Source of the DNA: Propionibacteriaceae bacterium
GTDB taxonomy: Bacteria; Actinomycetota; Actinomycetes; Propionibacteriales; Propionibacteriaceae
DNA: 41,261 bases
Assembly: GCA_031261485.1 (NCBI GenBank)
Contig: JAISJO010000071.1
Location: forward strand, 1 to 41,261
Direction: 5' to 3'
Part shown: piece by piece, positions 1 through 41,261 of the stretch
Layout of the letters: the number at the start of each line of letters is the position of its first letter
Numbering within the stretch: the first letter of the stretch is position 1
Translations under genes and position numbers: made by a program
The notes under the pieces: model-generated
The model's database searches: none
Seen by the model: only the letters and a program-made list of their open reading frames with translations
What the model was told of the DNA's origin: nothing

Positions 1-1918
<1,918 letters not shown>

Positions 1919-1939
1919 CTGCGCCGGGTGTGAGGCTGT

Positions 1940-1945
1940 TATTCT
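1940..1945 (+). promoter_or_regulatory. -10 element (TATTCT), leaderless architecture
   Basis: TATTCT is followed by exactly six bases and then the ATG at 1952. No Shine-Dalgarno sequence is present. Confidence 0.6.
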
Positions 1946-1951
1946 GGATGT

Positions 1952-3133
1952 ATGCAACCTCCGTTTGACCCGACACAACCGACTCCGAGTGGGAACCCTG
2001 GGCAGCCCCCTTACCCTCAGCAGGGTCAATACCCGCAGGGGCAGTACCAACAGCCTCAGTATCAGCAGGGGCAGTATCCCCAAGGACAGTATCCGCCGCA
2101 AGGGCAGTACGCCGGTCAGCAGGGGACCAACTACCAGCAGGGTGCGCAGGGGTATGCCGGTCAGCCCTGGCCAGGCGCGTCCCCCATGGCGGCACCCAGG
2201 CAGAGCATCGACCTTGGTCGTACATTCTCGACGATGTTCAAGGTGTACAAGGCTGCGCTGGGCAAGTTCATCGGGATCTCGGCTGTCGCCACTGTCGTGA
2301 CGGGAGTGCTCATCGCCGTGGCCACCGTCGCTTTCGTGGCTTTCTTGGTCACCAATTTCCTGAACAATATCTATGCCTACTCTGACCCGGCGAAGGTCAT
2401 GATGAGTATCATTGCGCCAACCGTTGTGTTCACTATTGTGCTGATTGTGTTTTCCGTGGTCATCACCTGGGCAGGCTCCATTGGCAACGTTGCGGAGGCT
2501 GATGCCAACCTTACACAGGCGACCTTGCCGGTGGGGCGAGCCATCGGCATCGGATTCAAGAAGGCTCTCTCCACGGTGCCCATCGTCCTCGTCATCGCTG
2601 TGGGCGTCGGACTGGTGACCTGGGGGTTGATGGCGGTACTCACGTCAGCAATCAGCAATGTGGCTTACTCTCCGTATGCTGACCCCACGGAATACCTAGT
2701 CCCCTTGCTCGGCTCACTCGGGCTATTCTCCGTCGTGATGATCGTTCTTGTCGTGGTCGAGTATGTCGTCATGGTCAAGTGCTTCCTGACTTTCCCCATC
2801 ATGGTTGCCGAAGGTCTGTCCTTGTGGAATGCCGTCAAGAGGTCGTGGAGCATGACCAAGGGGACGGCGGGGATGATTTTCCTGCTGATTTTCCTCACCA
2901 CCATGATTGTCGGGGCGGCGTCCACGGTTGTCTCGATTCCCACGATGTTCTTTATTCCGTCCATCGAGTCGACCATGAGCCCCTATGCGGACCCCACTGC
3001 GATCTTCTCATCGCTGGGTGGGTTGTACACCTGGGTTGGCCTGTCGTCTCTGGCCGTCTCCCTGTTTGCCATGCCGATTCAGCCCATCATGATGGCGGTT
3101 GTGTACCGGGATCGCAAGGCGTTGGGGCTGTAA
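1952..3133 (+). CDS. Membrane protein with Gln/Pro/Tyr-rich N-terminal tail
   Basis: The first ~80 residues are low-complexity, with many QGQYPQ-type repeats, and precede a hydrophobic domain of about six membrane segments. Residues around LWNAVKRSWSMTKG match the helix motif seen in the membrane domain of glycerophosphodiester phosphodiesterase-like and related actinobacterial membrane proteins. No catalytic domain is attached, so I do not assign an activity. The tail is probably cytoplasmic and disordered. The gene is monocistronic: its own -10 lies directly before the ATG and the next gene is convergent. A shorter protein of similar design is encoded at 24799-25350. Confidence 0.75.
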   Translation: MQPPFDPTQPTPSGNPGQPPYPQQGQYPQGQYQQPQYQQGQYPQGQYPPQGQYAGQQGTNYQQGAQGYAGQPWPGASPMAAPRQSIDLGRTFSTMFKVYKAALGKFIGISAVATVVTGVLIAVATVAFVAFLVTNFLNNIYAYSDPAKVMMSIIAPTVVFTIVLIVFSVVITWAGSIGNVAEADANLTQATLPVGRAIGIGFKKALSTVPIVLVIAVGVGLVTWGLMAVLTSAISNVAYSPYADPTEYLVPLLGSLGLFSVVMIVLVVVEYVVMVKCFLTFPIMVAEGLSLWNAVKRSWSMTKGTAGMIFLLIFLTTMIVGAASTVVSIPTMFFIPSIESTMSPYADPTAIFSSLGGLYTWVGLSSLAVSLFAMPIQPIMMAVVYRDRKALGL

Positions 3134-3181
3134 TCCGAATACTCTTGCGAAAGTAAGGGACAATATTGCGGCGTGGCCAGA

Positions 3182-4168
3182 CTAGTTCGTGTGCTCCTGG
3201 AGCCAGGACAACTGTTTGAGGACCATGTGTTCCTGCCCTCCCTCGTGGCCGTTCCAGCGCCACACTTCGATGGCCTTGTCCGGGTGAGGGTAGGCGTTGT
3301 ACGCAGCGAAGACCGTCGATGGGGGACAGGTGGTGTCCATCAGGCCGGTCGAGAACAGGGCGGGAGTATTGCCTAGTCGGGCGAAGTTGACCGAGTCAAA
3401 ATAGGCGAGAGTGTTGAAGACCTGGTCAGTGAGTTGGGGGTTGTACCGCAGGTACTCGCGGATTTCTGCGTAAGGGTTGTCGTCGGTCAAGCCGACAGCG
3501 CGGGGGAAATCGCAGAGGAAGGGCACATCCGGCATCGACCCAGCCAAAGGAATCTTGGTGAGTGCCGCCAGTCCTGTGAGGGCGAGGGTGAGCCCACCTC
3601 CCTGGGACGCGCCTGTGACAACGACCTTGTCCGGGTCCACGACATCGAGGGTGAGGATGGCTTGGAGGAAGCGGAGAGCATCGACGTACAAGCGGCGGTA
3701 ATAATACGTGTCGCGGTCGAGGATGCCAGAGGTCATGAGCCCAGGTTGTGCGGTGACCCCTCGACTGAGGTCCGGGTCATCGGTGGTGGGTCCGAAATTG
3801 CGGGTGCGCCAGCCCTGGGAACGAGAGTCCATGGTCGCGTGAACAAACCCAGCCTCACCGAACCAATCTTCCTTCCAAGGGTAGCCGCGCGAGCCCGAAT
3901 ATCCGATGAAGTGGAGGACCGTGGGACGACGACCATTCCCCGTTGGCACGCGCACCCAGGAGTGGATGCGGGCGCCGCCGTACCCCAGGAAGCTCACGTC
4001 GAAGACCTCGTACGCAGCGACGGGGAAGTCGACCTTCTCCACACGTACATCCAGGTCGGCCGGTTGTGCGTCGATGGTGTCCAGCCAGAATGCCTCGAAG
4101 TCGTCAGGCAGTCTCGCTTGTCCGGTGTACGAGCGCAACTGGTCCTCAGGGAAGTCAAAGAATGCCAT
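3182..4168 (-). CDS. Acetyl-xylan esterase / cephalosporin C deacetylase family (CE7-like) esterase
   Basis: Alpha/beta-hydrolase of the AXE1/CE7 family, which removes acetyl groups from xylo-oligosaccharides and related small substrates. Visible marks are the N-terminal LPDDFEAFWLDTID, the RSQGW segment (DSRSQGWRTRNFG), the nucleophile serine in GASQGGG, an acidic residue in GLMDTTCPPST and the late histidine in NGHEGG. At 328 residues it matches the family, and there is no signal peptide, so it is cytosolic and would act on imported oligosaccharides. The start ATG is fixed by a TAGGCT -10 seven bases upstream. The physiological substrate is inferred only from family; a GH43 enzyme is encoded at 8950-9840 but not in the same operon. 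Confidence 0.9.
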   Translation of the reverse strand: MAFFDFPEDQLRSYTGQARLPDDFEAFWLDTIDAQPADLDVRVEKVDFPVAAYEVFDVSFLGYGGARIHSWVRVPTGNGRRPTVLHFIGYSGSRGYPWKEDWFGEAGFVHATMDSRSQGWRTRNFGPTTDDPDLSRGVTAQPGLMTSGILDRDTYYYRRLYVDALRFLQAILTLDVVDPDKVVVTGASQGGGLTLALTGLAALTKIPLAGSMPDVPFLCDFPRAVGLTDDNPYAEIREYLRYNPQLTDQVFNTLAYFDSVNFARLGNTPALFSTGLMDTTCPPSTVFAAYNAYPHPDKAIEVWRWNGHEGGQEHMVLKQLSWLQEHTN

Positions 4169-4175
4169 GGGACAT

Positions 4176-4181
4176 AGCCTA
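4176..4181 (-). promoter_or_regulatory. -10 element (TAGGCT) of the CE7 esterase
   Basis: On the minus strand TAGGCT is followed by ATGTCCC and then the ATG at 4168, predicting a leaderless transcript. Confidence 0.6.
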
Positions 4182-4239
4182 GTGTGCGCTCCCCTCAGGC
4201 ACTCATCCCTCGACTATTCAGCAAACAGGCCAGGGCGGG

Positions 4240-4382
4240 CGAACTTTGGCCTCTTCCGGGCAGTTCTTATGCCCGGTGCCGTTCTTGGATCAAAATTCGC
4301 TCATTTCGGGGTCGATCTTGGGCGTACTTTGAGCCTACTTCGTGTGTGGCTGCCGAAATCGGTCGGTATCGGCCAAAGTTGG
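4240..4382. repeat. 143-bp element with terminal inverted repeats, copy A
   Basis: Left end CGAACTTTGGCC (4240-4251) and right end GGCCAAAGTTGG (4371-4382) are inverted repeats with one mismatch. The whole element aligns without gaps to 16207-16349, at about 66% identity by my hand count. The core around CCGTTCTTGG, CGAT-TTGGGCG and ACTTTGAGCC is best kept. It lies between the divergent esterase and xerD genes and has no open frame of note. It looks like a non-autonomous mobile element (MITE-like) relic. Confidence 0.7.
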
Positions 4383-4428
4383 ACTGATGACTTGTCGGGA
4401 GAGGGGACTGCGAACGTCACCGACTGCG

Positions 4429-4434
4429 TAGAGT
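4429..4434 (+). promoter_or_regulatory. -10 element (TAGAGT) of xerD
   Basis: TAGAGT, then six bases, then the ATG at 4441; no ribosome binding site. Leaderless architecture. Confidence 0.55.
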
Positions 4435-4440
4435 GGTGGC

Positions 4441-5370
4441 ATGCGCGCGATTCAGGCTGGGGTCAGGGTGTACCTCGACCATCTCAAGGCGGAGCGGGGC
4501 TTAAGTCCGCACACTCTCGCCGCCTATTCCCGCGACCTCGCCCGTTACAGTGAATACCTCGCTGAGAAGGGAATGAGCCAAGTCGAACAGGTCGATGCAC
4601 CGACCGTCGCCAAGTTTCCGGTATGGCTCACCCAACAAGGTCTGGCCCCGGCCAGCGTGGGACGGATGACGGTCGCCGTGCGAGGATTCCACCACTTCCT
4701 GGCTCAAGAGCAGATGACACCGAGCGATGTGGCCGCTGACGTGTCGCCTCCCGTCCCAGGCCGTCACCTTCCGAAAGCGCTCAGCGTCTCCCAAGTCAAT
4801 GCGCTCATTGCTGCGACGGGCGGGCGCGGGGTTGAGGTGACTGCGGACCAATTGTGCGACCTTGCCCTTGTGGAGTTCCTCTACGGGACCGGCGCTCGCA
4901 TTTCGGAGGCCGTGGAACTTGATGTGGATGATGTGACCCGCATGCTGTCAGACACGAGTTTAGGCTTGCGACTGTTCGGCAAGGGTGGCAAGGAAAGAAT
5001 AGTGCCCGTGGGGGCGTACGCCCGCGAGGCCCTGTCCGCCTGGCTCGTGAGGGGCCGTCCGCAACTTGCTCCCAAAGCGAAGAAAGCGACCCCAGCCCTC
5101 TTCCTCAACTCGCGCGGCAACCGCCTTTCGCGCCAAGTCGCTTTCAATCGCATCTCGGCTCTGGCTGGTCAGGCGGGCATCACCGAGCCCATCTCTCCAC
5201 ACACACTGCGTCACACGTACGCCACGCATCTGCTCGATGGGGGCGCGGATGTGCGTGTCGTACAGGAGTTGCTCGGCCATTCCTCGGTCGCCACGACCCA
5301 GATTTACACCTATGTCACCATCGACCATTTGCGCGAGGTGTACCGCTCAGCGCATCCACGCGCCCTGTGA
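4441..5370 (+). CDS. xerD: Site-specific tyrosine recombinase XerD
   Basis: Resolves chromosome dimers at dif together with XerC, cutting through a 3'-phosphotyrosine. The N-terminal SAM-like core-binding domain (residues ~5-90, YLDHLKAERGLSPHTLAAYSRDL) precedes the catalytic domain. Its conserved residues are Arg153 (GTGARISEA), the beta-hairpin lysine region 181-184 (GKGGKE), His254 and Arg257 (PHTLRHTYATHLL), His280 (LLGHSS) and the nucleophile Tyr289 (IYTYV). The 309-residue length fits XerD. It sits 54 bases before secA in the same direction, but secA has its own likely promoter. No prophage or integron features surround it, which supports the housekeeping role. Confidence 0.92.
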   Translation: MRAIQAGVRVYLDHLKAERGLSPHTLAAYSRDLARYSEYLAEKGMSQVEQVDAPTVAKFPVWLTQQGLAPASVGRMTVAVRGFHHFLAQEQMTPSDVAADVSPPVPGRHLPKALSVSQVNALIAATGGRGVEVTADQLCDLALVEFLYGTGARISEAVELDVDDVTRMLSDTSLGLRLFGKGGKERIVPVGAYAREALSAWLVRGRPQLAPKAKKATPALFLNSRGNRLSRQVAFNRISALAGQAGITEPISPHTLRHTYATHLLDGGADVRVVQELLGHSSVATTQIYTYVTIDHLREVYRSAHPRAL

Positions 5371-5386
5371 GTGTGCGGGAATGACG

Positions 5387-5392
5387 TAGAAT
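5387..5392 (+). promoter_or_regulatory. Likely -10 element (TAGAAT) for secA
   Basis: TAGAAT lies in the xerD-secA gap and would give a leader of about 25 bases ending in GAAAGCAGG before the ATG at 5425. Confidence 0.45.
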
Positions 5393-5424
5393 GAATCCTT
5401 GACAATCGACGAAAGCAGGCCTGG

Positions 5425-8184
5425 ATGAACCTCATGGACACGATTCTCCACATGGGAGAGGGCAAGTTCATCAAGCAGTTGGATACCGTGGCCAGACAGG
5501 TCGCCAGTATTGAGGACGACTTTGTCGCCATGAGCGACGACGAGCTCAAGGGGCAGACCGCCGACTTCAAGCAGCGGTTTGAGAACGGAGCCACGCTGGA
5601 CGAGCTGCTTCCCGAGGCCTTCGCTACGGTGAGAGAGGCGTCCAAGAGGGTCCTCGACAAGCGGCACTTCGACGTGCAGATCATGGGCGGCGCGGCGCTC
5701 CACAGGGGCACTATCGCTGAGATGAAGACTGGTGAAGGCAAGACGCTGGTCGCGCTGCTCCCGTCGTACCTCAATGCCCTCGCTGGTCCCGGTCGCGTCC
5801 ATGTCGTCACCGTCAACGATTACCTCGCCAAGTTCCAGTCCGAGCAGATGGGTCGTGTCCATCACTTCCTCGGCCTCGACACTGGCGTCATCCTCTCCCA
5901 GATGGACCCGGCTGAAAGGCGCGTCCAGTACTCCGCCGACGTGACATACGGAACGAACAATGAGTTTGGCTTCGATTACCTCCGCGACAATATGGCCTTG
6001 CGGTTGGAGGATTGTGTGCAGCGCGGGCACCATTTCGCCATCGTGGACGAGGTTGACTCCATCCTCATCGACGAGGCACGCACACCGCTCATCATCTCTG
6101 GTCCGTCGGACGACAACCCACGGTGGTACCCCGAGTTCGCCAAGATTGTCGAGGGGCTGCGCCGCGACGTCCATTACGAAGTGGACGAGAAGAAGCGCAC
6201 AGTGGCCGTCCTGGAACCCGGCATCACTGCCGTCGAGAAGCGCCTGGGCATCGAGAACCTGTACGAGTCGGCCAACACTCCGCTCATCTCCTTCCTCAAC
6301 AATGGCATCAAAGCCAAAGAGTTGTTCAAGCGCGACAAGGATTATGTGGTAACGGACGGGGAAGTGCTCATTGTTGATGAGTTCACCGGGCGCACCCTGG
6401 TCGGGCGGCGCTACTCCGAGGGTCTCCACCAAGCCCTTGAGGCCAAGGAGAACGTGGAAATCAAAGCCGAGTTCCAGACCTTGGCGACCATCACACTCCA
6501 GAATTACTTCAGGATGTACGAGAAGCTTTCCGGCATGACCGGCACGGCGAAGACCGAAGAATCCGAGTTTCAGAAGATTTACGGGCTGCGCGTCTTGCCT
6601 ATCAAGACGAATCTGCCCATGATTCGAGAAGACAAGAAAGACTTCGTGTACCGCACGGAGACCGCCAAGTTCGACGCCATCGTGGCTGACGTGGTGGAGC
6701 GCAACGAGAAGGGTCAGCCGATCCTTATCGGTACCGCTTCCGTGGCGAAGTCGGAGGAGATTTCGCGTCGCCTCAAGATGGCTGGCGTGCCCCACCAAGT
6801 CTTGAACGCGAAGCAGCATGCGCGTGAAGCCGCCATCATCGCTCTGGCCGGGCGTAAGGGTGCGGTGACTGTCGCCACCAACATGGCCGGTCGTGGCACC
6901 GACATCATCTTGGGCGGCAACCCGGAGTTCCTGGCCGATGCCCTCTTGCATGAGCGCGATCTAGACCCGGTGGAGACTCCTGACGAGTATGAAGCCGCCT
7001 GGCCGAAGGCTGTGGAGGAAATCACCGAGCAGGTCTCTGCCGAGCATGACGAGGTCGTCAAAGTGGGCGGGTTGTACGTCATCGGCTCCGAGCGCCACGA
7101 ATCTCGGCGCATCGACAACCAGTTGCGTGGTCGTTCCGGTCGTCAAGGCGACCCCGGCGAATCCCGTTTCTTCCTTTCGTTGCAAGACGACCTCATGAGG
7201 TTGTTCAAGGGCGACATGGTCGACTGGTTCATGCGGGCGCTGAAAGTGCCCGACGATGTGCCCATCGAAGACAAGCGCATCACCAAGATGATCCAAGGCG
7301 CGCAGGAGCAGGTCGAGGCCCAGCATTTCGAGATGCGCAAGAACGTGCTCAAGTACGACGATGTCATGAACCGCCAGCGCTACGTGGTGTACAAGGACCG
7401 TCGCCGAGTCCTAGAGGGCGCCGACATCGAGGAGCAACTGCGCGACACAGTGCACAAGGTTGTCACCCAGTACGTCGAGGGCGCGACCGAGGGGTACGTC
7501 GAAGACTGGGACCTGGACCAGTTGTGGGCACAGATGCAAACCTTGTACCCCGTTGGTCTCAAAGAGTCGGCCTACGAGGACGGGAAGACCCCCGATGGGG
7601 ACGACATCGACCAGAAGAGCCTTGTGGCAGCGTTCGCCGAGGATTCGAAGCGGGCGTACGACAAGCGCGAGGAAGACCTCACCCCCGACATCATGCGCAA
7701 AGTCGAACGGCAGGTGCTGTTGACCGTGCTGGACCGCAAGTGGCGCGAGCACTTGTACGAGATGGACTATCTGCGCGAAGGCATCGGTTTGCGGTCCATG
7801 GCCCAGCGCGACCCCCTCATCGAATACCAGCGCGAGGGCGCGGACATGTTCCTCCAGATGATGGATTCCGTCATGGAAGAAGTCGTGTCCTTCCTGTTCC
7901 GCATTCAGGTGCGAGTCACCGGCCAGGATGAGGAGCAAGCAGCGCCCATCAAGGTTCCCACCCAGGCGGACTTGCGTCGGGCCTCTCGTCGCAGTGTCGC
8001 CGCCGAAGAAGCAGCGGCCCGTTCGGAGATACATCTCACCGCACAAGGCTTGCTCGCGCCCGCCGTTCAGAAGGCCACGGTAATCACCAAGGGAGCCGCG
8101 ACGTCGGAACGTACGGTGCAGACAGCGCACCTGCGCGAGGCGCGTCCGGGGTCGTCGGGACGACGCAACAAGAAGAAGAAGTAA
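5425..8184 (+). CDS. secA: Preprotein translocase ATPase SecA
   Basis: Motor of the general secretory pathway, pushing preproteins through SecYEG. Visible motifs are Walker A in MKTGEGKT (residues ~98-106), the DEAD-type box in [14 protein letters not shown], the preprotein-binding region, and motif VI/IRA segments [14 protein letters not shown] and [17 protein letters not shown]. At 919 residues it is a full housekeeping SecA rather than a short SecA2. The C-terminus ends in a basic run (SGRRNKKKK) and lacks the Cys-rich zinc-binding SEC-C motif found in many SecAs. The Rv3235-like gene follows in the opposite direction, a neighbour typical of actinobacterial secA. The hpf gene often found beside it is not here. 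Confidence 0.98.
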
Positions 8185-8223
8185 TTCTGCGCTTCCATCG
8201 TGGATTGGCGGGTCAGGTCCGAC

Positions 8224-8763
8224 TCACCCGATGAGCAGGGCCAGACATCTCCATCTTCCCTGGTCAGCGCCCACTCGCATGGCGATGGCGATGTCTTTTC
8301 CGGGCGTCGACACTCGGATGGTCACCTCGGCGGAATCTGCGCGCACCGCTTGAACCCGCAGTGACGCCACTTTGGCTTGGCGCAAAGGCCGTGTGCAGCG
8401 AGTGGTCAGTGTGGCCAGAGCCCGAGGATCGAAGTGGTCCACAAGTGCTGCGGGGCGGCGTTTGCCTTGCAGCGATTCCACCACCAGATGGGCAAATCGG
8501 GAGCACACTTCGGCCAGGCGTGGATTGGGATGCATGGATGGGCGTTGGGCGATGCCCAAGTCTGACCCTGGGCTCAGGGTGGATGCTGCGACTTGCGCGC
8601 AGCTTGACGGAGAGGAGTCCTCTAGACCCTCCAGAGGCAAGGTAAATTGGTCTGGCTCGTCCATTGGCAGAGGAGCCTGGTATTCGACCTCGGCGGGAGG
8701 ATTCCATTGCCACCCCGGTGGTTCCCACGGGGTCGACTCGACGCAACGTGCGGTGATGTGCAT
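8224..8763 (-). CDS. Rv3235-like protein (DUF6459-type), function unknown
   Basis: The C-terminal ~95 residues (VCSRFAHLVVESLQGKRRP ... RVGADQGRWRCLALLIG) resemble the small conserved domain of Rv3235-like proteins, encoded beside secA across Actinobacteria. The N-terminal part is Pro/Glu-rich and probably disordered. No catalytic motif is visible. I start it at the ATG at 8763 (179 aa) because CAGAGT lies exactly six bases upstream, as at other leaderless genes here. The frame stays open upstream (an ATG at 8877 would add 38 residues), but that stretch carries a dispersed 24-bp repeat and a DnaA-box-like 9-mer and looks non-coding. Confidence 0.65.
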   Translation of the reverse strand: MHITARCVESTPWEPPGWQWNPPAEVEYQAPLPMDEPDQFTLPLEGLEDSSPSSCAQVAASTLSPGSDLGIAQRPSMHPNPRLAEVCSRFAHLVVESLQGKRRPAALVDHFDPRALATLTTRCTRPLRQAKVASLRVQAVRADSAEVTIRVSTPGKDIAIAMRVGADQGRWRCLALLIG

Positions 8764-8769
8764 GAACCC

Positions 8770-8775
8770 ACTCTG
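8770..8775 (-). promoter_or_regulatory. Probable -10 element (CAGAGT) of the Rv3235-like gene
   Basis: Minus-strand CAGAGT, then GGGTTC, then the ATG at 8763. It differs from the consensus at the first base, like the ppk2 box CAGAAT. Confidence 0.35.
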
Positions 8776-8815
8776 GAACTGCGAGAGTGGCTGGCGCAAG
8801 GGGGTCGGCGAAATC

Positions 8816-8824
8816 TGTGGATAA
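8816..8824. promoter_or_regulatory. DnaA-box-like 9-mer
   Basis: TGTGGATAA, the reverse complement of TTATCCACA, a perfect consensus DnaA box. It lies alone in the divergent region between the Rv3235-like and GH43 genes. No cluster of boxes or AT-rich unwinding element is nearby, so it is not an origin. It could be a regulatory or titration site, or chance. Confidence 0.3.
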
Positions 8825-8829
8825 CTTTT

Positions 8830-8853
8830 TGTGTGGGGGTTAGCCGAGGCAGG
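8830..8853 (-). repeat. 24-bp exact dispersed repeat, copy 1
   Basis: Read on the minus strand it begins CCTGCCTCGG and ends CCCCCACACA. It is identical over 24 bases to 33384-33407, and two of the three preceding bases also match. Flanks differ. It is in the divergent gap upstream of the GH43 gene. Confidence 0.7.
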
Positions 8854-8934
8854 TCGGGGAGACACTACGTTGTTCATCACTGCGCCCCCGGCGACTGCGC
8901 AGAGGTGGCCGGGTCTGCCGTCGTCGGCGCTGCG

Positions 8935-8950
8935 TGACATGATGGTGTCA
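8935..8950 (+). promoter_or_regulatory. GH43 promoter end with TGACA-N6-TGTCA dyad
   Basis: TGACA (8935-8939) and TGTCA (8946-8950) form a small palindrome that overlaps a -10-like CATGAT (8938-8943) six bases before the ATG. It could be an operator at a leaderless promoter, or the symmetry may be accidental. Confidence 0.3.
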
Positions 8951-9840
8951 TGAAATTGGCGGACATCCAGATTCGGGACCCATTCGTGGTCGAGTCCGAG
9001 GGGACCTATTACCTCTTTGGGTCGACTGACAAGGATATTTGGAGGAGTGCGGGGGTTGGTTTCGATGTCTGGGTCGGTTCCGCGCCGGGGGAGTTCACAG
9101 ATTTCGAGGGGCCGGTTCCCGCGTTCCGCCCGCCCGCGGACTTCTGGAGTCGGACGAATTTCTGGGCGCCGGAGGTACATCGCTGGCGCGGGCAGTGGTA
9201 CATGTTTGCCACGTTCAAGCCGCTGGAAGGATGCCGGGGGACCGCCATACTGAGCGCGGAGGCCGTGACGGGCCCCTATGTCCCGCTCTCGGACACCCCG
9301 GTGACGCCGAGGGACTGGGAATGCCTTGATGGGACATTGTACGTTGATGAGTCTCAGAATCCTTGGATGATTTTCTGTCACGAATGGACTCAGGTGGGCG
9401 ACGGGCAGGTGTGCGCGATTCGATTGGCCCCCGACCTGTCACATTCTGAGGGGGAGCCTGTCCTGCTCTTCACCGCTTCGTCCGCACCGTGGTCAGCTCC
9501 TTTGATGGGGAGGGCGCCGGGGTCGTATGTCACTGATGGTCCGTACGTTGTACGGACAAATGGACAGTTCGTGATTCTGTGGAGTTCCTTCGACGCGACT
9601 GGCGCGTACTGCATTGGCCAGGCCACATCCCAGTCGAGTACCCTCGATGGAACGTGGGTCCAAAGCGACGAGCCGCTGTTCTCTGGCGATGGGGGACACG
9701 GCATGGTGTTCGCCGCCCCCGATGCCTCGCTTTACCTCGCCATCCATACTCCCAACAAGACCCCTGATGAGAGGGCGATTTTCGTGCCCTTGACCTGGAG
9801 CGGCGACAGACTCGTCGCTGCGGGAGAGATTGTCAGGTGA
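8950..9840 (+). CDS. Glycoside hydrolase family 43 protein
   Basis: Five-bladed beta-propeller glycosidase of the GH43 type, a family acting mainly on arabinosyl and xylosyl linkages. The N-terminus QIRDPFVVESEGTYYLFG carries the general-base aspartate of the RDP motif. FWAPEVHRWRGQWYMF and LDGTLYVDESQNPWMIFCHEW are typical blade segments. Where many GH43 enzymes have a glutamate (EGP) as acid, this one reads VTDGPYVV, as I recall for one subfamily with a later GDGGHGMVF segment. There is no signal peptide (296 residues), so it is intracellular and would cleave imported oligosaccharides. The substrate cannot be fixed from sequence. The membrane protein gene follows after three bases. Confidence 0.85.
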   Translation: MKLADIQIRDPFVVESEGTYYLFGSTDKDIWRSAGVGFDVWVGSAPGEFTDFEGPVPAFRPPADFWSRTNFWAPEVHRWRGQWYMFATFKPLEGCRGTAILSAEAVTGPYVPLSDTPVTPRDWECLDGTLYVDESQNPWMIFCHEWTQVGDGQVCAIRLAPDLSHSEGEPVLLFTASSAPWSAPLMGRAPGSYVTDGPYVVRTNGQFVILWSSFDATGAYCIGQATSQSSTLDGTWVQSDEPLFSGDGGHGMVFAAPDASLYLAIHTPNKTPDERAIFVPLTWSGDRLVAAGEIVR

Positions 9841-9843
9841 GCC

Positions 9844-10623
9844 ATGAGGGACTTCTTGGACAGGTATTTCGCGTACATCCCTGACGGCAGCCCTGAGCAA
9901 ACCGGACTGTTATCCGTGGGACATCTGGGGTGGATGGCGGTAGTCATTGCCGCTTGCGTTGTTGTGCCGCTTGTCTTTCGTCACACGAGTCAGCGGGCCA
10001 AGAACATCTTCTTGTACACCGTCGCCGGGATTCTCCTTGTCAACGAGGGGATGCGGACGTACTGGCTGTTCAGAACGGGCGAGGCCAAGTTCCAAAACGT
10101 CGCGCCCCTGGACCTGTGCGGCTTCATGATTTACCTCACCATCGTGACCATTTTCGTGCGCAAACGTTTCCTCATGAACATCTGTTACGCCATCGCCTTC
10201 ACCGGCCCGGTTTTCGGCGTCCTCACCCCGTCCATCAATCAGTATCCGTGGTGGGGGTTCAACTACGTCCACGGCATGGTGGGCCACGGTCTGATATGCC
10301 TTGTCGCACTGTTCTTCATTGTCGCTGAGGGTTTCCGCCCGGAGTTGAAATACGTCCCCCGCATCCTCGGTATCGTCGTCGCAGTCGCGCTGGTCGTCAT
10401 CGCGCCCCTCGATTACTTCTTCGACGCCAACTGGTTCTACCTGCGCTCAGCACCGGCTGGAACCCCTCTGGAGATCTACGAAGAGTGGGTCGGATGGCCC
10501 TGGTACTTCGCCCTCATCTTGGCCACCGCCGCCGTCCTGTGGACCCTGTTGTACCTGCCCTTCGTGCGGCGGAAGGCACATCAGCGCAGCAGCGAACCCG
10601 AAGAAGAGTCTCAGATGCCCTAG
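9844..10623 (+). CDS. YwaF-type (TIGR02206) integral membrane protein
   Basis: A 259-residue protein with about seven membrane helices. Residues such as VNEGMRTYWLF, PLDLCGFMIYLTIVTI, PWWGFNYVHGMVGHGLI and NWFYLRSAPAGTPLEIY match the TIGR02206/YwaF family, whose function is not established. The start follows AGGTGA at a short spacing, and the gene begins three bases after the GH43 stop, so the two are almost certainly co-transcribed. The C-terminal tail is charged (RRKAHQRSSEPEEESQ) and probably cytosolic. It could be a transporter or membrane sensor partner for the glycosidase, but that is inference from adjacency only. Confidence 0.8.
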   Translation: MRDFLDRYFAYIPDGSPEQTGLLSVGHLGWMAVVIAACVVVPLVFRHTSQRAKNIFLYTVAGILLVNEGMRTYWLFRTGEAKFQNVAPLDLCGFMIYLTIVTIFVRKRFLMNICYAIAFTGPVFGVLTPSINQYPWWGFNYVHGMVGHGLICLVALFFIVAEGFRPELKYVPRILGIVVAVALVVIAPLDYFFDANWFYLRSAPAGTPLEIYEEWVGWPWYFALILATAAVLWTLLYLPFVRRKAHQRSSEPEEESQMP

Positions 10624-10640
10624 TTGGCACCGCCAGACTC

Positions 10641-11099
10641 TTAGTGGGAGGTGAGCCAGCGGTTGCCGACGGTTTCGCAGGCGGCGACGATCTTCGTGAG
10701 GTATTCTCCGGCGAGTTGTTCGATCTTCTTGCCGATGATGGGGATTTTCACCTTGAAGTCAGCGTCGTACATGGCTGTGCAGCCGGTGGGACTGGGCGAG
10801 AGGGAGAGCGCACCGTCGACCTTGGCGGGAACCCCTTCCACGGTCAGGAGCAATCGTCCTTGGGTTGGCGACTCCCACGTGACAGTCTCGTCCACGATCA
10901 AGTCTGGCCCGAGGATGCCGCTCGCCTTGCGAGGGGTGGAAATCTGGTAGCGGGAAGTGAGTCCACCCTCGACCTGAGTGGCCTCGAAGCCTGTCGCGCC
11001 AACCTCGACGCCGACGAACTTGGCGAAGTCAGGATTGACGAGCATGGCAGACACCTTCTCGGGGGAGGCGACAAAGAGCAGGTTCTGGAGCACTTTCAT
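10641..11099 (-). CDS. DUF2505 domain protein (START-like fold)
   Basis: A 152-residue protein of the DUF2505 type. It begins MKVLQNLLFVASPEKVSAML and ends in the amphipathic helix region IGKKIEQLAGEYLTKIVAACE. The layout resembles polyketide-cyclase/START-like lipid-binding folds, but no ligand is known. The ATG at 11099 is preferred over one 24 bases upstream: a GGGGG lies just before it and a TACCCT -10 (11112-11117) would start the message between the two ATGs. It is convergent with the YwaF-type gene (17 bases apart) and divergent from the hydrolase. Confidence 0.75.
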   Translation of the reverse strand: MKVLQNLLFVASPEKVSAMLVNPDFAKFVGVEVGATGFEATQVEGGLTSRYQISTPRKASGILGPDLIVDETVTWESPTQGRLLLTVEGVPAKVDGALSLSPSPTGCTAMYDADFKVKIPIIGKKIEQLAGEYLTKIVAACETVGNRWLTSH

Positions 11100-11187
11100 A
11101 CCCCCAATGGTAGGGTAATTCATCGGTTACTTAGGGGCGCGTCTCGTTGTGCGCCCCTGATTTCGCACAGACCGAGCGAGGAGATTC

Positions 11188-11958
11188 ATGGAGACGACTT
11201 TGGATGGGCTCACCGTCCATTACGAAGAGCAGGGCAGTGGCCCGCTGGTCGTCCTCCTGCACGGCTGGGGATCCAACCTCACGCTCTTTGCTTCCATTGC
11301 CGCCGTGATGGCGAAGACATATCACGTTGTCAGCGTGGACTTTCCTGGCTGCGGCGGTACGAGTGAGCCGAGTGAGCCCTGGGGCATGGACGAGTACACG
11401 CGGTTCACCGCCACGTTTATCGCGTCCTTCGGCGAGGAGGACGTCATCGTCTTGGGGCATTCCCATGGCGGGCGTGTCGCCATCCGTTTGGCCACCGATG
11501 AGGACACGGGCATTCATGTGTCTCGTCTGATTCTTGTGGATTCTGCTGGCATCATCCCGACTAGGACCCTGGGCTACCATGTGCGCGTCAAGTCGTACAA
11601 GGCAGGCAAGGCGCTGCTCAACTGGGCCCCCATTCGGAAAGCCTTTCCCCAGGCCCTTCCTGCTCTGCAAACGCGCCTAGGGTCCACCGATTATTCGGCA
11701 GCTTCCCCGGTCATGAGGGCTTCGATGGTCAAGGTCGTCAACGCGGACCTACAACCATTATTGCCCGCCATCAGTGTGGAAACCCTGCTCATCTGGGGCG
11801 CCGATGACGATTTCACACCGCTCGCGGATGGCCAGTTGATGGAAAAGCTCATCCCGGGCGCGGGTTTGGTCACACTCGAAAACGCCGGGCATTACTCCTT
11901 CCTTGACCAGCCGTACGCCTTCGCCCGAGTCCTCGAGTCATTCCTGGGGATAAAATGA
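11188..11958 (+). CDS. Alpha/beta hydrolase, first gene of an envelope cluster
   Basis: A 256-residue soluble alpha/beta-hydrolase. The oxyanion region is LLHGWGSN, the nucleophile Ser92 lies in GHSHGG, an acid residue lies at Asp206-208 in GADDDFTP, and His235 lies in NAGHYSF. A GAGGAG Shine-Dalgarno sequence precedes the ATG. The next genes in the same direction encode a membrane-bound MurF-like ligase and a D-Ala-D-Ala ligase. From memory the same triple occurs together in some other Gram-positives, so a role around D-Ala-D-Ala or muropeptide metabolism is likely, but the substrate is unknown. It could also be a generic esterase or haloperoxidase-like enzyme. Confidence 0.85.
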   Translation: METTLDGLTVHYEEQGSGPLVVLLHGWGSNLTLFASIAAVMAKTYHVVSVDFPGCGGTSEPSEPWGMDEYTRFTATFIASFGEEDVIVLGHSHGGRVAIRLATDEDTGIHVSRLILVDSAGIIPTRTLGYHVRVKSYKAGKALLNWAPIRKAFPQALPALQTRLGSTDYSAASPVMRASMVKVVNADLQPLLPAISVETLLIWGADDDFTPLADGQLMEKLIPGAGLVTLENAGHYSFLDQPYAFARVLESFLGIK

Positions 11959-12057
11959 ACAATGCTACGCTCTTTTCTTGCCAGTGTTGTTCTCTCTGCG
12001 CCCCCTGTGTCGCGCGCGACTCGGTGATGGTCAGGAGAAAACGTCCGTCCTCTCGGC

Positions 12058-12063
12058 TAGGCT
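12058..12063 (+). promoter_or_regulatory. -10 element (TAGGCT) of the Mur ligase gene
   Basis: TAGGCT, then GACTTC, then the GTG at 12070; leaderless architecture. This means the Mur ligase need not depend on read-through from the hydrolase gene. Confidence 0.6.
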
Positions 12064-12069
12064 GACTTC

Positions 12070-13602
12070 GTGGTGTACATCGTGGCAATCCTGTCGCTGG
12101 CGGCGACTGTCTTTGCTGTGCGCTATCACATGCACATGTTCCAGCTCAACGATTATCGCGCGTCCACGCAGACCCAGTGGCTGGGCACGCATCCCACATC
12201 ATGGTTCCTTCAGGTGTTTTGCATTGTCGGACTGGGGTTGGCGTCCCGGTGGTACCTTCCTGGCGCCATCGTTGTGACAGTCCTCTTGGTTCTCGCCATC
12301 TTGGTCAAGGTGCTCAGAAAGACCCAGGCCAAGAAGCCTCTGAAGTACACCGCTCGTGTGAAGAGGATGCTGGTCACTGCCTCGATTCTGACCTTCGGAC
12401 TCCTCTCGGGAGTGGTCTGGGCGCCGGGTTGGGGCAAACTCGCTTTCGCTGCCGCTCCCTACGTCCTCTCTGGAGTGGCGGTCATTGGCGTCAATATCAT
12501 CAATGCTCCCATTGAGGCAGGGGTGCGCCGCCATTACCTCAACGACGCCAAACGAATCTTGGCCGAGCATCCGAATCTAGTCAAAATCGGAATCACGGGA
12601 AGCTATGGCAAGACTTCGCTGAAGTATTATCTGACCACCCTTCTGCGCGGGCATTTCACGACGCTCATGACTCCCGAGTCGTACAACACGCCCATGGGCA
12701 TCACCATGACCATTCGCGGCGAGTTGCGCGCGACCCACGAGGTTTTCGTGTGCGAGATGGGGGCCAAGAAGGTCGGGGAAATCAAGGAAGACTGCGACTT
12801 GGTGAATCCGCAGATTGGGGTCGTCACTGCCATCGGCGAGCAGCACCTGGCCACGTTCGGTTCCCAGGAGGCGATACTGCGGACGAAACTGGAGTTGGCT
12901 GACGCCGTCAAGGGCAAGGGGATGCTGTACCTCAACGGCGACGATATACTCTTGCGCGCGAATCAGCCCGACCAGGACCGGCAGTTGTACGGACTTTGTA
13001 CGGATAATCAGACCTATGCCTATGGCCTGTCCGTCAGCACGTCCGGGACTGTCTTTTCCCTCAACCACAAGGGGAAAGACTTCGTGGATCTGGTGACTCC
13101 CCTCATAGGTGGCCACACCATCCAGAACCTCGCTGGCGCCCTCGCGGTGGCGCTCGACCTTGGGGTCACTGAGGCGGAATTGCGGACTCAATTGGGCAAG
13201 CTCGTTCCTGCTCCTCACCGACTGTCCATGTCGCACAACGGTGGGGCCACCATTATTGATGACGCCTACAACTCCAACCCCGCGGGGGCCAAAGCCGCCC
13301 TGGACACTCTGGCGATGTTCGACGCGGTGAAAATCCTCATCACGCCAGGCATGGTGGAACTGGGGGAGCGCGAAGAAGCACTGAACGAGGCATTCGGCGA
13401 ACAGGCGGTCATCGCGGACCATGTCTTCCTGGTGGGTGCTCGACAAACGGAGCCCATTGCGCGCGGTTTGGCGTCGGCGGGATACGACCAAGCCAAGGTG
13501 ACCATTGTGGAGGACGTCAAGGACGCGATTGCCCGGGCGTATGCCCTGCCCGGCGAGTCCAAGGTCATCCTTCTGGAGAACGATCTGCCTGACAACTACT
13601 AA
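12070..13602 (+). CDS. Membrane-anchored MurF-like Mur ligase
   Basis: ATP-dependent Mur ligase of the MurF type (UDP-MurNAc-tripeptide plus D-Ala-D-Ala). The ATP P-loop is GITGSYGKTS (near residue 175). The central domain includes FVCEMGAKKVGEI and VVTAIGEQHLATFGS, and the C-terminal domain includes DDAYNSNPAGAKAALD. What sets it apart is the first ~155 residues, which form four or five membrane segments before the ligase domains. Ordinary MurF (~450 residues) is soluble and lies in the dcw cluster. At 510 residues this is probably a paralogue; whether it replaces MurF cannot be seen. It is followed by ddl after 150 bases. The start GTG is set by the -10 six bases upstream. Confidence 0.85.
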   Translation: MVYIVAILSLAATVFAVRYHMHMFQLNDYRASTQTQWLGTHPTSWFLQVFCIVGLGLASRWYLPGAIVVTVLLVLAILVKVLRKTQAKKPLKYTARVKRMLVTASILTFGLLSGVVWAPGWGKLAFAAAPYVLSGVAVIGVNIINAPIEAGVRRHYLNDAKRILAEHPNLVKIGITGSYGKTSLKYYLTTLLRGHFTTLMTPESYNTPMGITMTIRGELRATHEVFVCEMGAKKVGEIKEDCDLVNPQIGVVTAIGEQHLATFGSQEAILRTKLELADAVKGKGMLYLNGDDILLRANQPDQDRQLYGLCTDNQTYAYGLSVSTSGTVFSLNHKGKDFVDLVTPLIGGHTIQNLAGALAVALDLGVTEAELRTQLGKLVPAPHRLSMSHNGGATIIDDAYNSNPAGAKAALDTLAMFDAVKILITPGMVELGEREEALNEAFGEQAVIADHVFLVGARQTEPIARGLASAGYDQAKVTIVEDVKDAIARAYALPGESKVILLENDLPDNY

Positions 13603-13678
13603 GCTTGTTCCACGGGGCAACACGGGGTCCATGGGGCAAAAGTGGATACCGCGACTCGCGCGCAGCATGACGAGTTGC

Positions 13679-13712
13679 GTGGGTCACGGTCTGTCTCGCG
13701 GTGGGTCACGGT
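13679..13712 (+). promoter_or_regulatory. Phased 12-bp direct repeats upstream of ddl
   Basis: GTGGGTCACGGT occurs exactly twice, at 13679-13690 and 13701-13712, 22 bases apart (about two helical turns). The second copy ends about 40 bases before the predicted transcript start. The arrangement is that of a pair of activator sites, for example for a response regulator. No regulator gene is in the neighbourhood. Confidence 0.5.
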
Positions 13713-13740
13713 GCGCATAGGACCCAGATTCTTGGTGACG

Positions 13741-13746
13741 TAGACT
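13741..13746 (+). promoter_or_regulatory. -10 element (TAGACT) of ddl
   Basis: TAGACT, then GTATGG, then the GTG at 13753. The same hexamer and spacing precede dxs. It decides the GTG start; the ATG at 13749 is out of frame. Confidence 0.6.
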
Positions 13747-13752
13747 GTATGG

Positions 13753-14964
13753 GTGAAGATTTCGGTGGTAGTGCTCTTCGGGGGCAAGTCGGTCGAGCAC
13801 GAGGTGTCGATCATTTCGGCGGTTCAAGCGATGGCGGCGATGGACCCCGACAAGTACGAGATACATCCGGTGTACATCACAAAGGACAATGCTATGTACA
13901 CCTCCGAGGCACTCAAAGACATCGGCGTGTACACCGACATTCCCAGCCTGCTCAAGGCGACCCCTCGCGCGTCTTTCGAAGTGGAGGGCACCAAGACGTA
14001 CCTTGTCAGCCAGAAGTCGGGTCTCTTCTCCAAGCCAACCAAAGCCCTCATTGATGTGGCTTTCCCCATCGTCCACGGAACCAATGTCGAGGACGGCGCA
14101 CTCCAAGGGTTCCTGGAGACCATCAACCTTCCCTATGTCGGGCCGAACGTCCTCGCGTCGGCGGTCGGCATGGACAAGTTCGTCATGAAGGTCATGCTCG
14201 ACCACGGTGGTTTCCCCGTCCTGAAGGGTTTGCGTTTCCATCGCAGTCAAGCCGATTCTGTGGGGGCAGACGTGGAGGATGCTTTCGACTATCCCGTCAT
14301 CGTCAAGCCCGTCAATCTGGGGTCCTCGGTGGGTATCGGCAAGGCCAGCGACGCCGACGAATTGCGCCAGTGCGTGGACGAGGCATTCGCGTACTCGCGG
14401 TACATCCTGGTCGAACCGGCCATCGTCAATCTGCGTGAAATCAACTGCTCGGTCGTGGGGGACGCTGGTGGTGCCGAAGCCTCGGAGTGCGAAGAACCCA
14501 TCATGACCGATGCGATTCTGAGTTACGCGGACAAATACTCGGGCGGCTCCAAGGGGGCCAAGTCCTCGCCTGGAAGTAAAGCGGCCGACTCGTCCAAGGG
14601 TGGCAAGTCAGGCATGGCGTCCCTCAAGCGCAAGATTCCGGCCGACATCACTGACGAGCAACGCGAGAAGATACGAACCCTCGCAGTCGACGCTTTCCGT
14701 TACCTCGATCTCAACGGGGTCACCCGCGTGGACTTCCTCATGGATGCGAACACGGGCGAGGTGTGGATCAACGAGGTCAACACCATCCCAGGTTCCCTGG
14801 CCTTCTACCTATGGGTTCCAGTGGGTGTGTCGTACCCGCAACTCTTGGACCGGCTCGTCTCGCTATCCCTCAAACGCGCCCGCGAGGCCGAGGACGTGAC
14901 GTACACGTTCGACACGAATATCCTAGCCAACGCGCGTTTGGGCGCAAAGGGCAGCAAGGGCTAG
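13753..14964 (+). CDS. ddl: D-alanine--D-alanine ligase with Gly/Ser/Lys omega-loop insertion
   Basis: ATP-grasp ligase joining two D-alanines for peptidoglycan. Glu15 and His16 lie in GGKSVEHEVS, the ATP loop is NLGSSVGIG (residues 189-197), the metal-binding C-terminal part is RVDFL and NEVNTIPGS. In the omega loop LSYADKY keeps the Lys261-Tyr262 pair of D-Ala-D-Ala ligases rather than the histidine of VanA-type D-Ala-D-Lac ligases, so D-Ala-D-Ala is the expected product. Residues ~263-289 are an extra GGSKGAKSS...GGKSGMAS stretch, which makes the enzyme longer (403 residues) than standard Ddl. It lies after a membrane MurF-like gene. No vanX- or vanY-like gene is adjacent. Its own promoter has a phased repeat pair upstream. 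Confidence 0.9.
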   Translation: MKISVVVLFGGKSVEHEVSIISAVQAMAAMDPDKYEIHPVYITKDNAMYTSEALKDIGVYTDIPSLLKATPRASFEVEGTKTYLVSQKSGLFSKPTKALIDVAFPIVHGTNVEDGALQGFLETINLPYVGPNVLASAVGMDKFVMKVMLDHGGFPVLKGLRFHRSQADSVGADVEDAFDYPVIVKPVNLGSSVGIGKASDADELRQCVDEAFAYSRYILVEPAIVNLREINCSVVGDAGGAEASECEEPIMTDAILSYADKYSGGSKGAKSSPGSKAADSSKGGKSGMASLKRKIPADITDEQREKIRTLAVDAFRYLDLNGVTRVDFLMDANTGEVWINEVNTIPGSLAFYLWVPVGVSYPQLLDRLVSLSLKRAREAEDVTYTFDTNILANARLGAKGSKG

Positions 14965-15133
14965 GGGCGTCATACAAGAGGCCCGCGCGACCGCTGGCCA
15001 AGCCCACATCCCTGAACTGGGGCAGTCGGTCGTCCCGGATGGCGGGAAGCCTCGGTCGGCATGCGGCCGTTCCTGTACGATGTCGGGGTTGCCGCGGTGC
15101 GCCACATCGCCTATCGCACACGGTGATATCTGA

Positions 15134-16180
15134 ATGGCGAATCATGCGGTGACTGGAGTGGACGAGGTGAGCAACTCGATCAAGGCGAGTCTTGTGCTCA
15201 CTGTCACCGCCATGATTTGGGGGTTCGCCTTCGTCGCTCAACGCTCCGGGGTGGAGCATGTCGGGCCTTTCTTGTTCAACGGGACCCGCTGTGTCTTGGG
15301 TGCTGTTGTATTGTTCGTCGTCATGTGGGTGCAGGGGCGTTTCGTGGCCGCCCGTCAGGCCAGACAGGAACTTGCTGCTGGGTCCGCAGACTCGCCGGAA
15401 CCGACCCCATCCAGACTCTCGACCCCACGGTTGCCCTTGATCAAACGCCTTTGGGCCGACACCAGCATTCGAGGCGGAATATGGTGTGGTCTGGCGCTCT
15501 TCGCGGGGTCGAGTTGTCAGCAGGTCGGCCTCGTCACCACACCGGCTTCGCAGAGCGGCTTCTTGACCGTCATGTACGTGGTGCTCGTGCCCATCTTCGG
15601 TCTCATGATTGGGCAGAAGACCCGCTGGACCGCATGGGTCAGTGTCGCCATCTCCCTGGTTGGGCTGTACCTGCTGTGCGTCAAGGACGGCCTCCACATC
15701 GCCTCGGGCGACCTGATTCTCCTGCTCGGCGCGTGCTTCTGGACAGTCCACATCATCGTGGTGGACCGCACCGTCAAACGTGCGCAGGTCTTTCGCCTCA
15801 GTTGCGTCCAATTCTTGACGGCAGGGGTATTGAGTCTTGCCGCTTCGCTGTTCCTCGACCACTTCTTCACCCACGGGGAACCCACCTGGCAAGGGCTTGT
15901 GCAGGTGTGGCCGCAGTTGGTGTACGTCGGGGTCCTGTCGTCCGGCATCGGTTTCACCATGCAGGCCATCGGTCAACGCCACGCTCCACCAGCGGTCGCG
16001 GCCATCGTTATGAGCCTGGAATCGGTCTTCGCCTGCATCGGCGGGGTGCTGCTTTTGGGAGAGCGCATGACCGGCCGCGAAAGCCTGGGTTGTGCGTTGG
16101 TCTTCATCGCGGTCCTTGTGGCTCAAATCGTTCCCAAGAGCGCGTCAGCATCCGAGTCGGCAGTACAAACGCCGGTCTGA
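15134..16180 (+). CDS. DMT-superfamily (EamA) transporter
   Basis: A 348-residue membrane protein of two five-helix EamA repeats. The first repeat begins MIWGFAFVAQRSGVEHVGPFLFNGTRC, and the second ends AIVMSLESVFACIGGVLLLGERMTGRESLGCALVFIAVL, the classic end of the family. Members export or import amino acids, nucleotides or other small metabolites; the substrate here is not predictable. A polar loop rich in Ala, Pro and Ser (residues ~75-105) separates helices 2 and 3. The start is uncertain: the ATG at 15134 has no clear ribosome site, and a GTG twelve codons later follows GGAG at a good spacing. It is 170 bases downstream of ddl, with no evidence of a shared role. Confidence 0.85.
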   Translation: MANHAVTGVDEVSNSIKASLVLTVTAMIWGFAFVAQRSGVEHVGPFLFNGTRCVLGAVVLFVVMWVQGRFVAARQARQELAAGSADSPEPTPSRLSTPRLPLIKRLWADTSIRGGIWCGLALFAGSSCQQVGLVTTPASQSGFLTVMYVVLVPIFGLMIGQKTRWTAWVSVAISLVGLYLLCVKDGLHIASGDLILLLGACFWTVHIIVVDRTVKRAQVFRLSCVQFLTAGVLSLAASLFLDHFFTHGEPTWQGLVQVWPQLVYVGVLSSGIGFTMQAIGQRHAPPAVAAIVMSLESVFACIGGVLLLGERMTGRESLGCALVFIAVLVAQIVPKSASASESAVQTPV

Positions 16181-16206
16181 GCGGTGCCGAGCCGAACCAG
16201 ACCTGT

Positions 16207-16349
16207 CCAACTTTGGCCTTATCCGTGAGGTTTGGGCAGTGTCTTCCGTTCTTGGTGCAAAGTCAGTCGATTTCCGGGCCGATTTTGGGCGAACTTTGAG
16301 CCAACTTCGACCCGCAGGTGTGAAACCGCACGGAGTGGGCCAAAGTTGG
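16207..16349. repeat. 143-bp element with terminal inverted repeats, copy B
   Basis: Bounded by a perfect 12-bp inverted repeat, CCAACTTTGGCC (16207-16218) and GGCCAAAGTTGG (16338-16349). It is exactly as long as the copy at 4240-4382 and aligns to it without gaps. It lies between the convergent ends of the EamA gene and parC. An extra diverged right end (GGCCAAAATCAGCCGACG) occurs at 16413-16430, over the parC stop codon. Confidence 0.75.
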
Positions 16350-16420
16350 CCGACGCTGCGAGGGCCCAAGAGCGAAGGACAACCTGCCAGTGACGAACGT
16401 CGGCACGGGGCAGGCCAAAA

Positions 16421-18868
16421 TCAGCCGACGTGGCGTGTACCGAGAGCAGTGATGGGTTGTCCGGCGGGCGTGCCGGAAGCATCGCGGCGGGAATCCGGTG
16501 TGGGCAGGTTGATGGGAGTCCCTGATGCGGCTGCGGCCACCCCAGGAGCAGGCCCGGCCCAGGCCAGATGGAGGACGTCTTCGCCCTTGAGGAAACGGTG
16601 GGAACGAACCCCTCCGGTCGCACGGCCCTTGGGTGGGTACAGGTCGTAGGCCGTCACCTTGACTGTACCCACGTCGGTGCCGGGCAAAGCTTCAGACGAC
16701 CCTGCCACGGTGACGACCTGGGAATCCTCGGGCGGCACGGCCCCGAAGAAGACCACAGAACACCCAGGTGACAAGGAGATACCTGCCATCCCGCCGCCGG
16801 AACGACCCTGTGGGCGCACCTTGTCGGCTCCGAAACGCAGCAGGGAAGAGTCAGAGGCGATGAACGTCAGGTCCACCGCGTCGCAGGTCAACTCGACTGC
16901 GCCGACCACCTCGTCGCCGTCGTCGAGACGCATGATGTCCCAGGCGTCTTTGGTTATCACGTCGGGATTGCAGCGCTTGACGACGCCACGTTTGGTGCCC
17001 AGGGCCCAGCCGTACGTCTGCTCGTCGAGAGTGGTCAACCCCAGTGCCTTCTCGCCGACTTCCAGAACGACGAGCTCTTTCAGTGGCACACCGCCACCCA
17101 ATCCGACTGCCGAGGCGGTGGGAGGGATGGCGGGAGTTTCGATGGCAGCCAGGCGGATGATCCGTCCCCGTGAAGTGAGCACACCGATGTCGGAGCGCGT
17201 GCGTGTACGAATCACAGACCGCAGAGCGTCGTGGGCCAGACGCGGCCCGGAATCGGGGGGCACATCCTCGGTGTCCATGCGCGCGACAAGCCCTGTCGTG
17301 GACAGGAAGACCCAGCAGGGTTGGTCCGGCACCTCAATCTCCACGGCTCCTCCACCCTTGGCCATCGCCGCCACGACAGGGGAGACCCCGGCCTCGGAGA
17401 GCAGGATGGTGCGTCGGGGAGTGCCGAATTGGCGGGCGACGTCGTCGAGGTCGGATTCAACGACCGTCTTCAACCGTGTTGGGTCGGCGATGATAGCTTC
17501 CAGGCCTCGGATGCGCTCGTTGAGGTCGTCACGCTCGGATTCCAGTTCGAGGCGGGATAGCTTGGTGAGGCGGCGCAACTGCATGTCCAGGATGTACGTC
17601 GCTTGTACTTCACTCAGGTCGAAGGCGTCCATGAGGCGGGCACGCGCTTGTGCGACGTCATCGGATGTGCGGATGATGGCGATGACGTCGTCAATGTCGA
17701 GGATGGCGACGAGGAGCCCGTTGACCAGGTGCAACCTGTCTGTGGCCTTGGCGAGCTGGAACTGAGCGCGTCGCATGGTGACAGTGAGGCGATGGTCCAG
17801 ATAGACCCGCAGCAATTCCTTGAGTGACAAGGTGCGGGGCTGCCCGTCGACGAGTGCGACCGCGTTGATGGAGAAGGAGTCTTCCAGCTTGGTGTGCTTG
17901 AACAACTGTTCCAACAGGACGTCGGGGTTGATGCCGTTCTTGACTTCGATGACGAGTCGGGTCCCATGGGCCAGGTCGGTGAGGTCCTTGATGTCGGCGA
18001 TGCCTGTCAGGACTTTCTTCTCGACTTGGGCCTTGACCTGTTCCATGATCTTCTCAGGCCCGATGAGGTACGGAAGTTCCGTGACGACGATGCCTTTGCG
18101 TCGCGCGGAGACCTGCTCGATGCGGGTGGTCGCGCGAATCTTGAACGCACCGCGTCCAGTCTCGTAGGCGTCCTTGATACCGTCCAGTCCGATGATCTTG
18201 CCGCCTGTGGGCAGGTCGGGACCCGGAATGAAACGCATGAGGTCTTCGGTGGTGGCCTCAGGATTGTCCAGGAGTAGCTTGAGGGCGCCGACGACTTCCA
18301 CCAGGTTGTGGGGAGCCATATTGGTGGCCATGCCGACAGCGATGCCAGACGCCCCGTTGACGAGCAGGTTTGGGAAGGCGGCGGGCAAGACGACTGGCTC
18401 GGATTCTTTGCCGTCGTAGTTCGGGCGGAAGTCCACGACGTCTTCGTCGAGTCCGGACGTCATGGCGAGTGCGGCGGGAGCCATGCGACATTCGGTGTAC
18501 CTCATGGCGGCTGGCCCAGAATCGAGGGAACCAAAGTTGCCATGACCGTCCACGAGGGGCAGTCTTTCCGCCCAAGGTTGTCCGATGCGTACAAGTGCGT
18601 CATAGATGGCGGTGTCACCGTGAGGGTGCAGGATGCCCATGACCTGCCCGACCACGCGAGCACACTTGACGTGCGGTTTGTCTGGACGTATCCCCATGTC
18701 ATCCATGGTGTACAAGATACGTCGCTGGACCGGTTTCAACCCGTCGCGGGCATCAGGTAGAGCGCGGGCGTAAATGACCGAATAGGCGTACTCCAGGAAG
18801 GAGGTTTCCATTTCCTCCTCAACCTCGACGTCGAGTATCCGCTCGCCCTCGTCGTCGCCATTGGCCAC
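16421..18868 (-). CDS. parC: DNA topoisomerase IV subunit A (GyrA/ParC family)
   Basis: DNA-cutting subunit of a type IIA topoisomerase that decatenates daughter chromosomes with ParE. The catalytic tyrosine is Tyr124 in AMRYTECRM. The quinolone pocket reads HPHGDTAIYDALV, with Thr86 and Asp90 at the positions of E. coli GyrA Ser83 and Asp87. The C-terminal pinwheel has only a degenerate GyrA box (PQGRSGGGMAGI), and the gene sits in the sepH neighbourhood where actinobacterial parC is usual. Both favour ParC over GyrA. The GTG at 18868 was chosen because GGGAGG lies seven bases before it; a TTG 27 bases further upstream has nothing comparable. The product is 815 residues. parE is not in the window. 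Confidence 0.85.
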   Translation of the reverse strand: MANGDDEGERILDVEVEEEMETSFLEYAYSVIYARALPDARDGLKPVQRRILYTMDDMGIRPDKPHVKCARVVGQVMGILHPHGDTAIYDALVRIGQPWAERLPLVDGHGNFGSLDSGPAAMRYTECRMAPAALAMTSGLDEDVVDFRPNYDGKESEPVVLPAAFPNLLVNGASGIAVGMATNMAPHNLVEVVGALKLLLDNPEATTEDLMRFIPGPDLPTGGKIIGLDGIKDAYETGRGAFKIRATTRIEQVSARRKGIVVTELPYLIGPEKIMEQVKAQVEKKVLTGIADIKDLTDLAHGTRLVIEVKNGINPDVLLEQLFKHTKLEDSFSINAVALVDGQPRTLSLKELLRVYLDHRLTVTMRRAQFQLAKATDRLHLVNGLLVAILDIDDVIAIIRTSDDVAQARARLMDAFDLSEVQATYILDMQLRRLTKLSRLELESERDDLNERIRGLEAIIADPTRLKTVVESDLDDVARQFGTPRRTILLSEAGVSPVVAAMAKGGGAVEIEVPDQPCWVFLSTTGLVARMDTEDVPPDSGPRLAHDALRSVIRTRTRSDIGVLTSRGRIIRLAAIETPAIPPTASAVGLGGGVPLKELVVLEVGEKALGLTTLDEQTYGWALGTKRGVVKRCNPDVITKDAWDIMRLDDGDEVVGAVELTCDAVDLTFIASDSSLLRFGADKVRPQGRSGGGMAGISLSPGCSVVFFGAVPPEDSQVVTVAGSSEALPGTDVGTVKVTAYDLYPPKGRATGGVRSHRFLKGEDVLHLAWAGPAPGVAAAASGTPINLPTPDSRRDASGTPAGQPITALGTRHVG

Positions 18869-18900
18869 GTTCGCGCCTCCCGTCCAATTCGTCAATGTGC

Positions 18901-18920
18901 CTTATTTGTGAGTAAATAAG
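18901..18920 (-). promoter_or_regulatory. AT-rich perfect palindrome upstream of parC
   Basis: CTTATTT (18901-18907) and AAATAAG (18914-18920) are perfect inverted arms around six bases. The dyad is strikingly AT-rich for this genome, 33 bases before the parC start and downstream of a TAATCT-like -10. An operator is likely; it does not match the actinobacterial LexA box. Confidence 0.4.
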
Positions 18921-19049
18921 ACGAACCGCCCATAGATTACCCCCACGCGAGCCGCATGTCCCAAGGCGCACCGAACGGCGGGCGGAACAGTCCAACCCAG
19001 GCTGGCCTCTGCTTCTTGGTTGCCCAGGCAGGGCTTCCCGAACCGCAAT

Positions 19050-20087
19050 TCAGTCCAGTCCCTTGAGTTTCTCTGCGACGAGAGGAAGTAAGACGTGCCC
19101 GTCGGGAGCACGCACCTCAGGAGCCAACGAGCGCGGTGACGACGAGTCCTCGAGCTCCCCGGTGGTGCCATGGGCCAGCACCTGTTCCATGATGGGCAGT
19201 TGGCGAATGGCGATGGCCGCGACATTGTCCGGGTGGCGCCGAGAGAATTGGGTGTACAGCCACGGGTCGCGTTGCCCATCGTCGCCCACGAGCAACCAGC
19301 GAATCGAGGGGAAGTCCCGAACCAGCGATTCCAGGGCCCGCATCTTGTGGGACGGGCCGGAACGGAACCAGCCGGTGTTGGTGGGTCCCCAGTCGGACAA
19401 GATCATGGGCCCAGGCGGGAATCCATGGCGGGCGACAAATCTTTCCAGGAAAGGCTGGGTGTTCCAGGCGCCTGTGGACACGTAGATAAGAGGAGCCCCT
19501 GGGTGTTCGCGCAAGAGTGTCCTGTACATTGCGGCCATCCCAACCACAGGCACACGCGCTGACTCGGTGGGAATGAGGGCGTTGTACACGGCGATGAGCG
19601 GACGAGGAAGGAAACTGGTAATAATCGTGTCATCAATGTCGGAGATGATGCCGAACCGAGTCTGGTCGGAAATGATGAGGATGGGCACCAGAGTGGGTTC
19701 AGAGTCGGCTGTGGTGATGGTGACATGGTGCCAACCGGGGGCGAGGCCATGGTCGGACACCGCGATGTCCACATAGCCGTCTCGGGTGGTTAGCGCATGG
19801 GTGACTGTGTCGCCCACATGGATTTCGACTGCTCTGTTGACAGCGGGTTGGCGGTACAAGTTGCGCCAGCCGCGCCGACGGGTCCAGACCTGCTCTCTGG
19901 CCGGGTTCAGGGCACGCGCGCCCCTAGGGTAAATGACGACGCGGGCCAAAACGCGCATGCGATGTTCATTGCCATAGCCGGTGTAGGCGATGATGGCGTC
20001 ATGCCAACGCAAGCTACGGAAGAGCCTTTCGGTCCACCGATTGACTCTCTTCTCGACGCGGGCGGCGATGAACGGTCGGTTGCGCAT
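19050..20087 (-). CDS. App1-family phosphatidate phosphatase-like protein (DUF2183)
   Basis: A 345-residue protein with the App1 catalytic domain in its second half. The HAD-like motif GIISDIDDTIITSFL is followed by IYVSTGAWNTQPFLERF and LLVGDDGQRDPWLYTQF. In yeast App1 this fold dephosphorylates phosphatidic acid; bacterial members are not well studied. The first ~150 residues form a beta-rich region (VEIHVGDTVTHALTTRDGYVDI...GWHHVTI). No membrane segment or signal is visible. It is divergent from the phosphodiesterase gene with only 31 bases between starts. AGGAG lies close before the ATG. Confidence 0.85.
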   Translation of the reverse strand: MRNRPFIAARVEKRVNRWTERLFRSLRWHDAIIAYTGYGNEHRMRVLARVVIYPRGARALNPAREQVWTRRRGWRNLYRQPAVNRAVEIHVGDTVTHALTTRDGYVDIAVSDHGLAPGWHHVTITTADSEPTLVPILIISDQTRFGIISDIDDTIITSFLPRPLIAVYNALIPTESARVPVVGMAAMYRTLLREHPGAPLIYVSTGAWNTQPFLERFVARHGFPPGPMILSDWGPTNTGWFRSGPSHKMRALESLVRDFPSIRWLLVGDDGQRDPWLYTQFSRRHPDNVAAIAIRQLPIMEQVLAHGTTGELEDSSSPRSLAPEVRAPDGHVLLPLVAEKLKGLD

Positions 20088-20118
20088 AGACTCCTGCCTG
20101 AACTAGGTTGCACATGTC

Positions 20119-21240
20119 ATGATGTCACATTTACGCCAGATTCCCACCCTTGAGGGTCCATTTCTCCACGACTTGCTGGGCTCGGCGGCCTGCCATTTGG
20201 GCGTTCCAGGGTACGTCGAGGACCTTGTGGGCCTGCCGCAGGCGAGCAAGTACGTCGTCGTCCTCGTGGATGGTCTGGGCTGGGAGAACCTGGCTCAGTG
20301 GGCGAAGGAGGCCCCCTTCCTGGCTGCCGCGCTGACGGGGAGCAGGCCTTTGGTGACCGACCTGCCTTCGACTACGGCGGCCAGCCTTGTCGGGCTGTGG
20401 ACAGGCATGGGACCGGGTCGCCACGGTGTTCTGGGTTTCTCGTTCGAGGCGGCTGAGCGCATCGTTTCCCCTCGTTATCCCCACATCACCACGCCGCTGT
20501 TCCTCTCCACACCCTTGCCCACGCCAACCTCGGTTCTGGATACCTGCGTGGAGGACACAGTGAAAGTGACGTCGGTGGTGCCCATGGACCAGGTCCAGTC
20601 AGGGTTCACGCTCATGGGCACGCGCAGGGCGACGATGGCCCCTGTGACCTCCATGCACGGCCAGGAGCGCGTGACATACGTGGGCGACGCCTGTAAGGCC
20701 GAGCGGGCGTTGGTGTACGTCTATGAGCCACGCCTGGACCATGCCGGCCATGCCGACGGTGTGGGGTCGAGCCAGTGGGTCAAGGCATTGGGCAAAGTGG
20801 ACCGGTTCGTGGAGACACTGCGTTGGTCCTTGGGCGCCGATGTGTGCCTGCTGGTCACGGGCGACCATGGAATGGTCAATGTTGCTCGCCACGACAGGTG
20901 GGTCATTGAGTCGAAACCCGACCTGGCCCGCGATGTACGTCTGGTGGGGGGAGAGGCGAGGTTCCGTCACTTGTACACCGACAGGCCCGACCGGGTGGCA
21001 AGCCGTTGGCGAGATGTCATGGGAGACCAGGCGTACGTCTTGACGCGGGCAGAGGCCATCGACTCTGGAGTCTTCGGGCCGGTCGAACCCCACTTTCAAT
21101 TCCGCATAGGTGATGTGGTGGTCGTCTGCGAAGGGGAGTGGGCGATTCTGACTCGTACGTTCTCAGGAGAGTTCACCATGGTGGGTATGCACGGTGGTTG
21201 CACCACAGCGGAGCGATTGGTTCCCTTACTCATCATGTGA
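20119..21240 (+). CDS. Alkaline-phosphatase-superfamily nucleotide pyrophosphatase/phosphodiesterase
   Basis: A 373-residue member of the type I phosphodiesterase family, using two metal ions. Metal and nucleophile segments are VLVDGLGWENL, DLPSTTAASLVGLWTG (nucleophile threonine/serine region), RLDHAGHADGVGS and VTGDHGMVNV. There is no signal peptide, so it is cytosolic. The gene next to sepH in several actinobacteria encodes the same family, so position and sequence agree. A TAGGTT (20104-20109) nine bases before the ATG suggests a leader of two or three bases. A second ATG follows immediately (20122) and either may be used. The natural substrate is unknown. Confidence 0.85.
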   Translation: MMSHLRQIPTLEGPFLHDLLGSAACHLGVPGYVEDLVGLPQASKYVVVLVDGLGWENLAQWAKEAPFLAAALTGSRPLVTDLPSTTAASLVGLWTGMGPGRHGVLGFSFEAAERIVSPRYPHITTPLFLSTPLPTPTSVLDTCVEDTVKVTSVVPMDQVQSGFTLMGTRRATMAPVTSMHGQERVTYVGDACKAERALVYVYEPRLDHAGHADGVGSSQWVKALGKVDRFVETLRWSLGADVCLLVTGDHGMVNVARHDRWVIESKPDLARDVRLVGGEARFRHLYTDRPDRVASRWRDVMGDQAYVLTRAEAIDSGVFGPVEPHFQFRIGDVVVVCEGEWAILTRTFSGEFTMVGMHGGCTTAERLVPLLIM

Positions 21241-21269
21241 GAGGTTCGCTACCGCTACCTGGGCGCGAG

Positions 21270-22100
21270 TCAGGCTTGTCCGCCGAAGATGATGTCATCC
21301 CACGAAGGCACCGAAGCGCGCTTGCGTTTGCGGGTGGGATGGGGTGCCTCGTCTTGGATCACCACAGGCTCAGGCGCCTCGATAAGGGGAGGTTGCTCGA
21401 TCTTGCCGATACTGTCGTCGATGCCCTCGCCCACAGATTCCTCAATGGGTTGTCTCAGCCCACGGAAAATACGCACCGAATCTTCATCAATGGTGGAGAT
21501 CATGGAGTACAACAAGTCGATGTCCGAGCGCAGCGAATCCTCGTCTGCGGCGGGTGGGAACCCCGAAGTCTCCTCGACCATCAAACCCAGGGTGGTCTCG
21601 TCGGACAGGTTGGAAGCGCCGGAATGGGCCAGGCGTGGCAGTCCCACAGTGGATTCAGCATCGGGGTTCAGTGCTCGGCCAAGAGGCAGGTCGCCAATAA
21701 GCAAGCGTGCCTCGTCATTGTCTGCGACTGAGAAGCGCCCTCGCGGGTCGAAGACGAATGTCGCCACGTGGTCTCCTTCATAGGCCCAGGACCCTTGGAG
21801 AATCCACCGCCCATCGGATCGCCGCCACGAATCCCATGTCACATAGTCGATGTCCTGGTTACGGTCGAGCAGGTTCTCGGCGGCGGTTTGGCTCAGTCGT
21901 CGTGCCGACGCAGTCTCTCCTCGGCGACGAACCGGGGCAGCCAAAGCCTCGGCTGTCGTGTGCTCACGCTCTGCGATGATCGGTGCGGCGAAGATCTCCA
22001 CCTTGCTTGCGGGCAGACCAGAAGCTGCGGTGACTTCCTCTAGGGAGTCACCTGCGCGTATCCGCTGCTGGATTTCACGCGGCGTCATAGCCACGTCCAT
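21270..22100 (-). CDS. sepH: Cell division regulator SepH
   Basis: SepH (formerly DUF3071) is an actinobacterial nucleoid-associated protein that stimulates FtsZ assembly. The N-terminal helix-turn-helix region lies within residues 1-45 (MTPREIQQRIRAGDSLEEVTA), the conserved middle reads DYVTWDSWRRSDGRWILQGSW, and the acidic linker leads to the conserved C-terminal tail RASVPSWDDIIFGG that ends most SepH proteins. At 276 residues it is on the short side because the linker is short. GAGGGG lies seven bases before the ATG at 22100; the ATG four codons later is a possible alternative. It is convergent with the phosphodiesterase gene. Confidence 0.93.
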   Translation of the reverse strand: MDVAMTPREIQQRIRAGDSLEEVTAASGLPASKVEIFAAPIIAEREHTTAEALAAPVRRRGETASARRLSQTAAENLLDRNQDIDYVTWDSWRRSDGRWILQGSWAYEGDHVATFVFDPRGRFSVADNDEARLLIGDLPLGRALNPDAESTVGLPRLAHSGASNLSDETTLGLMVEETSGFPPAADEDSLRSDIDLLYSMISTIDEDSVRIFRGLRQPIEESVGEGIDDSIGKIEQPPLIEAPEPVVIQDEAPHPTRKRKRASVPSWDDIIFGGQA

Positions 22101-22285
22101 GCCGCATCCCCTCTCTGGTCACGCCCCCCATTATCGCGCACAAAGCCCTCTTGAGTGGAATCCATCGCCGTTATTGCCTGTATTTCTCTCATTTTGTGCT
22201 CAACGGCGCGTGTGGAATGTACTTTGCACCCACCTTTGTGGTACACATGGGCGGTCAGTTTTCTCACGAAATAGGAGGGTTGCCC

Positions 22286-22582
22286 ATGGCCACCGATTAC
22301 GACGCACCGCGGAAGACGGACGAAGAGATCAGTGAAGACAGTATTGAGGAGCTGAAGAATCGTCGCAACGACAAGAACTCAGGTTCTGTGGATGAAGACG
22401 AGGCAGAGGCTGCTGAGAGCTTCGAGTTGCCCGGTGCTGACTTGTCGAACGAAGAGTTGACGGTCAGAGTGGTTCCACGTCAGGCGGATGAGTTCACCTG
22501 CGCTGGCTGTTTCTTGGTGAAGAATCGTTCGCAGATCGCGGCAGTGCGCGACGGGCAGGAATACTGCGTCGACTGCGTGTAG
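22286..22582 (+). CDS. DUF4193 zinc-ribbon-like small protein
   Basis: A 98-residue acidic protein of the DUF4193 type, found across Actinobacteria beside sepH. The N-terminal half is highly charged (SEDSIEELKNRRNDKN) and the C-terminus holds two Cys pairs, CAGC and CVDC, that probably bind one zinc. The start was moved to 22286, where AGGAGGG stands seven bases before an ATG that opens with the family start MATDYDAPR. An upstream ATG at 22151 would add 45 unrelated residues. The function is not established. It faces the divergent sepH across ~185 bases. Confidence 0.9.
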   Translation: MATDYDAPRKTDEEISEDSIEELKNRRNDKNSGSVDEDEAEAAESFELPGADLSNEELTVRVVPRQADEFTCAGCFLVKNRSQIAAVRDGQEYCVDCV

Positions 22583-22684
22583 GGGTATTGTTTCCCGCTC
22601 GTGTCGAGATGCGCCACAAGTATGCGCACGTCACACAGCCGGGATGACGGATTGGCTCGTCAGCGAGTCTTGGTCCGCGCTTTG

Positions 22685-22948
22685 TCAGGCGGCGGGGAGT
22701 TTCTTGCCCATAGTCTTGACGCGCGCCTTGATGGTGCGGGACACGAGCAATTGAGCCACGCCCACACCCACGCCTGAAGCGAGGAACCACGTCACAGCCT
22801 GTTTCGTGGGCACATCCAGGTCTTCGGGATTCGGGGGTTCTTCGCCCGTCACCACGGTCCAGATTTTCTTGATGATGAACCCCGCCACGAAGGTGACCGC
22901 TGCCGCCATCAGTGTGGTGTAGATCTTTTCGATGATCGCTTTGTCCAT
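22685..22948 (-). CDS. DUF4235 small membrane protein
   Basis: An 87-residue protein of the DUF4235 type. One membrane helix spans ~10-27 ([20 protein letters not shown]), and a second lies around 52-68 ([15 protein letters not shown]), followed by a basic tail ([16 protein letters not shown]). GGAG lies four bases before the ATG. The function is unknown. It is divergent from dut, sharing a symmetrical -10 region with it. Confidence 0.85.
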
Positions 22949-22965
22949 GTCACTCCTTACCCGAG

Positions 22966-22972
22966 TAGTCTA
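22966..22972. promoter_or_regulatory. Symmetrical -10 serving both DUF4235 and dut
   Basis: Plus strand TAGTCT (22966-22971) and minus strand TAGACT (22967-22972) overlap almost completely. They would serve dut to the right and the DUF4235 gene to the left, a bidirectional-promoter geometry. Confidence 0.45.
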
Positions 22973-23021
22973 CTGGGAAGTGCTGACAACCAATGACACA
23001 TCTGGGAGAGAAAGGGATCGC

Positions 23022-23495
23022 GTGGGGCCGAGAATCGACGTCGTGAGACTGAATGAGTCCGTTCCACTGCCGACCTACGCACATTCCGGTGACGCGGGCG
23101 CCGACTTGGTGACCGTGGAGGATGTGCGCCTAGACCCAGGCCAGCGCAAGGTCGTCGGGACTGGTTTGGCGCTCGCCATCCCTGAAGGGTACGTGGGACT
23201 CGTCCATCCTCGCTCGGGGTTGGCCGCACGCACGGGATTGAGCATCGTCAACACTCCGGGCACCATCGACTCCGGGTATCGCGGGGAAATCCAGGTGTGT
23301 CTGATCAATCTCGACTCTGACCAGGCCATTGAGTTGCGCGCGGGGGATCGCATCGCACAGTTGCTGATTCAGCCAGTGGAGCGCGCCCAGTTCGTCTTTG
23401 TCGAGGCTTTGGACGACACGGTGCGCGGCGCTGGGGGATACGGATCCTCGGGCGGAGTCGCCGCATGGCGTACGCTAGAAGGGCAAAACGACTAA
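23022..23495 (+). CDS. dut: dUTP diphosphatase (dUTPase)
   Basis: Hydrolyses dUTP to dUMP and pyrophosphate, keeping uracil out of DNA and feeding thymidylate synthesis. All five trimeric-dUTPase motifs are present: [33 protein letters not shown] (with the catalytic Asp), [10 protein letters not shown] and the Gly-rich [10 protein letters not shown] at the C-terminus. The GTG at 23022 gives a normal 157-residue protein and follows AAAGGG at five bases. A longer reading from 22932 would overlap the DUF4235 gene and has no family support. In this neighbourhood dut is a regular actinobacterial partner of the DUF3710 gene downstream. Confidence 0.95.
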
Positions 23496-23576
23496 GGAAG
23501 CGCTGATGAGTCAGTGGTTCCGTGAAAGATATCCTCATCGGTTATTCATGAGGACGCAGTCAGAAAGAAGTGTTAC

Positions 23577-24350
23577 ATGGGACTGTTTGGGCGAAAGAAA
23601 CAGGACGCGCCGCAAGAGTCGAGCGACGAGGAGCGTGGGCGCGAGGTCGACGAACTTGACGAGGACGACATCGAAGAGATTGATGAGATTGACGAAGACT
23701 TCGACGAGGATGACGAACTAGACGACGAGGACGATTTCGATGATGCCGATGACGAGCCAGTCGATGAGTGGATGGAACTGGATCTGAGCCGGGACTGGCG
23801 AGACGATGGTCCCTTCGACATTTCAGAGGTGGACCTCGATGCGGATGTCATTGACCGCGTCGATTTGGGAGCGCTCATCGTGACGCCTGAAAGTGGCCTC
23901 GTCCTCCAATTGCCCGTGGACCCCCAAACGCAGGTGGGGCCTTCGCTCATGGTGGCCAATAGCCCCAAGTCAGCGATGAGAGTCACTTTGTTCGCGGCCC
24001 CAGCCGATGAGGATTTCCGTGATGAGATACGCGCTGAATTCCTGCGCGAGTCAAAAGGCGCCAAAGTGTTGGACTTGGTCCCGGGCCCGTTCGGGACCGA
24101 GATTCGCCGAGTCATGGAGGTGGCCGATGCGGATGGCGGCACGACCGTGGTCGAGATGCGTGACTGGCTGATCGCCGGGCCGCGCTGGGTGCTCAACGCG
24201 CGCTTCCTTGGCGATGCTGCCCTGAGCAAGAAGGGCAAGGGCCTCGCCGCCGAACTGGAGGAGTTCGTGCGCAATATCGTCGTGCGTCGGGGCACGGAGG
24301 CGATGGCTCCCGGCGGAGTCGTCCCCCTTACACAGGCCAAGAAGAAATGA
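23577..24350 (+). CDS. DUF3710 protein with long acidic tract
   Basis: A 257-residue protein of the actinobacterial DUF3710 family. After MGLFGRKK the residues ~18-65 are almost entirely Asp/Glu with a few Ile/Leu. The conserved domain follows (FDISEVDLDADVIDRVDLGALIVTP ... GPRWVLNARFLG). No enzymatic motif is visible. It overlaps the OB-fold gene by ATGA, so the two are translationally coupled and probably act together. A TATCCT about 45 bases upstream is a possible -10. The function is unknown; the acidic arm suggests binding to a basic partner. Confidence 0.9.
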   Translation: MGLFGRKKQDAPQESSDEERGREVDELDEDDIEEIDEIDEDFDEDDELDDEDDFDDADDEPVDEWMELDLSRDWRDDGPFDISEVDLDADVIDRVDLGALIVTPESGLVLQLPVDPQTQVGPSLMVANSPKSAMRVTLFAAPADEDFRDEIRAEFLRESKGAKVLDLVPGPFGTEIRRVMEVADADGGTTVVEMRDWLIAGPRWVLNARFLGDAALSKKGKGLAAELEEFVRNIVVRRGTEAMAPGGVVPLTQAKKK

Positions 24351-24730
24351 ACGTGCCAGGGTTGACCACCCTCAAGTCGGTCTTTCACAAGCTCGTTTCC
24401 AACGATGACGACCTTGTCGAGGAAGAGGCCGACAATGAGGACGCCCATGCGGGATTCCAGACGGTTGCCGGGATTCAAGCACGAGAAAAAGGCACATTCC
24501 TCGGCGAGATCACCGCTGTGAGCGGCTCGCCTGCTGGTGCCCCTCCGGCGTTCGAGGCGGACTTTTCCGATGGAACGGGGAGTATCGGGCTCATTTGGAT
24601 GGGTCGCACCGATGTGCCCGGAATCACCCCAGGCATCCCCATGCGGGTCTGTGGGCGCGTCGTGACGGCGGGAGGCCGCCTCGTCATCTTCAACCCCGCG
24701 TACTGCGTTCGCCCTGAGGGGCAGCATTAG
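24347..24730 (+). CDS. OB-fold nucleic-acid-binding domain protein
   Basis: A 127-residue protein whose C-terminal two-thirds is an OB fold (GTFLGEITAVSG ... GSIGLIWMGR ... GRVVTAGGRLVIFNPAYCV), the RecG-wedge/tRNA-anticodon-like type that usually grips single-stranded nucleic acid. The acidic N-terminal ~40 residues resemble a short version of the partner's tract. The start ATG overlaps the DUF3710 stop, and the pairing of these two genes is conserved in the phylum as I recall it. The precise role is unknown. Confidence 0.85.
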   Translation: MNVPGLTTLKSVFHKLVSNDDDLVEEEADNEDAHAGFQTVAGIQAREKGTFLGEITAVSGSPAGAPPAFEADFSDGTGSIGLIWMGRTDVPGITPGIPMRVCGRVVTAGGRLVIFNPAYCVRPEGQH

Positions 24731-24798
24731 CGACTCACCCAGGAACGGCGGGGAACCGCTAGCTAGCCCCTATCGTTGACTTGTGCGTGGGGGAACTG

Positions 24799-25350
24799 TC
24801 AGACGATTCCGTAGTTGGCCGCGAACGTGAACACAGCAGAGATGACGGCGATGATAGGCGCGAGGATGCCCAAAATGATGCCGATGACACCGAAGACGCG
24901 GCCCCGGTTGGTGGCTGTGGCGACGATGGACAAGATAAGGCCAACGATGGCGACGACTGTGAGGACGAGGATGCCAATCACTGACCCCATGAGGGCTTGC
25001 AGTGCGCTCGGTGGCAAGGCGTTCGGGTCGAATGATCCAACGCCTCCCTGGAAGATGGAGGGGCCGTACGTTTCGTACATAGTCTTGTACAGCTTGTACA
25101 CCATCACGCCTCCGACGATGCCGCCCAGCACAGCGATGACCGCGCCGACGATACCGAGCGCAGGCGACTTGGCCTGCTTGGCAGGCGGTGTGCTGGGAGG
25201 GAAACCTGTCGGCGAGTATCCGCCGGGATACTGCGCGACGCCATAGGAGGGGTCAGGAGCCTGCCCGTACGCAGGGTTGCCGTAACCAGTGGGTGGTTGG
25301 GGCGAAGGGGACCCGTAAGGGTTTTGGCCATAGGTGGGAGGCTGTGTCAT
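24799..25350 (-). CDS. Small membrane protein with Pro/Tyr/Gly-rich tail
   Basis: A 183-residue protein. Residues 1-60 are Pro, Tyr, Gly and Gln rich (NPYGSPSPQPPTGYGNPAYG), then three or four membrane segments follow (SPALGIVGAVIAVLGGIVGG; VIGILVLTVVAIVGLILSIV; VIGIILGILAPIIAVISAV). The design resembles the DUF4190-like or low-complexity membrane proteins common in Actinobacteria, and the longer protein at 1952-3133. No function can be assigned. The gene has its own leaderless-type promoter. Confidence 0.75.
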   Translation of the reverse strand: MTQPPTYGQNPYGSPSPQPPTGYGNPAYGQAPDPSYGVAQYPGGYSPTGFPPSTPPAKQAKSPALGIVGAVIAVLGGIVGGVMVYKLYKTMYETYGPSIFQGGVGSFDPNALPPSALQALMGSVIGILVLTVVAIVGLILSIVATATNRGRVFGVIGIILGILAPIIAVISAVFTFAANYGIV

Positions 25351-25356
25351 GCATCA

Positions 25357-25362
25357 AGCATA
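25357..25362 (-). promoter_or_regulatory. -10 element (TATGCT), leaderless architecture
   Basis: Minus-strand TATGCT, then TGATGC, then the ATG at 25350. Confidence 0.6.
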
Positions 25363-25418
25363 GTGGATGCTCCTATGGCCGGGGCCGTCGGCGACCAGAC
25401 CTGATCGCCGCTTTCCCT

Positions 25419-26189
25419 TCACAGAACGTAGTCGGCGTCATCCTCGACTCGGGGAACGTCGCGGTCCCTCATCGGGGCCGGTGTGCCCGGACCCTCGTGA
25501 GCAGGAACCGTCTCGCTGACGTGCAGTTCGCCTTGTGGGCTGAGCAAGGTTTTCAGACCCTGTTCCGCGTCCTTTGGAGCGATGAACAGCAGTTCGTCTC
25601 CGGCTTCCAAAACCACGTCCTTTTCTGGAGGCAGTCCTCGGCCACCACGAATGAGAGCAACAAGGATAGAGTGTTCAGGCCAGTGAATATCGCCCAGACT
25701 CTTGGTGACACAGGGCGAGTCCTCGGGCAAGGTCATCTCCACCAAGTCAGTGTCGGACCTTCTGAAGGAGAACAAACGCACAAGGTCACCGACCGTCACG
25801 GCTTCTTCGGCCAAAGCAGTCATGATGCGTGGGGCAGACACCGCCACATCGACTCCCCAGACATCGTCGAAGAGCCATTCATTGCCCGGATGGTTGACTC
25901 GCCCCACTGTGCGAGGAACTCCGAACTCAGTCTTCGCCAAGAGCGAGTGGACGAGATTGACCTTGTCATCACCGGTGGCGGCGATGGCCACGTCGCAGGT
26001 CTCCAGGTGAGCCTCGGTGAGGGACCCGAGTTCGCAAGCGTCGGCTAGGAGCCACTCGGCTTGGGGGACGGAGTCCTTCTTGATGGCAGACGGTTCTTTT
26101 TCGATGAGGAGGACGTGGTGGCCGTTGCTGATGAGGTCACGAGCGATAAAACGCCCAACATTGCCCGCTCCTGCGATAGAAACTCTCAT
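25419..26189 (-). CDS. trkA: TrkA-type potassium uptake regulator (RCK_N/RCK_C)
   Basis: Cytosolic gating subunit of a Trk/Ktr-type K+ channel. The N-terminal Rossmann fold starts MRVSIAGAGNVGRFIARDL, with the acidic residue IEKE ending strand 2 as in NAD(H)-binding members. Segments VAIAATGDDKVNLVHSLLAK and GVPRTVGRVNHP follow. The C-terminal RCK_C part includes GLPPEKDVVLEAGDELLFIA. The extra C-terminal tail after residue ~225 is acidic and Pro-rich. At 256 residues it is the second of two tandem trkA-like genes separated by 28 bases, probably one operon and a heteromeric or paired regulator. The membrane channel is not in the window. Confidence 0.9.
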   Translation of the reverse strand: MRVSIAGAGNVGRFIARDLISNGHHVLLIEKEPSAIKKDSVPQAEWLLADACELGSLTEAHLETCDVAIAATGDDKVNLVHSLLAKTEFGVPRTVGRVNHPGNEWLFDDVWGVDVAVSAPRIMTALAEEAVTVGDLVRLFSFRRSDTDLVEMTLPEDSPCVTKSLGDIHWPEHSILVALIRGGRGLPPEKDVVLEAGDELLFIAPKDAEQGLKTLLSPQGELHVSETVPAHEGPGTPAPMRDRDVPRVEDDADYVL

Positions 26190-26217
26190 TTTGTCTCTCT
26201 TTTCTTGGGTCGGGTCG

Positions 26218-26880
26218 TCACTTGGTCGCAGGCACGGAGGCCAGTCGGGCCCTGACCTCGTCCATGTTGGCGGTCGAGACCATGGCGTACACGATGTCGT
26301 GGTCTTGGAGGACTGTGGAGTCTGTCGTCGGGATCCCAGTGCCGAAACGCCCCAGAGCAGGGATGGGAGTGCTGACGGCTTTCTCTATGGCGCGGATGGG
26401 CATTCCGATCCACGCCTGGTCATAGGACAAGGACATGAGTCTCACCGAACCGGAGGGGTCACGCCACAAAGAATCTGTTCCGATGTCGGTCAGTTTGCCC
26501 AGGATTTGCTCGGTGGACCATCTGACGGTGGCGACCGTGGGGATGCCGAGTCGTTCGTACACCTGTGCTCGGGCGGGGTCGTAGATGCGGGCAACCACTG
26601 TGGTCACGCCGAAGGATTCTCGCGCCACGCGAGCACCCAAGATATTGGAATTGTCGCCATCAGTGACAGCCGCGAAACCATCGGCTTTCTTGATGCCCGC
26701 CTCGATGAGGACGTCGCGGTCGAATCCCACACCCTTGACCGTCGTTCCATGGAAAGAGGCTCCCAGACGGCGGAAAGAATCAGCATTGACGTCGATGACG
26801 GCCACTGACATTCCACGCTTCTCCAAGGCGCGAGCCAAGCCTGACCCCACGCGCCCGCAGCCCATAATCACGTAATGCAT
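26218..26880 (-). CDS. trkA: TrkA-type potassium uptake regulator, first of a tandem pair
   Basis: A 220-residue RCK protein with the Gly-rich nucleotide motif MGCGRVGSGLARALEKRG, the acidic VIDVNADSFRRLG, and DGFAAVTDGDNSNILGARVAR. The C-terminal RCK_C domain ends DHDIVYAMVSTANMDEVRARL. GAGGAG lies five bases before the ATG. This gene comes first in transcription order, and the second trkA starts 28 bases after its stop. Such pairs are known as CeoB/CeoC in mycobacteria. The amino-acid permease gene often found after the pair in other actinobacteria is absent. It is divergent from the methyltransferase gene. Confidence 0.9.
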   Translation of the reverse strand: MHYVIMGCGRVGSGLARALEKRGMSVAVIDVNADSFRRLGASFHGTTVKGVGFDRDVLIEAGIKKADGFAAVTDGDNSNILGARVARESFGVTTVVARIYDPARAQVYERLGIPTVATVRWSTEQILGKLTDIGTDSLWRDPSGSVRLMSLSYDQAWIGMPIRAIEKAVSTPIPALGRFGTGIPTTDSTVLQDHDIVYAMVSTANMDEVRARLASVPATK

Positions 26881-26985
26881 TGCGCTCCTCGGTGTGCCCC
26901 ATGTTGGCCTGAGTTGGGGGACACGCCCCTAGATTACCGTAGAGCGGTGGCGCATTGCGGCTCACGGGTGTGAGAAGGTTGATTC

Positions 26986-28203
26986 ATGGTCTTGGAATTG
27001 TCGCCCACGGATGTCGCCCACGGGGGCTATGCCGTGGCGCGCCACGACGGAATGGTCATTTTCGTGTCCGGGGCGATACCGGGAGAACGAGTGCTCGCGG
27101 AGATTACCGGCAAACGCTCCAAGTTGTGGTTCGCCCGGACCGTCGAAGTCGTGGACCCTTCGCCCGACCGGGTGCCCCATGTCTGGAGTCTGGCCGAACG
27201 CACCGGCATCGGGGGGGTGGACCTGGGGCATGTGAGTCTGGGGGCGAGCAGGCGTTGGAAGGCGCGCGTCGTGGAGGGACAACTTGCCAGGATTGGGCAC
27301 GTCGACGTCCCCGAGGGCTTCGCCGTGGAGTCGGTGGGTGACGATGAAACACGCGATGGATTGGCATGGCGCACCCGTATCACCCTCGTGACTGATGAGG
27401 CTGGTCGTCTGGGGATGCACCCGCCCAAGTCCCATGATGTGGTGCCGGTGACGGACATGCCCATCGCGCATGAGGATATCCAAGACGTGCTTGCACGGGA
27501 CCTGGGCGGGGGTTCGACCCGGAATCGGTCCATTCCCTTCCTTGCCGACCAGCGCGTGTCCTATGTGCGCCCTAGTGTGACCACGCCTGGCGGTGAGTCT
27601 CGCGTCGTGACCGTGGTCGAGTCGCGCGGACGCAAGGGCGCGGAGCCTGTGCATGAGCAGGTCACGACCACGCACGGGACTTGGGAGTACTTCGTGTCGG
27701 CGACCGGTTTCTGGCAGGTCCACCGGGACGCGCCCTCGACGCTCGTCCAGGCTGTCCTGGATGGCGCAGGCGAGGTTGCTGGGCCGACATACGACCTGTA
27801 CTGCGGGGCCGGACTGTTCGCCGTGCCCCTGTCCGAGCGCGGGCGCGTTGTGGCAATCGAGGGGTCTGAACAGGGCGTGGCTGACTTGAAACGCAACACA
27901 CGTGGTCTCGATGTGGAGGCGTATCGCGGTGATGTGGCGAGTGTGTTGTCACGGATATCCGACACCGAGGGCGGTTTGTGGGTCCTCGATCCTCCTCGGG
28001 CAGGCGCCGGGCGTGAAACCATCGAATGGATGGTACGCATGTCGCCTGACAAGGTAATTTACGTTGCTTGTGACCCTGCCTCCCTGGCCCGTGACGTGGC
28101 TTTGTTGGGCAATCATGGCTATGAACTGGCCAACTTGCGGGCTTTCGACCTCTTTCCGCGCACCCACCATGTCGAGTGTGTGGCCGTGCTCGCCAGGCCC
28201 TAG
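26986..28203 (+). CDS. TRAM-domain class I SAM-dependent RNA (uracil-5-)methyltransferase
   Basis: A 405-residue member of the TrmA/RlmC/RlmD family that methylates C5 of a uridine in tRNA or rRNA. Residues ~1-60 form the TRAM RNA-binding domain (VAHGGYAVARHDGMVIFVSGAIPGE). SAM binding is at YDLYCGAGLFAVPL, and the catalytic part has LDPPRAGAG and the nucleophile cysteine in YVACDPASLARDVALL. No CX5CX2C iron-sulfur cluster motif is present, unlike RlmD. The exact target base cannot be read from sequence. The start ATG follows GAAGG at eight bases. It is regularly found next to the trkA pair in Actinobacteria. Confidence 0.88.
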   Translation: MVLELSPTDVAHGGYAVARHDGMVIFVSGAIPGERVLAEITGKRSKLWFARTVEVVDPSPDRVPHVWSLAERTGIGGVDLGHVSLGASRRWKARVVEGQLARIGHVDVPEGFAVESVGDDETRDGLAWRTRITLVTDEAGRLGMHPPKSHDVVPVTDMPIAHEDIQDVLARDLGGGSTRNRSIPFLADQRVSYVRPSVTTPGGESRVVTVVESRGRKGAEPVHEQVTTTHGTWEYFVSATGFWQVHRDAPSTLVQAVLDGAGEVAGPTYDLYCGAGLFAVPLSERGRVVAIEGSEQGVADLKRNTRGLDVEAYRGDVASVLSRISDTEGGLWVLDPPRAGAGRETIEWMVRMSPDKVIYVACDPASLARDVALLGNHGYELANLRAFDLFPRTHHVECVAVLARP

Positions 28204-28322
28204 GGGTTCATTGATCAACGACCTGGCTTTCGCGCAGAATCACGAAATACGTAAATCAGGGTTTCACTTCGAGAAGGTCACGGCGTGTCGTGGACGAACA
28301 TACGACTCTCCTCCCCCTCCCG

Positions 28323-28328
28323 TACAAT
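28323..28328 (+). promoter_or_regulatory. Possible -10 element (TACAAT) for acn
   Basis: TACAAT stands 42 bases before the acn ATG in a 167-base gap and would leave a ~35-base leader ending in a good GAGGAG Shine-Dalgarno sequence. No convincing -35 is seen. Confidence 0.4.
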
Positions 28329-28370
28329 TGGGGGCGACCAGATCCATCAACACTTCCTTGAGGAGACCAC

Positions 28371-30974
28371 ATGACCGAACTCAACGTGGGAGAACGAACG
28401 TACACCATTGTCTCTATTCCCGCTGAAGCTCGCGCATTACCAATGACTGTGGCCATCCTGCTGGAGAACCTGATACGTCACGAGGCGGACCCGGCTCAGA
28501 TCGAGGCTCTTCGTTCGTGGAACCCCCAGGTGAGCGACCAAGAGATTGAGTTCCATCCAGCGCGTGTGCTCATGCAGGATTTCACCGGAGTGCCCGCCCT
28601 CGTGGATTTGGCGACCATGCGCGAAGCTGTGGACGCCCGAGGCGGCGACCCGGCCAGCGTGAACCCCTCCATCCCCACCGAACTCGTCATCGACCATTCG
28701 GTGATCGCCGACGAGTTTGGCACCGCCGCTGCTTTCGGAATCAACCGCACATGGGAGTTTTCTCGGAACAAGGAAAGATACGAGTTCCTCAAGTGGGGGC
28801 AACAGGGATTCGACAATTTCAAGGTGGTGCCTCCCGACACGGGGATCGTTCACCAAGTGAACATTGAGCATTTAGCTCGTGTCGTCATGGAATCTGGCGG
28901 CGTGGCCTATCCCGACACCTGCGTGGGCACGGACTCGCACACGACCATGGTCAACGGACTCGGAGTCTTGGGTTGGGGAGTCGGTGGCATCGAGGCAGAG
29001 GCGGCCATGCTCGGTCAGCCCATCTCCATGACTGTGCCGCGTGTCATCGGGGTCCGTCTCGTGGGTGCTCTGAGACCTGGCACCACCTCGACCGACCTCG
29101 TCTTGACCATCGCCCAACGCCTGCGCGGACACGGTGTTGTGGGCTCCTTCCTTGAGTTCTTCGGCCCGTCTCTTCCCACGGTGTCCGTGGAGACCCGCGC
29201 CACCATCGCCAACATGAGCCCGGAATACGGTTCGACTGCCGTCCTGTTCCCCATCGACCAAGCCACGCTTGATTACCTGCTCCTGACCGGGCGCAGTGAA
29301 GAACACGTCGCGCTTGTCGAGGCCTACGCTCAGGCGCAAGGGCTGTGGTATGACCCGACGCGCGAAGTCGTGTACACCGAAACACTCACCATCGACCTGG
29401 GTGAAGTGCGACCGTCCATTTCGGGCCCCAAGCGGCCGCAGGACCGCATCACCCTGCATGACGCCCGCGCCGAGTTCCACCACAGTTTGCCTGCCAAGAA
29501 GGTACACACCGTGAACACGAACTTAGGCGCAATCAGTTCGGGGGTCGTCGCAGTCGCTGCCATCACGTCATGCACGAACACGTCCAACCCGGCAGTCATG
29601 ATCGCCGCCGGTCTGGTCGCCAAGAAGGCAGTCGAAAAGGGACTCACCGTTCCTGGTTGGGTCAAGACGACTCTGTCGCCGGGCTCCCAGATTGTCACCA
29701 ACTACCTTGATTCCGCCGGGCTGACGCCTTACCTCGAAAAGCTGGGTTTCTTCCTTGTGGGGTACGGCTGCGTCACCTGTATCGGCAACTCTGGCCCGCT
29801 CGTCCTTGAAGTCAAGCAGGCCGTCGATCAAGGTGTGGTCGCATGTTCGGTGCTGTCCGGCAACAGGAACTTCGAAGGACGCATCAACCCGGACGTCCGC
29901 ATGAATTACCTTGCCAGCCCGCCATTGGTCGTCGCGTACGCGCTGGCAGGAACCATGGACATCGACTTGACCACTGAGCCGATTGGGGAAGGGGTGGATG
30001 GCCCGGTGTACTTGGCCGACCTGTGGCCCTCCGAGGAGGAAATCAACCTGGCTGTCGCCACCCATGTCACACCGGACATGTTCCGTTCGCGGTATGCCGA
30101 GGTCTACCGTGGCTCGCAGGCCTGGCAGCAGTTGGAAGTGACGGCGCAAGCAGAGTATTCGTGGCCGGAATCCACGTACATCAAACGGGCCCCGTATTTC
30201 GATCAAGAGTGCTGCAGTGACCCCTTCGCGCTGACCGGCGCGCGGGTGCTCCTCCTCCTGGGCGACTCGGTGACCACCGACCATATCTCGCCTGCGGGCA
30301 ACATCAAGGCTTCGTCGCCTGCGGGGCGTTACCTCGAATCGCTCGGTGTGGTCAAAGCTGACTTCAACTCGTACGGCTCGCGTCGCGGCAACCACGAGGT
30401 CATGGCGCGCGGCACCTTCGCCAATGTGCGACTTCGCAACCTCATGGTCGACGAAGAAGGCGGTTTCACAAGGGATTTCACCAGGCTCGATGGCCCTGTC
30501 ACGACGGTATGGGACGCCGCACAGGCTTACGGGCAAGAAGGTTCTCCACTGGTCGTCATCGCCGGCAAAGAGTACGGCTCAGGCTCCTCCCGCGACTGGG
30601 CCGCCAAGGGCCCGGCCCTCTTGGGGGTCAAGGCGGTCATCGCTGTCAGCTTCGAGCGCATCCATCGGTCCAACCTGGTCGGTATGGGAATCGTGCCTTT
30701 GGAGTTCCCCGAGCACACGTCGGCGAAGACTCTGGGGCTGACAGGGGAGGAAGTCATTTCGCTGTCGGTGCCAGATTGCGCTTCAGGGGTTGGTTCTGGT
30801 GAGTTCGAGGGGCTGGCTCCTGGCCGGGTTCCGTCGACAGTCGAGGTGACCGCCACAGGTCCACAGGGCACCATTCGCTTCATGGCGCGTGTACGGGTGG
30901 ACACCCCGACCGAAGAGGCGTACCTCGCCCACGGCGGAATCCTTCCCTATGTCGTGGAGTCGCTGTCGAAGTGA
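28371..30974 (+). CDS. acn: Aconitate hydratase (AcnA/IRP1-type)
   Basis: Isomerises citrate to isocitrate through cis-aconitate in the TCA cycle, using a [4Fe-4S] cluster. Cluster ligands are Cys401 in TSCTNTSNP and Cys467 and Cys470 in [12 protein letters not shown]. Substrate segments are [23 protein letters not shown] and, in the swivel domain at the C-terminus, [15 protein letters not shown] and [20 protein letters not shown]. At 867 residues it is close to the AcnA/IRP type. GAGGAG lies five bases before the ATG. The next gene overlaps its stop by GTGA, so a small membrane protein is translated with it. Confidence 0.97.
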
Positions 30975-31450
30975 AGACCATTGGGGAGGAGCCTTGGGGG
31001 GCGGCGCGGTTCGCCTACGCCTACCTGGCTTCGCTGCTGGCCTTTTTCGGAGCTTGTCTGGTGGCGGCCATCGCCTACCCCCTGATCGGGGCTACCGGTT
31101 TGTGTCGGGCGGACGAAGCGGGATGGTGCATGCCTGCTTCCACTGTGCTCGTGGGCTTCGCCGGTCTTGTCGGGTGCTTGTTCCTTGTTGCTCGAGTATT
31201 CCTTCTGGGATGGGAGTGGGCCCTGTGGGTGCCTGTGCTTGTTCTTGTTCTGGGCGAAATCGTGGTGGAGACGAACGTTGTCGGTCTCGCCTGGACCGGT
31301 CTGGTCATACCTGCTCTGGCTGCCTGGCTGACCTATTCCCGCCCCGACAAGAAGCCAAGTGTCAGGGCACGTCTCGTGAGGCTGATCGTGGCGGGAGTTC
31401 TCGTGCTTCAGTTCGTCGTATGGATCGTGGGTGTGGCCACGATTGGGTAA
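30971..31450 (+). CDS. Small membrane protein coupled to acn, function unknown
   Basis: A 159-residue protein with about five hydrophobic segments ([90 protein letters not shown]). Its GTG start overlaps the acn stop codon by four bases, implying translational coupling. I do not recognise a family. Two cysteines in [16 protein letters not shown] face the loop between helices 1 and 2 and could form a disulfide outside the membrane. Confidence 0.7.
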
Positions 31451-31490
31451 GTCAAGAGTGGCGAGGTTAGCTGCTTCTTCCCCGCGATAT

Positions 31491-31496
31491 TAGACT
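31491..31496 (+). promoter_or_regulatory. -10 element (TAGACT) of dxs
   Basis: TAGACT, then GGCTGC, then the ATG at 31503; no ribosome binding site. Leaderless architecture, with the same hexamer and spacing as ddl. Confidence 0.6.
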
Positions 31497-31502
31497 GGCT
31501 GC

Positions 31503-33368
31503 ATGACTTCCCTGGGCGACGTGACCTGTCCGCATGACTTGCGCGACCTCTCCGCCGCTGATTTGACCGAATTGGCCCAACAAATCAGGGCCTTCCTCAT
31601 CGAGAAGGTCTCCGCGACGGGAGGCCACCTCGGACCCAATCTCGGCGTGGTGGAACTGACCATGGCCATTCACCGGGTCTTCGATTCTCCCCAGGATCCG
31701 GTTGTCTTCGACACTGGGCACATCTCTTACGTCCACAAGATTCTCACCGGGCGACAGCGCGATTTTGCCACGCTGCGGCAGGCCGACGGGCTGTCGGGGT
31801 ACCCCAGTCGAGCCGAATCTGAGCATGACTGGATGGAGAACTCCCACGCCTCGACCGCCCTGTCATGGGGGGCCGGCCTGGCTGAAGCCTTCCGCATCAC
31901 AGGCGACCGGCACACCGTGGTCGTCGTCGTGGGGGACGGGGCTCTCACCGGCGGCATGGCGTGGGAGGCGCTGAACAATATCGCGGTTCACAAGGACTTA
32001 CACATGGTCGTCGTGGTCAATGACAACGGGCGGTCGTACACCTCGACGGTGGGTGGGCTGGCCCAACACCTGACACGATTCCGCACGGATAGGCGGTACG
32101 ACCAGACTCTCGACGTGGTGAAGGCCGTGGTTCAGAAGACCCCACTGGTCGGCATGCCTGCCTACGAATTGCTCCATGGCCTCAAAGTTGGCTTGAAGGA
32201 CATTCTTGCTCCTCAGGAGTTGTTCTCTGACTTGGGGTTGAAGTACATCGGGCCAGTGGACGGGCACGACCGCGTCGCAGTCGAGAAGGCACTCATCCAG
32301 GCCAAGAGCTATGCGCGCCCTGTCATTGTGCATTGTATGACCGAGAAAGGCAGAGGTTTCTCCGCTGCCGAATCGTGCGAGGCCGACAAGTTCCACGCCA
32401 TCGGGGCCATTGATCCCGTGACAGGCGAACCGCTGAACGGGGAGAGCGGACCGACATGGACGCGCATCTTCGCAACGGAGATGGTCGCGCTGGGCAGGGA
32501 AGACAAGAAACTCGTGGGGGTGTCCGCCGCCATGGTCGATCCTGTGGGTCTGGGGCCTTTCGAGGCAGCCTTTCCGAGTCGGGTTTTCGACGTCGGTATC
32601 GCTGAGCAACACGCGGTGGTCAGTGCGGCAGGAATGGCGATGGCGGGGCTGCATCCGGTCGTTGCCGTGTACGCGACGTTCCTCAATCGTGGGATCGATC
32701 AAATACTCATGGACGTCGGACTGCACCAGATGCCGGTGACATTTGTCCTTGACAGAGCCGGTATCACCGGGCCTGACGGGTCCAGCCACCACGGGATATG
32801 GGACTTGGCGCTGCTCACGGATGTGCCGGGCATGAGAATCGCCGCGCCGCGAGACGGGTCCACACTGCGTCGTGTCCTGCGCGAGGCGGTGGGCGATGCC
32901 GAACATCCCACGACTGTGCGTTTCCCCAAAGGTGAGGTGGCTCCCGCGACTGTGGCCATTCGCTCAGTCGACGGCGTGGACGTCTTGGTGGACGAGGACT
33001 CTCCCCAGGTGGCCATCATCGGCTATGGTCCTTTGGCGGCTTTGGCCATGGAGGTTGCTGAGGACTTGCGAGCCTTGGGTGTACGGACTCTCGTGGTGGA
33101 CCCGGTCTGGGTATGGCCACTGTCGTTGTCGCTCTTAGGGTTGGTGCGTAATTGTGCGGTCGTCGTGTCCATTGAGGACGGCGTCGATGTGGGAGGTTTG
33201 GGCGAGCATCTGGGGGCACGTTTGTCGGACGAGGGGAGCGCAGCGCGGGTTGTACGTGTGGCGGTGCCTACGATGTACATCCCCCAAGGCAGCCGCGAAA
33301 CCATCTTGGCCGACCTGGGTTTCAGCCGCGAGGCGATTGTGCCACGTGTACAAGCGGCAATGGTCTGA
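31503..33368 (+). CDS. dxs: 1-deoxy-D-xylulose-5-phosphate synthase
   Basis: First step of the non-mevalonate isoprenoid pathway: pyruvate plus glyceraldehyde 3-phosphate gives DXP, with thiamine diphosphate. The N-terminal part has GGHLGPNLGVVELT and TGHISYVHKILTGR. The ThDP/Mg motif is GDGALTGGMAWEALNNI, starting near residue 141. The central transketolase domain has DVGIAEQHAV and DRAGITGPDGSSHHG (near residue 416). At 621 residues it is of normal length. The product supplies undecaprenyl carrier, menaquinone and similar prenyl products. It is transcribed alone from its own -10 and is convergent with rnd. Confidence 0.97.
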   Translation: MTSLGDVTCPHDLRDLSAADLTELAQQIRAFLIEKVSATGGHLGPNLGVVELTMAIHRVFDSPQDPVVFDTGHISYVHKILTGRQRDFATLRQADGLSGYPSRAESEHDWMENSHASTALSWGAGLAEAFRITGDRHTVVVVVGDGALTGGMAWEALNNIAVHKDLHMVVVVNDNGRSYTSTVGGLAQHLTRFRTDRRYDQTLDVVKAVVQKTPLVGMPAYELLHGLKVGLKDILAPQELFSDLGLKYIGPVDGHDRVAVEKALIQAKSYARPVIVHCMTEKGRGFSAAESCEADKFHAIGAIDPVTGEPLNGESGPTWTRIFATEMVALGREDKKLVGVSAAMVDPVGLGPFEAAFPSRVFDVGIAEQHAVVSAAGMAMAGLHPVVAVYATFLNRGIDQILMDVGLHQMPVTFVLDRAGITGPDGSSHHGIWDLALLTDVPGMRIAAPRDGSTLRRVLREAVGDAEHPTTVRFPKGEVAPATVAIRSVDGVDVLVDEDSPQVAIIGYGPLAALAMEVAEDLRALGVRTLVVDPVWVWPLSLSLLGLVRNCAVVVSIEDGVDVGGLGEHLGARLSDEGSAARVVRVAVPTMYIPQGSRETILADLGFSREAIVPRVQAAMV

Positions 33369-33383
33369 CTTTGTTATCCCCGT

Positions 33384-33407
33384 CCTGCCTCGGCTAACCC
33401 CCACACA
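33384..33407 (+). repeat. 24-bp exact dispersed repeat, copy 2
   Basis: Identical to the minus strand of 8830-8853, starting CCTGCCTCGG and ending CCCCCACACA. Here it lies 15 bases after the dxs stop, in the gap between convergent genes. Confidence 0.7.
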
Positions 33408-33688
33408 TCCTCGGGCGGCCGCCCTGTGTGCACAACCCATCCGTAAACGTGCTCAATCAGTGCCTTTCTGACGTTTGAGGATGGGAAATGTCGCCAAAAT
33501 CGCTCGTGGGACGACATTTCCCATCCGCAACCGTCGCGGAGCGGCCCAATTGGTCCATTTGAGGATGGTTACGTATGAAGTCAAAGAAATCCACTTGGTG
33601 TGCGTGTGATTATCACCTTACGTCCACAGGAATACGGTCCTGAGGCGTGCGGACAGCCTCCGAGCAGAGCACCGCCCTTACTCGTGCA
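33408..33688. other. Intergenic stretch between convergent dxs and rnd
   Basis: About 280 bases without a convincing gene. It holds the 15-bp stem described separately and two copies of TTTGAGGATGG (33474-33484 and 33558-33568). Each copy is followed by an ATG opening a short frame: 33488-33562 (24 codons) and 33575-33643 (22 codons, beginning M-K-S-K-K-S-T-W-C-A-C). GAGG in each repeat is at Shine-Dalgarno distance, but the peptides match nothing I know. The rest shows no structure. Confidence 0.4.
33479..33526. terminator. Perfect 15-bp inverted repeat between convergent genes
   Basis: GGATGGGAAATGTCG (33479-33493) and CGACATTTCCCATCC (33512-33526) are exact inverted repeats with an 18-base loop. 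It lies between the ends of dxs and rnd, where a bidirectional terminator would be expected. There is no T-run on either side and the loop is long, so it may instead be an operator or an element relic. Confidence 0.45.
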
Positions 33689-34918
33689 CTATTCGGCGGG
33701 GTATTCCATGTCGGCCAGAGCTTGTGCGATGAGGGGGGCGACTAGGGCGGCCTGCCACGGACGTACATCCAAGTCGGCGAGTTGGGCGGACAAGGCCTCG
33801 ACGGACGTACCCACGGGCCTCCAGAGCAGGGCGCGCAGTGGTCTGGGGGAGATGAGGTTCTCCACGGGCATGGTGATTTCTTCGGCTAGGTCTTTGATGA
33901 CGGGGCGTACAACGTCCCAGCGCTGGGCGGCTTCGGGGTCGCGTTTGGCCCACATGCCGGGCGACGGCGGTCCTTCGCGGCGCACCTTCATGGGCGGGAG
34001 TTCGCTGGCGGACAAGGCCATGCCACGAGATACTGCGTCCAGCCACTGGTTGGTGTAGTTCCGCGCGATTCTGGCAGACCAGGAACCGGTCGTGAAGACC
34101 CGGCGAGAGTTGGGGAGCCCGGAGTCATCGACATGGGAAGCCACGGCCGAGATGGCCCGGTCATTGACGATTCGGTGAGGGCTGAGGTCCAAGGCGGCGG
34201 CTATCTCGTCGCGGGTCAGCCACAGTTCACGCAGGACGCCCAAGCCTCGCCGGGTGCGTACCAGGGGGATGTCGGAGGTCCGCCGCCAGGGGTTGTCGAG
34301 TGGCGTGGGTTCATACTTCAGAGCGTGCGCGAATTCCTGGCGAGCCCATTCTTCCTTGCCAGCCTGGATGAGTTCGTCCTGGAGGGCGTCTCGAAGCTCG
34401 ATGAGATACTCCACGTCGAGCCCGGCATAGGTCAACCAATCTGCGGGCAGGGGGCGAGTGGACCAGTCAGAATAACCGTGGTCTTTGGCGAGGGTCACGC
34501 CGAGCACATCCTCGACAAGAGGACCCAGCCCGACTCGTTCTCGTCCCAACAGTCGCGCAGCCAATTCGGTGTCGAACAACACGGTGGGGTTCAGGCCGGC
34601 TTCTTGCAGAGAGGGTAAGTCCTGGGTGGCCGCATGGAGTATCCATTCCTTGCCCACTACCGCCTGGTCGAGTGCTGCCATCGCCTCGGGGGAGATATCG
34701 ATGGGGTCGATGAGGTGGACGCCTGTGCTGGCGGTCTTGAGTTGGATGAGGTACGCCCGTTGCGAGTAGCGGAATCCAGCAGCGCGCTCTGTGTCAGCGG
34801 ACAGTGGGCCAGTGTCCGCCGACAAAGCGGGCAAGATGGCGGCCAGGGCCTCGTCATCGGCGATGACTGTGGGCGCGCTTGAGGCAGGGGAGGCACTAGG
34901 TGCGGTGGGTTCACTCAT
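33689..34918 (-). CDS. rnd: Ribonuclease D-like 3'-5' exoribonuclease with HRDC domain
   Basis: DEDD-family exonuclease that trims RNA 3' ends. Exo motif I is Asp42/Glu44 in SADTERAAG, motif II is in LFDTELAARLLG, and motif III is in YAGLDVEYLIELRDAL. The middle HRDC domain spans roughly residues 215-295 (TRRGLGVLRELWLTRDEIAAALDLSPHRIVND), and a C-terminal actinobacterial extension follows. At 409 residues the length suits the HRDC-type RNase D of this phylum. The ATG overlaps the DUF3000 stop by four bases, so the two are translationally coupled, a conserved actinobacterial pair. Confidence 0.9.
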   Translation of the reverse strand: MSEPTAPSASPASSAPTVIADDEALAAILPALSADTGPLSADTERAAGFRYSQRAYLIQLKTASTGVHLIDPIDISPEAMAALDQAVVGKEWILHAATQDLPSLQEAGLNPTVLFDTELAARLLGRERVGLGPLVEDVLGVTLAKDHGYSDWSTRPLPADWLTYAGLDVEYLIELRDALQDELIQAGKEEWARQEFAHALKYEPTPLDNPWRRTSDIPLVRTRRGLGVLRELWLTRDEIAAALDLSPHRIVNDRAISAVASHVDDSGLPNSRRVFTTGSWSARIARNYTNQWLDAVSRGMALSASELPPMKVRREGPPSPGMWAKRDPEAAQRWDVVRPVIKDLAEEITMPVENLISPRPLRALLWRPVGTSVEALSAQLADLDVRPWQAALVAPLIAQALADMEYPAE

Positions 34919-35499
34919 CGGCGGGCGGCGATCCTGTGGTTGAGGGAGATGACTTCATTATCAGCGGGCAGTCCGCACACTTCGCGCAGAAGAACCTGCC
35001 AGGCCGCCACATGGTCAGTGAAGGGGTGGCTGGGGTCCAAAAGTGGGGTCCACGAGGCACGTATTTCAATCTCGGAGGTGGCTTGGCGGTCCTCGATGCC
35101 GCCGAAGGGAGTGGAGGCTGTGGTCGTTACTGTCCCCGAGGCTGCCACGTATTTCGCTCCGCGCGATTCAAGCGCGTCCATGAGCCACGACCATCCCACT
35201 TGGGCGAGGAAAGGGTCCTCGACCATGTCGGGGGACACGTCCGCGCGGGCGAAGGTGACGCAACGGAAATCACCTTGCCAGGCCTCGTTTCCGTCCGGTT
35301 CGTGAAGGAGGATGAGTCGGCCTGAGCCCACTGGCTCACCGCCCTCCAGCACATCGGCGTCCAATGCGGCTGTGTGTGCGGCTAGTTTGGCTGGGGGCTC
35401 CAGTTCGGCGACAAGGATGCGCGGGTCCCAGTCGAACTGGCTGAGGTCATGTACGGCCAGAGCAAACGATTGCGGCAGGATGCCGATTTGTGTGGCCAT
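34915..35499 (-). CDS. DUF3000 protein
   Basis: A 194-residue protein of the actinobacterial DUF3000 family. Conserved segments are RILVAELEPPAKLAAHTAALDADV, GRLILLHEPDGNEAWQGDFRCVTFARADV and IEIRASWTPL. There is no membrane segment and no known catalytic motif; the function is unknown. It is the promoter-proximal gene of a two-gene unit with rnd, and dxs-rnd-DUF3000 order is common in related genomes as I recall. The ATG at 35499 is set by a -10 six bases upstream. Confidence 0.9.
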   Translation of the reverse strand: MATQIGILPQSFALAVHDLSQFDWDPRILVAELEPPAKLAAHTAALDADVLEGGEPVGSGRLILLHEPDGNEAWQGDFRCVTFARADVSPDMVEDPFLAQVGWSWLMDALESRGAKYVAASGTVTTTASTPFGGIEDRQATSEIEIRASWTPLLDPSHPFTDHVAAWQVLLREVCGLPADNEVISLNHRIAARR

Positions 35500-35505
35500 G
35501 CGTCA

Positions 35506-35511
35506 AGGCTA
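35506..35511 (-). promoter_or_regulatory. -10 element (TAGCCT) of DUF3000-rnd
   Basis: Minus-strand TAGCCT, then TGACGC, then the ATG at 35499. Leaderless architecture. Confidence 0.6.
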
Positions 35512-35570
35512 GCTATCGGGCGCATCCTCCAGTCCCGGGACTCGCCGACAAAGGGACAATCGGATGGTGG

Positions 35571-35576
35571 CAGAAT
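35571..35576 (+). promoter_or_regulatory. -10 element (CAGAAT) of ppk2
   Basis: CAGAAT, then ATGGAC, then the ATG at 35583. It favours 35583 over the in-frame ATG at 35577. Confidence 0.45.
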
Positions 35577-35582
35577 ATGGAC

Positions 35583-36497
35583 ATGAGTACCGCTGTATCC
35601 GTGGCATCCCTCTTGCGTGCCAAACCGAACTCGTCGATCACAGATTATGACCCTGACGCCACCCCCGGTTACCCAGGAAAAGGTAAGGAGGATGGTCCTG
35701 CCCTGACGGCGAAGATTGGGGACCGGCTCTCCGAATTACAAGAAAGATTGTATGCGGAGGGCAAGGGTGATGGCCCCGACCGGAGCGTTCTCGTCGTCCT
35801 TCAAGGCATGGACACTTCCGGTAAGGGCGGGACTGTGCGACACGTCTTCGGACTTGTGGACCCGCAGGGGCTCCTGCTGCACGCTTTCAAGCAGCCCACC
35901 AAAGAGGAGTTGTCGCACGACTTCTTGTGGAGGATTCGTCAGCACCTTCCCTCTCGTGGCCTCATCGGTATCTTTGACCGCTCGCAGTACGAGGACGTCC
36001 TGGTTGTGCGGGTGGACGAGTTGGTGGAGCCAGCCATCTGGGAACCCAGGTACGAGGCGATCAACGACTTCGAGAAGTCCCTGGCCGATTCAGGCATGAA
36101 GATCATCAAGTGCTTCCTCAATATCAGCGCTGACGAGCAGAAAGGGCGCCTGCTGGAGAGGTTGGCCGACCCGAGCAAGCATTGGAAGTACTCCCATGGT
36201 GACGTGAAAGTGCGGGCCAAGTGGAATGCGTACATGGAGGCGTACGAGGACGCGCTCAACAACTGCAACACTGATGCTGCGCCGTGGTACGTCATCCCGG
36301 CAAACAAGAAGTGGTACCGCGACTGGGCGGTGGCGACCCTCTTGCTCGAAGCCCTAGAGGAGATGAATCCGCAATGGCCTGCCGGTGATTTCGACGTGGA
36401 AGCCGAGATTGTGGCCGTCAATGAGTCATTGCCAGTTGCAGATGTAAGCTCTGACGATTCGAAGGTAAGTAAAGACAAGAAGGCCAAGAAGAAGTAG
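35583..36497 (+). CDS. ppk2: PPK2-family polyphosphate:nucleotide phosphotransferase
   Basis: Moves phosphate between polyphosphate and nucleotides; PPK2 enzymes of this kind mainly make NDP or NTP from polyphosphate. Walker A is GMDTSGKGGTVRHV (residues ~75-88), Walker B is GIFDRSQYEDVLVVRV, and the lid module follows (DEQKGRLLERLADPSKHWKYS). At 304 residues it resembles the TIGR03709 type. The tail ends in a Lys-rich stretch (SKDKKAKKK). It is divergent from DUF3000 across ~80 bases. The nucleotide preference (AMP, ADP or GDP) cannot be read here. A 26-bp tandem repeat starts 14 bases after the stop. Confidence 0.9.
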   Translation: MSTAVSVASLLRAKPNSSITDYDPDATPGYPGKGKEDGPALTAKIGDRLSELQERLYAEGKGDGPDRSVLVVLQGMDTSGKGGTVRHVFGLVDPQGLLLHAFKQPTKEELSHDFLWRIRQHLPSRGLIGIFDRSQYEDVLVVRVDELVEPAIWEPRYEAINDFEKSLADSGMKIIKCFLNISADEQKGRLLERLADPSKHWKYSHGDVKVRAKWNAYMEAYEDALNNCNTDAAPWYVIPANKKWYRDWAVATLLLEALEEMNPQWPAGDFDVEAEIVAVNESLPVADVSSDDSKVSKDKKAKKK

Positions 36498-36510
36498 ACC
36501 CGGCGATGCC

Positions 36511-36588
36511 ACCGTACGTGCGCATCCCGGAATGTTACCGTTCTTGCGCATCCTGAAATGCTACGGTATGTGCGCATTCGGAGTAGTG
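36511..36588. repeat. Three degenerate tandem copies of a 26-bp unit
   Basis: Units at 36511-36536, 36537-36562 and 36563-36588. They begin ACCGTACGTGCGCAT, ACCGTTCTTGCGCAT and ACGGTATGTGCGCAT, and each has a TGCGCA palindrome at the same place. A partial copy of the unit's end precedes them. It is in the gap after ppk2, ahead of the convergent chelatase gene. There are no unique spacers, so it is not a CRISPR array. Confidence 0.65.
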
Positions 36589-36689
36589 ACTGTCCGCAAA
36601 CTGCGCGTCGGAAACGTCGAATTATGCTGGCTGAAATCTACGCAAAGTGTGGGCTGCAACAGGCATGATGACCACCAGGCCACCCCGAT

Positions 36690-37478
36690 TCACTGCACGG
36701 CTTCGGCCAACTCCGGCATTTCCATGGTGTCGCTGATATCGTCCAGCAAGTCCATTGCTGCGAAAGCGTAACGAGCGAGCACGAGGTCCAAGACTGAGTC
36801 GTCCACGCCGATGGGCGCACTGACGGCAATCGCGCCATGTCTGAGGGCCAGGTGCGCCTGTGCCTCGAAAAGGGCCCCGGGGGAGAGGAAGAACGACCCA
36901 ACCGCGACATGGCGACGGCCCTGCGCGTTGAGGCTCTCGATGGCGGTGGTCACGCCCATACCGGACCCGTCGGACATAGCAATCAAACAAGGTAACTTGT
37001 GGTGTGCTCCCCATTGGCGGGCCCGCCTAGCCAGCATGCCCATGCCGCGCACATCGCCGGGGCCTTCCGCCAAGAGAACCAGCCCGTCCAATTCGGTCGC
37101 ATGTGCATTGCCCAAGGCGACACGCAGACGTTCATCCAAAGGTCGCAGGAGAGAAGCTTCAGGGCCAAGAGGGTGCGAAATCGTGAAGCGCACAGTGGGA
37201 TGGGTCTGGCGAACAGCGTCCACCACGGCATCCACAGCGGGGTCGTGGTCCACGACGGCACTGAGTTGGAGCGGCACGAAGACGACCTCGGTGACCCCTC
37301 TGGACGCCAAATGCGTCACGACTTGGGACGCGGAGGGCGGGCATTCTCGGATGAAGGCGGCGTTGACTTCGAGTTCAGGGCGAATACTCTGGAGGCCGTA
37401 GCGCAGGTGGTGGCTCACCTCGGCCACAGCAGGGTCGGTGCTGCCATGTGCGAGCATGATCAGAGCGGGCGCTGCCAT
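36690..37478 (-). CDS. CbiX-type sirohydrochlorin chelatase-like protein
   Basis: A 262-residue class II chelatase with two CbiX-like halves. The first half has the metal-binding histidine in IMLAHGSTDP and the strand VVFVPLQLSAVVDHD; the second half has GLVLLAEGPGD and HVAVGSFFLSPG. Such enzymes insert cobalt, iron or nickel into sirohydrochlorin for cobalamin, siroheme or related cofactors. The usual sulfite/nitrite reductase partners are not adjacent, so the metal and pathway are open. The ATG at 37478 follows AAGGAA; an upstream ATG at 37511 adds 11 residues with no family match. Confidence 0.8.
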   Translation of the reverse strand: MAAPALIMLAHGSTDPAVAEVSHHLRYGLQSIRPELEVNAAFIRECPPSASQVVTHLASRGVTEVVFVPLQLSAVVDHDPAVDAVVDAVRQTHPTVRFTISHPLGPEASLLRPLDERLRVALGNAHATELDGLVLLAEGPGDVRGMGMLARRARQWGAHHKLPCLIAMSDGSGMGVTTAIESLNAQGRRHVAVGSFFLSPGALFEAQAHLALRHGAIAVSAPIGVDDSVLDLVLARYAFAAMDLLDDISDTMEMPELAEAVQ

Positions 37479-37762
37479 ATCGTTCCTTCCTCGAATGACG
37501 AGCGGCGCCATTGCCGTGGGCGGTCAAGCCTTGAGGTGTTTCAGTGATACTTTGCGAGATTCCCCAACGTTCTCTTTCGCTTGGGCATAACTTCACACCA
37601 TCCACCATGTGAGACGCAAGTTTTCTGTCCGCATAGTGAGACAGATACCTCGTGGAAAGCAGAAATGACCGACTTCCGAGGGGGTCCAAGGGGTACACAT
37701 CGAGTTGGAGAGGGATTGCATCCTGGACATCGAAATCGGTCGAGGTGGCTTTCGAATGTCGA
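37479..37762 (-). other. Upstream region of the chelatase gene
   Basis: About 285 bases with no convincing gene. The notable structure is a pair of GTGAGAC motifs on the plus strand (37609-37615 and 37636-37642). On the minus strand they give two GTCTCAC sites 27 bases apart, one inside TGTCTCACTATGCGGACA. I looked for a cobalamin-riboswitch core and did not find one. Confidence 0.4.
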
Positions 37763-38167
37763 CTAGTGTCCGCTTGTGGGGGACACTAACTCTGCGTCAT
37801 CAAGTTGGTTGGCCAGTTTCTGGTCAAAGGTGTACAAGGGGGTATCGCCAGCGCGTCTGGCCTGGTGGGTGAGGTAGATATCCACGACAGACAACTTGGG
37901 ATGGGCGAGGTAGTCGGCGATGATGTCTCGCCAGAGGGCGGTATCGATGCGGAAGGCGCCATGTCCGAGGAGGGTGCTCAGGGCGGTGGCGATGGCGGGG
38001 CGAGACGCTTTGTAGACAGTTTGGAGGGCGTACACGCACTCGATGAGGGCAGCGTCATGGACGGTCACTTCCCCGCACTCGCTGAGGAGGTGTTCGACAG
38101 CGCGGGTCTGCTGAGGAATATCGTCAATCAGCCAACGCAGAACGGCGTTGGTATCAAGATTGGCCAT
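37763..38167 (-). CDS. PIN-domain toxin (VapC-like)
   Basis: A 134-residue PIN-domain protein, expected to be a metal-dependent RNase that cuts specific tRNA or rRNA when freed from its antitoxin. Acidic active-site residues are visible at Asp5 (MANLDTNAVLRWL), Glu in AALIECVYAL, Asp in LSVVDIYLTHQA and Asp in YTFDQKLA. The ATG at 38167 lies inside the antitoxin gene end (14-base overlap), the usual tight coupling. A perfect 8-bp inverted repeat (37764-37771 with 37781-37788) covers the stop codon. Confidence 0.85.
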   Translation of the reverse strand: MANLDTNAVLRWLIDDIPQQTRAVEHLLSECGEVTVHDAALIECVYALQTVYKASRPAIATALSTLLGHGAFRIDTALWRDIIADYLAHPKLSVVDIYLTHQARRAGDTPLYTFDQKLANQLDDAELVSPTSGH

Positions 38168-38417
38168 GGCTCTCCTGCACCGCCTCGGTCCACCCGTCGC
38201 CTGAGGTGTACGGAACCCCCAGCGTCCCTTGTGCGCGAAGCTCTTGCTGGAGCATGTGGCGCACGGTCTCGATAGCCGGAGGTACACTCACCAGGATTTC
38301 TCCTTCTGACAAGGAGAAACCAATGCGTCGACCAGGTTCAATGCCCAACTCCTCGCGTATGGGAGCCGGGATGGTGACCTGTCCCTTCGTGCTGACAGTT
38401 GCATACATCATAGTCAT
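38154..38417 (-). CDS. AbrB/SpoVT-type antitoxin
   Basis: An 87-residue protein with an N-terminal swapped-hairpin DNA-binding domain (YATVSTKGQVTIPAPIREELGIEPGRRIGF) and a C-terminal helix region that should wrap the toxin (AIETVRHMLQQELRAQG). It precedes and overlaps the PIN toxin gene. It should repress its own promoter. The start at 38417 is chosen because TAGAAT stands seven bases upstream; MMYATV at 38411 and MYATV at 38408 are alternatives. Confidence 0.85.
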   Translation of the reverse strand: MTMMYATVSTKGQVTIPAPIREELGIEPGRRIGFSLSEGEILVSVPPAIETVRHMLQQELRAQGTLGVPYTSGDGWTEAVQESHGQS

Positions 38418-38424
38418 GGTAGGT

Positions 38425-38430
38425 ATTCTA
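38425..38430 (-). promoter_or_regulatory. -10 element (TAGAAT) of the toxin-antitoxin operon
   Basis: Minus-strand TAGAAT, then ACCTACC, then the ATG at 38417. AGGTA and AAGGTA motifs around it on the plus strand may be operator parts. Confidence 0.55.
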
Positions 38431-38503
38431 TCAAAGGTAAGGAAAGCAGTGCGTGTAGGACACCCAATTGATAGCTGGTGTTTCCTTGCCGGAGTATGCC
38501 GAG

Positions 38504-38533
38504 TGGACCGAGGGGGGCTGTTGGTGTTACAGT
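38504..38533 (+). promoter_or_regulatory. Promoter of tRNA-Tyr
   Basis: TGGACC (38504-38509) and TACAGT (38528-38533) with an 18-base spacer, placing the transcript start about five bases before the tRNA. Confidence 0.4.
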
Positions 38534-38545
38534 TTCTGGGACTTC

Positions 38546-38631
38546 GGCGGGTTGCCCGAGTGGTCAATGGGAGCAGACTGTAAATCTGCCGGCTAATGCC
38601 TACGGAGGTTCGAACCCTTCACCCGCCACCA
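38546..38631 (+). tRNA. tRNA-Tyr (anticodon GTA)
   Basis: Acceptor arms GGCGGGT and ACCCGCC pair fully. The anticodon GTA is at 38580-38582 in GACTGTAAATC. The T arm is GGTTCGAACC-like, and a long variable arm as expected for bacterial tRNA-Tyr lies between. CCA is encoded (38629-38631). Confidence 0.95.
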
Positions 38632-38643
38632 CAGAAGTACGCT

Positions 38644-38669
38644 CGAGAGCCGACGAAAGTCGGCTCTCG
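38644..38669 (+). terminator. Hairpin terminator after tRNA-Tyr
   Basis: CGAGAGCCGAC, GAAA, GTCGGCTCTCG: an 11-bp perfect stem with a GAAA tetraloop, followed by TGTTTGT. Confidence 0.75.
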
Positions 38670-38733
38670 GTGTTTGTGGTGACGTGCGACGATGCAAGCT
38701 CGCTTGCTAGTCGTCGCACGTCACCACAAACAC
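38670..38733. repeat. 23-bp perfect inverted repeat (long hairpin)
   Basis: The left arm 38670-38692 (GTGTTTGTGGTGACG...) and right arm 38711-38733 are exact reverse complements. The 18-base loop itself folds as GCAAGC-TC-GCTTGC. It directly follows the tRNA-Tyr terminator and has no coding role that I can see. Confidence 0.8.
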
Positions 38734-38735
38734 AC

Positions 38736-38758
38736 AAGGACCTCCACAGGAGGTTCTT
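38736..38758. terminator. Short hairpin before the 75-bp repeats
   Basis: AAGGACCTCC, ACA, GGAGGTTCTT: a 10-bp stem with one G-T pair. Confidence 0.35.
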
Positions 38759-38763
38759 GTAGC

Positions 38764-38970
38764 GTACGGCCCGGCAGGGTTGACTGAACTGGGCGGAGCC
38801 CGGTGAGGGAGCACCCGCCACAAGGCGGTTTCTTCTGGGTACGGCCCGGCAGGGTTGACTGAACTGGGCGGAGCCCGGTGAGGGAGCACCCGCCACAAGA
38901 CGGTTTCTTCTGGGTACGACCCGGCAGGGTTGACCGAATCGGACGAAGTCTGGTGAGGGAGCACCCGCCG
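38764..38970. repeat. Three tandem copies of a 75-bp unit
   Basis: Units begin at 38764, 38839 and 38914 with GTACGGCCCGGCAGGG or GTACGACCCGGCAGGG. The first two differ by very few bases. The third is more diverged and loses similarity after about 57 bases. Each unit holds CTGGGC-GGA-GCCCGG (a stem), and the first holds CCGCC-ACAA-GGCGG followed by TTTCTTCT. The zone fills the ~430-base gap between tRNA-Tyr and tRNA-Thr. Reading frames through it exist because 75 is divisible by three, but they show no sign of being genes. Confidence 0.8.
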
Positions 38971-39021
38971 AAGTGCGAATGCTCCCCATGTCGATGGATG
39001 TCGACGTGCGGCCCCGCCCAC

Positions 39022-39051
39022 TTGCCGCCCTATTGATTCCTCGTGTATCGT
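39022..39051 (+). promoter_or_regulatory. Promoter of the tRNA-Thr/tRNA-Met unit
   Basis: TTGCCG (39022-39027) and TATCGT (39046-39051), 18-base spacer, about 11 bases before tRNA-Thr. Confidence 0.55.
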
Positions 39052-39062
39052 AGTTCGGGCTT

Positions 39063-39135
39063 GCCCCTATAGCTCAGTCGGTAGAGCGTCTCCATGGTAA
39101 GGAGAAGGTCTGCAGTTCGATTCTGCATGGGGGCT
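39063..39135 (+). tRNA. tRNA-Thr (anticodon GGT)
   Basis: Cloverleaf with acceptor GCCCCTA / TGGGGGC (one G-T pair), D arm AGCTCAGTCGGTAGAGC, anticodon GGT at 39096-39098 in a CTCC-ATGGTAA-GGAG stem-loop, and T arm GCAGTTCGATTCTGC. CCA is not encoded. Confidence 0.95.
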
Positions 39136-39139
39136 CGGC

Positions 39140-39161
39140 GTCTGAAGGGAAACCTTCAGAC
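39140..39161 (+). other. Hairpin in the tRNA-Thr/tRNA-Met spacer
   Basis: GTCTGAAGG, GAAA, CCTTCAGAC: a 9-bp perfect stem with a GAAA loop and no T-run. It is probably an RNA processing or partial termination structure in a common precursor. Confidence 0.5.
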
Positions 39162-39165
39162 TAAT

Positions 39166-39239
39166 GGCGGGGTAGCTCAGTCGGTTAGAGCGAGCGGCTC
39201 ATAATCGCTAGGTCGCGGGTTCGAGTCCCGCCTCCGCTA
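39166..39239 (+). tRNA. tRNA-Met (elongator, anticodon CAT)
   Basis: Acceptor GGCGGGG / CTCCGCT (with G-T pairs including the first), D arm GCTCAGTCGGTTAGAGC, anticodon CAT in CTCATAA, T arm GCGGGTTCGAGTCCCGC. The first pair is G-T and the anticodon stem lacks the three G-C pairs of initiator tRNA, so it is the elongator. CCA is not encoded. Confidence 0.93.
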
Positions 39240-39261
39240 CGGACTACATGAGGAGTACACG

Positions 39262-39432
39262 ATGGCTAAGAAGCAAGGCGATGTTCGCCCGAAGATCACT
39301 TTGGCATGCACGGAGTGCAAAGAGCGCAACTACATCACCAAGAAGAATCGCCGCAACGACCCGGATCGTCTGGAGCTGAAGAAGTTCTGCCCGCGTTGCC
39401 GCAAGCATCAAGCGCACCGCGAAACTCGCTGA
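39262..39432 (+). CDS. rpmG: 50S ribosomal protein bL33
   Basis: A 56-residue ribosomal protein of the large subunit. It starts [19 protein letters not shown] and ends [15 protein letters not shown]. Both Cys pairs (CTEC and CPRC) are kept, so this is the zinc-binding form; a zinc-free paralogue may exist elsewhere. AGGAG lies six bases before the ATG. It follows tRNA-Thr and tRNA-Met as in many actinobacteria, where a dehydratase gene, murB and then secE-nusG usually come next. Here that continuation is missing. Confidence 0.97.
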
Positions 39433-39450
39433 CCGCAGTTCGCACACTAG

Positions 39451-39476
39451 GCGCACGCCCTCGTCAGGGTGTGCGC
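39451..39476 (+). terminator. Rho-independent terminator of rpmG
   Basis: GCGCACGCCCT, CGTC, AGGGTGTGCGC: an 11-bp stem with one G-T pair, then TTTGTCGT. It is 18 bases after the stop. Confidence 0.7.
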
Positions 39477-39598
39477 TTTGTCGTCTCCTGACCCAGATGA
39501 TTCTGCCTAGGACTCAGCGCTTCGTTGGCGCACCAAGTGCCACCTGAAATGGCATCCGGCGCCTCGGTGCCAAGACGACAGGCGCAGAATTACTCCCT

Positions 39599-39632
39599 AA
39601 CAGGGCACCACGGCCAACAGGGCACTACGGCC
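39599..39632. repeat. Two tandem copies of a 17-bp unit
   Basis: AACAGGGCACCACGGCC and AACAGGGCACTACGGCC, one difference, in the gap between rpmG and manA. The rest of this ~165-base gap shows no gene. Confidence 0.6.
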
Positions 39633-39641
39633 CCGTCCCAC

Positions 39642-40811
39642 TTACACTCCTGGTGAAGCGACGAACAAAGTGGCCGACCCCGAAGCGGTGACTTCCTCGC
39701 CGAAGGGCATGAGGACCGCCTGGCCGGGAGTGAGGTCGACGACACTTTCACCCTGACGCAGTTGTGCTTCTCCGTCGATCACCAGTCCGATTCGGCATGA
39801 ATCTGTGCGTGGGATTGCCACCGCTTTGCTCGTCAGATCGCCACGCCAGAGGGCGAACTCGGGGGTGGGAGTGATGTACCTCACGAATCCCGCATCACTC
39901 TCAGTGGGCACGATCACCGGCTCGCTAGCCTCGAAGGCAACGACCTGGATGAGTTCGTCCACGTCGATGTGCTTGGCCGTCAACCCGCCGCGCAGGACAT
40001 TGTCAGAGGAGGCCATGACCTCCACGCCGACCCCGTGAAGATAGGCATGCAGGGTGCAGGGCGCGAGGTACATCCCCTGTCCAGGCTCCAGATGAACCCG
40101 ATTGAGCAGGAGGGCTGCCAGAATCGATGGCTGGTGCGGGAAGTACACGTCCAAGTCCAGTGCAGTTCGAGCGAACTCACCCACCTCGGAATCGTCATCA
40201 CGATGTCGGTGAGCTTCGTGCAGAACCTCATTGACATACTCGGGATGGTCTTGGCTCAGAATGTCGAGGAATACTTCAGCGAAAGCGGCAGAGCCGCGCC
40301 GAGAACCGAGCGGACCAATGACCGAAGACAAGTCTGCTCCCAGCCCCAGAGCCTCGAACAGCGCGAGGGTGTGGTGAGGATTGCGGAAGCCGCACAAGGC
40401 GTCGAACGGCGTCAGAGCCACAAGGAGTTCCGGCTTCGGCCAATCGTCGTGGTACACCCGAACTGGAGAATCCAGGGCAATCCTCGCCTGGTTCTCGCGG
40501 GCGAACCCGGCCTCAGCCTGCTCACGATTGGGATGTGCCTGGAGGGACAGCGGTCGCTCTGCGGCGAGCAGTTTCAGCAGGAGGGGGAAACGGTCGCCGA
40601 AAGCCCGGTACGTCCGATCTCCAATCCATTCAGGATGGTCTTGCAGAACCGTGCCCAGATCCACATCATTCACAGTTGACGGGGCGAGGGGATGGGCTCC
40701 CAGCCAGTACTCCGCCTGTGGCTCGCCGGTGGGCTCGGCCCCTAGCAATGCGGGTATGGCGGTGGGGGATCCCCAAGCGTAGTCGCGGATCTGACCAGTC
40801 AGTGCCAGCAT
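39642..40811 (-). CDS. manA: Mannose-6-phosphate isomerase, class I
   Basis: Zinc enzyme that interconverts mannose 6-phosphate and fructose 6-phosphate, feeding GDP-mannose and mannose use. Zinc ligands are in LSLQAHPN (Gln and His), the Glu of WPKPELLVAL, and His in CTLHAYLHGVGVEVMASSDNVLRGGLT, the long conserved block of the family. At 389 residues it is the expected size. AAAGGA lies four bases before the ATG. It runs opposite to the tRNA/rpmG unit and is divergent from the DUF3263 gene across ~290 bases. Confidence 0.95.
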   Translation of the reverse strand: MLALTGQIRDYAWGSPTAIPALLGAEPTGEPQAEYWLGAHPLAPSTVNDVDLGTVLQDHPEWIGDRTYRAFGDRFPLLLKLLAAERPLSLQAHPNREQAEAGFARENQARIALDSPVRVYHDDWPKPELLVALTPFDALCGFRNPHHTLALFEALGLGADLSSVIGPLGSRRGSAAFAEVFLDILSQDHPEYVNEVLHEAHRHRDDDSEVGEFARTALDLDVYFPHQPSILAALLLNRVHLEPGQGMYLAPCTLHAYLHGVGVEVMASSDNVLRGGLTAKHIDVDELIQVVAFEASEPVIVPTESDAGFVRYITPTPEFALWRGDLTSKAVAIPRTDSCRIGLVIDGEAQLRQGESVVDLTPGQAVLMPFGEEVTASGSATLFVASPGV

Positions 40812-41104
40812 GGCATCCTTTCGTTGTGTGGCATCGTCGATTCGACGCTCGCTCCCATGGTGGGTGCTTCGCGCTGAGTCTGGGGCCCAGACATGAAGCC
40901 ACAGGGATTGAGAACCACGATGTTCCTAGCGGTACCACCCAGACATCTAGCTTATCGCAAGCCCGCGCCCTGGAGCGAAGCCCTGGATTTTGGGCGTGGT
41001 CCTCGGCGGGCACGGGTCAGTCGAGTGTGGATCTGCTGGCCCAGTATGCCCGACACGACACCGCCTCGCCCGATTTTGTCGGCGGTGCCTTATACGATGA
41101 AGCC
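40812..41104. other. Divergent gap between manA and DUF3263
   Basis: No gene is seen. GTCTGGG-G-CCCAGAC (40878-40892) is a perfect 7-bp palindrome and could be an operator for manA. The right end holds the DUF3263 promoter. Confidence 0.35.
41093..41098 (+). promoter_or_regulatory. -10 element (TACGAT) of the DUF3263 gene
   Basis: TACGAT, then GAAGCC, then the ATG at 41105. Leaderless architecture. Confidence 0.55.
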
Positions 41105-41261
41105 ATGAGTTTGAACGAGCAGGAGAAGGCGATATTGGGCTTCGAGCGCCAGCGCTGGAAGATGCCGGTGGAGAAGGAACATGCCATCGCCTCCACGTTC
41201 GGATTGTCGGGCCCGAGGTATTACCAACTGCTCAACGCCCTCATCGACCGCCAGGAAGCGA
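41105..41261 (+). CDS. DUF3263 protein (partial, 3' end beyond window)
   Basis: 52 codons open to the window edge, starting MSLNEQEKAILGFERQRWK and including AIASTFGLSGPRYYQLLNAL, the signature of the small actinobacterial DUF3263 family. The segment AIASTFGLSGPRYYQLL reads like a helix-turn-helix. Usual length is about 80 to 110 residues, so more than a third is missing. The function is unknown. Confidence 0.85.
   Translation, partial: MSLNEQEKAILGFERQRWKMPVEKEHAIASTFGLSGPRYYQLLNALIDRQEA

Follow-up and report, generated by a model that had tools for sequence, protein, structure and literature searches.

Dispersed four-site palindromic elements in a Propionibacteriaceae genome and its genus suggest DNA sites for a protein whose target word changes by species

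Short palindromic repeats in bacterial genomes are usually taken for MITEs undergoing decay or for RNA hairpins. Bacterial MITEs and related intergenic palindromic repeats include ERIC, Correia, RUP, YPAL and bcr1, while DNA-uptake sequences (DUS), Chi and KOPS are short species-specific recognition words, and inverted multi-site layouts are found in integron attC sites, Tn3-derived TIMEs and resolvase res sites. The element investigated here, family F1, most resembles REP repeats and the MITE/ERIC class of dispersed palindromic repeats. With the MITE/ERIC type it shares a size of 100–200 bp, inverted ends, intergenic placement and dozens of copies. It differs from them in having four ordered sites at fixed spacing, in the occurrence of several motif dialects on one scaffold, which is an unusual property, and in a length that is nearly invariant despite randomised free positions, with a weak hint at most of a target duplication. 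Compared with attC, TIMEs and res sites, the spacing and motifs of F1 appear different. MITE families of widely varying size are described in the review PMC10969869, for example Chunjie at 178–235 bp. REP repeats are described in PMC3733652 as carrying a GTAG or CGTC tag at the foot of the hairpin and, at 20–40 bp, are shorter than the 143 bp of F1. No description of the F1 family was found in the literature searched.

The window, i.e. the whole stretch of 41,261 nucleotides analysed here, corresponds to contig C30 in a draft genome of 2.82 Mb (G000; 112 contigs, 98% complete), and comparisons within the genus covered 19 genomes, namely G000 and those of 18 other species. The closest named relative found for the ParC-type protein was from the Propionibacteriaceae MAG Gsp477_bin141 (74% identical). 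The original prediction described two elements, A and B, of the same length and alignable without gaps at about two-thirds identity, which was confirmed (143 bp each, 94/143 positions identical). Using B as a blastn query against G000, A was recovered at E = 1.3e-9 over 101 bp among 39 matches in all, and the similarity of the two is far above chance. The predicted terminal inverted repeats were also recovered, with A bounded by CGAACTTTGGCC/GGCCAAAGTTGG (11/12) and B by CCAACTTTGGCC/GGCCAAAGTTGG (12/12), and the gene neighbourhoods bear out that one copy lies in a divergent and the other in a convergent gap: A has a divergent acetyl-xylan-esterase-like gene on one side and a phage-integrase (XerC/XerD-type) family gene on the other, whereas B is flanked by a convergent EamA-family gene and a gene for a topoisomerase IV/gyrase subunit A. 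A third, partial right end proposed near 16413–16430 is real but weak, being a lone degenerate site (CG-GGGCA-GGCCAAAATCAG) that lies 56 bp past the end of B, overlaps the end of the topoisomerase gene and may be a chance match. Other repeats are also present in the window: a 75-bp unit occurs three times in tandem at 38748–38972 between tRNA-Tyr and tRNA-Thr genes (91% and 76% identity to the first unit), and pieces of a further dispersed, palindrome-rich repeat family lie at 8830–8860 and 33377–33420, a family that also flanks F1 copies (L068, L074, L106, L107).

A search of the genome with the 143-bp element placed family F1 at 55 intergenic positions in G000. The sequence model used (R1) was built from 26 F1 copies and, with 150 of 970 first-look candidates scored, gave 110 matches over both strands, corresponding to the 55 distinct places; owing to the dyad symmetry of the element, nearly all copies are matched on either strand. 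Within these 150 scored candidates the lowest full-length copy reached 61 bits, and the lower-scoring matches listed were all truncated or half copies. An untruncated copy consists of four 19-bp sites, S, ordered S+ S- S+ S-, where S comprises a 12-bp motif, 5 bp and CG. The sites occupy alignment columns 1–19 (S+), 41–59 (S-), 85–103 (S+) and 125–143 (S-), with spacers of 21, 25 and 21 bp, so that within each half the two sites are mutually inverted, as are the two halves themselves, giving the overall dyad symmetry. The ACTTTG core of the inner sites is offset by one base compared to the outer sites, and conservation extends two bases past the ends (G at -2 in 40/51, C at +2 in 39/51). At the centre, 31 of 42 copies have TTT on both arms, nine have T and then A, and two are ambiguous. 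The untruncated copies (n = 51) are of nearly constant length, 42 being 143 bp, six 144 bp, two 142 bp and one 132 bp. A 59-bp solo half at L086:7223 (C67:17633–17691 of G000) has outer-type sites at both ends and looks as if 84 bp had been lost between two CGGAG steps.

With gene calls from a simple gene caller of our own, no F1 copy overlaps a predicted gene end by more than 16 bp, and the 55 copies lie in divergent (15), convergent (15) and co-directional (21) gaps or at contig edges (4). Divergent and convergent gaps are enriched at F1 (30/51 vs 89/239 neighbouring gene pairs at the same loci; Fisher p = 0.007), which could be explained by the small spaces within operons. The word ACTTTGGCCN5CG, matched by both outer S sites of copy A, occurs 82 times in G000 compared to three times for the reversed control; 77 occurrences are in elements, another is separated from an element by 24 bp, and the remaining four are inside open frames. 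In contrast to the DUS, Chi and KOPS words, the F1 word is thus nearly confined to its cassette, with 5/82 occurrences outside elements. Other intergenic repeats are abundant in G000 and some directly adjoin F1. A third repeat, roughly 150 bp long (GAGGCGGTGGCTGCGCCACTTTACCGCCTCG...CCCCAAATCGGTGGGACGATTTG), is located beside the F1 copies L063, L064, L100, L072 and L098, and in L063 and L064 direct copies of it lie on both sides of F1.

Table 1 Coordinates of the four-site elements and related features in the window.
Feature	Position	Strand	Support
Copy A, family F1	4240-4382	+	R1 92 bits, R2 106 bits
Copy A sites	S+ 4240-4258, S- 4280-4298, S+ 4324-4342, S- 4364-4382		
Copy A centre, columns 60-84, polar in most F1 copies	4299-4323	+	columns conserved, n = 42 copies
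Copy B, family F1	16207-16349	+	R1 98 bits, R2 125 bits
Copy B sites	S+ 16207-16225, S- 16247-16265, S+ 16291-16309, S- 16331-16349		
Lone degenerate S site, CG-N5-GGCCAAAATCAG	16406-16424	-	read from sequence, 9/12 motif bases
F2 element, CACAACCCATCC-GTAAA-CG ...	33431-33573	+	blastn to L107 element, architecture scan

The same layout was also found with other motifs. A scan for the layout alone, which is of low sensitivity (25 of the 55 known F1 copies recovered), revealed a second family in G000, F2, with the motif CATAACCCATCC. By blastn, F2 gave 12 matches at ten places, all of them in G000 among the 19 genomes searched, and the ten extracted elements are each 144 bp as aligned. The F2 element of the window sits between convergent dxs-like and RNase-D-like genes, and its right end lacks one base, making the end coordinate approximate. 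Weak matches of the F1 model in G014 and G015 have the same layout but a different motif. In G014, family F3 (TCATCTTCAGCC) comprises 17 copies, 16 of them of one length; six elements read in G015 carry GTGAAATTGACC or a motif near it, and three full elements and one partial element in G002 have a variable motif of about ACGGGGC or ACCCCGC. Such same-layout families with other motifs are clear in G014 and G015 and weaker in G002. F1, F3 and one F5 element (from G015) could be aligned almost without gaps, with 12 invariant columns that include the CC at the end of the motif and most CG bases. A covariance model built from these (R2) recovered four of the ten F2 elements at E < 0.01, F2 being absent from its training set. 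Across the 19 genus genomes, with up to 150 candidates scored in each, R2 gave 108 matches in G000, 32 in G014, 21 in G015, six in G013 and five in G002, and none in the other 14. Strongly decayed copies were possibly missed, because 150 of 970 (R1) and 150 of 802 (R2) first-look candidates were scored in the genome searches. Considered across species, the four-site elements suggest sites for a protein whose target word changes from one species to another.

Several further candidates were assessed. The R2 matches in G013, which look mostly like 61-bp two-site palindromes, are doubtful and were not counted as members; these palindromes of about 61 bp (CGCGTTAGTATGAAAACG...CGTTTTCATACTAACGCG; L322, L325, L332 and L335, in tandem in L325) are possibly a two-site relative. 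A weak F1-model match in G010 was not symmetric and was taken as chance, and the remaining matches of the architecture scan were GC-rich simple words, with one match in each shuffled control. When 38 loci of other genus members were screened with profiles of F1, F2 and F3, nothing matched at E ≤ 0.01; these loci were fetched via the parC and xerD regions and consist mostly of parC/xerD loci with a few weaker partial matches. In one of them (L141 in G014, near parC) there is an element-like palindrome, present in a single copy, whose motif (ACTCCAG) looks like yet another variant. The F1 pattern gave no match in GTDB contigs, a set from which G000 itself is perhaps absent, and regarding viral carriers the F1 and F3 patterns gave none in IMG/VR; a single IMG/VR match of the F2 pattern, covering about 26 profile positions at E 0.006, was taken as chance. 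Between families the spacers resemble one another modestly, with z 2.1 to 2.5 for pairs involving F1 and z 2.3 and 4.5 for F2–F3; the symmetrisation of F2 was out of register in this comparison. Elements of G000 and G014 share two neighbours, an M18 aminopeptidase gene, whose stop the elements follow at 25 and 17 bp, and a GroEL-type chaperonin gene, where the distances from the stop are about 400 and 330 bp. Positional conservation between the two genomes was rejected, as two strong shared neighbours were observed against two to three expected by a rough estimate; the spacer identity of these two pairs is ordinary.

To describe how F1 copies differ, site columns and free columns were taken from the same alignment, the free ones being picked for low information. 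At the 25 free columns, F1 copies agree at 0.304 compared to 0.320 expected, i.e. no better than chance, and 28 of 42 copies have a nearest relative that, at these columns, resembles them no more than chance predicts. Those 28 copies mismatch the consensus at 3.2% in the 44 site columns and at 58.1% in the free columns, a contrast that is exaggerated because both column classes derive from one consensus. Since sites were kept while free positions were randomised, the F1 copies look individually maintained. L063 and L064, which agree at 96% of free columns, are recent near-copies; these two together with L100, as well as the group L068/L074/L076, share sequence outside the element too, showing that their copying was not confined to the 143 bp. 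Maintenance of each copy would be expected of a purely host-functional chromosomal site that serves nucleoid or segregation architecture and was never mobile, and the intergenic placement, the fixed geometry and the confinement of ACTTTGGCCN5CG to the cassette would agree with such a role. We nevertheless judge this improbable, considering that 14 of 19 genus genomes are without a match (up to 150 candidates scored each), that copy number differs widely between genomes, that two dialects coexist in one genome, and that recent duplicates carry their flanks with them.

The original prediction favoured a transposed, non-autonomous element. This is partly supported. The dispersal of the copies over all gene contexts, their non-coding nature and their inverted ends speak for it, as does the lack of F1, F2 and F3 profile matches (E ≤ 0.01) at the 38 loci of other genus members mentioned above; a partner transposase and a convincing empty site were not found. 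F1 displays the general features of MITEs (terminal inverted repeats, short length, no coding capacity, many copies), and a MITE-like selfish palindromic family moved in trans, in which recognition of the ends at multiple sites explains the four sites and the motif families follow their transposases, is a possible but less than probable reading. Consistent with it are the 55 dispersed copies, the restriction of the F1 motif family to one species, the near-copies L063 and L064, and the lack of positional conservation between G000 and G014 above the rough chance estimate. Target duplications were assessed for 51 copies using ten lengths at nine offsets and adjacent repeats of 2–14 bp. The best direct repeat in F1 flanks was 8 bp at the ends (32.4% vs 26.9% shuffled, z 2.8), with two copies at ≥6/8 compared to 0.3 expected. 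This signal, which also speaks for the MITE-like reading, is a hint at most, because it loses significance once all 13 lengths are allowed for and is absent from F2 (10 copies) and F3 (16 copies).

Joining the flanks of 53 F1 copies gave no convincing empty site in a sequence set where G000 is the one genome of its species; three junction-spanning matches were obtained, two weak ones in other organisms (E 0.016 and 0.67) and one self-match. No full-length or autonomous element with the same ends was found in the draft genome, the R1 matches (150 of 970 candidates scored) including only two half copies. No transposase was detected among ten neighbouring proteins scanned, and no DDE transposase among six window proteins scanned. 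At L105 (contig C55 of G000, 3405–6831), two related F1 copies of like orientation enclose an AEP-TOTE primase-helicase gene and a second gene, whose match to sigma-70 region 4 is weak and falls short of the curated cut-off. AEP-TOTE is not supported as a partner: the family is present in G000, G013, G015 and G009 and was not found in G014 (88% complete). The sequence shared beyond the element in the two groups named above also speaks against the MITE-like reading, and most copies are randomised yet intact at their sites, which pure decay after insertion would not yield. Further points against a simple decaying MITE are that the inside of the element is as ordered as its ends and that randomised copies retain their sites and mostly their length. 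The family is therefore not filed as a MITE, since duplication and empty sites were not established and a partner transposase was not found.

The information profile of F1 is symmetric about the dyad (r = 0.81), and the dyad partners vary independently of each other (1681 Watson-Crick cells vs 1726 expected, of 2982). In the 26-row alignment 65.0% of cells are paired compared to 68.4% after shuffling, with 500/500 shuffles at or above the observed value, the two half hairpins give no covariation signal, and the alifold covariation term is unfavourable (+0.41). Conserved positions with covarying stems, the outcome that would have pointed to a structured RNA, thus did not occur within F1. Dyad partners that pair below all shuffles argue against an RNA or hairpin constraint and fit DNA read by a protein. 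A structured RNA or single-stranded DNA hairpin family of the REP/RAYT type could be argued from the strong folding of A and B on either strand (z -4.5 to -5.2) and from partners that change in concert between families (74 vs 29.8 cells). However, such folding is expected of palindromes, and the concerted change arises because the whole motif is exchanged. Above Rfam 15 gathering scores, the only matches in the window were three tRNAs. The Y1 transposase family (PF01797) has no member in G000, five in G014 and four in G012, and at the Y1 loci of the latter two genomes F1, F2 and F3 matches are at chance level only (E 0.4 or worse), for which reason a RAYT partner of F1 in G000 was rejected. 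At these loci (L305–L312) the Y1 (RAYT-like) genes are accompanied by their own short repeats, which bear no relation to the four-site elements. Membership of the REP/RAYT group is excluded by two features, as G000 has no RAYT family match and F1 no compensatory hairpin change. The RNA/hairpin reading was discarded on the covariation results; it is largely refuted, and we consider it very improbable.

The alternating asymmetric sites, the fixed spacing, the conserved centre, the absence of covariation and the kept sites point to a protein-recognition cassette, and symmetric conservation without covariation is as expected for double-stranded DNA under a symmetric protein assembly. Our best explanation, which we regard as an evenly balanced call, is that F1 is a dispersed DNA recognition cassette for a predicted protein, spread by copying and then kept by selection. 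A DNA-binding protein dedicated to the cassette, with a separate one probably serving each motif family, would assemble on the four sites as double-stranded DNA. The cassette would have spread by copying, for which a transposase reading the four sites, or copying together with flanks by recombination, would fit as a route, and many F1 copies would now be kept individually by selection. When the specificity of the protein shifts, a new motif family may expand on the old scaffold, and each species would thus have its own motif dialect. Counting against the cassette reading, the two dialects in G000 call for two proteins or one broad one, and the 8-bp flank repeat, if real, would favour ordinary transposition.

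A wider and more speculative proposal, which we think rather unlikely, is a genus-limited co-evolution of a DNA-binding protein with dozens of dispersed four-site cassettes that act as species dialects. The cassettes would form nucleoprotein complexes of about 143 bp, each of them retained individually to serve a role across the chromosome, and replacing the motif at all four sites while the scaffold stays constant would create a new dialect. F1 is statistically dissectable, with symmetric conservation without covariation, fixed geometry set against random free positions, and interchangeable motifs. If the cassette reading is true, nature would here provide matched DNA words, and probably matching DNA-binding proteins, for studying how recognition specificity changes at many sites at once.
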